Origin: Candidatus Caldarchaeum subterraneum
Lineage (GTDB): Archaea; Thermoproteota; Nitrososphaeria_A; Caldarchaeales; Caldarchaeaceae
Length of the DNA: 39,553 nt
Reading direction: 5' to 3'
Assembly: GCA_000270325.1 (NCBI GenBank)
Contig: BA000048.1
Location: 927,471-967,023, forward strand
Shown here: piece by piece, positions 1-39,553 of the stretch
Layout of the letters: each line of letters starts with the position of its first letter
Position numbering within the stretch: the first letter of the stretch is position 1
The notes under the pieces: generated by a model
What the model was told of the DNA's origin: nothing
Database searches by the model: none
Seen by the model: the letters and a program-made list of their open reading frames with translations, nothing else
Translations under genes and position numbers: made by a program

Positions 1-478
1 CGACCAATGCCCCCTGCCTAAACAGTATCTTTAGGCTGAGTCTCAGCCTGACATCTGTCGGATATATCGTGCCTATGGAGACGCCGGGGCCGTCTGGGCT
101 TATGAACTGTGACAGCGCCTCGGGGCTCGGCCTATAGACCGGCGTAAGCGGAGGTATAGGGCTTAGGAGTGGCCTGATGAGCCCCGAGTCCTCGTACCCA
201 ACCTGCCAGCAGAATGCTTTCCCAACTATTTTTTCAGGGTCCTGAACCACGTCACCGTCTCTGAGGAGCTTCTCCTCGTAGCTGGCGCTGGGCCTCCTAA
301 GAGAAGCTGTCTCCACCTGTATGAAGACCGGCTTATCCTCTGCAGGGTGCTTGATGCAGAGGTATTCCCCCCTGTAGACAGACTTGTTGGCTAGAAGGGT
401 TATCTCCACTCTCTCCGAGCCGTAGCTGCCTTCTGAGGAGAAGACGTGTCCAACAACTTCTTGAAACGCCTCTACCAT
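1..478 (-). CDS. herA: HerA-type DNA translocase, N-terminal part (cut by window edge)
   Basis: This is the N-terminal ~159 residues of a HerA/DUF87 hexameric ATPase that would pump DNA into a partner NurA nuclease during end resection. The visible part is a HAS-barrel-like beta domain followed by the segment YPTDVRLRLSLKILFRQGAL, which in this family leads directly into the Walker A loop; the loop itself lies beyond base 1. The second HerA here (24332-25933) has the equivalent stretch ITRPDVPVHLSVRGFRRHLA just before its GAGKS loop, supporting the match. The start is the ATG at 478, which overlaps the stop of the upstream nurA by 7 bases, suggesting translational coupling. The ATPase motifs are not visible, so activity cannot be judged. 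Confidence 0.8.
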   Translation of the reverse strand, partial: MVEAFQEVVGHVFSSEGSYGSERVEITLLANKSVYRGEYLCIKHPAEDKPVFIQVETASLRRPSASYEEKLLRDGDVVQDPEKIVGKAFCWQVGYEDSGLIRPLLSPIPPLTPVYRPSPEALSQFISPDGPGVSIGTIYPTDVRLRLSLKILFRQGALV

Positions 479-1419
479 ATTCTTTCACCCCATCTCGGCA
501 CCAGTGGCGCCCATAGCTTGCGCGGAGACATGACCCCGGTTATGCATGACCTGTAAAGCTCTGTCACCAGCCTCCTGCTGACCTTGACCTCTTCATCGGC
601 CTTCATGAGTATCGCCGGGGGCCCATGCACAGGGTCTGAGCTGTATGCAAAGTATTCTAGAGTCTCGAGGGCTTGCCGGTCGTCGACAAACGGTGGGAAA
701 TCTATCCTGAACACTCCTGCCTCAGGCTCGTTAAGCAGCTTGATGTACGTGTACCTCACATCTGTTTTCTCGGTGGGCGGGGCCGTGGGCGGCCATGGAG
801 CAGCCTCCATTTTCTCGAGAACGGCTGATAGCAGGGCCCTGTCCGTGAACCCGAGCTCCGAGAGGTATCTGCTCTGAGGCCTCTTCACGAAACCCGCCGC
901 CAATATGCCGCGCTCTCTACACAGCTCTATGAGTGTCCTTAGCTGGTAAACGTATTCGCCCACGTACTTCGGCCTAGGTATTAGAGGACCGTCGACGATA
1001 AGCAGCTCCAAGTCATTATCCCTCACCACTTTCTGCGCCAGCATAAGCAGCATGGTCTCCCTCTCCACGTCAACCCTGTCGCCGAACTCTCCATCGGCTT
1101 CACCATACTCCTGCACTAGGAGCTTGGGCTGGAGGAGCTGTCGCCTATATTCAGCCCCGTCCTGGATTACAGCCAGCGCTGTGGCGAAGCCTATGTCAAT
1201 GTCTGCGAACGATAGGATGCCGCTTCCCCCGTCGACCGCCGCCACTCTCCATGTTTTCCTCGACGGAGAAACCTTGGCTCTGGGAGGAGGGGTGAACATG
1301 CTGGCCGCGCTTGCAAATCTTTCCGCCTCCACATCCATGAAGTGTTTAAGCCCGTCCTCAAGCCTCTTTACCAGCTCGGTGTAGGTTCTTACCTCCTCCT
1401 CTTCCTGTATCAAGCCCAT
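472..1419 (-). CDS. nurA: NurA domain nuclease (first copy)
   Basis: 315-residue NurA-family nuclease, the RNase H-like 5'-3' nuclease that works with HerA in archaeal double-strand-break end resection. Visible motifs: VAAVDGGSG (first acidic metal ligand, near residue 60), LLIVDGPL (second acidic strand, near residue 140) and the C-terminal ILMKADEEVKVSRR, equivalent to WLVQADKEVKLSR in the second NurA of this window. The ATG at 1419 is preceded by 39 bases separating it from the J-domain gene, so it is probably co-transcribed with the 4677-1459 cluster. It overlaps the downstream herA start. Family assignment is firm; whether it acts in repair or in a defence role is open. Confidence 0.85.
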   Translation of the reverse strand: MGLIQEEEEVRTYTELVKRLEDGLKHFMDVEAERFASAASMFTPPPRAKVSPSRKTWRVAAVDGGSGILSFADIDIGFATALAVIQDGAEYRRQLLQPKLLVQEYGEADGEFGDRVDVERETMLLMLAQKVVRDNDLELLIVDGPLIPRPKYVGEYVYQLRTLIELCRERGILAAGFVKRPQSRYLSELGFTDRALLSAVLEKMEAAPWPPTAPPTEKTDVRYTYIKLLNEPEAGVFRIDFPPFVDDRQALETLEYFAYSSDPVHGPPAILMKADEEVKVSRRLVTELYRSCITGVMSPRKLWAPLVPRWGERIW

Positions 1420-1458
1420 CCAGCAACATACGGCTCGCGGGCTTTAAACCCTCGAGGC

Positions 1459-2985
1459 CTAGAAAACCTTCTTAACAACTACCTCCCACTCACAGTTACA
1501 GTTGATTTGCAGGAGGTAGTTTCCGGGCTTTACGCCTACGATATGGTTGTCAAAAGAGCCCTCCCTGCCTCTTACTTCCCTCGACCATTTGACGAAGATG
1601 TCCCCAAATTGTATCAATTGTATCTGGAACCTGAGCTCTGAAACAGGGCCCGCCGCTTTCACGGTGAAGGTTATCTGCAGGTCTGTGGTGTTGGCTACGG
1701 TGAAGGGTTTTGTTCTCTTATTTCCTATGTCGTGTTCGGTCAGCAATATTTCAGGTGTCTCGGCTGGGTAGACCGTCTGCGTGATGATTACGGTGGTTGT
1801 GGCCCTGAAGGTTGTGTATGTGGTTACAGAGGTAAAGGTTCTAACCGTTGTTGATGTTTTCAGAGATGTTGTGGTCACGGCCTCGGTTATGGTTGTGTGC
1901 TTGGTCGTGGTGAAGGTGACTGGCGGATGGCCGAGGAAGACGCCTAGCGCTAAGCCTATCAACAGCCCTACCGCTACGGCGGCCGCAGCCTTAGCCAAGA
2001 GCCCCCCTCCGAATATCATGTATGTGAAGTAGAGGTTGATTGCAAGTGATAGGATGATGTAGCTCATGAAACTTGCTTTGCGTATCTTGTGTCTAAACGC
2101 TATCGCTCCCATCATTATTCCCAGCCCGGCTCCCAGCAGGGCGAACCTCTTCAGCACGGTCTCGCGAATCCTCCACTGGCGCGCTTGGGCCTGCTTCTTG
2201 TCCCATGCCATGGCCAGAAAAGCCGCTATGTTTAGGGCTGATAAGGCCACGGCTGCGACCTCGATGTTGTTTGATAAGCTGGTGACCAGCAAATCGTGTA
2301 TGAACCTGAAAGGTGCCGTCGCTGTTGTGAGCAGCACATGCTCAGTGGACGGGTTAAGGCCTGCCGTCCGCATCTGCAAAGCAATGATGCCGCCGCCAAC
2401 AAGCATGTAGAGCAGGATGAATGGCGAGCCTATGTAGAACGCGTAGCCGACTCCGGCTGGGCCGATGTAGGAGCTCGCCAACATAAGCAGGGCGATTGCC
2501 GTTATATAGGGTGCAACATACGTGCCTATGAATCCATCCCACCAAACAGCATCTGATGCAGGAGACCTAATCAGACCTGCTATAGCAAAGAGGATGACGA
2601 AGAAGGTGAAGGATGTTGTGACGTAGGTATACATGTTTGCGACATCTTTTCCCTCAAACTTCACATGCTCCTGTTGCTGCCAGAAAACTGTCGGAGCTTC
2701 TGGTTGGCTGGGGCGCGTATGAGCGGTTGCTGCAGCCGCTCTCGTTGTCTGCGCCTCCATGGTTTGCAGGCGCTGGTCGTATAGCCTCCGTTTGGCTGGG
2801 TCGCCGAGAACTCTGTAGGCTTCGTTGACAATCTTCATTATCTCCTCGGCGTGAGGATGGGGGCTGATGTCTGGATGGTATTTCTTAACGAGGTTTCTGT
2901 AAGCCCTCTTTATCTCCTCTTGAGACGCATGTCTCCCAACGCCGAGAATGGAGTAGTAGTCAGGTATTTGATGTCTCCCGCTCAT
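1459..2985 (-). CDS. Membrane J-domain protein with DUF1294-like region and Thr-rich stalk
   Basis: About 508 residues with an unusual layout. Residues ~8-70 are a J-domain (DYYSILGV start, KKYHPD with the HPD tripeptide, ending RRLYDQ), which would stimulate a DnaK/Hsp70 ATPase in the cytoplasm. Several hydrophobic helices follow. Inside them is a DUF1294-like stretch, recognised from [23 protein letters not shown] and AFRHKIRK. After the last helix comes a ~50-residue Thr/Val-rich low-complexity stalk (TTT repeats) and a ~90-residue beta-rich C-terminal domain, probably outside the cell. I prefer the ATG at 2985 because GGTGG lies 6 bases upstream; a GTG at 2994 is in frame. It overlaps the end of the DUF4325 gene. 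No specific function is known to me for this architecture. Confidence 0.8.
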
Positions 2986-3343
2986 CTGGGCCACCTTCCG
3001 AGCCTTCAGGCTGGCTTGGAGATGCCCTGCCTTCTTGAGCGATGGATAGCTGTATAGGCTTGTTAGCTGGTGGAAGAACGTGTTTGGCTGGTTTACGCCT
3101 ATTCGACACTATTTTGAGCATGCGTCGCACCGCTTCCGGCATGTTTTGCTCTATTACCTTTTTTCTGGAGGCTCTTTTCCTCAGAATGTATTGGTGGGCA
3201 AAAGCGCCGGTAATGCTCCTAACCCCCTCGAAGTCTATGACAACTTTCTTATCTTGAGCTTTTTCTATCATGTCGAATAGCGTGTTTGCTGTGTCTCGTA
3301 GAAGCATGTTCTCGGCGAAAACTTCTGCAAGCTTCAGCCTCAT
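2960..3343 (-). CDS. STAS-like DUF4325 domain protein
   Basis: 127-residue protein whose core (residues ~25-75) matches the STAS-like DUF4325 family: [20 protein letters not shown] is the typical beta-alpha segment, followed by [13 protein letters not shown]. Such proteins are thought to bind partners through a STAS fold, often beside ATPase or regulatory domains; no catalytic residues are expected. The C-terminal ~40 residues are Pro/Ser/Glu-rich and probably disordered. The chosen ATG at 3343 has AGGTGAT just upstream; a longer frame to 3418 would overlap the previous gene and adds a sequence without domain character. The 3' end overlaps the J-domain gene. Confidence 0.7.
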
Positions 3344-3383
3344 GCCATCACCTATGCCCTGCGAATGGTTTTTGTGCTGGGCA

Positions 3384-3659
3384 TCAAACAGCGGCCTCCC
3401 ACGGCTCATGGGAAACACTGTCTAAAACGGGCTGAAAAAGGATACGTTGCCTTTTCTTTGGAATTCGTCTTCTGGTGCTGCTGCTCTTCGAGTAAACCAT
3501 TGTCTTCCCCTTTTTTGTCAGGTACTTTCGCCAGAGAGCCCTCCGAATGCTCATCATCATCTCTAGAAACTGGCTGTAATCCTCTACCTCGAAGGTCTTG
3601 TTGTACACTTTCTTGTATTTGTTGCCGGCTCTCTCAAGCACCCTTACGTAGAGCTTCAC
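3384..3659 (-). CDS. Small basic protein of unknown function
   Basis: 91 residues from the GTG at 3659 (MKLYVRVLERAGNK...), rich in Lys/Arg, with a beta-hairpin-like start, a helical middle (YSQFLEMMMSIRRALWRKYL) and a strongly basic tail (STRRRIPKKRQR). I do not recognise the family. I chose this start because the TGA of the 20-codon micro-ORF upstream overlaps it as GTGA, a common coupling arrangement. An in-frame GTG at 3689 would add 10 residues lying over the micro-ORF in another frame. It sits in the middle of the cluster and may bind nucleic acid (inference from charge only). Confidence 0.55.
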   Translation of the reverse strand: MKLYVRVLERAGNKYKKVYNKTFEVEDYSQFLEMMMSIRRALWRKYLTKKGKTMVYSKSSSTRRRIPKKRQRILFQPVLDSVSHEPWEAAV

Positions 3660-3718
3660 TCCTCGCCCACGCTCTGAGGAGCACCGCACCTAGGACACTG
3701 GTAACCAACAGCATCCAT
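3656..3718 (-). CDS. 20-residue CxxC micro-ORF
   Basis: ATG-initiated 20-codon frame that reads MDAVGYQCPRCGAPQSVGEE. It has one zinc-knuckle half (CPRCGAP) much like the N-terminus of the zinc-ribbon gene at 4201-4677 (CPNCGAP). Its ATG overlaps the stop of the upstream membrane protein gene (TGATG) and its TGA overlaps the GTG of the next gene (GTGA), so translation could pass through all three. Alternatives: a C-terminal knuckle of the upstream 157-residue protein reached by frameshift, or chance. Only one CxxC pair is present, so zinc binding would need a dimer or a partner. Confidence 0.4.
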   Translation of the reverse strand: MDAVGYQCPRCGAPQSVGEE

Positions 3719-4191
3719 CACAGACCACCCAAAACACGTATATCGGCTTCCCCAGCAGACTTCACCACTCTCTGCTCCTGCGTAGCGGTGTAAGCCCCAT
3801 ACACCCCAGCCGCTATGGCGAGTAGTGGAGGACCAGCCGTAGCCGCGAGCCGTGCCTCAACAGGCAGCTCCTCAATAAATGCCGCCTGCTGCAGAACTAT
3901 AGCCGCCAGCGAAAGCGCTAGCACTGCGGCGACAGAGGCTATGGCACGGGCGACTCTGCCCCGTCTTGTGATAGGTAGCTCTGCGGCGATCGGCTTCGCA
4001 CCTCCTTTAGCGCCATCCATGCAGACCCTGTATGATTTGCCTCCTGACTCGTACCGTGCCACGTCCACTGGGTAGAGGATGAGTCTTGCAGACCTTGCGA
4101 CGGCGTCTGTGTAGCAGTCGAAAACCTTCGTCGCCATTTCCTCAACCCTTAGTCTATGCTCCTCGGTCACACGTGTTTTGGCGGCCTCCAT
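3718..4191 (-). CDS. Two-helix membrane protein of unknown function
   Basis: 157 residues. Residues 1-~75 are soluble and mixed-charge (start MEAAKTRVTEEHRLRVEEMA). Two Ala/Leu-rich hydrophobic segments follow (AIASVAAVLALSLAAIVLQQ and ATAGPPLLAIAAGVYGAYTA) with a short polar loop between them, then a ~20-residue tail. This predicts a membrane hairpin with both ends on the same side. No family recognised. It lies 9 bases after the zinc-ribbon gene and its stop overlaps the micro-ORF start, so it is almost certainly in the same transcript. Confidence 0.65.
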   Translation of the reverse strand: MEAAKTRVTEEHRLRVEEMATKVFDCYTDAVARSARLILYPVDVARYESGGKSYRVCMDGAKGGAKPIAAELPITRRGRVARAIASVAAVLALSLAAIVLQQAAFIEELPVEARLAATAGPPLLAIAAGVYGAYTATQEQRVVKSAGEADIRVLGGL

Positions 4192-4200
4192 GGACTCCCA

Positions 4201-4677
4201 TTACTCTAGCTCCGAACCTATTGCGCTCCAGCCCATAACCTTCTCGGCGTCAAATGGTTTAGCGGCTTCGAGTCTCGAGAGGAGGATGTATTTGACCTGG
4301 CCCAGCCCAAAGAGGCCCTCGAACCTTTTTCCATAAACCGCTACAGCCAGTCTCTCACGTATCGTGCCCCTAACCGGTCTATATTCGCTGTATGAGGACT
4401 TGTCCCTGTACCGTCTCTCCTCCACCTCTATCACCCAGCGGGGTACCATAAGATACTTCACATCCCTCAACACACCTCCCTTAGCCCGCTCCCGTACAAA
4501 CATTTCCAAAACATTGTTGACAACACCCTTATCCTCGCACTCCACAATAGACAGTGTATATGTGTTTCCAGTGAGTGAAACAGCTGTGCCGCAGTATCCG
4601 CATATCAGCACAACTGTGTCAGGCGAGAGCTCAACAGGCGCCCCGCAGTTAGGGCACCAGCTACCCTCCTGAGACAA
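4201..4677 (-). CDS. Zinc-ribbon protein of unknown function
   Basis: 158 residues. The first 30 hold a complete zinc ribbon with two knuckles, CPNCGAP and CGYCGTA, separated by about 16 residues. The rest (EDKGVVNNVLEMFVRER, MVPRWVIEVEERRYRDK) is an uncharacterised alpha/beta region. The start is the TTG at 4677, supported by a TATA-like GTTTAAAAAC about 24 bases upstream, which would place the transcript start at or beside the codon. It appears to be the first gene of the minus-strand cluster that ends in nurA-herA. The zinc ribbon suggests contact with nucleic acid or protein; that is inference. Confidence 0.7.
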   Translation of the reverse strand: MSQEGSWCPNCGAPVELSPDTVVLICGYCGTAVSLTGNTYTLSIVECEDKGVVNNVLEMFVRERAKGGVLRDVKYLMVPRWVIEVEERRYRDKSSYSEYRPVRGTIRERLAVAVYGKRFEGLFGLGQVKYILLSRLEAAKPFDAEKVMGWSAIGSELE

Positions 4678-4695
4678 AACAAATCCACCTCAGAC

Positions 4696-4705
4696 TGTTT
4701 TTAAA
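4696..4705 (-). promoter_or_regulatory. TATA box for the 4677-to-1 gene cluster
   Basis: Read on the minus strand the sequence is GTTTAAAAAC, a good archaeal TATA element. Its centre is ~24 bases upstream of the TTG start at 4677, the normal archaeal TATA-to-start distance for a leaderless or near-leaderless transcript. No other convincing TATA element is seen between here and the nurA start. Confidence 0.45.
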
Positions 4706-4837
4706 CGACATTGTCTTAAATGTTGTGTCCGCCTACAATACTCGACAGAGTACACCTCGAGACAGAAAATTCCCTCCCTTCGCTGACTCGAACCCCAGTT
4801 GCATATTTCTTACACCATGAGGATTTTATCACCGCCT

Positions 4838-4990
4838 GTGGACAGGTTAGGGACTTGTTGATTGATGCTGAAAATTTCCTAGGGACTGCTGCGGATCTTA
4901 TGGAGAAGGGGAGGTGGAGTAAGGTCTGCCTCAACGCGCAGCAGGCGGCGGAATATACTGTTGAAAACGAAAAACGCGATTAGAAAGCTT
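4838..4990 (+). pseudogene. Decayed HEPN-domain gene
   Basis: From GTG 4838 the DNA follows the intact HEPN gene at 8518 closely for ~120 bases: both start GTGGACAGGT, and both encode RDLLIDAE(N/D)FLGTA, DLMEKGRWSKVC and NAQQAAE. The copy has lost one base right after the start (TTAGGG against TCTAGGG), so the GTG no longer reads the HEPN frame. A second shift follows the QQAAE motif, beyond which only fragments such as AIRKLGRRPRRQSL resemble the HEPN catalytic region. No MNT partner follows. It is probably a dead paralogue of the 8518 toxin. The 3' limit is uncertain; bases 4991-5130 hold nothing I can identify. Confidence 0.65.
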
Positions 4991-5135
4991 GGAAGGCGGC
5001 CAAGACGCCAAAGCTTACGCATACATATATCCAGAGAGTCATTAAGGAGGTTTAGGTCTACCACCTCAAAAAGCTCCCACTCTTTCTCACCCCTCGCATA
5101 TAGCAGAATCCCCTGCTTTATGACCTGATATGAGA

Positions 5136-5149
5136 GTGAAAAAGTTCAC
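5136..5149. promoter_or_regulatory. Palindrome upstream of the 5208 gene
   Basis: GTGAA-AAAG-TTCAC is a 5-bp perfect inverted repeat with a 4-base spacer, about 22 bases upstream of the TATA box of the 5208 gene. Its position suits an operator or an upstream activator site. The first 11 bases recur exactly in the csa3/csa5 divergent promoter at 35108. Regulator unknown. Confidence 0.35.
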
Positions 5150-5170
5150 AGGCTTTAGGCTGGAGAGGAC

Positions 5171-5179
5171 AAATATATA
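5171..5179 (+). promoter_or_regulatory. TATA box of the 5208 gene
   Basis: AAATATATA lies ~33 bases upstream of the TTG start at 5208. With the usual ~26-base spacing transcription would begin near 5200, giving a leader of only a few bases, consistent with leaderless initiation at the TTG. Confidence 0.45.
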
Positions 5180-5207
5180 GCCATTAATATCCTAGTGCAC
5201 TGTTGGC

Positions 5208-5624
5208 TTGCGGATAATCCCAGTGATAGAGGTAAGGGTGAATAACGTTGCTCTAGGCCACGCCGTCGCCGATGACTTCAACAAGTATGGAAACTGCGAC
5301 GGGCATAACATCGTCGGTTTGGTGGCTGAAGCTCATCTCGTGAAGAGGCTGAGAAGCATGGGCTACGAAGTAATGCTGGTGTTAAGCCACAATCTTGAGA
5401 TAAGGAGCATTAAGAGGCAGGGGTTCTCCTACGATTGTGTTGGCGAATATGGTAAAGTCTTGGAGAAGATGCCTGCTGAGTTAAAGGCAGTTGTAGAGGA
5501 GATGTGCGAGAAAGGGGTTGATATCGAGATAGAGGATGACGGCGACGTGCCTATCTACCTAGAGGGGAGAATGCTGTTTAAAACCAGCTTCAAAAGGACA
5601 CTTCTAAAGCTTATCGCTGATTAA
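5208..5624 (+). CDS. Hypothetical protein, 138 residues
   Basis: No family recognised. The frame starts at TTG 5208 (MRIIPVIEVRVNN) close behind a TATA box. Features: a GHNIVGLVAEAHLVKRLRSMGYEV segment that alternates helix and strand, two cysteines (GNCDGH and YDCVG), and an acidic patch IEIEDDGD near residue 108 that might bind metal. No membrane or signal segments. It lies alone between two decayed genes. The palindrome at 5136-5149 may control it. Confidence 0.55.
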   Translation: MRIIPVIEVRVNNVALGHAVADDFNKYGNCDGHNIVGLVAEAHLVKRLRSMGYEVMLVLSHNLEIRSIKRQGFSYDCVGEYGKVLEKMPAELKAVVEEMCEKGVDIEIEDDGDVPIYLEGRMLFKTSFKRTLLKLIAD

Positions 5625-5699
5625 GGGGACAAATATCTCTCACGTCTAATAATCTTTAATTCGGAATTAGAGCCTCTCCTCGCGGCCCTCAGCTACGAA

Positions 5700-5940
5700 T
5701 TGGTCCTCATGGTAGAGTATGGATGCGGGGTCCCCATTCGGGGCCTACCTTCTAGTAGTGTTGAAACTCTTCTTGATGGTATAGAAAAGATACTTGCGTC
5801 GAAAGGCCTTAGGCTTGAGGGGGTTTTTTGATGGTCTGAAAATCTCTAACGAAAGCGAGCTAATCAAAGAGATACATGGATTATGGAGGACTCGGGAGGG
5901 CAAAGCCCCTCCTAGGCAGAACAGCGCCAACGCATTCTAA
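5700..5940 (+). pseudogene. Small gene broken by a frameshift in a T6 run
   Basis: Two adjacent plus frames read as one helical protein: SVETLLDGIEKILASKG and LRLEGVF, then after a one-base shift DGLKISNESELIKEIHGLW to the stop at 5938-5940. The first frame stops at TGA 5829, immediately after the run TTTTTT (5824-5829); removing one T joins the frames into 79 codons. The gene ends convergently on the stop of the 5937-6734 gene, as real neighbours do. The start (TTG 5700 or ATG 5709) and the family are unknown. It may be a C-terminal remnant or a sequencing slip in an intact small gene. Confidence 0.35.
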
Positions 5941-6734
5941 CTTATGAAATCATTGATGAAAGCCGAAACGGTCTTAGGGTCCTCTAAGGCAGGAAAATGT
6001 GTGTTCGCGTCTAGTCTATAAACACTGAACCACTGGTGGTTTTTGGCGAATTCATTCTGAGCTCTCAGATAAGCCTCGTCCTTTGGCAAGGAGAATAGAT
6101 GTAGAACATGGGGAGGAGGCTCAAGCTCACTCAACGCTTTCAAAGGACTTCCGAAACGTTCATAGCTTGCGCTTATTTCACGCCCCGCACGCGCCCACAT
6201 CTCAAAGCCGTGAGACCCCATTTCACGTCGTACATGCTGAAGAATTCTATCGTCAACAACTCCTGAGAGCCACATCGAGAAAAGACTCTCTCGTACCTGC
6301 TCCCAATGCTCGCGGGACTGCAGTCCTCTTAAGGCTTCAAGGAAAGGTTGTGGTGGTTCAAGAACCAGCCAATCCAGCAGCACAAGTTTCTGATTTTTTT
6401 CAAGAAGTTGACGCCTCAGCTCTATGGCAACCCACCCTGCGTGAGCGGTCGATACCGTGACTATTCTCCGCGCTCCACTCCTCTCGATAACGGATATCGC
6501 CGCCGCCACAAGTTCCTTCTCACCAAAATCCGCCGCCGGCGTGTCTGACTCTCCATGCCCAGGCCAGTCAATGACGAGGCAGCGCGAACGTGATGAGCAG
6601 AACGGCACTAGGTCACGATACTGTGTGCGATTATCACACCAGCCGGGCATGAATAGAAGCACCGGTTCTCCCCGTCCGTGGTCTTCGTAAGCTATCTTCA
6701 AACCACTTGATAATGCATATAGAAGCCTGCCCAT
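5937..6734 (-). CDS. Hod-like alpha/beta-hydrolase fold protein (cofactorless dioxygenase relatives)
   Basis: 265 residues from ATG 6734 (AGGTC just upstream); longer in-frame starts (6773, 6938) exist but 6938 would run into the divergent vapB gene. The sequence follows, from my memory of the Arthrobacter enzyme, 1H-3-hydroxy-4-oxoquinaldine 2,4-dioxygenase (Hod): PGWC oxyanion region, WPGHGES, LDWL (acid of the dyad), the REHW and WLSGV region, GSPLKAL, and THFPAL with the catalytic His. At the nucleophile elbow it reads VSTAHAGW where Hod has VSHSHGGW, so the serine is alanine. Hod is a cofactor-free dioxygenase whose main base is the His-Asp dyad, so some activity without the serine is conceivable. 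An ordinary esterase is unlikely. Confidence 0.7.
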   Translation of the reverse strand: MGRLLYALSSGLKIAYEDHGRGEPVLLFMPGWCDNRTQYRDLVPFCSSRSRCLVIDWPGHGESDTPAADFGEKELVAAAISVIERSGARRIVTVSTAHAGWVAIELRRQLLEKNQKLVLLDWLVLEPPQPFLEALRGLQSREHWEQVRESLFSMWLSGVVDDRILQHVRREMGSHGFEMWARAGREISASYERFGSPLKALSELEPPPHVLHLFSLPKDEAYLRAQNEFAKNHQWFSVYRLDANTHFPALEDPKTVSAFINDFIS

Positions 6735-6875
6735 TCTGACCTGAAGCGGATAGCCCCAATAAATGGCTTGCATATCTACAGCGTGGTCATTGTTTAAGCG
6801 TTGTTTGTTATGTCCATGGACTGGCTGTCTTGGTGGTTTGTAATATTTATTAGACCGTAGTGTATTACAAGGAAC

Positions 6876-7151
6876 GTGAGCGTAATAAGCTTCCGAGTTG
6901 ATAAGAGACTTAAAGCTAGGATAGATAGGCTTCGCCACATAAACTGGAGTGAGCTCCTTAGGAGATATGTTGAAACTATTGTGGAGCAGGAGGAGCGAAG
7001 AATGAGATCTACTAAAGATCCTACAGCCATTAGGCGTGCGATCGAGGAGATGGATAGGCTGGCTAAGTTATCTGAGGGGTCTGACTGGATAGCTGAGGAG
7101 GAGGTGGTCAGATGGAGGAGGAGAAGATTCTCGTACTTGATGCAAGTGTAG
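6876..7151 (+). CDS. vapB: VapB-type ribbon-helix-helix antitoxin
   Basis: 91 residues from GTG 6876. The N-terminus MSVISFRVDKRLKARIDRL is a ribbon-helix-helix DNA-binding strand and helix, followed by INWSELLRRYVETIV and a charged toxin-wrapping tail. It overlaps the downstream PIN toxin gene by 40 bases, the usual VapBC arrangement. It would neutralise the toxin and repress the pair. A TATA-like TAATATTTATTA lies at 6841-6852, about 24-35 bases upstream of the start, consistent with a leaderless message. Confidence 0.8.
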   Translation: MSVISFRVDKRLKARIDRLRHINWSELLRRYVETIVEQEERRMRSTKDPTAIRRAIEEMDRLAKLSEGSDWIAEEEVVRWRRRRFSYLMQV

Positions 7152-7534
7152 CGGTGAAATGGTTCAACGTCGAGTCACTACGGAAGGAGGCATTAACAAT
7201 AAGGAGCAAATATGCCAACGGTGAGATAGATTTGATAGCGCCGGATCTTCTACACTACGAGGTGGCTAATGCTTTAAGGTATAATCCAAGATTTGGGATT
7301 GAGGATGTTAAGACAGCTCTCAAGGCTCTACAAGACATGAGCATAACCACCTATGAGTTTAAAGGAGAATTGCTGGAAAGAGCGGTGGAATTGGCATATA
7401 AGTTCGGCATCCCGCTATATGATGCGGTTTATGTTTCCCTAGCTTTGTTACAGAATGCAACCCTCTATACAGCCGACAAAGAGGTTGTAGCCAAAGTCCC
7501 ATTAACAAATGTAAAACATCTCTCCGAAGTGTAG
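7112..7534 (+). CDS. vapC: VapC-type PIN-domain ribonuclease toxin
   Basis: 140-residue PIN-domain protein with all four acidic positions visible: VLDASVAVKWF (first Asp), HYEVANAL (Glu), LYDAVYVSLA (Asp) and YTADKEV (last Asp). The length and the order of motifs are normal for VapC, a Mg-dependent endoribonuclease. The start ATG 7112 lies inside the end of vapB. Nothing suggests inactivation. Confidence 0.85.
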   Translation: MEEEKILVLDASVAVKWFNVESLRKEALTIRSKYANGEIDLIAPDLLHYEVANALRYNPRFGIEDVKTALKALQDMSITTYEFKGELLERAVELAYKFGIPLYDAVYVSLALLQNATLYTADKEVVAKVPLTNVKHLSEV

Positions 7535-7609
7535 AAACGGATATTGTAAATGTTTTCACCAAAAATCTGTCTACAGATTCTTTACTCAAAATTAAGCCAC
7601 CTCAATATG

Positions 7610-8008
7610 CTATTCTGTCGAATAGGCTCTCTTTTTCTTGATGGGCCCGACTGCTACCGGGCTTTTGATGGCGAAGGCTGAGACATCTAAGGCCCTTAAC
7701 ATCTGCTCGTATCTTGACTTATCCTCCACATAGTCTATAACCTCGGCCACGGTCATCAGCTTTAGCCCATCAAGCTTATCGGCTACGAAGAAGTTATCAC
7801 GCCGTTGCTCCCCATCAGTTATTATGTCTATGCCTGCGTCTTCTTGATATTTCACCGCCAGCAGGACCGCCTCATCGGCTACTGAGCTGAACTCATCATA
7901 CGATATCTCGCCCCTGTTTTTCCGCTTAAGCTCTGCGAGCAGCCACGAGGGTCTGGGCCAGCTGCCCACGACTGTCGTTGGAAAGAGGTCCGCCATGTGC
8001 TCAGTCAA
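7610..8008 (-). pseudogene. Truncated MetE-like methionine synthase (N-terminal third)
   Basis: 132 residues that match the start of archaeal cobalamin-independent methionine synthases: TTVVGSWPRPSWL at the N-terminus, DAGIDIITDGEQRRDNFFV, and SPVAVGPIKKK near the end. The family normally has about 340-370 residues and carries its zinc ligands (His, Cys, Glu, Cys) in the missing C-terminal part, so this product cannot be a working methyltransferase. The frame ends in RAYSTE, and I find no continuation in 7535-7609. Its start overlaps the end of the OsmC fragment by 8 bases, as in an original osmC-metE operon. Confidence 0.7.
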
Positions 8009-8222
8009 CCACAGACACTTCCGGAACTATTTTGACGTTTCGTGAAAGTGTGTTCCCGACGGGCGAGGTCTCCAAGGTTTTGCTCCATATGTCTTGGATG
8101 GTCTTTGGGTCTGCGGGGGAGCGGACGTAGAGCTTGGCCTTTGTCTCACGGTATCCAAGATGGCCTTGATCGCTCAAACCTAGGAATGTGAGGATATTGT
8201 CTATCCTACCCTCAAGACTCAC
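8001..8222 (-). pseudogene. C-terminal fragment of an OsmC-like protein
   Basis: 73 residues that resemble the second half of OsmC/Ohr-like proteins: a LYVRSPADPKTIQDIW strand-helix and SPVGNTLSRNVKIVPEV, where the family carries its SPV-x-x-TL motif. Full-length members are ~140-180 residues; the N-terminal half with the first catalytic cysteine is missing. An in-frame TAG lies directly before the GTG at 8222. It precedes the truncated metE in what was probably a two-gene operon that lost both outer ends. Confidence 0.5.
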
Positions 8223-8487
8223 CTAAGTCATTTATCTTGATGTTGTTCTTTGTCGCACCACTCTTTAGAAAAAGGTTTTGTTCATCTATAGTCCGACGAC
8301 CCGTGTTGTACATGATGCTGCAGCAAGATAGGGGCAAATTCACGGGAAAGATGTCTTAGGGCGAGGCGGCGCAAAGGCTGGAAACCCCCTTTTCAGAAAT
8401 TGATGGCTCGGTGCTGTGGGGAGTGAGATGCTGAGACAGGAGAAAGGCCCGTAGGCTTGGACAGCCACCTTCTGTGCAGAGAGACGA

Positions 8488-8493
8488 TTTATA
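8488..8493 (+). promoter_or_regulatory. TATA box of the first HEPN-MNT operon
   Basis: TTTATA (within GATTTATACC) sits 25-30 bases upstream of GTG 8518, correct for leaderless transcription of the HEPN gene. The rest of 8223-8487 has no gene I can support; a 31-codon minus frame (MYNTGRRTIDEQN...) ending over the OsmC fragment start is possible but unconvincing. Confidence 0.45.
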
Positions 8494-8517
8494 CCATGGC
8501 AGCGTAGTGATATTTCT

Positions 8518-8904
8518 GTGGACAGGTCTAGGGACTTGTTGATAGATGCGGAAGATTTCCTAGGAACGGCTAGAGACCTTATGGAAAAGGGGAGATGGAG
8601 CAAGGTCTGTTTCAACGCGCAGCAGGCAGCGGAGCTGGCTCTCAAGGCTGTGTTGCAGAGGATGGGCGTTGAGAGACGGACTCATTCGCTAGTTGACCTC
8701 TTGCGGGAACTCGTTACCCACCTTCCCGAATCTGGGAGGTTCTGGGACGACGTAAAAATCCTAGACCAATACTACATCCCCACGAGGTATGCTAATGCAT
8801 TCGCCTCGGGCCCTGCCAAAGATAAGTATACAGAAAACCAGGCACGCGATGCTGTGGAGAGGGCTAAGCGGATAATAGAGTGGGCTGGTAAACATGTCCT
8901 ATAA
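8518..8904 (+). CDS. HEPN-domain toxin of a HEPN-MNT module
   Basis: 128-residue HEPN protein, all-helical, of the kind that acts as a metal-independent RNase and is silenced by an MNT nucleotidyltransferase partner. Visible: RDLLIDAEDFLGTARDLM, FNAQQAAELALKAVL, and the catalytic-type motif RRTHSLVDL (Arg and His). The GTG start is supported by the TATA box at 8488. It overlaps the MNT gene by 11 bases. Its first 120 bases are duplicated, in decayed form, at 4838. Confidence 0.8.
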   Translation: MDRSRDLLIDAEDFLGTARDLMEKGRWSKVCFNAQQAAELALKAVLQRMGVERRTHSLVDLLRELVTHLPESGRFWDDVKILDQYYIPTRYANAFASGPAKDKYTENQARDAVERAKRIIEWAGKHVL

Positions 8905-9322
8905 GTCAGAGCTTAAGGCCGCCGCTCTGCAGAGGGTGAATGAGTACATTGACAAGCTTGTAGACGCTGGCATAAAGCCCCACTCGGTCATTCTCTTCGG
9001 CTCCTACGCAAAAGATAGCTTCACGGAAGAAAGTGACATAGACATCTGTGTGATAGCTGAGAACCTGCCGGAAGAAGAGTCCGCACGCCGCTCCCTCTCC
9101 TCCCACCTGCCACACAAGGGTGTTCAAGCAATCAGCTACTTTCCACACGAATTTCTAGAACTGCTGGAAAAGCTGAACATCATGGTCCTGGAAATAGTGG
9201 AGTACGGTCTCCCGATCATCGACGATAGTACATTTGCAAAGGCTAAGGTGATTCTGGAGAGGCTCAAGAGCGAGGGCGTCATAAAACCTGAGAGAGATGG
9301 ATGGAGAGTGACCAAGCCCTGA
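8894..9322 (+). CDS. MNT-type minimal nucleotidyltransferase antitoxin
   Basis: 142 residues with the pol-beta nucleotidyltransferase signature ILFGSYAKDSFTEESDIDIC (GSY plus the DxD acidic pair near residue 50). In HEPN-MNT systems such proteins inactivate the HEPN toxin by adding nucleotide groups to it. The C-terminal part (FAKAKVILERLKSEGVI) is helical. It starts inside the end of the HEPN gene, so the two are co-translated. Confidence 0.8.
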   Translation: MSYKSELKAAALQRVNEYIDKLVDAGIKPHSVILFGSYAKDSFTEESDIDICVIAENLPEEESARRSLSSHLPHKGVQAISYFPHEFLELLEKLNIMVLEIVEYGLPIIDDSTFAKAKVILERLKSEGVIKPERDGWRVTKP

Positions 9323-9933
9323 CCACCACAGATACTCGGATTCACAAATTTGATGAAGAAAAAGAAAGCAAAATCGCGTGTGATAAATCTATATTGGTTT
9401 TGAGAAGCTGGCGCAGGTGTTGCGTATAGAGATGGTTGAGCACAACAGCTAATGCATCCACACTTTTATCAAGTTCCCCCAAACTAGTCCAGCGTGGATG
9501 GTGCCGTGACTATGACCATGGAAGGCAATCTTTTGGCTGCAGTTGGTAGTGTCACGATTTTCCTCATTGTTTTACTGGGGATGTGGTGATGACGCAGGCC
9601 CTACCATAAACAGTAAAGATGAGACATGCTATGCACCACATTTTCTAATCCATTTTTCCCAGCAAAACAAGATACTAGTTCTGATAACACTACCTTTCAC
9701 TTCGATGAAGAAGATTCGAGTGCCCCTCCTCAGAGAGATACTCCGACAGGTTTGCGGAGTTCACGGGTCACGGCCTCTCAGCGGCCTCTGTCTCTTGGCG
9801 TTCTGGTAAGAGGCGGCAACGTTGAGGGTCGGCTCATTACAGGCTCTAGGTTGTAAACTTCCCGGTTTTCCATCTTTTTAAGATAGAAGCCTTATTAGAT
9901 GGGTGGTCAGCAGCCCGCTGGGGGAATACCTGC
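9323..9933. other. 611-base region without a confident gene
   Basis: No gene, RNA or mobile element can be supported. Overlapping plus frames of 76-88 codons (from 9543 and 9626) lack protein-like composition and I regard them as chance. A short helical string EKLAQVLRIEMVEH near 9400 may be a gene remnant. A TATA-like TTTTTAAGA at 9875-9883 probably serves the gene at 9934. A possible 31-residue membrane peptide is listed separately. Confidence 0.4.
9494..9589 (+). CDS. Possible 31-residue single-helix membrane peptide
   Basis: GTG 9494 opens a short frame (ATG also at 9512) with one clear hydrophobic helix, LLAAVGSVTIFLIVLLGMW, ending in TGA. Nothing nearby tells its partner, and there is no obvious ribosome site. 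Small membrane subunits have this size, but chance is equally plausible. Confidence 0.18.
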   Translation: MDGAVTMTMEGNLLAAVGSVTIFLIVLLGMW

Positions 9934-11856
9934 TTGGGGGATGTCTCCCGGCTCTCAGTCGGGGACAAATGGAAGGGCCACCTCGAGCAACGCTTGGACC
10001 CAGAGTGGTGGACAAAGCTTTTCGGCAGGATCTATCTATTGACCGACTCTGACGTGGTTCTCAACGAGCAGCTGACCAATTATGAGGTCGATTTGATGAT
10101 ACAGTTACTTGGTTTTGAGAAAGATGATTCAATATTGGATCTCTGCTGCGGCAACGGGAGACATTCGCTGGAACTGGCTAGGAGAGGGTTTAGGAACGTA
10201 ACCGGGCTTGACTACTCGGAGGAACTTCTCAAAATTGCTCGGGAGAAAGCAGAGGCCGAACACCTCAAGGTGAGGTTTGCGAGGGGCGACGCACGTAGCC
10301 TGCCGTTTCAGGCTAATAGCTTCGACGCTGTGGTCATGATGGGTAACAGCTTCGGCTACTTCCACAACCCCCTCGACGACCTCATCGTCCTCAAGCAGGT
10401 TCATAGAATCCTGCGTCCCTACGGCAAGTTCATGATAGACATAGCCGACGGCGAATACCTCAGGCACAACTATCAGCCTGTGAGCACAGAATCCAAGACG
10501 GATGGTACCCTGATAATTAGGGAGAGAGAACTCTCTAGAGACCGTGGCAGGCTCGTGACACGAGAACTCGTGATAGGGAGAGACGGCTCAGTCGTAGCGG
10601 ATAACCTATACGCCGTGAGGCTCTACGGGTTTGAGGATATCAAGGCGCTTCTCGAGAGAGCAGGCTTCACGGGAGTGCTTCTAAGGACTCGGCTATCCTA
10701 CGAACCTGAGAGCAACGACCCAGGGATGATGCGGATAAGGATGATCATCACCGCTTACGCTCAAAAAGAGGAGATAACAAACCACCAAACCCGGGGCGAA
10801 AAGGTTGTCGTGGTCCTTCTCGGCGACCCCCGTCTCCCGAACCCCGTAAAACCTAATAAAATCTTCGACGAAGACGACGCCTACGCGGTGTACGAGCTGA
10901 AGAACGCTCTCCATGGAATAAGAGAATACAAGTTCATCTTCGTTGACGACCACTCAAAGATGATAGAGTTCCTGACGAAAAATAGAGCCGGTATTCATAT
11001 GGTCTTCAACTTATGCGATGATGGTTTCAAAAACAATCCCGAGATGGAGGCACATGTTCCGGCGCTCCTAGAGATGCTGGGCGTTAGATACACAGGAGCA
11101 GGGCCACGCTGTCTCACACTTTGCTACGACAAAGCCAAGGTGAAAGCTATCGCATCCTCTATGGGGATACCTGTTCCACACCACACAATTCTATTTAACG
11201 GCGACAACGGCTCCCTTAAACACGTGAAGTACCCTGTGATAGTGAAGCCTAACTACGGTGATAACAGCTGGGGGATCACCGAGAGAAACGTGGTCAGAAA
11301 CAGGGATGAGCTTATTTCAGCGATCAAAGAAATCAGAGTGAAGTGGGGCTATTCTGGCCCTATATTGGTTGAGGAGTTTGTAGAGGGCATGGATCTTACC
11401 GTCTCGATACTGGGCAACCCGCCACAAGATGTTGTGCTACCGATTTTGACAGAAGATTACTCGAAACTGCCTGACGGTTTGCCTAAGATACTTACATATG
11501 CTGCAAAATGGTGTCCCGACTCGCCGTATAGGTTTGTTAACTCTATCCCCGTGGAATTGCCTCATAGGTTGAGGGAGCAGCTGATATGGTGGTGCAGGAA
11601 GCTCTTCGCCATGTTAGAATGCAGGGACTATGCGCGCTTTGACTGGCGACTGGGTTCAGACGGGGTTCCTAGACTGTTAGAGGTTAACCCCAACCCCGGT
11701 TGGGTGTGGGACGGGCATTTCGCAAAAGCCTGCCTGGTCTTAGGATGGAGTTATAGAAGGATGCTGCATGAGATTCTCCGAGCCGCCGAGAAGAGATATG
11801 CGGCTGCGGCCCACGTCAGCCAAGAGCTGCCCGCTCATGCTATAGCTTATCCATAG
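9934..11856 (+). CDS. Fusion of a class I methyltransferase with a D-Ala-D-Ala-ligase-like ATP-grasp enzyme
   Basis: 640 residues. Part one (residues ~1-275) is a Rossmann SAM methyltransferase: motif I ILDLCCGNGRHSLELARRGF, GLDYSEELL, ARGDARSLPF and DAVVMMGNSFGYF. Part two (~285-630) is an ATP-grasp ligase of the D-Ala-D-Ala-ligase type: VVLLGDPRLPN, DKAKVKAIASSMGIPVP, YPVIVKPNYGDNSWGI, ILVEEFVEGMDLTVSI and the Mg-binding ARFDWRL...LLEVNPNPGW. The ligase half would join a carboxylate to an amine with ATP; the methyltransferase half would methylate substrate or product. The start is TTG 9934 (GGGGGA upstream); the first residues before RLDPEWW are uncertain. It stands alone. Substrate unknown; peptidoglycan is not expected in an archaeon, so a peptide-like metabolite or modified amino acid is more likely. 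Confidence 0.8.
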   Translation: MGDVSRLSVGDKWKGHLEQRLDPEWWTKLFGRIYLLTDSDVVLNEQLTNYEVDLMIQLLGFEKDDSILDLCCGNGRHSLELARRGFRNVTGLDYSEELLKIAREKAEAEHLKVRFARGDARSLPFQANSFDAVVMMGNSFGYFHNPLDDLIVLKQVHRILRPYGKFMIDIADGEYLRHNYQPVSTESKTDGTLIIRERELSRDRGRLVTRELVIGRDGSVVADNLYAVRLYGFEDIKALLERAGFTGVLLRTRLSYEPESNDPGMMRIRMIITAYAQKEEITNHQTRGEKVVVVLLGDPRLPNPVKPNKIFDEDDAYAVYELKNALHGIREYKFIFVDDHSKMIEFLTKNRAGIHMVFNLCDDGFKNNPEMEAHVPALLEMLGVRYTGAGPRCLTLCYDKAKVKAIASSMGIPVPHHTILFNGDNGSLKHVKYPVIVKPNYGDNSWGITERNVVRNRDELISAIKEIRVKWGYSGPILVEEFVEGMDLTVSILGNPPQDVVLPILTEDYSKLPDGLPKILTYAAKWCPDSPYRFVNSIPVELPHRLREQLIWWCRKLFAMLECRDYARFDWRLGSDGVPRLLEVNPNPGWVWDGHFAKACLVLGWSYRRMLHEILRAAEKRYAAAAHVSQELPAHAIAYP

Positions 11857-11877
11857 CAGCGGCTCTATGGTCATCCA

Positions 11878-11909
11878 CTTAAATATATGAGGTTTTTGGA
11901 ATAATACAT
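11878..11909 (+). promoter_or_regulatory. Orphan TATA promoter facing the MNT 3' end
   Basis: CTTAAATATA at 11878-11887 is a strong archaeal TATA box, and an ATG follows at 11909, but the frame has only 10 codons before TAG at 11939-11941. Any longer transcript would run antisense to the convergent MNT-HEPN operon. It may make an antisense RNA, or be a leftover of a lost gene. Confidence 0.35.
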
Positions 11910-11936
11910 GGGCGCGGATTTCACATTCTTCCTTGC

Positions 11937-12293
11937 CTAGATTTGGCCAGGCTTGTTTTTCTGCGTTGGTTTGTTGATTTTGACCAGAGTGGTTCTCTTC
12001 CTGTAGACCTCTAGAACATCGTCTGTCACCACGTGAATCTCAAACGGGTCTCGTATACCCTCCCGCCAAAGTTCTGCAAGAACCTCGCCCGGCTTTTTCT
12101 CTGTTACAACAAGTATGTCTATATCGCTTGAAAGTAGGTGTCTGTTCTCTGCAACGCTGCCGAAAAGATAAACCTCTGCATCTGGGTCAAGTTTCGCTAC
12201 GACTGTTGCCAGCTTCTCCAAGTATTGCTTCAGGTTTCCGAACACCTCCGCTCTGCGTTTAGCCTCTCTAACCAAGAATTCTGCCGACGACAT
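11937..12293 (-). CDS. MNT-type nucleotidyltransferase antitoxin (second pair)
   Basis: 118 residues with the nucleotidyltransferase signature VYLFGSVAENRHLLSSDIDI followed by LVVTEKKPGE. The Gly-Ser and Asp-x-Asp positions are intact. It begins with ATG 12293 inside the end of the upstream HEPN gene (26-base overlap). It would AMPylate or otherwise block the HEPN toxin of its pair. The C-terminal tail is short and basic (NKPTQKNKPGQI). Confidence 0.8.
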   Translation of the reverse strand: MSSAEFLVREAKRRAEVFGNLKQYLEKLATVVAKLDPDAEVYLFGSVAENRHLLSSDIDILVVTEKKPGEVLAELWREGIRDPFEIHVVTDDVLEVYRKRTTLVKINKPTQKNKPGQI

Positions 12294-12660
12294 TCCGAAC
12301 CTCCTCCACGGTGTTTTTCAACTTCTCAACCTCCACGGCTGCATATGTTCTGGTAACGTATCGTGAAGTAATGTAAGCGTCCTCCAGTGAGCCTAGCTCA
12401 ACAGCATATCGCGATAAAATCTCTTCAATATCTCTATGCCCGGTGACGTCGCGTATAAGTTCTAAGGGCTTTCTCACGCTGTGTGTTCTCGGGTAGTCTA
12501 TTCCGAGTCGCAGAAGACATGCCTTCAGATAGAGTTGGAGAGACTGCTCTAAACTGAAGACTGCGAGGTCATAAAACCCGCGGCCAACCTGCATAAGGGC
12601 TGTTTCAAAAAACCACATCGACCTCTCTAACAAGCGCGCAGCATCCTCATAGCGTGTCAC
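12268..12660 (-). CDS. HEPN-domain toxin (second pair)
   Basis: 130-residue HEPN protein. Visible: YEDAARLLERSMWFFETALM, LAVFSLEQSLQLYLKACLL and the catalytic-type YPRTHSVRKPL (Arg, His). I chose GTG 12660 rather than GTG 12678 because the TATA box TTAAATATTT at 12691-12700 would start transcription near 12670, which lies downstream of the longer start. It is only distantly similar to the 8518 HEPN, so the two pairs are not recent duplicates. Confidence 0.75.
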   Translation of the reverse strand: MTRYEDAARLLERSMWFFETALMQVGRGFYDLAVFSLEQSLQLYLKACLLRLGIDYPRTHSVRKPLELIRDVTGHRDIEEILSRYAVELGSLEDAYITSRYVTRTYAAVEVEKLKNTVEEVRNVVGRILG

Positions 12661-12690
12661 ACGAAGTCCTCGGCCCACTTATGACCCGGC

Positions 12691-12700
12691 AAATATTTAA
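12691..12700 (-). promoter_or_regulatory. TATA box of the second HEPN-MNT operon
   Basis: On the minus strand the bases read TTAAATATTT, a near-ideal archaeal TATA element. The predicted transcript start, ~26 bases downstream near 12670, favours leaderless translation from GTG 12660. Confidence 0.5.
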
Positions 12701-12765
12701 GGCTAGTTTATGACCAGTTCACAACAAAACCATGCTCTCCGACCATGAACAGGTTAACCATTTCT

Positions 12766-13446
12766 TTAACACTTGTCATAACTTGAAATTAGGTCTAGAA
12801 AGAGAAACCTCCCCTCACGCAAAACCATTTCGCCCTTCTCTATTCGAATCGGTTCCTTGAAAATGGGCCCATCGTATACAAAGGTGTGGAATTCTCCTCT
12901 TTCTCCGCATGGGTCCACTTCTCTGGGTAGGTTCTCAAGTAGTTCCCAGCTGTATTCGCGGCCTATTAGCCACGAGGGGGCCTGCTGTGTATCGACGCAG
13001 CAAATGATCGCCTTAAACCCAAGTCTTAGGAATTCATGGGCAAGTTCCTTGGTGTCTCTGCCCCATAGTGGAAAAATTCCGCGGAAATTGACGCTTGCAA
13101 GGTTCTCCTCTCGATAACGACGCACATCCTCGAGGAAGATGTCGCCGAAAGCTACGTCATTTATCCCCTCTGACGCAAGGGTTTGAAGGGCTGTTTTCAT
13201 CCGTTCAGAGTAGGTTTCGTTGCTGCAGTTGGGAGGTAAGGGAATTTTTAGCAGTCTGGCTCCGAGTTTCTCGGCCTGCATCTCTATGAGGTCGAGTCTC
13301 ACACCATGCATGCTGGACCTGTTGTTTGACTCATTGTATGTTGTGATGAGAAATTCTATGAGCAGGTCTTCTTGGGCCGCTAAAGTATGGTAAGCCATCG
13401 CCGAATCTTTTCCACCACTCCAGCTGAGGGCCACCCTTTTCTTCAC
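12766..13446 (-). CDS. PP-loop ATP pyrophosphatase, diphthine-ammonia ligase (Dph6)-like
   Basis: 226 residues. The PP-loop SWSGGKDSAMAYH lies at the N-terminus, and the family signature CGERGEFHTFVYDGPIF near residue 185. This is the layout of the ATP_bind_4/Dph6 family that amidates diphthine to diphthamide on elongation factor 2 in archaea and eukaryotes. Conserved features between include FGDIFLEDVRRYRE and PLWGRDT. The start is GTG 13446. It lies 124 bases downstream of torD on the same strand, but a strong hairpin at 13519-13549 separates them, so co-transcription is doubtful. The alternative is another amidotransferase of the same superfamily. Confidence 0.75.
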   Translation of the reverse strand: MKKRVALSWSGGKDSAMAYHTLAAQEDLLIEFLITTYNESNNRSSMHGVRLDLIEMQAEKLGARLLKIPLPPNCSNETYSERMKTALQTLASEGINDVAFGDIFLEDVRRYREENLASVNFRGIFPLWGRDTKELAHEFLRLGFKAIICCVDTQQAPSWLIGREYSWELLENLPREVDPCGERGEFHTFVYDGPIFKEPIRIEKGEMVLREGRFLFLDLISSYDKC

Positions 13447-13518
13447 AATTGTAACGAAGCATGTGTAGATACTAATACATTTTCAACAAACTCTATAGCG
13501 TGTGTAAAGGTTTAATCC

Positions 13519-13549
13519 GGAATCCTTCAAACACTTTCTTGAAGATTCC
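13519..13549. terminator. Strong hairpin between torD and the PP-loop gene
   Basis: GGAATC-C-TTCAA, an 8-base loop, then TTGAAGATTCC form an 11-bp stem with a single bulged C. It lies ~22 bases past the torD stop and may terminate or process the molybdoenzyme transcript, or act as an operator for the PP-loop gene. Archaeal terminators usually need T-runs, which are weak here, so an operator is also possible. Confidence 0.3.
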
Positions 13550-13570
13550 AGATGGGCTGTTTAGTCGGCC

Positions 13571-14179
13571 TCACGTCACCAATTCATGTTTTGACACAAT
13601 TCTGGAGACGAGTTCGGTGAGAATGATGTAGAGCGGTTTTCGGGCGTTTTCCCTCACCTTTTTTACCCATTCGCCTACCCAGCGGGAGAGATGTTCTCTG
13701 TAGAACTTTCGCCGGGCGTCGCGGCATATTTCGGCGGCTTCGGTGTTGGAGTTTTCATGGGCCAGCAGCTCCTTCACCATTATCAAGGCCATGAACTCTA
13801 GCTCGGCTTTTATGTGGTCCGGTGTTCCGGTGGACTGCTTAACGTTGAAGGCTCTGTAGAAGCCCGCTATGTCCGCCAGCTCATATGTCCTGTGCTCCAT
13901 GTTTTCGGCACATGTGTATGCTGTCTCGCACGGAGGCGCGGCACCCATCTCAAACAGACGAACATACTCCGCTGATGCATTCTCATCTGACTTGATGATG
14001 TTTATCACGTTATCCGCTAGGTTTGACTCCTCGGTCATCCCAAGCTTGTCGAAGATTTCTCTGAGGGAGTTGACGGATTTCTGGATGGTTTTTGGGTCTG
14101 ATGTGAAGCTGGATGAGAGGAGGCTGTATATTGCTGCTGTGGTCAGCAGCCTTGACTCGTAATTCTTCAAGGTGCTCAT
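13571..14179 (-). CDS. TorD/DmsD-type molybdoenzyme chaperone
   Basis: 202-residue all-helical protein of the TorD/NarJ chaperone family. It has the family core EYVRLFEMGAAPPCETAY (usual form EYxRLF...P...Y), a helix TPDHIKAELEFMALIMVKEL that matches the DH-x-x-x-ELEF-M signature, and a C-terminal helix near SRWVGEWVKKV. Such proteins bind the Tat signal of the catalytic subunit and hold it until the Mo cofactor is inserted. It is the last gene of the alpha-beta-gamma-delta operon, 8 bases after the gamma gene, as in ebdABCD. Confidence 0.8.
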   Translation of the reverse strand: MSTLKNYESRLLTTAAIYSLLSSSFTSDPKTIQKSVNSLREIFDKLGMTEESNLADNVINIIKSDENASAEYVRLFEMGAAPPCETAYTCAENMEHRTYELADIAGFYRAFNVKQSTGTPDHIKAELEFMALIMVKELLAHENSNTEAAEICRDARRKFYREHLSRWVGEWVKKVRENARKPLYIILTELVSRIVSKHELVT

Positions 14180-14187
14180 ATTCGGCT

Positions 14188-15186
14188 CTACTCTACATAG
14201 AGTGTGTGAAGCATGCTGGGGTTTTTCCTAGCTCCTCTGTCGCCCTGGTCCCCGAACCAGACTGTGAATGCCACGGAGTAGGTGTTGCCCCTCTCGATGT
14301 TTATCTCGCCAGCGGTTTGGTCTGAGGCTTTCATCTTCTTGGCAAGAACCACACGCCACACTCCATTTCTCCATCTTCCCCAGCCGACGGCATCCTGAGT
14401 GGGCAAGGTTGTCACTGTCGCAGGCCCCTTGGCAATTATCTTCTCAACAGGCTTCTCTTTCTTGGGCTGGGATATTGGGTTGCCGACCCATGTCCCCGGC
14501 AGCCTAATTCGTGCAAAGTCGGGCAGGTCTATGGTTTTGGGAGGCTTTCCACCGGTTATGGACTCTTTCAGAAGCGGGTACATGTCTGCGGAAACGTTGG
14601 GGAACGCTTTTTCCAGGTCTTGGAAACCTTCTTCTATGTCAACCTGCCAGTCAGCTTTCCAGTGAAGTATAGTGGCGGGTATTGTTTGTGTGCCCATGAA
14701 CCGTGCCTCCGGCGGCGCTGGATAGCTCGTGAGCATAACTGCGCACGCGTCCCTGAACTCGGGAACCTTAATCGCGCTCGTGTTGGCTATGTCGTCACGC
14801 CATTCCAGCAGAAACCCGATAAACTCGCCGTCATGAGCCGCGCGCACGTTGAGAGTCTCCTTGGGGACGCTCAGCTTGAGCGGCCTGATTATGGACTGGT
14901 CGGCCAAGCTTATTCTGGAGAGAGGCACGTTGTCCCATATGGGTGAGTCGGGGTCTTTCACGGGAACCTTGTCCACTAGACGGGCTGTTACATCGGGCCT
15001 TGGTCCCTGTGTCTGAGTGGGTTTGGGCGGAGATATGGTCTCCTGTATCTGCCTGTAGAAGGACGCGGATAGGGCGATGAATAATGATGCGCCAGCCAAT
15101 ACGGGCAGGAATAAACGGTCCGCTGCACCAGCCATCCGCGCCACAACTGCGCGTCTACTCTTTTTATCTGACGCCATATTCGCCAC
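14188..15186 (-). CDS. Heme-b gamma subunit of a type II DMSO-reductase-family enzyme
   Basis: 332 residues. An N-terminal membrane anchor (LFLPVLAGASLFIALSASFY, residues ~26-45) precedes a domain of the ethylbenzene-dehydrogenase heme-binding family. Visible: VRAAHDGEFIGFLLEWRDD, FRDACAVMLTSYP, ILHWKADWQ and the closing WGRWRNGVWRVVLAKKM, FTVWFGDQGDRG. In EbdC/DdhC/SerC/ClrC relatives one b-heme is bound with Met/Lys ligands and passes electrons between the iron-sulfur subunit and a periplasmic carrier. The membrane anchor should place it outside the cytoplasm with the Tat-exported partners. It lies 2 bases after the beta gene. Confidence 0.8.
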   Translation of the reverse strand: MANMASDKKSRRAVVARMAGAADRLFLPVLAGASLFIALSASFYRQIQETISPPKPTQTQGPRPDVTARLVDKVPVKDPDSPIWDNVPLSRISLADQSIIRPLKLSVPKETLNVRAAHDGEFIGFLLEWRDDIANTSAIKVPEFRDACAVMLTSYPAPPEARFMGTQTIPATILHWKADWQVDIEEGFQDLEKAFPNVSADMYPLLKESITGGKPPKTIDLPDFARIRLPGTWVGNPISQPKKEKPVEKIIAKGPATVTTLPTQDAVGWGRWRNGVWRVVLAKKMKASDQTAGEINIERGNTYSVAFTVWFGDQGDRGARKNPSMLHTLYVE

Positions 15187-15188
15187 CT

Positions 15189-16343
15189 CTAGGTGATGTT
15201 GTGTCTATAGACTTGAAGCCTGTCGTCATAGAAAGGTCTCACCACGGCTGGTTCCTTGATGGGAATCCTAACAACTTCGTGGCCGTTCTCATCGTATCCA
15301 GCCACCTCGCTTGAGCCGATTACCTTGAACTTGGTCATTATCCTGTCGGTTGACACGTTGAGGAGAAGGGCTGCCACCAGCTCGATGTCCTTGCTTGCGA
15401 TGGCTTTTTTGTAGGTTTGAACGGCTTGGTCGACGCCGGGTCCGAAAAGCATTCTCAGGAAGTTGATGTTGCCCACGTGTATGGGCGGTATGTAGTAGAT
15501 GTTGGGCTCAAGCCCCAGCTGTGGAAGCAGCGGAAGACCAACCTTCTTGACGTGGACTAGGAAGTCTAACGGGTTCTCTGGGTCCGCGTTTTCTGGCGTG
15601 TGGAGGTAGCCGAACATCCTAATCTTGCCAATACATGTCCTCATGCATCGTGGCCAGATACCTTTTTCGACGGCGGGGTAGCAGAGAACGCATTTCTCGG
15701 AGATGCGTGTTACATGGTTGTAGAAGACTTTCTTGTAGGAGCATGCCTGGACACACTCCCTATAACCCCTGCATCTCGCCTGGTCTACGAGGACAATCCC
15801 GTCTTCAGGTCGTTTGTAGATGCTGAGTCGGGGGCATGATGCTAGGCATGCCGGGTAGGTGCAGTGGTTGCATATGCGTGGTAGGTAGAAGAACCAGAGG
15901 TCATGTGGTAGCCTCAGATAGAATTTCTCCTCCACCAGTATCTCGTTTGTCTCATCCTCGCCTCTGTTGGGATATGCATAGTCTAGGTCGCTTGGCAGAT
16001 ATCCTAGGACACGTTCACTAGGGCTAGCCGCCTCAAATATCGTCTTACCCTTGTACACATATCTATCGCCTTCGCGTTCCCACCTCTGTGGCCCTAGCAT
16101 TTTGAGAATATTGACATCCCAGCCCATCGGATAGGAGCCCCACGGCTTGGTCTCCACATTATTCCAGTACATGTACTCCTGTCCCTTCCCAGAGGTCCAT
16201 GTGGTCTTGCATGCCACGGTGCATGTCTGGCATGCGATACACTTGTTGGTGTCGAAGACCGCTGCAGCCTGCCTCCTCGGCCTAGCTCCTTCATACCAGT
16301 AATCCATCTCCCGCCCAATCTGCCAATTATACACCTTCGGCAT
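15189..16343 (-). CDS. Iron-sulfur beta subunit of a type II molybdoenzyme
   Basis: 384 residues with four cysteine groups in NarH/EbdB order: CIACQTCTVACK, CNHCTYPACLASCP, CRGYRECVQACSYKK and CVLCYPAVEKGIWPRCMRTC. In this family they hold three [4Fe-4S] clusters and one [3Fe-4S] cluster; the tyrosine in the CRGY group is typical. Conserved NNVETKPWG near the first group also matches. It carries electrons between the Mo site in alpha and the heme in gamma. It has no signal of its own, so it would be exported with alpha by the Tat system. It starts 1 base after the alpha stop. Confidence 0.88.
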   Translation of the reverse strand: MPKVYNWQIGREMDYWYEGARPRRQAAAVFDTNKCIACQTCTVACKTTWTSGKGQEYMYWNNVETKPWGSYPMGWDVNILKMLGPQRWEREGDRYVYKGKTIFEAASPSERVLGYLPSDLDYAYPNRGEDETNEILVEEKFYLRLPHDLWFFYLPRICNHCTYPACLASCPRLSIYKRPEDGIVLVDQARCRGYRECVQACSYKKVFYNHVTRISEKCVLCYPAVEKGIWPRCMRTCIGKIRMFGYLHTPENADPENPLDFLVHVKKVGLPLLPQLGLEPNIYYIPPIHVGNINFLRMLFGPGVDQAVQTYKKAIASKDIELVAALLLNVSTDRIMTKFKVIGSSEVAGYDENGHEVVRIPIKEPAVVRPFYDDRLQVYRHNIT

Positions 16344-16344
16344 C

Positions 16345-19300
16345 CTAAATCACCTCCACATACTGACCGGCCAGATACTTCTTCACCTCGTTGCTGGCGT
16401 ATGCTGGCCTAAACCCTGCCGCAGCAGGGCTCCACAGGCCTTTCCGGTCTTCTCCACCGGGCTCCGCCCTAGTTATCTTGACGAAAGATTCCTTAGGCGC
16501 TCCAATAACTTGATGGACGTCTAGGGCGAAGCCTTTCCCTATGAGCTGGCCGTAGTATTCTTTTCGGACTAGGCTGTCGGTTTGGAGTGTGGGTTTAAGC
16601 CATGTTCTTGTGGTGGATTGATGGCTTCCGTATCGGTAGGCTGCCTGATACCCGGTTCGCGGGTTTTTGGCGAGGCCGTCGGCTCTTTTCTCATGCGCCT
16701 CCACCGAGCCATGTGTTGCGACGTAGAAGTGGAACCATGCACGTGCCACGCCGGGCGCTATGTTGGGGTAGTGGCGGGCCCTAACAAGCCATCTGAAGAC
16801 CTTGTAGTCCTCGGGCTTGTCTGTCCATCCGACGAAGGGCCTGTCCGACGGGTCCGCATCACACCACACATAGTCTCCGTCCTCGATTCCCAGCTTCTTG
16901 GCCACTATCGGGTTTATGTCTATGTATCCTTCGCTCACCCACGGCTTCCGCTTATCATGGCGGTAGAAGTCTCCGAACGGTCCGAAGAAGGTGGCCTCGA
17001 GGTCTGTGCTGGCCCCCATGCTGTGACACGCGTGTCTATACTTTGGTGTGACGAGGATGTGGCCGTATCCCATGTCCACGAGCGGGTGCTTGGTTTCTCT
17101 CACCTCCTCCCAAGGCTTGACAACATTCCTCACCTGCCTCACCTCGGTGGATAGGTCTCCGACAGGTATGCCGTAGTCGCTGGGCAGCTTCGGCTTGAGG
17201 GCTGGATGAGGCTTAGAAACTATTACGTTGGGCTCGTATGGCGTGTTGTCTATAGGCTCCCTGTATACGGGCAGGTTTTCGCCATACTCTATGAACTCAT
17301 CCTCCTCGCGGTAGAACTCGAGACGCCCAGTCTTGGTGTACCATGGCCTGCTCTCGTTGGTCTGCTCCCACCCAGTTATTCGTGGACTTGTTCGAACCAT
17401 CATGAGGAAGGGTGTGCCTTTTTTGCAGCTCTCCTCCAGCTCCTCAAACCTGTAGCCCTTGGTTGTGTTACCGGCTTGGAAGACCCTGTTCAGGTAAACC
17501 TCCACCTTGTCCTCGTAGACAAAATGCCAATAATCTCTGAAGCGTCTATCACCTGTTAGCTCGGAAAGCTTCTCCGCAATACCCGCCAAAACCTCCAAGT
17601 CATCCCTTGTATCATATATCCGTGGCAGCGGTGTCCTAGGCCACGCTTGGAGGAACGGGTTTGTCACCGAGCCGTACATGTCGGGCTTCTTCCTCTCAGC
17701 CCAGCTGTCCACACCGAAGACCACGTCAGCGTATTCGCAGGTCGCTGTCCAGAGCCAGTCATTCACAACTATCATCTCAATCTTGGGCAATGTGTTGACC
17801 ATGATGTTGTGGGCCCACTTGCTGTTGCCTAGTATGGAGTTGGTGTTGGCCCAGAAGGTTGCCTTGGTCGGTGAGGGCATGTGGGTCTTTCCTGTGAAGA
17901 GTCTGCCGCCTATTCGGAGCGGCCTGTCGTCGTATGCGTAGTAGTGCGCCGACTCCTCCTTCCAATACTTTTTCTGCCGCGCTGGTTTGGATGGGTCTAG
18001 CTCGGGGTTGAACGGGTCCTCGGTAACCCACTGGAGAACACCGTTGAGAAGCTCCATCCTGTAGTTGCCCGCGTAGCTGCCCACGGTTCCGCCGAAGTGG
18101 CCGATATTGTTGGTGAGGCTGGCCACAAGAATAATTCCTCTGTCCTTCAAGTCGCTGTGGTAGAAGTGGTTGGGCCCCATACCTTCGACGAAAAGTGTTC
18201 TGGTCTTGTTGGCCGCTATGAGACGGGCCAGCTCCTCGATAGATTCTGGAGGCGCCCACGTTATCTCCGAAACCGTGTATGGGTCGAAAGCCTCGAGATA
18301 TTGTTTAATCAAGTCGAAGACAGGCCTAACCTTGACGGTTGAGCCGTCGACAAGCTTAACCTCAAACTCGCCTTCAAGCGCCGGGTCAACATCCAAGCCG
18401 GCGAAATATTCTCCAACATGGTTCCTGGTAACCACCAGAGGCTGTCTTGTTTTATAATCCCACACCATGAAATCATCCCACTCAACCCGGAGCTGCTCCG
18501 GGATTATCTGGTCTTTCTGGAGCGCGATTGGAGGAGGTGATTCTCCGGGTTTGAGGACTTTGGTGAAGTTGCTGAGCTGCGAAGGAGTGTAGCCTTCGAT
18601 GACATCGCGCGCGTAGGAGCTTGAGGTTATCCATCCGCACAAGCAGCGGCAGGTCGGTGAATGACTTGACAAACTTCTCATCATACAGTCTATCCCTTAT
18701 CAGGACATGGGCCAGCCCGAGGGCGAAGGCCTGGTCTGTGCCCGCTCTTATGACGATGACGTAGTCGGCTTTGGAGCTGCTGGACTGGTATTCAGGCGCA
18801 ATCGTAACTATCTTGGCACCCTTCAGCTTCGCTTCTGTAAGCCAGTGGCCGTCAGGCATCTTGGTTGCAATCCAGTTCTTGCCCCAGAGTATGATGACCT
18901 TGGCGTTTTCAGCCGTGTAGAGATCAAAGTCCAGAGTCTTGTTACCCGTCACCATGGGGTGGCCGGGCGGCAGGTCCGTGTGCCACGCATAGTTATCCCA
19001 TCCCCGAGAGCCTTTCGCCTCATCCGGGCCCACACCCCTAACGTATGCGTCGAGCAGCGCCATCATGTTGGCGAAGCGGTAGAACCCGCCTATCCTGATG
19101 CCTGCGTTGTAGGGCATACCTCCTCTGAACTTGATTGTTTTTGTGCCAGCCCCCTCAGTCGACTCGACCATGGCGGGGTCGTATCCCTGGGCCAGAAGCC
19201 TAGCCTGCCCCTCCTGTCCACTATAGGTCGCGACTATGTTTAACAAGGTCTGTGCCACTATCTTGAACGCCTCTTCAAACGGGACCTTCACAAACTCCTC

Positions 19301-19822
19301 CTTACCGCGTCCCGAGAAATATTCACGGGGCGGCTGACCTGTCGCAGGGTCGCGTGGATATCCAGCGTCCACCCATTTCTTGAACCCCGCCCTCACGTAG
19401 GCGCCCTTTATCCGCCTGTCGGAGTAGAACCTTCTCACATAGGAGAGGCCGCTTATGCACGCCCTCGGGTCCCATCTAGACGATGCCCTGTTCCCATAGA
19501 TGTCGGTGGCTTTCCCGTATCCAAAGGATGGGTCAGCATATATCACGACCCCGTTCTTCACGCTTGCTCTGAGTAGACAGCCGTGGGTATCGTTGGGTGC
19601 ACAAAGATAGTGGAAAGTGCTGTCAGGTGTGTATATGTCCCTGTAAACTCTCTCCCAATCTCTGTACGGATATGTTGTGAGGGGGTTGATGTTGGGGTCT
19701 ATCGGCTCAATATACTCGAATGCTAGAATATCGTCTGGAAGCATCGCCAACACAGCGGCAGAAAGCGCCGAAGAAGGGACGAGCGCTAGGAAATCTCGCC
19801 TACTCAGTCTGAGACCTCCCAT
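16345..19822 (-). CDS. Molybdopterin catalytic alpha subunit, Tat-exported (split by a frameshift)
   Basis: The two frames 19822-18482 and 18684-16345 together make one type II DMSO-reductase-family alpha subunit of ~1160 residues (NarG/EbdA/NxrA size). It begins with a Tat signal (LSRRDFLAL). The first iron-sulfur region reads CAPNDTHGC, then CISG ~35-40 residues later, so one ligand position is Asp. The [11 protein letters not shown] segment and [16 protein letters not shown] are the Mo-cofactor region. The frame changes at CGCGCGCG (18606-18613): read through, the sequence [14 protein letters not shown]...LKLL continues as [16 protein letters not shown] only after adding two bases or removing one. 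Likely substrates in this family are nitrate, nitrite, chlorate, selenate, DMS or hydrocarbons; sequence alone does not choose. The upstream regulator and dyad at 19862 suggest control by redox state. Confidence 0.8.
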
Positions 19823-19861
19823 ACAGGATTATTAGGGCTTCAGCTCCGAATAGGCTTTCTA

Positions 19862-19875
19862 CCTAACAAGTTAGG
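19862..19875. promoter_or_regulatory. Perfect palindrome in front of the alpha gene
   Basis: CCTAAC-AA-GTTAGG, a 6-bp perfect dyad with a 2-base spacer, lies 40 bases upstream of the alpha start. On the minus strand a TATA-like TAATATTTT lies ~20-30 bases further upstream, so a bound protein would cover the transcript start. A related dyad lies in front of the regulator gene at 20590. Probable operator for the neighbouring HTH_10 regulator (inference). Confidence 0.5.
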
Positions 19876-19893
19876 CTGTTTGAGTGGAAAATA

Positions 19894-20571
19894 TTAGGAT
19901 GTGTGGTTTATCTCATCATGTTTCTCAAGGCTGCCGGCAAGCGTCACATGTTCCTTAACAATCCTCTTCATAGCCTTTCTCATGGTTTCGGTTAGTGTGG
20001 CCGGTGTTATGCCGAAGAGTTGGGCCAGCTCCTTCACATGTATCTTCTTGGGGTAGTCGAAGAACCCGAGCTCGAGGGCGGCTTTTATTATCAGCTCCTG
20101 TCTGCTGGTGAGGCCTCCGTTAGGCTTCACAACGCATAGCTCCCGCGTCTCATACCTAATCCCCCTCTCAGAAAGCCTCTGCATAAACCTCCTCAACTCC
20201 GGGCCTGTCCCTATGAAGCTCCAGACAACTTCACCTCCGGCGCCTGTGCTTACACCCCTGAGAATACATGAACCAGCCTCCTCTATCCCACAGCCCCTGC
20301 CACACATCACCACAGCAGTGCCGTAGATAATGCCGCCACTGGACTTGACAGTGCGCAGTTCGCGGAATGATTTCTCGTTTCTGAGAAAAGATTCCACCTC
20401 ACCAACCTTATTGTCAGCCGAGATGCGGAAAAACTGGATTCTCCACCTGTCATCCACGGACTGCTGCTCAATCACCTTGGCGAAAAGCCGGCTATCCAGC
20501 CTTGAAAGCCTTGATAACCAACACACATCACCCGGCGTAGTCGAAATGGTTAACGCCATAAGCCTAGACAT
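19894..20571 (-). CDS. Bat/HTH_10-type regulator with a cysteine cluster
   Basis: 225 residues. The C-terminal HTH_10 domain is clear: LTSRQELIIKAALELGFFDYP, then VKELAQLFGITPATLTETMRKA. The N-terminal part has a Cys group MCGRGC...GSC (C-x3-C-x6-C, residues ~88-100). Known relatives, the haloarchaeal NarO and DmsR, are Bat-type regulators that control nitrate and DMSO respiration, and NarO depends on conserved cysteines. The location directly in front of the molybdoenzyme operon on the same strand supports an equivalent role. The ATG at 20571 is nearly leaderless behind a TATA at 20599-20607; ATG 20559 is an alternative start. Confidence 0.75.
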   Translation of the reverse strand: MSRLMALTISTTPGDVCWLSRLSRLDSRLFAKVIEQQSVDDRWRIQFFRISADNKVGEVESFLRNEKSFRELRTVKSSGGIIYGTAVVMCGRGCGIEEAGSCILRGVSTGAGGEVVWSFIGTGPELRRFMQRLSERGIRYETRELCVVKPNGGLTSRQELIIKAALELGFFDYPKKIHVKELAQLFGITPATLTETMRKAMKRIVKEHVTLAGSLEKHDEINHTS

Positions 20572-20572
20572 A

Positions 20573-20613
20573 TACTACATAGTAGGTGTATGCCTAACAT
20601 TTAAGGTTGGCAT
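20573..20613. promoter_or_regulatory. Two dyads over the regulator promoter
   Basis: TACTA-CA-TAGTA (20573-20584) lies directly in front of the start codon. ATGCCTAAC-N7-GTTGGCAT (20590-20613), an 8-bp dyad with one bulged T, spans the minus-strand TATA box CCTTAAATG. The second shares the half-site CCTAAC with the palindrome at 19862, which suggests that the same protein binds both and represses or tunes its own gene. Confidence 0.45.
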
Positions 20614-20652
20614 CCATATTAAAGCAGGGATTGCAGCTTTCCAAAAAATAAC

Positions 20653-20760
20653 GTGGGCGTTGCAGCGGAGAACTTGGTTGAGAGGCTTAGAGAGGCGACT
20701 GAGAAACATGGGGTCAAGCTAATCTTAGGCAGAGAGATAGAAGAGGCGTTAAGCGCTTAA
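20653..20760 (+). pseudogene. C-terminal gene fragment or 35-residue ORF
   Basis: The plus frame from GTG 20653 has protein-like composition: VAAENLVERLREATEKHGVK then LILGREIEEALSA, a helix-strand-helix ending. It looks like the tail of a larger protein whose front is gone. No promoter of its own is evident. The rest of 20614-20900 holds no gene I can identify. Confidence 0.25.
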
Positions 20761-20900
20761 CACATTTTACATGGAAAAATAACCTGCCATATCTATTAAT
20801 CTTTACCTCGCAGTTCTCTGACATGAACCGGTCTCCATACTCTGGAATTGAGTAGGGGTCTTCCAGATTGCATCTATTCGAAAACTATGGGAGAGTGTTT

Positions 20901-22323
20901 TCATTCTACACAGCAGCTCATTTTCTCCACTGGTCTTAGGAATGCCTGTGCACTCAGTTTCAGGGCTTCTGCGTATGTTGGGAAGACGTGTATGGTGTCG
21001 ACGATGTCCATGAGTTTTTTTTCCGTATTTGATGTAGAGAGCCGCCTCGGTAATGTATTCGGCTGCGTTAGGCGAGACGATGTGCACGCCCAGAACTCTC
21101 CCATCATTAGGATTTATAACCAATTTGGCCAAGCCGCGTCCACCCGTCATCCTAGCCTTAGCCACGTTCTTCAGCGAGACAACTCTGCAAGAGCATGCAC
21201 CGAACCTCTTCACAACCTCCCTCTCAGTCAAACCCACCGAAGCCACCTGCGGCTCGGTGAACACCACCAGAGGAACAGCACCGTAATCCATGGCGGCCGA
21301 GCCCTCTTCAACGATGTTTGAGGCCGCCACCACGCCTTCACGCGCCGACAACGTCTCAAGCATAAGGGGTTTAGCTATGCAGTCGCCCGCGGCGTAGATG
21401 TTTGGTGAGCTGGTGCGCATCGTCTCGTCCACTTTTATGAAGCCGCGGTTGTCGACGGCTACGCTGCTCTTCTCCAGCCCCATTCTATCCGTGTTCGGTT
21501 TTCTGCCCGTCGCTATCAACACTGCGTCAAACTCTATGGTCTGCCTGCCCTCGTTAGTCACTATCTCAGCTTGGCCAAGGTCTCCATGTCGCGAGAACTC
21601 TACAACCCTAGCTTTAGTCATAATCCTCATGCCCTCGTCGGCTAGGATTTTTGATAGTGTCGATGATATCTCAGACTCCATATTAGGCAGAATTCTGTCC
21701 AATAGCTCGACCAGCGTCACTTGACTGCCCAGCCTCTGCATGGCCTGTCCTATCTCAAGCCCTACAGCGCCCCTGCCCACCAGCAGCGTGTTCTCGGGAA
21801 GGGTATCCATATCCCATATCGTGTCCGTGGTATAGTATCCATTCTTCTCCAACCCGGGAATGTTAGGTATGGCTGGCCGTGAACCGGTTGCTATCAACGC
21901 CTTCTCAAACTCGACTTCACGCACTCCATCACGTGTCTCCACAGCGATTGTGTGGGGTGAAGTGAATGAGCCGCGGCCCTCTATAAGCTCCACGTTCGGG
22001 TAATGCTTCAAGACATCAGCATACTTCTCACCACGCATAACGTCTACAAACCTTCGGAGGGATTCCATTAACTTGCCGAAGTCGAGGTCAGCTCCCTTGG
22101 GTGTAACTCCGTCAAACAGGGGCGTGTGGCTGCTGTGATAATGTTTGGCGGCCTCTATCAGGTATTTGGAGGGGACGCAGCCAACGTTGACGCATGTTCC
22201 GCCCAGCTTCCCAGCTGAAATCATCAAAATGGATAATTTATTCTCAGTTAGTTCGCTGGCTTTGATTGCGGCGCTGAAGGCAGCAGCTCCGCCGCCAATT
22301 ATAACTAGCTCGTATCTATTCAT
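20901..22323 (-). CDS. merA: MerA-like mercuric reductase flavoprotein (frameshifted near the C-terminus)
   Basis: About 473 residues when joined. FAD site [19 protein letters not shown], redox pair [22 protein letters not shown] site [15 protein letters not shown], second FAD motif IYAAGDC, and the dimer domain. Near the end the frame breaks in an A8 run (T8 at 21015-21022 on plus): removing one base joins YIKYGKK to [19 protein letters not shown] and the diagnostic vicinal cysteines MSCCVE, which bind Hg(II) before reduction. Without the correction the protein would run out of frame to 20803 and lose this site. There is no N-terminal heavy-metal domain. The gene may reduce mercury or a related metal; the HxlR regulator upstream is a candidate controller. 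Confidence 0.78.
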
Positions 22324-22522
22324 GGACTTGCCACCTGCTTCGTTTTTCTCAGCCCTTTTCCATGCTCTTCGTCTATCCCACTACAACAACGATTGCACAT
22401 CAACCACAACTACCCAAGGGTGGTATAAGAGAAAAGCAGTTTCTACACATGTAGTAGCTACAGCTAGGAATAGTTTCGGAGAAAGCTTAAGAGAACAGAC
22501 ACATGGTTGAGAAATCGAGCCG

Positions 22523-22909
22523 TTAGATTTTCTCGATTTTCTTGCCCTTTTCTATTAGTGTGCATGAGCAGTGGGCTATCACTGTGCCTTTCTGTTTCAA
22601 CGCCCACTGAAGGATTGGAATAGTGGCCGCCCTCAGCTCGTCGCCTTCTTTGGTGAGTGTGTATTCAACTCTTGGCGGAATCTCGTTGTAGGCCTCCCTT
22701 TTTACTAAATTATGTTTAATCAATGCTTTTAAAGTGTCTGAAAGTATTTTTGGACTGATTCCATCCAGTTCCTTCATCAACATGTTGTAGCGGATTCTTC
22801 CATGGTTGCCTATTTCATTCACTATTAAGAGAGACCATTTTTTGCTGATTAGATCGATCACACCCTCTATTGGGCACATGCAAATGATACGCTTCGTCTC
22901 TTTGGTCAC
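22523..22909 (-). CDS. HxlR-family winged-helix regulator
   Basis: 128 residues with the HxlR pattern: CMCPIEGVIDLISKKWSLLI (the W-x-x-x-I core with upstream cysteines), FNM-like RYNMLMKELDGISPKILSDT recognition region, and wing VEYTLTKEGDEL. Cysteines at the N-terminus (CMCP) and C-terminus (HCSC) could sense thiols or metals. The GTG start lies behind a minus-strand TATA near 22931-22940. An inverted repeat AAAGAT/ATCTTT (22918-22923 and 22939-22944) frames that TATA and may be its operator. It precedes merA on the same strand by 200 bases in which I see nothing else. Confidence 0.8.
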   Translation of the reverse strand: MTKETKRIICMCPIEGVIDLISKKWSLLIVNEIGNHGRIRYNMLMKELDGISPKILSDTLKALIKHNLVKREAYNEIPPRVEYTLTKEGDELRAATIPILQWALKQKGTVIAHCSCTLIEKGKKIEKI

Positions 22910-23028
22910 CGTGTTTGAAAGATTTGCATATGATAAATATCTTTGTCGTCAAATGTTTGAGAGAGAATAAATGTGTCGGGTGGTGTTCAAAGGTTATATG
23001 CGGGACAGTGTCGGGTGATGTCGCGGGG

Positions 23029-24348
23029 ATGCCTGAGTTTCTTGATTTGTTTGTTTCCCAGGTGTTGGATAAGCGTGAGAGGCTTGTGTCGATTCTTTCT
23101 TTTGGCCGGAGGAGTGTTTTTGAGGAAGAGTTCCGCAGCTTATTGAGAAGTAGCTGGAATCCGTTGCCCGCTGCTGGGCCGTGTTTTTCCAAGGTTGTCG
23201 GCATCGATGGAAGCAGGGCTCTGCGTCTTTACGTGGTTGGCGGTGTGTTGTATGTGGTTAGAGCAGTTGGCGTATACGGTAAACACAGAATACGGGAGTT
23301 GGAGGTTGATGCTTTCACATCCGCGTCAAGTAGCAGAGATATCAACAGGTTTGTTAACAGGAAGATGGAGTGGCTCGAACATCGTGCCGCTTTACATGCT
23401 CTCGAAAAGTTTGACGACGTGGAATGTGTTCTGATTGACGGGACTCTGCACGGCAGGATGATGGCTGTGCCACGGGACAGCGCCGCAGAGGGTCAGAAAG
23501 ATTTCATGCTCCAATATTTTCAAGACTACACGGCTTTTCTCGAAGAATGCAGGCGAAGGAATGTTGTGCCGATTGGCGTCAGCAAAGACAGCAGGTCAAC
23601 TCATTTCAAAACCTACTTTCTATCACTAATTCTTGAAAACTATTTCGACGTATCAAAAACCGGTTCACAGCAACTGGAGAAACTGTTGAGTATGTTGTTT
23701 GAAATGGCTGATGAAGAGGTTAAAAAACAGTTTACTACTAATTCTGTTGTTTTGGCGAATGTGTTTCGTGAAGCTACTTCATCTGTCACAGACCATCAAA
23801 TAATCAGAAACTACGCCGAAGAAGCTGGATTCACCCAGCCGCTAGAGATAGGTGTCTATGGCAGAGGCGCGAGGCTGGTTGGACAATTTATCGAGTCCCC
23901 TATTCATTATATTCACCGAAATTTTCCGGAAGCCTTTGAAGAGGCCGGTGACAAGGCGTCTTTTCTTGAGTGGGGTCGACGCGTGCTGTCCAAGATTCTG
24001 CGTCTACCCACCATAGTTTCATTCCATATATTGCTTGACAGGAGAGACTCGCCTCTGCGAATAGATGTGCCCAGCTGGTATTTCGGGCTCGACAACACTC
24101 TGTCCGATAAAATAGGGGTCAGCCCTATGAATGTACGGCCAGATTTGCTTGAGAGAATTGTAGCGACGTTGATGCGGGGCTATGGTGGGTTGCGGAACTA
24201 TAATGTTTGGCTGGTGCAGGCTGATAAGGAGGTGAAGCTGAGCCGTGAGACCGTGGATAGCCTTTATCACCGTTCTCTGGAAAAGTTTCTCGGGCTCGGG
24301 ACGCTTTTGACTCCTGTTAGGAGGGAGAGGCGTGTCAGGTTTCCATGA
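23029..24348 (+). CDS. nurA: NurA domain nuclease (second copy)
   Basis: 439 residues from ATG 23029, chosen because GGTGAT lies 10 bases upstream and a TATA-like GGTTATATG about 30 bases upstream; a longer frame to 22915 has no domain character. Motifs: VVGIDGSRALRLYVVGG (first acidic ligand), CVLIDGTLHGRMM (second) and the terminal WLVQADKEVKLSR. It is ~120 residues longer than the first NurA of the window. It heads a nurA-herA-mre11-rad50 operon, the archaeal double-strand-break resection set, and its end overlaps the herA start by 17 bases. Confidence 0.88.
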   Translation: MPEFLDLFVSQVLDKRERLVSILSFGRRSVFEEEFRSLLRSSWNPLPAAGPCFSKVVGIDGSRALRLYVVGGVLYVVRAVGVYGKHRIRELEVDAFTSASSSRDINRFVNRKMEWLEHRAALHALEKFDDVECVLIDGTLHGRMMAVPRDSAAEGQKDFMLQYFQDYTAFLEECRRRNVVPIGVSKDSRSTHFKTYFLSLILENYFDVSKTGSQQLEKLLSMLFEMADEEVKKQFTTNSVVLANVFREATSSVTDHQIIRNYAEEAGFTQPLEIGVYGRGARLVGQFIESPIHYIHRNFPEAFEEAGDKASFLEWGRRVLSKILRLPTIVSFHILLDRRDSPLRIDVPSWYFGLDNTLSDKIGVSPMNVRPDLLERIVATLMRGYGGLRNYNVWLVQADKEVKLSRETVDSLYHRSLEKFLGLGTLLTPVRRERRVRFP

Positions 24349-25933
24349 GTCTAAGCAGGTTGGAGTGATAGTGGGTGAGGCGAGAAGCGACCAGTTCTTC
24401 TTCGTCTGACGGCCGGAGGATTATCCGGCGCGTTGGGAGTATCTCATGGTTTATTCACAGGAGGAGGTTGACGGTAAGCTATGTGAGGTTCCGGTCGTTG
24501 CTCAGGTTGAGGGTGTGGTGGCGGCGAGTCAGGCGCTCAGCCCCACAGTGGATATCGAGGCGTTGAACCGTATCTTGGCTGCTGAGGTCTATGATGTCAG
24601 GACATGGGGCCGCGCGAGGGTTCTCGGCTATCTCGATAGAGAGGAGCGGGTGATGCAGCCGCGGAGAGCCGTCGCCCCCGGAAAACCAGTCTACATCGCG
24701 CCGAAAACATTGCTGGAAAAGTTCTACTCATTCCCGGAGGATGAGCGGCTTCACGTGGGTCATCTGATAACAAGGCCCGATGTTCCTGTTCATCTCTCGG
24801 TACGTGGTTTTCGGCGACATCTTGCAATAATAGCTCAGACCGGTGCGGGTAAAAGCTACTTGGCCGGGGTGTTGTTGGAGGAGCTTCTGAGCAAAGGCGC
24901 GACAATTTTGGTGCTTGACCCTCACTCCGACTATGTCCGCCTTACGATGACGCCTGATGGACGTTTGCACGAGCTCGCTGACAGGATAACGGTTTACAGA
25001 CACACGGCGGCTACGGGCAGATACCAGAAATTGTTTCACCTGAGGCGTTATGAGATTGCTTTCACCGAGCTGTATGCAGATGACATATGCGACATCGCTG
25101 GAATAAGAGAAGAAGCTACGAGGCAGAGGGCCGCTGTCAGAAAAGCACTTGAAAAACTCGCGGACACTGCTTACACACCGCAAGACTTGCTGAAAATGCT
25201 GGAAAACCCGCCATGGACCGATGAGGATAAAGAATTAGCCGATGCTGCACGCGCAGCAGCCAGATACATACGGCGTCTCGCCCATCTCAACGTATTCGGC
25301 CTCTCATCCACCGACGTGTCAGAGCTGCTTAAACCGGCTCACGCCTCGATTATAGATTTGTCAGGGCTACGCGACGACTCGATGAACTACATCGCCTACA
25401 CAATACTATCCAAAGTATACGACAGGGTCTCAAACGGGTTATTCGGCTACCCAGTCTTCATCGTAATAGAGGAGGCTCATAGATTCGTGCCATACAGAGA
25501 AGAAACGTATGCTTCGGCGATTATTAACAGGATTGCGGCGGAGGGTAGAAAATTCGGCCTGTTTCTCATACTGGTGACGCAGAGGCCCTCGAAGATAGAT
25601 GATGACAGCTTGAGCCAGTGCAACAGCCAGATAATCATGCGTCTCACTAACCCAGAGGACCAGAACGCTGTGGCGAGAAGCTCGGAGAGAATGAGCCAAG
25701 ACCTGTTAAACGATCTACCAAGCCTCAACCAGGGCGAGGCGGTGGTGGTGGGTGAGGTGACCAAGGTGCCTGTGATGATGAAGGTGAGGCCCAGAACCAC
25801 GATGGAGGGCGGCGCCGACATCGATGTTGTGTCCAAGCTAAGGGAGGCCCTCAACCTTGTGAGAAACGATAAAAGAGCAGAAGAAGATGAAAAGCGGAGA
25901 AAGCCTTTCAAAGGCGAGTTTGAGGAGACCTGA
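24332..25933 (+). CDS. herA: HerA DNA translocase (in-frame TGA at codon 26)
   Basis: The full HerA frame starts at GTG 24332 inside the end of nurA. It reads SKQVGVIVGEARSDQFFFV, then TGA (24407-24409), then RPEDYPARWEYLMVYSQEEV, all of it HAS-barrel sequence; the frame after ATG 24446 alone lacks the first strands. The ATPase part is intact: Walker A QTGAGKSY near residue 140, Walker B PVFIVIEEAHRF, an Arg-finger region RIAAEGRKFG, and the ILVTQRPSKID sensor. It pumps DNA for NurA. The TGA is either a base error (TGC or TGG), a loss mutation with restart at 24446, or readthrough; I consider an error or recent mutation most likely. Confidence 0.85.
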
Positions 25934-25934
25934 A

Positions 25935-27086
25935 ATGAGCGTGCAGGCCATCATTACAGCGGATAATCATCTCGACCCGCCTGCAACCATGTTCGGCGCC
26001 AAACGGTTTGAGAGAAAACGGGACCATCTCCGCTGCTTCGAGGAGGTTATGGAACATGCTAAGAGAGAGAAACCAGACCTTTTGCTGATGGCTGGAGACA
26101 TTTTCGACACGGTGAAGCCCAGCAACTTTGTCAGAGCACGTCTTATGCAGCACATGAAGCAGCTGCATGAAAGAGGTGTGAAGGTGGTGATGGTGAGCGG
26201 CCATCACGACACACCCAAAAGCGCCGAAGAAGGCGTCTCACCGTTGGCTGTCTACGGCCACTCGGGATACGCATACTTTATCCAGGACCCAAACAGCATG
26301 GACTATTTTTCACTTGAGGTGGATGGTTGCGAAGTTGTTGTGGCGGGCCTTGGACATAACCCGCTGCTACATCCGGCAGACGACCCATTATCCTCTGTCA
26401 AGATGGAGAAACGGGGTGACGTTAACATTCTTTTGCTACACTATCCCGTGGAAGGGTTTGTCGGCGTCTATGGCGAAGAACCGGTGATTAGGCTGAACTC
26501 TATTCCGAAAACATGTCAACTAGTGGCAGTAGGCCATCTGCATCGGCACCAAGTCAAACGTCTCGGCGACACGGCGATAGTTTACCCCGGTAGCACAGAG
26601 AGAGTCTCCTTCGCGGAGGAAGAGGAGCCAAAAGGCTTTGTCTGGGCAGAGCTAAACAGGGAAGGCCTTGTCTCACTAGACCACGTCAAGACACAGGCCC
26701 GTCCCTACAAAACCATAGAAACCATGTTCCCTGAAAAAGATGCAATAGAGCGGCTCAAGCAATTGATAGACCAACACGCCGACCCACAGCTTGTCCTACG
26801 CCTTGTCATCAAAGGAGTCGTAGAGGCGGAAAAACTAACCGAATACAGAAGATCAGAGCTTCTTCTCCACGCTCAAACCCGCCTATTCCATCTCATGGTT
26901 GACGATAATGGTCTCGAGATCAAGTCACCTGAGAAACCGAGCACACTGGAGAAAACCACTCCCTTGGAGGAGCTGCGCCGCTACTTCAGTACCTTGATGC
27001 AGACTGCTTCGGCCGAGGAGCGGGAGATTTTGGCGGAGGCGCTTAGACTCAGTGAAGGAATGCTTCAGGAGGCCGGTGCATGGTAA
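25935..27086 (+). CDS. mre11: Mre11/SbcD-like (YhaO-like) DNA repair nuclease
   Basis: 383 residues from ATG 25935, one base after the herA stop. Calcineurin-like phosphoesterase motifs: ITADNHLD (I), MAGDIFD (II), VSGHHDTP (III), LLHYPVEG (IV) and VGHLHRHQ (V). Motif III is normally GNHD; here the Asn that binds metal and phosphate is His, which could change activity. C-terminal region (residues ~260-383) is helical and should contact the Rad50-like partner. It overlaps rad50 by 7 bases. With its membrane-type Rad50 the pair resembles bacterial YhaO-YhaN as much as classical Mre11-Rad50. Confidence 0.82.
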   Translation: MSVQAIITADNHLDPPATMFGAKRFERKRDHLRCFEEVMEHAKREKPDLLLMAGDIFDTVKPSNFVRARLMQHMKQLHERGVKVVMVSGHHDTPKSAEEGVSPLAVYGHSGYAYFIQDPNSMDYFSLEVDGCEVVVAGLGHNPLLHPADDPLSSVKMEKRGDVNILLLHYPVEGFVGVYGEEPVIRLNSIPKTCQLVAVGHLHRHQVKRLGDTAIVYPGSTERVSFAEEEEPKGFVWAELNREGLVSLDHVKTQARPYKTIETMFPEKDAIERLKQLIDQHADPQLVLRLVIKGVVEAEKLTEYRRSELLLHAQTRLFHLMVDDNGLEIKSPEKPSTLEKTTPLEELRRYFSTLMQTASAEEREILAEALRLSEGMLQEAGAW

Positions 27087-29383
27087 AGCTGCTAAGCCTC
27101 TATGCCTACAACTTCAAGAAACTGAGGTTCGACGAGCCGTTAAGGTTCTCAGACGGCGTAACGCTGATATCAGGCCTCAACGAGGCCGGAAAATCCTCCA
27201 TCCTCGACGCAATACTATACGCCCTCTACGCCAGAGTGATAAGGCCGCCGCCGGAAAAAGGTAAAACAAGAAACGAGGACATTATCGCATATGGCGCCAG
27301 CAAAGCCACAGTAGTCCTCGAGTTCGCTGTCGGCGATAAACGCTACAGGGTAAGCAGGGAAATAAAACGAAGCGGAAAACCCCGTGCCAACCTCGACGAA
27401 ATCCTCGCAGACAATTCCCTCAAACCCTTAGCCGTGGGACAGGAGAAAGTAACCGAGCAGATAGAAGCCATACTCGGAGGAATAACCTTCAACGAACTAG
27501 TTTCCAGCACCGTCGTGGCGCAGAAGGAGCTGAACAAGCTGATTGAGCTTCGGAAAGAGGACCGAAAAAAGATAATCAACGTCTTCCTCAACCTAGAAAG
27601 CTTCAACATCGTTCTGGAAAATCTTGAAGAGCAGAAAAGAGAGCTGGAGGGCACTAAGGAGAGGCCGGGGCGTCTGCGGGTCGAAAAAGAAAAGCTGGAA
27701 TCCTTGCGTGAAGAGCTGGAAGAATACCTGAAAAAGAAGAAAGAACGCGAAGACCTGGTCGAGGAAAGAATGAAGTTGCTCAAAAACATCGAGAAAACAG
27801 AGGCCGAATATGCGGAGGCGGAGAAACTGTATAAGATGCTGCAGGAATACGATGAATTTCTCAATCGGCGGCAAAAGCTGGAGCTCGAGATAGAGGGAAA
27901 ACGAAAACAGCTGGAAACGCTTCGGAAACAGAGGGAAACACTGCTAAAGAACATAGAAAACACGGAGAGCGATATGCATCGTTACCGGGACCTGCATCTC
28001 GTCGAAAAAGAGCTGGAATCGTTGTCGAAAGAGTATCAGCAGCTGGTTACTCTTGAGCATCAGATTGGTGAGGCGCGTGAAGCTGAGACGCGGCTAGGCA
28101 TACAGGTTAGGAGCTTGGAGCAGCAGTTGCCGCCGTCGGCTAAAGCAACAGCGTTACGGAGACCGTCTATCCGTCCATTTGCAGCTGGAGCCGCAGCAAG
28201 CATCATCATAGCATTCATCCTCCTGTTTATCGGCAGCGTTCTCCCAGCCCTCCTGTTCCTCGCCGCTGGAGTGGTTTTTCTAATCATCGTGTTTCAACGG
28301 GTTTCGAGACTTTCTCGAATGATGGTTCTTCAGGAAACACTCGCCAGACTCGAGCAAGCCAGGGAAATGCATGCCACTGCAAGGGCCACACTCAGAAACC
28401 TTATTCAAAACCACAGCGTAAAAACCTCGTATCTGAAAAACGCCTTCTCATCCCTGCCAAGATATGGCGAGCTATTCCAGCAAAAACTCGTAGAAGGATT
28501 GCCCAAAGCTGTTGAAGCCGTGTTGCAGCAGGCGGAGAAAGACCGCCAAGAACTCAACGATCTCAAGTCGAAGCTTGACGCTTACAGGGAGCAGCTCAAA
28601 AACCTGCCAGCGGAGCATGAGCTCAACCAAGTCGAGAGCGAGATACACAGTCTCGGGGAACAGCTAGAGGGTGTAAGGTTGCCCACGCTGTCTCCGGGGC
28701 TGGAGTTTAGCAGAGATGTGCTGGAGGAGGCGAGGAAAAGGGTTCAGCAGCTCGCAGAAAACATTCAGGCTTACAGGACGAGGACGGAGTTGCTGTCGCA
28801 GCTGGTTTTGGAGCTGGAAGAGTGGCTAAGGGCCCACGGCGACGTGGAGCAGAGATACAGCGAACAGTTAGCTGTTGTCGCAAATCTGGAGCGGGAGCTG
28901 GCAGTCGTCAGGAAGGCGGTTGAAGCCATACAGGCCACAGCCGAGGCGCTGAGAAACAGGGTGAAACCACTTGTCGCAGCGCACATGGGAATCATTCTGC
29001 CGGCTCTCACAAACAACCGATACAAAGCCGCAATACTCGACGACGACTATCGGCTGCAGGTCTGGGACCCCGACGCGGGTCAGTACAGGGTCAAGGAGGT
29101 TTTCTCAGGCGGCACAGAGGACCAGATGCTCCTCGCCATGAGGCTTGCCTTCGCATTGGCTCTTCTCCCCGAAGCCAAGGGCCAGAAACCAGAGTTCGTC
29201 TTCCTCGACGAGCCGCTGGGAAGCTCCGACGAAGTAAGAAGGTCAGGCATCATCGAATACATAGCCATAGACCTCGCGAAAAAATTCAGCCAAATATTCA
29301 TCATAAGCCACGTAGGCGGCCTCGAAGAACACGTAAACCACATCATAAGACTACATGAGGGAAAAGTGGTGGAAACAGTTTAG
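27080..29383 (+). CDS. rad50: Rad50-like coiled-coil ATPase with a membrane hairpin and no zinc hook
   Basis: 767 residues. N-terminal ATPase half: Walker A GLNEAGKSSILDA; Q-loop region VVAQKELNKLI. Long coiled coil (~150-350 and ~410-640). At the apex, where Rad50 has its CxxC zinc hook, there are two hydrophobic helices instead (SIIIAFILLFIGSVLPALLF and AAGVVFLIIVF, residues ~365-408). I find no cysteine in the whole protein. C-terminal half: signature FSGGTEDQ, Walker B FVFLDEPLGSSDE and the His switch IISHVG. It would clamp DNA ends with the Mre11-like nuclease, perhaps at the membrane. Its end overlaps convergently with cas3'' by 4 bases. Confidence 0.85.
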   Translation: MVKLLSLYAYNFKKLRFDEPLRFSDGVTLISGLNEAGKSSILDAILYALYARVIRPPPEKGKTRNEDIIAYGASKATVVLEFAVGDKRYRVSREIKRSGKPRANLDEILADNSLKPLAVGQEKVTEQIEAILGGITFNELVSSTVVAQKELNKLIELRKEDRKKIINVFLNLESFNIVLENLEEQKRELEGTKERPGRLRVEKEKLESLREELEEYLKKKKEREDLVEERMKLLKNIEKTEAEYAEAEKLYKMLQEYDEFLNRRQKLELEIEGKRKQLETLRKQRETLLKNIENTESDMHRYRDLHLVEKELESLSKEYQQLVTLEHQIGEAREAETRLGIQVRSLEQQLPPSAKATALRRPSIRPFAAGAAASIIIAFILLFIGSVLPALLFLAAGVVFLIIVFQRVSRLSRMMVLQETLARLEQAREMHATARATLRNLIQNHSVKTSYLKNAFSSLPRYGELFQQKLVEGLPKAVEAVLQQAEKDRQELNDLKSKLDAYREQLKNLPAEHELNQVESEIHSLGEQLEGVRLPTLSPGLEFSRDVLEEARKRVQQLAENIQAYRTRTELLSQLVLELEEWLRAHGDVEQRYSEQLAVVANLERELAVVRKAVEAIQATAEALRNRVKPLVAAHMGIILPALTNNRYKAAILDDDYRLQVWDPDAGQYRVKEVFSGGTEDQMLLAMRLAFALALLPEAKGQKPEFVFLDEPLGSSDEVRRSGIIEYIAIDLAKKFSQIFIISHVGGLEEHVNHIIRLHEGKVVETV

Positions 29384-30099
29384 CACAGGCATCGCAACAC
29401 ATACCTTATTTGGTGAATTTCCGCCGGGTCGGGCAAATCTTTTACAAAGATTTTCTCAACTCCATCTCGCTTCTCCGCTGCGGCCAGGTTATCCACAATC
29501 AGAAGGGGACGTAAGAGCTTGAGTGTGCGGCGGTAGAATGTATGGCCTGTCTGGAGGCTCAAGAGTCTAGCTGATATGTGTTCTAGCGTCTTTCTGACCT
29601 CGGGCAGGGTTATTTCATGAGGCGGGTCATTAACAAGCATATCCCCCAACTCATTATCCTTTGCAATTTTGCGAAAGGTTTCAACAAACTCTGCCGGGAA
29701 CGTGGCTTTCTCGGGTGCGCCAAACTTTTTCCATGTCGTAAAGTCGTCTAAGAGGCTCGGGCCCTTCATAGCCATGTGATGCCATCCAATAGCCATTAAG
29801 CACTCGTCGCGCCAAACAGTTTCTTTGATAGATTTATGCGCCGCCGTGGCTGAGAAATATTCGTGTTTTGGAAAACTAAGTTTCTTGGACTCTTTCTTCT
29901 GGTATTCGTCAGCCGCCTTCCCATAGTCGTGGAAGATCACAGCCGTCTTCAACGCCTTCACAGCCTCCGCCTCATCTATTCCAAAGCAGTAGGCCACGTG
30001 GACAGCGTAGCCTCTATCGATAAAGTGGCTGTCCAAAAACCGGAGACAGGTGATAAGATGTTCTTCTAGTGTTTCATGACTAGATGCCATAAGCTTCAT
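29380..30099 (-). CDS. cas3'': Cas3'' HD nuclease
   Basis: 239-residue HD-domain nuclease that is separate from the helicase, as in subtype I-A. Metal-binding motifs: early His EEHLITCL, the HD pair VIFHDYGKA, KHEYFSA and IGWHHMAM. It degrades the strand exposed by Cascade. It is the last gene of the minus-strand interference operon and overlaps cas3' by 20 bases. The start is ATG 30099 or ATG 30090. Confidence 0.85.
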   Translation of the reverse strand: MKLMASSHETLEEHLITCLRFLDSHFIDRGYAVHVAYCFGIDEAEAVKALKTAVIFHDYGKAADEYQKKESKKLSFPKHEYFSATAAHKSIKETVWRDECLMAIGWHHMAMKGPSLLDDFTTWKKFGAPEKATFPAEFVETFRKIAKDNELGDMLVNDPPHEITLPEVRKTLEHISARLLSLQTGHTFYRRTLKLLRPLLIVDNLAAAEKRDGVEKIFVKDLPDPAEIHQIRYVLRCLC

Positions 30100-31693
30100 T
30101 TCTATATTCCTCCTCCGAAATCAAAAAACCAACTATGTCCTTACAGAGCATGAATAGTGAGGGGGACGGGGATCTGTTTACATCTTTGGCTCTGAGACTT
30201 TTATCTTCAGTAAGGCCTTCTTTTTTCTGAATGATGGCTGTTGCTTGAGGAAACTTGTATGCAAGTTGTTGGAGGTCTGTTGTGAAAGAGTTATCTTTTT
30301 CTAATTTATCTATGTCGTCTGCTACGTAAACGGTTGTCACAGTGTCCCTGATAAGGTTTTGGGCTTGATGTGGTGTGGATACGGGGTTAATCATCTGGTT
30401 TAGAAGAGTGTTGTTGGTGAGAAAGACTTGGTCGCCATGCACCATGTCAACAAGCTGGCTGTAGCCTATTCCTCTTTCCGGTGATGGAACACGCCAGCTC
30501 ACGCCGCCGTCATTCAAAGCATTTCTCAAAACTTCGTATGTTTTCTCCACCGTTTCTCCGCTGTAGGGAGCCGGTTCAGCCTTCACCACCACAATCATAC
30601 CCTCCTGCTCGTTGTCATATCGAGCAACCCTTCCCGCACGCTGCACAAGCGAACTAGCTGGAGCAAGCTCTGTTATCATCAACTCGGAGGAAATGTTAAC
30701 GCCCGCTTCCACAACCTGAGTCGAAACCACTACCCATTTTTTCCCGTTTTTGAGATTGTCCAAAACATTTTGACGGTCTTTCTTAGTGAGGCGTCCGTGG
30801 AGAAGTACTGCATCAGCATCGGAGAGAAGCCTGTAAAGGTGTTTAGCTTTTTCCACGGTGTTGGCCATTATGAGAACCCTGTCCCACACGGCGTCGCGCA
30901 GCCTATTCCTCACAACATCCTCCAGCGAACCTTCCTCAAGATAGGTTTCGATTTTTTTGCTTTTCATAGTGTTTTCAAAGTCTTTGTCGAACATGTTTTC
31001 ACCGTAGATCATCTCACGGTATTCCACCCCGAATGCGCTGGCTGCTTCCCTCGCCAAGTTCCTCAGACTTTTTGACACGGTGGCGCTCATCAGGGTCATG
31101 AAACCTCCGTGACAGGCTAGCGCATAGAGAATAGAAGGTAACGTGCTGTCGTTTTCGTCAATCATTAGCTGCGGCTCGTCGAGAAACACTGCGGATTCGA
31201 AGATTGCGCCGCGGCTTATCTCGAAGTGGCCGTATGTCCGCCAGCCACTGTTTAGCAGTGCGCTGCAAAACATGTTTTTGATTTCATGTGGCGGCGTCTT
31301 CATCATATGGAACTTGAAGGTTTCATATGTTACGAAGACGATGTCCTTGTTGAGGAATGGTGACCCGGGCGCTCCCATCATCTGCTCCGCAACGATTTCC
31401 TCAGGGTTCGTGATTCCTATTCTTTGAAGGTTTTTAACCGTTGATTTGTAGGCGTCGTCTATTATGCTTCGGAGAGGCAGGACGTGAATAGACCTAAGAT
31501 ATTCCCGTGGTTCGACGATGGATTTTAACCCGCATGCGATAGAGAGGGATGTTTTGCCGTAGCCAGTGGGTAGCTGTACCACGTTAACCCCCGGCCCCAG
31601 GTTCTCCAACACATGTTCAATCAATGGCCTTTTTGCAGAATAGAAGCCTCTCTCCACCAGCGTTCTGTATATTTTCGACTCAGGACAATGCAT
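30080..31693 (-). CDS. cas3': Cas3' helicase
   Basis: 537-residue superfamily 2 helicase with ordered motifs: Walker A QLPTGYGKTSLS (I), AVFLDEPQLM (II, DExH variant DEPQ), LMSATVS (III), VVSTQVVEAGVNI (V) and VQRAGRVARYD (VI). No HD domain is attached; the nuclease is the next gene. It unwinds target DNA after Cascade recognition. It overlaps the cas8a2 end by 14 bases. All motifs are intact. Confidence 0.9.
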   Translation of the reverse strand: MHCPESKIYRTLVERGFYSAKRPLIEHVLENLGPGVNVVQLPTGYGKTSLSIACGLKSIVEPREYLRSIHVLPLRSIIDDAYKSTVKNLQRIGITNPEEIVAEQMMGAPGSPFLNKDIVFVTYETFKFHMMKTPPHEIKNMFCSALLNSGWRTYGHFEISRGAIFESAVFLDEPQLMIDENDSTLPSILYALACHGGFMTLMSATVSKSLRNLAREAASAFGVEYREMIYGENMFDKDFENTMKSKKIETYLEEGSLEDVVRNRLRDAVWDRVLIMANTVEKAKHLYRLLSDADAVLLHGRLTKKDRQNVLDNLKNGKKWVVVSTQVVEAGVNISSELMITELAPASSLVQRAGRVARYDNEQEGMIVVVKAEPAPYSGETVEKTYEVLRNALNDGGVSWRVPSPERGIGYSQLVDMVHGDQVFLTNNTLLNQMINPVSTPHQAQNLIRDTVTTVYVADDIDKLEKDNSFTTDLQQLAYKFPQATAIIQKKEGLTEDKSLRAKDVNRSPSPSLFMLCKDIVGFLISEEEYRNEAYGI

Positions 31694-32859
31694 CGTAAAT
31701 ATCCCGCAGCACCTCAGTCCTTCTGAAGGGACTGTTCTCGGGGCTACTTCTCGCCAGCAGGTAGATAGTTTCGTCTGCGGGCTTCACTTTAGCAGCGGCC
31801 GCGTAAAGAGCTCTACTCAGCCGGTCACAGAGAGATGCGTCCCCAAACCTGTTTGAACAATAGTTGCTGTGCCTCCGTGCTTGCGTAATCGTACACTTGA
31901 GAAAGTCTTTGAGATAGTCTCTTGAGTTCTGCAGTTTTTCCACGAAAGGTGCTAGGAAGGAGAAGTCGATTGATAATCTCTCGAGGAGGGAAAAGCTCTG
32001 GCCTGTGTACATTATGCGGTAGAAAACATAGGGAGGTGCCTCTCTGATTGATAGATGTGGCGGCTTTATGCTTGCCAGCTCGAGGGCTAGCAAAAGAGAA
32101 TATGCGTGGGGGAGTTCGGGAGTTGCTTGGACCTTGTAGGGCAGCATCATCAGCGCCTGAAAAGCCGTGTAGTTGCCCAAAGATTGTGTGAGCTGCTGCA
32201 CATAGTTCACCCAGCTATAATCTAGGGTTGCTTTTTCGATGACTTTCTCGGGTATGGTTGAAAGTATTATCTCGCCGTCGGCGAAACCGGAATAGCAGAC
32301 ACCGAATCCCGCCAGCACGAGCGCCACCCATCTCTCATCCATCTGGATGTCCAGCTGTGCACGAAAATCACCGAACCGTTTTCCGTATTTGTATTTCTCA
32401 ATTTTGAGAGGCTGAAAACCGGAAAAAAGCTGACTTGGGCTCGCCTAAGGTGATGGTTTTTGGGGAGTAGCTGATTTTGTCCAGGCTCTCGAGCCATTTG
32501 TCGGGGTTTTTCTGAAGGTCTTTGATAGCCCATGAACAAAGAGCGTCAACATACTCTCTGTATGTGTCGTTGATCTTGAGGTTAAGCTTCCTCATTATTT
32601 TAGCCATGACCTGCCTATCATTAAAGTGAGGCTTTATCGGGGGTAACTCATTCTTATTCGCTAGCAATTGTTGCGCGTTCTGAAAAACCTGGGCCAGCGA
32701 GCCTATGGCTCCAGCTCCAGAGACCACCGCCTCGTCCTCGTAAATATCAAGTGTTGTTCCCCCCTGAGAGGGTGTGAAAGCCAGCGGAGAAAGCGCAGAC
32801 AACACCAATTCACGGGCCAGTGTGCCGTGTGGAAGAAGCTTGATGTTGATTTTCACCAT
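31680..32859 (-). CDS. cas8a2: Cas8a2/Csa4 large subunit (split by a one-base frameshift)
   Basis: Position between cas5 and cas3' and combined size (~392 residues) fit Cas8a2, the PAM-recognising large subunit of I-A Cascade. The first frame (32859-32398, MVKINIKLLPHGTLAREL) breaks in the A6 run at 32423-32428 (TTTTTT on the coding strand). Removing one T continues the protein as FSGFQPLKIEKYKYGKRFGD and DFRAQLDIQMDERWV into the second frame (32342-31680). Total length minus one base is divisible by three. Subunit identity rests mostly on context, because this family is poorly conserved. If the shift is real, interference is disabled. Confidence 0.7.
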
Positions 32860-33611
32860 GGTACAAGCTCCTCGTCGCCGACTCTGTAAACTATTCCATC
32901 CCTAAGGTCTACATGCAGCGGCGAAACCTTCTTTCTCTCATCATCGTAGGGAACAATCAGATTTACCGTGGGTTTACCGAGGTATTCGCCGATAGATGTG
33001 TTTCTCCAGTCGACCACATTTGCGACCAAGAAGCTTCCTTTCACCGATGACTGCATGTAAGAAGGGAAATAATACACTGTTTGTGCAGTTTTCTGATTTA
33101 ACACAGCAACGTCACCAATCGACACTTTGTCCACGGAGACTATGCTCTCCCTCGCCCCAAGCCTCGTAATCGACCACGCTGCCTCGAGCAACATCTCTTC
33201 CCAGCCTACATCGAAAAACTTTCGGACATCCTGCTCCTCAAACAAGTAAACAATTTTTACACTGTCATCTGCAGAGCTGACCCCACGGTAGATCTTGCTC
33301 ACGGCCGCCGCATCAGTCCTTATCTGCTTCTCGTCAACGTCGTATGAAAAAATTTTGCTCAAGTCGTTGTACTCGATTAATGGAAGATTTTGAGATAGGT
33401 ATATTCCTTTGAACAGTGTTCGGATTTTTTCGGCTGAGCTGTTGGATTCACTGTTCTCAGCCCAGTGGTTTTTTAGTGCGATTGGCTGTGCTAGTGCGCC
33501 GATGAGGGTTGTTGGGGGTATTGTTTTGAGGGCGGGGCGGCTTTTTGTGAAGGCATGGTAGTTGAGGTAGAGACCCCAGTGTAGCGTTGCCTCGACCTTA
33601 AGATATTTCAT
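32853..33611 (-). CDS. cas5a: Cas5a Cascade subunit
   Basis: 252 residues with a RAMP-type start: LKVEATLHWGLYLNYHAFTK and SRPALKTIPPTTLIGALAQP, the usual Cas5 pattern of a first strand followed by the TLIGAL helix. It caps the 5' handle of the crRNA. It overlaps cas7 by 4 bases upstream and cas8a2 by 7 bases downstream. No catalytic role is expected because Cas6 is present. Confidence 0.85.
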   Translation of the reverse strand: MKYLKVEATLHWGLYLNYHAFTKSRPALKTIPPTTLIGALAQPIALKNHWAENSESNSSAEKIRTLFKGIYLSQNLPLIEYNDLSKIFSYDVDEKQIRTDAAAVSKIYRGVSSADDSVKIVYLFEEQDVRKFFDVGWEEMLLEAAWSITRLGARESIVSVDKVSIGDVAVLNQKTAQTVYYFPSYMQSSVKGSFLVANVVDWRNTSIGEYLGKPTVNLIVPYDDERKKVSPLHVDLRDGIVYRVGDEELVPW

Positions 33612-34690
33612 GTTCTACCCGTGAGGATTTCATCGAGAACGAGGGTGAACAATTGCTCGACCGAGTCTGCTTTCACAACCCCGTCGGGGAGCTGCTTCTC
33701 TTTGCTGTAGGCAAAGATTTTCGTCTCCTCTGTCTTGCCGAACTTCCGCAGCATCTCCTTCATAGAATCTGCTCGTTTAACAGTGTTCTCGACAAAGTCG
33801 GGGAACTGAGGCGGGCTGATGACGAACGGCCTCTGACGTGAAACAACGGCCCCGAGGCTCAGCACATCCTCTATCGGGAGGAAACGGCTTCTCTTGGCCC
33901 CGAAGCTGTGGCCTGTGAAGAGCCGCGCCGCCGCCAGTAGAGCAATCTTCATCCTATCCAGACGGTCTGTGACGGCGTCCTCAACCTTGACCATGCTTGT
34001 CCGCCCAATAGAGTCGAGGTTGATGTTGAAGGTGAAGCCGTAGACGGCGGAGGCGAGCTCGACATAGTAGATGGCCTGTCCCTGCCGCTCTTTCACAGTT
34101 TTCGCTTGATTCTTCTCTTCACCCCCTTCCTGCGACTCCTCCTGCTTCACCGTCTCGCTGGCAACATACCTGACGTGAAACTGGCTTTCCATAGCCGTCG
34201 AGTCAAGAGCATCGAACACTGGCACAGCGTATCCAATCTGGAAACAAGAGGTCCGTTTAACGGGCACCCCTTCAGCTACCAAGAACCCTCCTATGTCGGC
34301 GACGATGCTCAATTTGATCGCTGTCTTCTCAACCTGGTGCTTCTGGTCCACCGTCTCATCCTCTTTTTTGCCGCTCTTTGGTTTGATGATTGAGGACAGC
34401 TCCGAGGGCATGTGTTTGAGGTCGCCGAATTTTATGAACTCACCTCTCTTCGACCATTCGTCGAGAGGCGCTTTTTCGCCGTAAAAGTTGATGGCCTCTT
34501 CAACTATTGCTTGTTGGTAGGCGTGTCCAAGGCTTTCGCCGCTTATTGCCGGCACATACAGCAGCTTGAACCCATCTGTCGTTGGGATAACTATGGGTGC
34601 TTTCCTGTGTTTGGATAGGTTGCCGATGCTCTCAACCATGTTGAGTGCTTCGACGTTGCATAAAAACCGAACGCCCATGGAGAGAAACAT
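33608..34690 (-). CDS. cas7a: Cas7a/Csa2 Cascade backbone subunit
   Basis: 360 residues from ATG 34690 (GAGGTGA 6 bases upstream; GTG 34702 is an alternative). The N-terminus MFLSMGVRFLCNVEALNMVE and the later SKHRKAPIVIPTTDGFKLLY and VPAISGESLGHAYQ are typical Csa2/DevR. GHSFGAKRSRFLP and the C-terminal RPFVISPPQFPDF are also typical. A middle stretch (EESQEGGEEKNQAKTVKERQ) is charged and probably a flexible loop. It multimerises along the crRNA. It follows csa5 by one base. Confidence 0.9.
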   Translation of the reverse strand: MFLSMGVRFLCNVEALNMVESIGNLSKHRKAPIVIPTTDGFKLLYVPAISGESLGHAYQQAIVEEAINFYGEKAPLDEWSKRGEFIKFGDLKHMPSELSSIIKPKSGKKEDETVDQKHQVEKTAIKLSIVADIGGFLVAEGVPVKRTSCFQIGYAVPVFDALDSTAMESQFHVRYVASETVKQEESQEGGEEKNQAKTVKERQGQAIYYVELASAVYGFTFNINLDSIGRTSMVKVEDAVTDRLDRMKIALLAAARLFTGHSFGAKRSRFLPIEDVLSLGAVVSRQRPFVISPPQFPDFVENTVKRADSMKEMLRKFGKTEETKIFAYSKEKQLPDGVVKADSVEQLFTLVLDEILTGRT

Positions 34691-34691
34691 C

Positions 34692-35087
34692 TCATTCCTC
34701 ACCTCTCTTCTCGGGGAAAGCGAGGGCTAGGGCTGCTAGAACCTTGGCTGCGCTAAGGTCCTTCTTCATTAGCTCTACGACTTTTATCACATGTGTTTCA
34801 GAGGGTATGTGAACTTTTTCACCGGCGTCTGCGGCGCTTCGAGCCTCCCTCAACGCCTCCATGACAGCCACTTCAGCGATTCTGTGGTTGAAGGCGTTAG
34901 CCAACCTATCCACGTATCCATACTTGCTTTCGATGACGAAGTACCGGAAGGTCCGGGCCACATCCATCAGCGAACTCCACTCCTCTTCCGAGAAACGGGA
35001 TTCCCTTGCCAAAACCCCTGTTTGCACGTATGGATGTGTTATGGGAGGAAAATAAGCTTTTCTATCTTTTGAGAAATTTTCACCCAT
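34692..35087 (-). CDS. csa5: Csa5 (Cas11a) small subunit
   Basis: 131 residues from ATG 35087 (MGENFSKDRKAYFPPITHPY). The ORF extends further upstream, but that part covers the divergent promoter and csa3. Helical C-terminus AIEVAVMEALREARS-like (residues 70-85) and KVVELMKKDLSAAKVLAALA. Csa5 is the small subunit of subtype I-A Cascade and stabilises the R-loop. Assignment rests on operon position, size and helical character. It is the first gene of the minus-strand interference operon. Confidence 0.75.
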   Translation of the reverse strand: MGENFSKDRKAYFPPITHPYVQTGVLARESRFSEEEWSSLMDVARTFRYFVIESKYGYVDRLANAFNHRIAEVAVMEALREARSAADAGEKVHIPSETHVIKVVELMKKDLSAAKVLAALALAFPEKRGEE

Positions 35088-35126
35088 ATGAAAAGGTTTA
35101 ATGCTGCGTGAAAAAGTTTCTTTAAT
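35077..35126. promoter_or_regulatory. Shared divergent promoter of csa5 and csa3
   Basis: Only 39 bases separate the two start codons. Plus-strand TATA-like GGTTTAATG (35095-35103) serves csa3 and minus-strand ATATTAAAGAAAC (35116-35128) serves csa5, both near the leaderless distance. An inverted repeat TTTTCAC (35077-35083) / GTGAAAA (35108-35114) frames the region and is a plausible Csa3 site. Confidence 0.5.
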
Positions 35127-35783
35127 ATGAGAAAAACGATTATGGTCACCCTCGGCTACACAGAATGGCCTGTTGTGTCGTCGCTGGTTAAACATGGTCT
35201 TGAGCCGGGAGACAGGATTGTGACGATTGTTCCCTCAAAGAGTGATGCGAGGTCGAGTGCAGCTATTCAGGAGATTCGCAATTTTTTGTCCAAGTTTTCG
35301 CCGGGGGTTTCGTTGGAGGTCTTGACCGTGGATGTGGTGAAGTTTGAACAAGCGGTAGCCACTGTTCTAAAACGCTTGTTCAAGGAGAAGAAGGAGGGCC
35401 GTAACGTTATTGTCAACCTGAGTGGGGGAATGAGGATATTGATTCTCGAAGCCTACACAGCTCTCGTGTTGTGGGGGGCTGGTGCCGCCGTCTCCGAGAT
35501 AGTGACGGAGGATAAGCAGGAGCTTGTGCTGCCAACTCTTTCAACGGTAGGGGTTTTCAGTTTATTGAAAGAGTCTGACTTCAGAGTTTTGGAGGCGGCG
35601 AAGAATTCTGAAAGTGTTGTGGCTCTCGCGAAAACGGCTCGCCTCCCTCTGGCCACAGCCTACAGACGGGTGGTTGCGCTGGAGAAGATGGGGCTGCTCT
35701 CCACAGTTAAACGCGATAGGGTGAGAACAGTTTCGTTGACTGCGTTGGGGCGGGTTGTCTTGGAGGTTTTTCCGGAGAAGTGA
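35127..35783 (+). CDS. csa3: Csa3 CARF-winged-helix CRISPR regulator
   Basis: 218 residues. N-terminal CARF domain (residues 1-~130): MRKTIMVTLGYTEWPVVSSL, then VIVNLSGGMRILILEAYTAL with the nucleotide-pocket NLSGGMR. C-terminal winged helix: VALAKTARLPLATAYRRVVA and EKMGLLSTVKRDRVRTV. Csa3 binds cyclic oligoadenylate-type ligands and controls cas operons and adaptation in archaeal I-A loci. It starts directly at its predicted transcript start and is followed 15-18 bases later by cas6. Confidence 0.88.
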   Translation: MRKTIMVTLGYTEWPVVSSLVKHGLEPGDRIVTIVPSKSDARSSAAIQEIRNFLSKFSPGVSLEVLTVDVVKFEQAVATVLKRLFKEKKEGRNVIVNLSGGMRILILEAYTALVLWGAGAAVSEIVTEDKQELVLPTLSTVGVFSLLKESDFRVLEAAKNSESVVALAKTARLPLATAYRRVVALEKMGLLSTVKRDRVRTVSLTALGRVVLEVFPEK

Positions 35784-35801
35784 GATGGTGAAGGGGAGTT
35801 G

Positions 35802-36680
35802 GTGACGGCTTATGTTCTGAGGCTTGTGTCTGCGCAGCCTATTCCCTTGGACTTTTTCTCAGGCTTTGCTGTGAGAGGCTTGTTCTTCAGGATGCTGAAG
35901 AGTTTCGACAGCGTGTTGGCTGATGAGGTCCATGACGCTAGGACGCTCAGCCCCTACAGCGTCTCTCCTGTTGAGACTTTGGCTGGTAGGGGGATTTTCT
36001 ACGGCGTTATCCAGCCTGGGTTCGTGTTTCAGATGAGGATGAATGCTTTGAACGGTGTGGTGAGCGATGCTTTGATGAAGAGTTTGCTCTCGGCTGATGC
36101 GTCATGTCTGGAGCTGAACGATGTTGAGGTTTGGATGAGGGAGGTTGCTGTGAAAAATTGGGAGCCGTTGGAGAAGGTTGATGTCTATGAGGGGCTGAGG
36201 TTGTCTGTGCGGTTCAGGTCTCCGACTTTTTTCCGCAGCACTCAGAAGGGCCCTACTTTTTTTATGAGGCTTTTGCCGAGAAGGCTTCGGAAACCCGTCA
36301 GACCTGTTTACAGATATATGATTTTGCCCGACCCTTACCTGTTTTTCCGCACTCTTGCAAGGCTGTATAGACAGTTTGGGGAGCCGGGTTTTCCCTACAA
36401 GTCGTATAGTGAGTGGCTTCTGGAGGGTGGCGTGGCCCTGGAAACCTTCAGCAGGCTTAGGGTCTCGAAAGTTTATGATGACCGTGGCAGGTGGTCCCGC
36501 GGCTTTGTGGGTCATGTCGTCTTTACTATTCCCCGTGACCTTTTTGACAGGAGGATGGCGAGCATCACAGTTAACCTGCTGGAGTTTGCGAGGTTCAGCA
36601 ACGTTGGCGGGAATAGGACAGCCGGGTTTGGTGTTCTTGATTACCGTGTTTATCCGCCTAGGGATGGTGATGAGGAGTGA
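35802..36680 (+). CDS. cas6: Cas6 crRNA-processing endonuclease
   Basis: 292 residues from GTG 35802 with GGGGAG upstream; TTG 35799 is one codon earlier. RAMP fold with the diagnostic glycine-rich loop near the C-terminus, NVGGNRTAGFGVLDY, and RFSNVGG before it. It cuts pre-crRNA within repeats to leave the 8-base 5' handle; the repeats here end in ATTGAAAG, the expected handle. The C-terminal insert LVARHAR-type region is not visible; RSPTFFRSTQKGP is. It overlaps cas1 by 4 bases. Confidence 0.85.
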   Translation: MTAYVLRLVSAQPIPLDFFSGFAVRGLFFRMLKSFDSVLADEVHDARTLSPYSVSPVETLAGRGIFYGVIQPGFVFQMRMNALNGVVSDALMKSLLSADASCLELNDVEVWMREVAVKNWEPLEKVDVYEGLRLSVRFRSPTFFRSTQKGPTFFMRLLPRRLRKPVRPVYRYMILPDPYLFFRTLARLYRQFGEPGFPYKSYSEWLLEGGVALETFSRLRVSKVYDDRGRWSRGFVGHVVFTIPRDLFDRRMASITVNLLEFARFSNVGGNRTAGFGVLDYRVYPPRDGDEE

Positions 36681-37639
36681 GTGAGCTTGTGATTGATAAG
36701 CCTGGGACGTATCTGGGGGTGAGGAAGGGGCTGTTTGTTGTCCGCACCAAGGGCGGTGGACGCTCCGAGTTTTCGCCTGTGGAGCTTTCGCATATTTCTA
36801 TTCGGTGTAGGGGTGTGGGTGTTTCGGTTGATGCTTTGAGGCTTGCGTGCAGGTTTGGTATTGAGGTTTCTGTTTATTCGCGTGGGAGGCCTGTTGGGAA
36901 GGTTGTTGGCGCGTTTCTGGGAGGTGGTGCTGTGACGAGGCGTGCTCAGCTGGAGGCTTGGGGGACTGAGAGGGGGTTGGCTGTTGCGAGGGAGATTGTG
37001 AGTGCTAAGCTGTATAATCAGAGGCTTGTGGTGAGGCAGAGGGCTAAAGAGTATTTGGCCAAGGGTCTTGCTGTTGGCCAGACGTTGATGAAGCTGGAGC
37101 AGGAGATTGGGGATTGTATGAATCTGTTAAATGGTGCTGGGGATGTTGATTCTGTGAGGGCTTATGAGGCCCGTGGTGCTGCGAGCTATTGGAAGGCGGT
37201 GTCTCTGCTTCTTCCAAGTGAGCTGGGGTTCACGGGGCGGGTTACATGGTCTCCGCAGGACCCTTTCAACAAGGCTCTGAACATCGGCTATGGTGTTTTG
37301 CGGTCGCGTGTTTGGTCTGCGGTGCTGGGGGCTAATCTTGACCCGTTTATCGGTTTTCTTCATCAGCCGCGTGGTAGGCACATGTGTTTGGTGAGTGATT
37401 TGATGGAGGAGTTTCGGCCGGGTGTTGTTGATCGTCCGTTGATTGGGTTGGCTGTTGAGAAGCCTTCTTCGCTGCTGGATGAGAGGTTGCTTGAGAAGAG
37501 TGTGGTTACCGTGGTGGCGCAGGCTCTTGCGAGAAGTGATAGGTTGTTTGAGCGGGCTGTTGTGGAGCAGGCGAGGCGTCTGGCTTCTTTTCTCCGTGGG
37601 GATGTTGAGAGGTATGTTGGGTTTAGGATGAGGTGGTGA
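36677..37639 (+). CDS. cas1: Cas1 integrase
   Basis: 320 residues from GTG 36677. N-terminal beta domain (LGVRKGLFVVRTKGG, HISIRCRGVGVSVDAL). Catalytic helical domain with the metal triad: Glu in AYEARGAASYW, His in FLHQPRGRHMCLV and the acidic residues in SDLMEEFRP. It integrates new spacers with Cas2. Codon choice is strongly biased to G/T-ending codons and the strand is rich in G and T, unlike the C/A-ending codons of the rad50 region. It overlaps cas6 and lies 4 bases before cas2. Confidence 0.93.
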   Translation: MSELVIDKPGTYLGVRKGLFVVRTKGGGRSEFSPVELSHISIRCRGVGVSVDALRLACRFGIEVSVYSRGRPVGKVVGAFLGGGAVTRRAQLEAWGTERGLAVAREIVSAKLYNQRLVVRQRAKEYLAKGLAVGQTLMKLEQEIGDCMNLLNGAGDVDSVRAYEARGAASYWKAVSLLLPSELGFTGRVTWSPQDPFNKALNIGYGVLRSRVWSAVLGANLDPFIGFLHQPRGRHMCLVSDLMEEFRPGVVDRPLIGLAVEKPSSLLDERLLEKSVVTVVAQALARSDRLFERAVVEQARRLASFLRGDVERYVGFRMRW

Positions 37640-37643
37640 AGGG

Positions 37644-37946
37644 TTGTCGACTAAACCTACGCATATTCTCGTGATTTATGATGTGTCGGATGATGGGCGG
37701 CGGTTTGAGCTTGCGGCTGCTTTGAAGAGGCTTGGTTTGACCCGTGTTCAGCGTAGCGCATTTGTGGGGCCTTGCACGGTTGCTTTGATAAGTGATGTGA
37801 AGAATGTTTCCCGTCGGATTATTGATTTTTCGACGGATAATGTGCAGATTTATCCTTTGACGCCTGCTTCTTATCGTTTGAGGGTTGTGGTTGGTCGTGA
37901 GTTTCGTGATGAGGATGGTGATGTGGCTGGTGGGTATGTGGTTTGA
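37644..37946 (+). CDS. cas2: Cas2 adaptation protein
   Basis: 100 residues from TTG 37644. Ferredoxin-like fold start ILVIYDVSDDGRRFELAAAL with the conserved Asp after the first strand (YDVSDD), GLTRVQRSAFVGPC, and IYPLTPASYRLRVVVG. It forms the Cas1-Cas2 integrase. It overlaps cas4 by 4 bases. Normal length, no anomaly. Confidence 0.92.
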   Translation: MSTKPTHILVIYDVSDDGRRFELAAALKRLGLTRVQRSAFVGPCTVALISDVKNVSRRIIDFSTDNVQIYPLTPASYRLRVVVGREFRDEDGDVAGGYVV

Positions 37947-38539
37947 GTGAAGGGGATGAGCTTTTTCCTGTTGGGTTTGTGAAGAATTTCTATTTTTGTC
38001 AGCAGATTCCCTACATCAATCTTGTGTTGCATGTTTTTGAGCCTGAGACGGAGAGTATGGTTTATGGCCGGGAGCGTCATCTGCGTTTTCATGCGCAGTA
38101 TCTCCCGCGTGGGATTAGGGTGGTTAGGGTTGAGACGGATGTTTGGCTTGTTGGGCGTAGGCTTGGGTTGTCGGGTGTTTTGGATGCTTTGGTTCACGCT
38201 GTTTTTGGGGAGCTTGTTCCATGTGAGCTGAAGGTTTCGGCCCTCGGTAGAGGCGGTGCGCCGTTGAAGGACTTGGTTCAGCTGACGGCTTACGCGATGC
38301 TGGTGGAGGAGGTTTATGGAAAGACTGTGAAGAGGGGTGTGCTTTACTACGCTGACGACGGTGGGAAGCATGTTGTCTATTTCAGGGATTCGTTGAGGGG
38401 GCTTGTGCGCAGGGCTGTTGAAGCGATGAGGAGGATGGTTGAGACGGAGGAGCCGCCGGCGGCTAGGAGCTTGGATAAATGTGCTGGATGCTGGTATAGC
38501 CGGGTTTGCTGGGGCGGGCCATCCTATGAACACCTTTAG
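37943..38539 (+). CDS. cas4: Cas4 nuclease
   Basis: 198 residues from TTG 37943. RecB-type nuclease with an iron-sulfur cluster: first Cys FYFCQQIPY, last three Cys KCAGCWYSRVC. Nuclease motifs GVLDAL (Asp) and PCELKV (E-x-K), then QLTAYAMLVEE (Q-x3-Y). It trims prespacers and helps choose the PAM side. It is the last gene before the leader and array and shares the G/T-rich coding style of cas1-cas2. Confidence 0.92.
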   Translation: MSEGDELFPVGFVKNFYFCQQIPYINLVLHVFEPETESMVYGRERHLRFHAQYLPRGIRVVRVETDVWLVGRRLGLSGVLDALVHAVFGELVPCELKVSALGRGGAPLKDLVQLTAYAMLVEEVYGKTVKRGVLYYADDGGKHVVYFRDSLRGLVRRAVEAMRRMVETEEPPAARSLDKCAGCWYSRVCWGGPSYEHL

Positions 38540-38734
38540 GGCTGCGATGTATCGTGCTTTCCGGTAGAAACACATATATGTTTGGATTAGTTGTAACATT
38601 TTTCGTGCATTTTATTTAAGCTTTTAGGGGGTCGAGGTGGTATAAACCTAAATACTACCCCTTAACATTTATTGCCTGAAGATACGCGGCGATAAAATGC
38701 CGCGGAAACACGATAAACAAAGGAAAAACGCACA
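38540..38734 (+). promoter_or_regulatory. CRISPR leader
   Basis: 195-base AT-rich stretch between cas4 and the first repeat. It holds TATA-like TTTATTTAAG near 38608-38619 and TTTAAATAC-like sequences near 38643-38655. An imperfect dyad GGTGGTA-N10-TACTACC lies at ~38636-38660. A GC hairpin GCGGC/GCCGC (38686-38703) lies just before the array and may be a leader anchor for integration or Csa3-type regulation. Confidence 0.6.
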
Positions 38735-39553
38735 CTGATCCCGCAAGAGGGAATTGAAAGCATCATTGAACTCGGTCGGCTTAATGAATTGACCTAACGC
38801 CCTGATCCCGCAAGAGGGAATTGAAAGTCAACACCTATATCACCAGTTGCTTCCGCATAAATGTCTGTCTGATCCCGCAAGAGGGAATTGAAAGCTTCCA
38901 CAGTAACATACAGACGGCTGCCGACGAACAAGGAGCTCAACTGATCCCGCAAGAGGGAATTGAAAGCTTCCACAGTAATTGTGGTGGATGTCGCAGCCGC
39001 CGGAGAACTCCCTGATCCCGCAAGAGGGAATTGAAAGCAATGAAAACCCAGGATTGCCAGAGCCATGTCTCTGGATATAACTGATCCCGCAAGAGGGAAT
39101 TGAAAGCTGTGAGCGGTGTGGGACTTTGCTTATTGAGCATTACTGATCCCGCAAGAGGGAATTGAAAGGTGTTCTCAGCTATGCTGCCCAGATTAGACCT
39201 GACAGTATACTGATCCCGCAAGAGGGAATTGAAAGGATGCCTCTAAGTGGCGACAGCGGCAGCAGCTCTGGCACTGATCCCGCAAGAGGGAATTGAAAGA
39301 TACTATGCATGGCTAAAGTGGTCAGCATCAGTATCCCAGATCTGATCCCGCAAGAGGGAATTGAAAGCTTTTGGCTGTCTCAGGGGTTAAGCCATGTTTT
39401 CGTGCAACCCTCTGATCCCGCAAGAGGGAATTGAAAGTGCTATGTGGTTACAGTAAACGCAACGATTTATCTTCACAACTGATCCCGCAAGAGGGAATTG
39501 AAAGTTATCTGCCGAGTGAGCTTGAGGCTGCAGTTAAGCGTCTCCTGATCCCG
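38735..39553 (+). CRISPR. Subtype I-A CRISPR array, 12 full repeats, truncated
   Basis: Twelve identical 26-base repeats begin CTGATCCCGCAAG and end GGAATTGAAAG; they start at 38735, 38802, 38869, 38941, 39012, 39081, 39143, 39210, 39274, 39342, 39412 and 39479. A thirteenth begins at 39545 and is cut by the window end. Twelve spacers measure 36-46 bases (41, 41, 46, 45, 43, 36, 41, 38, 42, 44, 41, 40). The ATTGAAAG end gives the usual 5' crRNA handle, so transcription is on the plus strand away from cas4. No repeat has a mismatch, which suggests that the leader-near part is seen. Spacers 3 and 4 share their first 12 bases. Confidence 0.97.

Follow-up and report, generated by a model that had tools for sequence, protein, structure and literature searches.

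The molybdoenzyme operon and its neighbouring regulator

The window, which is the whole stretch of 39,553 nucleotides from Candidatus Caldarchaeum subterraneum that was analysed (bases 927471-967023 of the genome), carries an operon for a molybdoenzyme and, beside it, a gene for a cysteine-bearing regulator of the HTH_10 family (Table 1). All four subunit models of the DMSO reductase family type II (TIGR03479, TIGR03478, TIGR03477, and TIGR03482) match the operon, and all four scores lie under the curated cut-offs; for TIGR03479, the cut-off of 984.75 bits is not reached by the alpha subunit, whose score is spread over the two frames of a split gene, and the alpha subunit of Haloferax larsenii scores 1418.2 bits. 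With scores below the curated cut-offs, nitrate is at most a candidate substrate of the window's enzyme. The alpha gene is undivided, as a single open frame, in three genomes of the order (G018, G024, and G006) and likewise up to the contig end in G004, and the split in the window is either a lesion or a sequence error.

Upstream of the regulator, at 20803-22323, lies a gene for a MerA-type mercuric reductase that scores above the cut-off of TIGR02053; the MerA match of G004 is broken into several frames (L043 1911-3413). At 11937-12678, a HEPN domain gene overlaps a nucleotidyltransferase gene, an arrangement resembling a HEPN/MNT toxin–antitoxin pair.

Table 1. Features of the window and placement of strict dyad sites in genomes of the order
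Feature	Genome	Positions	Strand	Evidence or remark
TorD/NarJ-like chaperone	window	13571-14179	-	PF02613 7.9e-20; TIGR03482 8.2e-18
Heme b gamma subunit, ethylbenzene-dehydrogenase-like	window	14188-15186	-	PF09459 7e-21; TIGR03477 1e-27
Iron-sulfur (4Fe-4S) beta subunit	window	15189-16343	-	TIGR03478 4.5e-78
Molybdopterin alpha subunit, two overlapping frames (18482-19822 and 16345-18684)	window	16345-19822	-	TIGR03479 183 and 135.3 bits
Dyad A, CCTAACAAGTTAGG	window	19862-19875	.	proposed operator of the molybdoenzyme operon, -53 to -40 from alpha start
HTH_10 regulator, 225 aa, NarO-like, C17, C90, C94, C102	window	19894-20571	-	PF04967 3.6e-17
Dyad B, corrected register, CCTAACATTTAAGG	window	20593-20606	.	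proposed autoregulatory operator, -35 to -22 from regulator start
N7 dyad of the earlier note	window	20590-20613	.	letters present; misregister of dyad B
Strict site, alpha	window			
Strict site, HTH_10 paralog/NirK-like pair	G000, G002, G003			
Strict site, hemerythrin beside regulator	G005, G006			site overlaps last codons of regulator gene
Strict site, terminal oxidase operon (CoxB/CtaD)	G005, also G006			G006: 76-aa first frame, under the cut
Strict site, NosZ/cupredoxin pair	G005, G006			
Strict site, second cupredoxin	G006			
Strict site, Fdh-alpha-like frame	G007 (L135)			243 nt before the frame
Strict site, 3' end of a frame	G005 C4			
Strict sites, inside genes	G014, G020			

The assignment of the regulator to HTH_10, made in an earlier note on this DNA, is confirmed: PF04967 is its sole Pfam family at E 0.001, and it has no PAS or GAF domain. 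Its cysteines follow the layout C17-x72-C90-x3-C94-x7-C102. The C-x3-C-x6-C cluster that the note had read is right in its first spacing and wrong in its second, which is x7 in the window and x6 in the relatives G005b and G006b, and C17 had been missed. In an alignment of seven sequences, C90 and C94 are invariant, C17 is without a counterpart in G005b, and C102 is without one in G007. The orthologous group, at E 2.3e-80 or better, comprises eight copies in 6 of the 44 genomes of the order; beyond the order, the best match among 398 sampled genomes of the phylum stands at 9.5e-35. An AlphaFold model built with three sequences has a mean pLDDT of 66.5, with the cysteine loop in a block near 53, and the PDB holds no sequence relative at E 0.1. 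The G024 ortholog (Ca. Benthortus lauensis T2-175; L048 5432-6085) contains one in-frame TAG, so that the gene is either broken or wrongly sequenced, or the codon is read through.

A hemerythrin gene follows the regulator in the relatives G024 (Pfam 6.5e-14) and G005 (9.6e-21), and a near-identical hemerythrin frame follows it in G006. Hemerythrin domains bind oxygen or NO, and their presence next to the regulator therefore fits the signal proposed for it below. Read from the cysteines and from these adjoining genes, the regulator may respond to redox conditions. An HTH_10 protein near the alpha operon of locus L091 is cysteine-free.

Dyad A and its conservation before orthologous operons

The dyad CCTAACAAGTTAGG, which had been reported before the alpha gene, is indeed there, 40 nt ahead of the ATG at 19822, and is the single zero-mismatch instance of CCTAACNNGTTAGG (CCTAAC-N2-GTTAGG) in the single-contig genome of 1,680,938 bases. 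When the 150 nt preceding alpha were shuffled 4000 times, none of the shuffles gave an equal match. With up to two mismatches, the pattern occurs at 33 sites genome-wide, of which 22 lie within open frames and 9 precede a frame, while the remaining 2 do neither; the variant CCTAAC-N4-GTTAGG has zero matches in the whole genome. Loose matches in the window (up to three mismatches) number 7 against 12.65 expected and are no commoner than chance, and the case for the dyads is one of position and comparison, not of local frequency.

Orthologs of alpha were found in 6 of the 44 genomes of the order, and in five of the six the dyad precedes the start by 48-55 nt. The earlier note had proposed that the dyad is shared between the regulator and the molybdoenzyme operon, and had named absence before orthologous operons as the result that would speak against this; what was found is its presence in all but one. 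The site lies at -53 with no mismatch in the window, at -53 with one mismatch in G004, at -55 with two mismatches in G006 (the same letters are present in G005), and at -48 with two mismatches in G024, counted from a TTG at 5260. Shuffled sequences matched as well in 20 of 3000 cases for G006 and in 134 of 3000 for G024, the latter drawn from the 110 nt upstream of 5251. The exception is G018, whose alpha gene has no dyad upstream (best site four mismatches, with 1900 of 3000 shuffles as good) and whose genome holds two HTH_10 genes and no ortholog of the window's regulator at E 1e-15. The regulator adjoins the alpha operon in the window, G004, and G024 and is one gene away in G005. The G005 alpha gene (L050 9523-10833) has a large internal deletion, with the upstream dyad intact.

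At the alpha gene of a groundwater archaeon (L063), the best site has three mismatches (416 of 3000 shuffles as good), and the regulator was not found on that locus. The best sites before the bacterial operons L064, L066, and L067 have three, five, and five mismatches, respectively.

Dyad B and putative autoregulation

The second dyad had been described as ATGCCTAAC-N7-GTTGGCAT spanning the TATA of the regulator. Its letters are present, and its register is rejected: the arms comprise nine and eight bases and pair only with a one-base bulge, the outer arm GGCAT reads GGTAT in G003 and G004, and the N7 pattern with up to three mismatches is no commoner in the genome than its reversed control (12 versus 17 per strand). 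Since the outer arm is changed in G003 and G004 while CCTAACATTTAAGG is identical, the shared element is the 14-mer, named dyad B here, all 14 bases of which are the same in the window, G004 (same family), and G003 (same genus). Dyad B has two mismatches to dyad A, with an equally good match in 17 of 4000 shuffles, and sits over the TATA-like ATTTAA at 20599-20604, a TATA assigned by eye. The G003 copy adds little weight, because there the promoter is kept beside a dead gene; the operon of G003 is lost, and what is left is approximately the first 40 regulator codons, together with pieces of delta and MerA (L044 3382-4853).

Within 100 nt upstream, three of the eight orthologous regulators have a site with at most two mismatches, and four of the eight have no site upstream of their own gene; the sole site of the G024 regulator, at -137, is common to alpha. 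The self-regulation proposed in the earlier note would on this count be supported for the window and G004 only, and perhaps for G007.

A wider set of dyad-marked genes

Further genes of denitrification and respiration carry the dyad as well, a point that the earlier note had missed. Sites with at most two mismatches lie in the 100 nt upstream of 9 of 29 HTH_10 genes, a collection of this and related groups in which some of the nine are mutually orthologous and start codons were set by rule; palindromes of any 6-2-6 form precede 7 of the 29 and were not counted as evidence. This frequency led to a strict pattern, CCTAAYNNRTTAGG (CCTAAY-N2-RTTAGG), with the same pattern reversed as its control.

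Across the 44 genomes, the strict pattern occurs at 15 sites and the reversed control at 21, and hence shows no overall excess. In the eight genomes of the window's family, the counts are 13 versus 4, and in the other 36 genomes, 2 versus 17. Placement, judged by a single rule for both, also separates the two patterns: a gene starts within 100 nt after 10 of the 15 strict sites and after none of the 16 control sites examined (Fisher approximately 7e-5, by hand), and in the family alone the figures are 10 of 13 versus 0 of 4 (Fisher approximately 0.015, by hand). The control sites scored were the 16 of 21 whose loci were classified, the other five being left out. Frames were subject to a cut of 80 aa, so that L139 (first frame 76 aa) as well as L135 and L133 were scored as not upstream, and L136 and L137 were scored as inside genes. 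That the dyads are chance palindromes serving no regulator appears highly improbable in this light: the motif is short, the strict pattern is outnumbered by its control over all genomes, and loose matches in the window stay at chance level, but the excess is confined to a family rich in HTH_10 genes, and the sites stand in promoters with respiratory genes downstream.

Six promoter types carry strict sites (Table 1), among them that of a NosZ gene (TIGR04246 1.3e-144). A perfect dyad, ACCTAATACATTAGGT, at 683905-683918 of G000 (L131) stands in the gap shared by an HTH_10 paralog and a divergent NirK-like gene, the latter followed by a cupredoxin gene, and this position would suit it to act on both divergent genes. 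In the order, six nosZ genes were found, and each is preceded by a dyad-like site at -68 to -59, strict in G005 and G006 and with three mismatches in G024, G007, G009, and G013. Shuffles equal the latter four in 532, 393, 256, and 348 of 3000 cases, respectively; as these sites are individually unremarkable, their weight is in the common position rather than in the match. NosZ has no match in the window's genome. The hemerythrin gene of G024 has CCTGACATATCAGG at -53 (49 of 3000 shuffles as good). Among seven NirK-like genes, those of G000, G002, and G003 are preceded by strict sites, that of G004 by a different palindrome, CCGTACATGTACGG, and those of G009, G010, and G012 by nothing notable. 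The sites before alpha, NirK-like oxidase, and NosZ genes are spread over different Caldarchaeales genomes. Looser sites in G000 lie before genes for NrfD and a Rieske protein, before an ArsR-like gene with a UbiA-family gene (CtaB-like by eye) behind it, and before a CTP-synthase-like gene (by eye), a phage tube gene, and the gene of a tRNA endonuclease, whose divergent neighbour is unassigned.

These genes bear on which protein would read the dyad. It could be an operator of denitrification and respiration genes that is bound by another regulator, such as an HTH_10 paralog or an ArsR-type protein, the adjoining regulator being merely a neighbour. Several HTH_10 genes occur per genome (three in G000 and seven in G005), strict sites precede cox and nosZ genes with no HTH_10 gene on the examined stretch, and the looser G000 site before the ArsR-like and UbiA-family genes points the same way. 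We nevertheless hold this unlikely, since sites are frequent before the HTH_10 genes themselves and since the sole alpha locus lacking a site belongs to G018, the genome lacking a regulator ortholog at the threshold given above.

Promoter geometry and a proposed mechanism

Fourteen promoters aligned on their dyads (alpha, hemerythrin, nosZ, cupredoxin, nirK, and ctaB-like) have a mean A/T content of 0.72 at 8-16 nt downstream of the dyad, compared with 0.57 at random offsets (14 of 20,000 draws as high), in an interval of +8 to +16 that was picked by eye. This A/T-rich stretch places the dyad just upstream of BRE/TATA, which is an activator's place. In the promoters of the regulator, an HTH_10 paralog, and the cox genes, the dyad lies by eye on or behind a TATA-like stretch, which is a repressor's place. 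The alpha promoter of the window has TATA-like candidates on both sides of the dyad, and the sign of control there is ambiguous because the A/T-rich stretch is also found upstream.

Repression of the molybdoenzyme operon by the regulator is another reading to be weighed. On this view TATA (CCTAATATTTT in the window) is upstream of the dyad, and the dyad, placed ahead of the start codon, would hold back initiation until a signal lifts the block. In the window, G004, and G024, a TATA-like stretch rich in A/T immediately precedes the dyad by eye, and at the regulator and the cox genes the dyad covers or follows a stretch of this kind. This reading is unlikely, however, given that the A/T stretch of the G006 alpha promoter (by eye) is downstream of the dyad, as in the nosZ, hemerythrin, and cupredoxin promoters, and that in Haloferax mediterranei, according to the available part of the published account, mutation of the denitrification motif lowered the activity of the nosZ and nor promoters (PMC10062603).

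The reading that we favour, and consider fairly probable from the comparison of genomes, is that the dyads are operators of NarO-like HTH_10 regulators controlling a denitrification and respiration gene set in Caldarchaeales. What the comparison establishes is the sites with their conservation and positions, the gene families, and the cysteine layout; the mechanism that we infer from them covers the binding itself, the HTH_10 protein responsible, the signal, and whether control is positive or negative. In it, a dimer of the regulator would bind CCTAAY-N2-RTTAGG. Where the dyad lies just upstream of TATA, as in the promoters of NosZ, hemerythrin, cupredoxin, NirK-like, and probably molybdoenzyme operon genes, binding would help to recruit TBP/TFB, and this recruitment would turn the genes on at low oxygen or with NO present. 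Where the dyad lies over or after TATA, as it does for the regulator itself, an HTH_10 paralog, and the terminal oxidase operon, a bound regulator would keep transcription from starting. Oxygen or NO may be sensed through a metal or a cluster held by the cysteines, or through a redox disulfide formed by them.

Several results count against this operator model: the strict pattern lacks an overall excess, half of the orthologous regulators and the NirK-like genes of G009, G010, and G012 are siteless, the G004 NirK-like gene has a palindrome of another kind, four nosZ sites are unremarkable, the hemerythrin sites of G005 and G006 overlap the last regulator codons, HTH_10 genes are several per genome, and C102 and C17 are not universal. 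To these are added, from the available part of the H. mediterranei study, the lack of a significant effect of the motif on nar and the absence of a NarO homolog (PMC10062603).

Comparison with haloarchaeal systems

A likeness to NarO and DmsR of haloarchaea, in another archaeal lineage, had been suggested for the window, and for NarO it is borne out by the cysteine layout and by the kinds of genes in the operon. NarO of Haloferax reportedly has a CXnCXCX7C motif and activates its operon under anoxia through its cysteines, and narO is said to be transcribed all the time. As a representative of NarO we took the regulator that occupies its place in the H. larsenii pHl5678-2 nar locus (L190), a locus found through its alpha subunit, the first haloarchaeal HTH_10 matches examined not lying beside nitrate reductase genes. 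This protein has an HTH_10-type C-terminal half, as does the window's regulator, and the layout C17-x63-C81-x-C83-x7-C91. A distal N-terminal cysteine, C17 in both, occupies the same MAFFT column, and the last C-x7-C is common to both by counting; MAFFT pairs C102 with C91 but C94 with C81, and hence the shared C-x7-C rests on the count. In a single-pair blastp comparison, the two regulators are 24.6% identical over window residues 93-205 (E 1.4e-11). Both regulator genes adjoin an operon encoding alpha, beta, an EB_dh-type gamma, and a TorD-type chaperone.

The differences are equally clear. The middle spacing is C-x3-C in the window and C-x-C in H. larsenii, so that the window's regulator departs from the motif attributed to NarO in having a middle spacing of three, not one. 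Unlike the haloarchaeal nar operon, the window's operon has no genes for a Rieske protein and a cytochrome b, and the window's regulator has a site over its own TATA-like stretch, in contrast to the constant transcription ascribed to narO. Because the cysteine spacing and the outer operator bases differ, the regulator is filed as NarO-like and not as NarO.

DmsR of Halobacterium is a bacterioopsin-activator-type regulator without PAS or GAF domains that is linked to DMSO respiration, and by that description it resembles the window's regulator. It is named in the available part of PMC11218638.

In H. mediterranei, the available part of one study (PMC10062603) describes a semi-palindrome, CGAAYATDKTYG (CGAACATGTTCG in the nos promoter), whose distance from the start is 79 nt for nirK, 66 nt for nor, and 69 nt for nosZ; mutating a motif of this type lowered nos (nosZ) and nor promoter activity, the nar promoter motif, at 319 nt, had no significant influence, and the genome yielded no homolog of NarO. 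As given in that part, the motif serves the same kinds of targets (nar-type, nirK, and nosZ) as the Caldarchaeales dyad, and its core, AACATGTT, is the core of the G005 and G006 hemerythrin site CCTAACATGTTAGG. In the nirK, nor, and nosZ promoters it lies 66 to 79 nt from the start, compared with 48 to 68 nt for the Caldarchaeales alpha, nosZ, hemerythrin, and cupredoxin genes, and its outer arms are CG...CG rather than CCT...AGG, so that the Caldarchaeales sites CCTAAYNNRTTAGG do not match CGAAYATDKTYG beyond the central AAC-N2-GTT. The gap before nar in H. larsenii matches the published motif only with two or more mismatches. The motifs are alike, but NarO as the reader of the haloarchaeal one is an assumption, and the H. 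mediterranei evidence, as available, cuts both ways.

A more general scheme can be put forward tentatively, and we regard it as doubtful: NarO-like HTH_10 proteins may be an old archaeal counterpart of bacterial FNR/NNR, in which one cysteine-based family, with an operator of AAC-N2-GTT core approximately 50 to 80 nt before the start, would run nar-type, nirK, nosZ, and hemerythrin genes in Thermoproteota and haloarchaea. It would activate or repress according to the place of the dyad relative to the TATA box, such that a single dyad between divergent genes would turn on nirK and silence the regulator gene. Control of archaeal denitrification is little known outside haloarchaea, and the present comparison suggests a broader scheme among archaea, of which the haloarchaeal switch is a single instance. 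Literature searches, covering titles and the beginnings of abstracts, with subscription papers mostly beyond reach, turned up no regulon of this kind. A defined 14-bp candidate operator, a target list, and a candidate cysteine-based sensor make control in Caldarchaeales testable in vitro, with nitrous oxide reductase and the respiratory molybdoenzyme as targets.

A second recurring element

An element like GTATGCAATTGTATGCA, recognised by eye, recurs before the regulators of G005b, G006b, and G007 (L047, L049, and L050), before the NirK-like genes of G004, G009, G010, and G012 (L154 and L156-L158), and before nosZ of G007 (L149). It is perhaps the operator of another factor.

Follow-up and report, generated by a model that had tools for sequence, protein, structure and literature searches.

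The closest described system to the protein examined here is archaeal Rad50 (profiles PRK03918 and Rad50_Sulf), which is encoded in the nurA-herA-mre11-rad50 operon. The two are alike in head motifs and fold, in their long arms, and in having Mre11, HerA and NurA as partners. They differ in that our protein lacks CXXC, carries a hydrophobic hairpin at its apex and falls in a separate clade. Other families share parts of this layout. YhaN (COG4717), which occurs with YhaO in Firmicutes, is an SbcC-like ATPase with a hydrophobic pair in mid-protein and a phosphoesterase as its partner. LmuB of the Lamassu systems is an SbcC-type SMC ATPase.

The stretch analyzed, hereafter the window, is 39,553 nucleotides of Candidatus Caldarchaeum subterraneum (Caldiarchaeum below), the genome of which is one contig of 1,680,938 bp. 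Positions 22915-29383 of the window hold a nurA-herA-mre11-rad50 cassette, four genes in one direction on the forward strand, with the hairpin rad50 as the fourth. This rad50-like gene (27080..29383) begins with ATG and encodes a protein of 767 residues, P0001, with no cysteine. Its Walker A (GLNEAGKSS, residues 32-40, codons 27173..27199) is invariant across 35 relatives, and the codons of residues 675-718 (29102..29233, same strand) hold the signature FSGGTEDQ (675-682), Walker B FVFLDEP (706-712) and the D-loop GSSD. With the Q-loop (Q148) and the H-loop (H744), these head motifs are essentially invariant in the relatives, confirming the initial annotation's view that Walker A, signature and Walker B are intact. 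The top profile is NCBIfam Rad50 (PRK03918; 5e-36, 124 bits), with Pfam AAA_23 also matched (9e-18, 66 bits). The best sequence matches in the PDB are solved Rad50 heads, and in a Foldseek search with the AF2 model of P0001 the heads group with Rad50 and the best PDB hits are again Rad50. Judged by its motifs and profiles, the reading frame is an intact Rad50-type ATPase. The possibility, raised earlier, that it would cluster with unrelated SMC-like proteins falls away, since the heads can be aligned with those of Rad50 and the partner protein is a genuine Mre11.

That partner is encoded by a 399-aa reading frame (25887..27086, forward) with intact phosphoesterase motifs and a match to NCBIfam Mre11 at 1e-27; its true start may be an ATG near 25935, and it overlaps rad50 by 7 bases. 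Upstream on the same strand lie herA, a helicase gene of 495 aa (24446..25933; PF01935, 1.5e-40; NCBIfam HerA, 2e-69), and nurA, a nuclease gene called as 477 aa from a TTG (22915..24348; PF09376, 2e-15), the true start of which is probably an ATG near 23029. The operon with HerA and NurA that had been described is therefore present, and it includes Mre11 as well. NurA counts from a genome search with PF09376 were not used, because that search missed the window's NurA.

The initial annotation had likened the protein to YhaN, and this assignment is not supported: P0001 is no clear YhaN member. P0001 itself matches AAA_27 (PF13514) weakly, at 21.3 bits where the cut-off is 22, compared with 124 bits for the Rad50 model. 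AAA_27 is borderline for the clade, matched at 1e-3 or better by 31 of 35 members, some with higher scores than P0001, but AAA_23 is matched by all 35, and it and the Rad50 profiles score far higher. The clade's SGGT(x)DQ and DEPLGSSD differ from the SGGE and DEPTxxLD of ordinary Rad50, and a signature of this kind, together with the mid-protein hydrophobic pair of YhaN, could be taken to indicate an archaeal ATPase of the YhaN/COG4717 type instead of a Rad50 variant. Given partners that comprise a motif-complete Mre11 with HerA and NurA rather than a lone YhaO, we find that reading quite improbable. The hairpin type differs from YhaN in its best profiles, which are Rad50 and AAA_23, and in its operon, which contains HerA and NurA.

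The unusual part of P0001 is its apex. Zinc-hook dimerization is impossible for a protein without cysteine, as had been argued earlier, and CXXC is likewise found in none of the 35 complete relatives. In place of the hook, residues 364-405 (codons 28169..28294, forward) form a hydrophobic hairpin, modeled by AF2 as a helix (365-383), a turn (384-386) and a second helix from 387. Within the block 366-405 there is no D, E, K, R, H, N or Q, and the two 19-residue segments with the highest Kyte-Doolittle means score 2.51 (367-385) and 2.98 (387-405). None of 2000 shuffled versions of the protein reaches this maximum of 2.98 (mean maximum 1.76, highest 2.96), and the pair of hydrophobic apex helices reported earlier is thus well supported. 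The block is centered at 0.50 of the protein's length, the position of the zinc hook. AF2 models of P0001 and of a Thermofilaceae protein (from G139; pLDDT about 83) both have a helix-turn-helix at the apex, where the pLDDT of the P0001 model is only 64-77.

We sought relatives in genomes of the class and phylum, with one additional scan of GTDB contigs, and found about 45 loci related to the hairpin Rad50 cassette. Most are from Bathyarchaeota, others from Thermofilaceae, Brockarchaeota and Caldarchaeales, and further relatives come from the Asgard groups Hermod-, Thor-, Njord- and Baldrarchaeota and from one MAG labelled Tenericutes. Identity to P0001 falls to 21-29%, with the apex hydrophobic throughout. 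Mre11 is encoded directly upstream of the hairpin rad50 at each locus where that side is sequenced, and its phosphoesterase motifs are present in all 25 of 25 partners. The nurA-herA pair is present too, except in soil Bathyarchaeota, where only mre11-rad50 is seen; the four-gene order of the window recurs at Thermofilaceae, Brockarchaeia and Asgard loci. Close hairpin relatives are absent from the viral contigs, in which Rad50-like matches are partial or, where complete, carry CXXC and no hairpin, and from plasmids, where the matches are hook-type or head-only. One such plasmid, of 898 kb from Pontibacillus (NZ_CP062975.1; L142:1869-8478), carries a bacterial nurA-herA-like-mre11-rad50 set with a CPIC hook. 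The part of the literature that we covered on Rad50 without a hook or with a membrane link, on the Rad50 of Thermofilum and on YhaN/YhaO describes no such protein, which does not by itself prove novelty.

These relatives permit a comparison of the apex with that of ordinary Rad50, with the membrane prediction based on hydropathy scales and AF2. Among the 35 complete members of the hairpin clade, every one has the hydrophobic block at 0.49-0.51 of its length and a favorable Wimley-White octanol sum for its best 19-mer (median -10.2), while a second, non-overlapping 19-mer is favorable in 27 and marginal in the other 8. In a hook set of 24 sequences, by contrast, the median for the best mid-protein 19-mer is +7.3, no second 19-mer is favorable, and the first is favorable in only two: L195 (-9.9), which is hookless and hairpin-like, and L186 (-1.2), a weak case beside a CPVC hook. 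Over 142 pairs, hairpin identity (38%) is close to that of the two arms (35% and 34%), yet 93% of substitutions in the hairpin exchange one nonpolar residue for another, compared with 32% for the arms. Charged or amide residues make up 4% of the hairpin and 50% of the arms. Lysine and arginine outnumber aspartate and glutamate on both flanks (3.6 versus 1.9 per 15 residues on one side, 3.1 versus 1.3 on the other), and the turn between the helices is uncharged across the clade. The possibility that both apex helices would be rejected is countered by these features of the homologues. The clade has segments hydrophobic enough, and the positive-inside flanks, for a predicted integral membrane protein, and its charges fit a membrane-type hairpin that keeps both of its ends on the cytoplasmic side. 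A membrane location of the hairpin Rad50 is thus strongly suggested by sequence, as a prediction. Because the second segment is marginal in 8 of 35 members, the hairpin may be shallow or re-entrant. So far as the operon was examined, it holds no conserved gene for a membrane partner.

Could the apex instead be a soluble, metal-free four-helix bundle built from two Rad50 protomers, serving only dimerization and never touching the membrane? The basic role of the hook is dimerization, for which an SMC hinge can substitute (PMC6969161), the turn and helices are short, and the marginal second segments would suit such a bundle. However, about 40 residues are nearly without polar side chains, octanol insertion is clearly favorable for every member, and positive residues lie on both flanks. 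A segment that varies as the arms do and nonetheless stays nonpolar is better explained by lipid contact than by a packed interface. We regard the soluble bundle as unlikely.

We consider it probable that the locus encodes an Mre11-Rad50 complex in which an integral-membrane helical hairpin has taken the place of the zinc hook. The most likely arrangement is a membrane-tethered Mre11-Rad50-HerA-NurA machine for processing DNA ends, and the membrane-anchored resection machine put forward in the initial annotation is the best reading, with the membrane location predicted. In this model, coiled-coil arms of about 170 residues, or about 25 nm, would link the DNA-binding ATPase heads in the cytoplasm to the apex. 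The two apex helices would enter the cytoplasmic membrane from inside, keeping their flanks in the cytoplasm, with the short turn between them, which is uncharged, lying within the bilayer or on its far side. The hairpins of two Rad50 protomers would probably sit next to each other in the bilayer and thereby join the arms as the hook does. In yeast, the Rad50 hook can be exchanged for another dimerization module, an SMC hinge (PMC6969161). DNA ends would be captured and opened by the heads working with Mre11, and their resection would fall to the HerA and NurA of this operon, as it does in ordinary archaeal systems, though here presumably at the membrane.

The phylogeny bears on how this complex is inherited. 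In a tree of the heads alone, with the apex columns left out, a single branch separates hairpin from hook sequences (support 100/97), and the tree of Mre11 has the identical split (100/98), with 100% bootstrap in each, indicating that Mre11 and Rad50 have been inherited as a unit. The HerA and NurA trees have no such split, and hook-type loci such as L190, L207, L208 and L212 carry HerA and NurA of the hairpin group. Since HerA-NurA is common to both kinds of cassette, the hairpin complex may be argued to act in the same resection pathway.

Ordinary-clade Rad50s of the same phylum have a CXXC near their midpoint in 41 of 44 cases. The exceptions are L047, the second Rad50 of the Caldiarchaeum genome, L187 from HRbin02, and L195. 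The first two (L047:2488-4764 and L187:5062-7341) have neither hook nor hairpin. The third (L195:6449-8875, genome G019) comes from a genome of the window's taxonomic order, and its heads fall firmly in the hook clade, beside relatives bearing CPLC. Its apex reads RARYGGLMYASISGSFLAATILYLAFQNPLPALLPIIIEVPVYLHLRRRRKS, which is hydrophobic, flanked by Arg/Lys and free of CXXC, with a Glu in the second hydrophobic segment. An AU test rejects a grouping of L195 with the hairpin clade (p-AU 2e-5). It appears from these sequences that L195 gained its hydrophobic apex independently of the hairpin clade, and with L195 excluded from that clade, replacement of the hook by a hydrophobic apex seems to have occurred at least twice.

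In Thermofilaceae, the hairpin cassette is not an addition to an ordinary one. The closed genomes G106, G139, G174 and G184 each encode one Mre11, that of the hairpin cassette, and the other hook-bearing Rad50-like protein of G106, G139 and G184 has no mre11, herA or nurA beside its gene. With the single Mre11 paired with hairpin Rad50 in all four, the hairpin complex replaces the zinc-hook one there. A second, hook-bearing rad50 with its own herA-nurA, which the initial annotation had thought might always accompany the hairpin type, is thus not a constant companion. Elsewhere, G199 carries both types of Rad50, and G287 and G350 only the ordinary one. Thermofilaceae loci L173-L181 encode Rad50-like proteins of ~800 aa with CXXC (mostly CPVC), lacking an SGG signature and adjacent mre11, herA or nurA.

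The Ted DNA-import loci of Thermoproteales combine rad50 and a herA-like helicase with neighboring genes for membrane DNA-transfer proteins (PMC9905601). For the hairpin cassettes this is a parallel only: no Ted gene was seen beside them, the flank annotated being the gene upstream of nurA in Thermofilaceae, which encodes a peroxiredoxin. A link with Ted loci is conceivable in that family. The peroxiredoxin gene lies directly upstream of nurA at L086:3130-3798 and L087:3682-4347, and in three more Thermofilaceae a reading frame of peroxiredoxin length (221-222 aa) is found upstream of nurA.

The situation in Caldiarchaeum is different. At a distance of about 40 kb, its genome carries another complete nurA-herA-mre11-rad50 cassette (L047:2488-8250), the Rad50 of which has 758 aa with neither CXXC nor a hydrophobic apex. 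An extra nurA and a weakly HerA-like neighbor, with no mre11-rad50, lie at the window's left end (2-1419). In a sister species (G003, L045), the flanks of which are 88% identical, a 5.8 kb deletion corresponding to window 23465-29230 has taken out most of the cassette, and what is left is a piece of nurA and the final rad50 codons next to intact cas genes. The coexisting soluble cassette and this loss indicate that the hairpin cassette is dispensable in Caldiarchaeum. A contig of another family (HRbin02, L044) is 93% identical over 4.65 kb (window 25688-30478) and then unrelated, reflecting either a recent transfer or a misbinned contig. Type I-A CRISPR genes for Cas3 HD, Cas3 helicase, Cas5a and Cas7a (window 29380-34702) converge with the cassette.

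This setting invites the view of a mobile anti-invader module that guards the membrane against phage or plasmid DNA, comparable to Lamassu or other SMC-based defense, and travels with CRISPR in Caldiarchaeum. The adjoining cas genes, the 93% DNA identity with a contig of another family that gives way to divergence, the clean loss in the sister species and the PADLOC LmuB match (2e-32), which runs along the whole of P0001, would all be in keeping with it. Ordinary Rad50s of the same phylum, however, match LmuB equally well, so that we rejected this match as unspecific. The partners are Mre11, HerA and NurA, not a Lamassu effector or LmuC, and a scan of ten window proteins (22915-34702) gave no match to LmuA or LmuC. 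With no close relative on viral contigs, and with the cassette providing the sole Mre11-Rad50 of the genome in Thermofilaceae, we hold a defensive role of this kind to be very doubtful. We prefer the end-processing machine described above, the cassette of which is core machinery in Thermofilaceae and accessory, perhaps mobile, in Caldiarchaeum.

Taken further, membrane-anchored complexes may be the sole Mre11-Rad50 machinery in Thermofilaceae and in some Bathyarchaeia, with breaks, or imported DNA, processed at the membrane and the hook replaced by a membrane segment at least twice; we see this wider proposal as evenly balanced between true and false. The apex considered to define Rad50 is the zinc hook, and here a whole archaeal clade, with hairpin members extending into the Asgard archaea, has dropped it for an apparent membrane anchor. 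The clade offers a natural experiment on the hook's purpose, whether that is only to join two arms or to position the complex as well. If the membrane anchor is true, the cell membrane would be the site where breaks are repaired or incoming DNA is handled.
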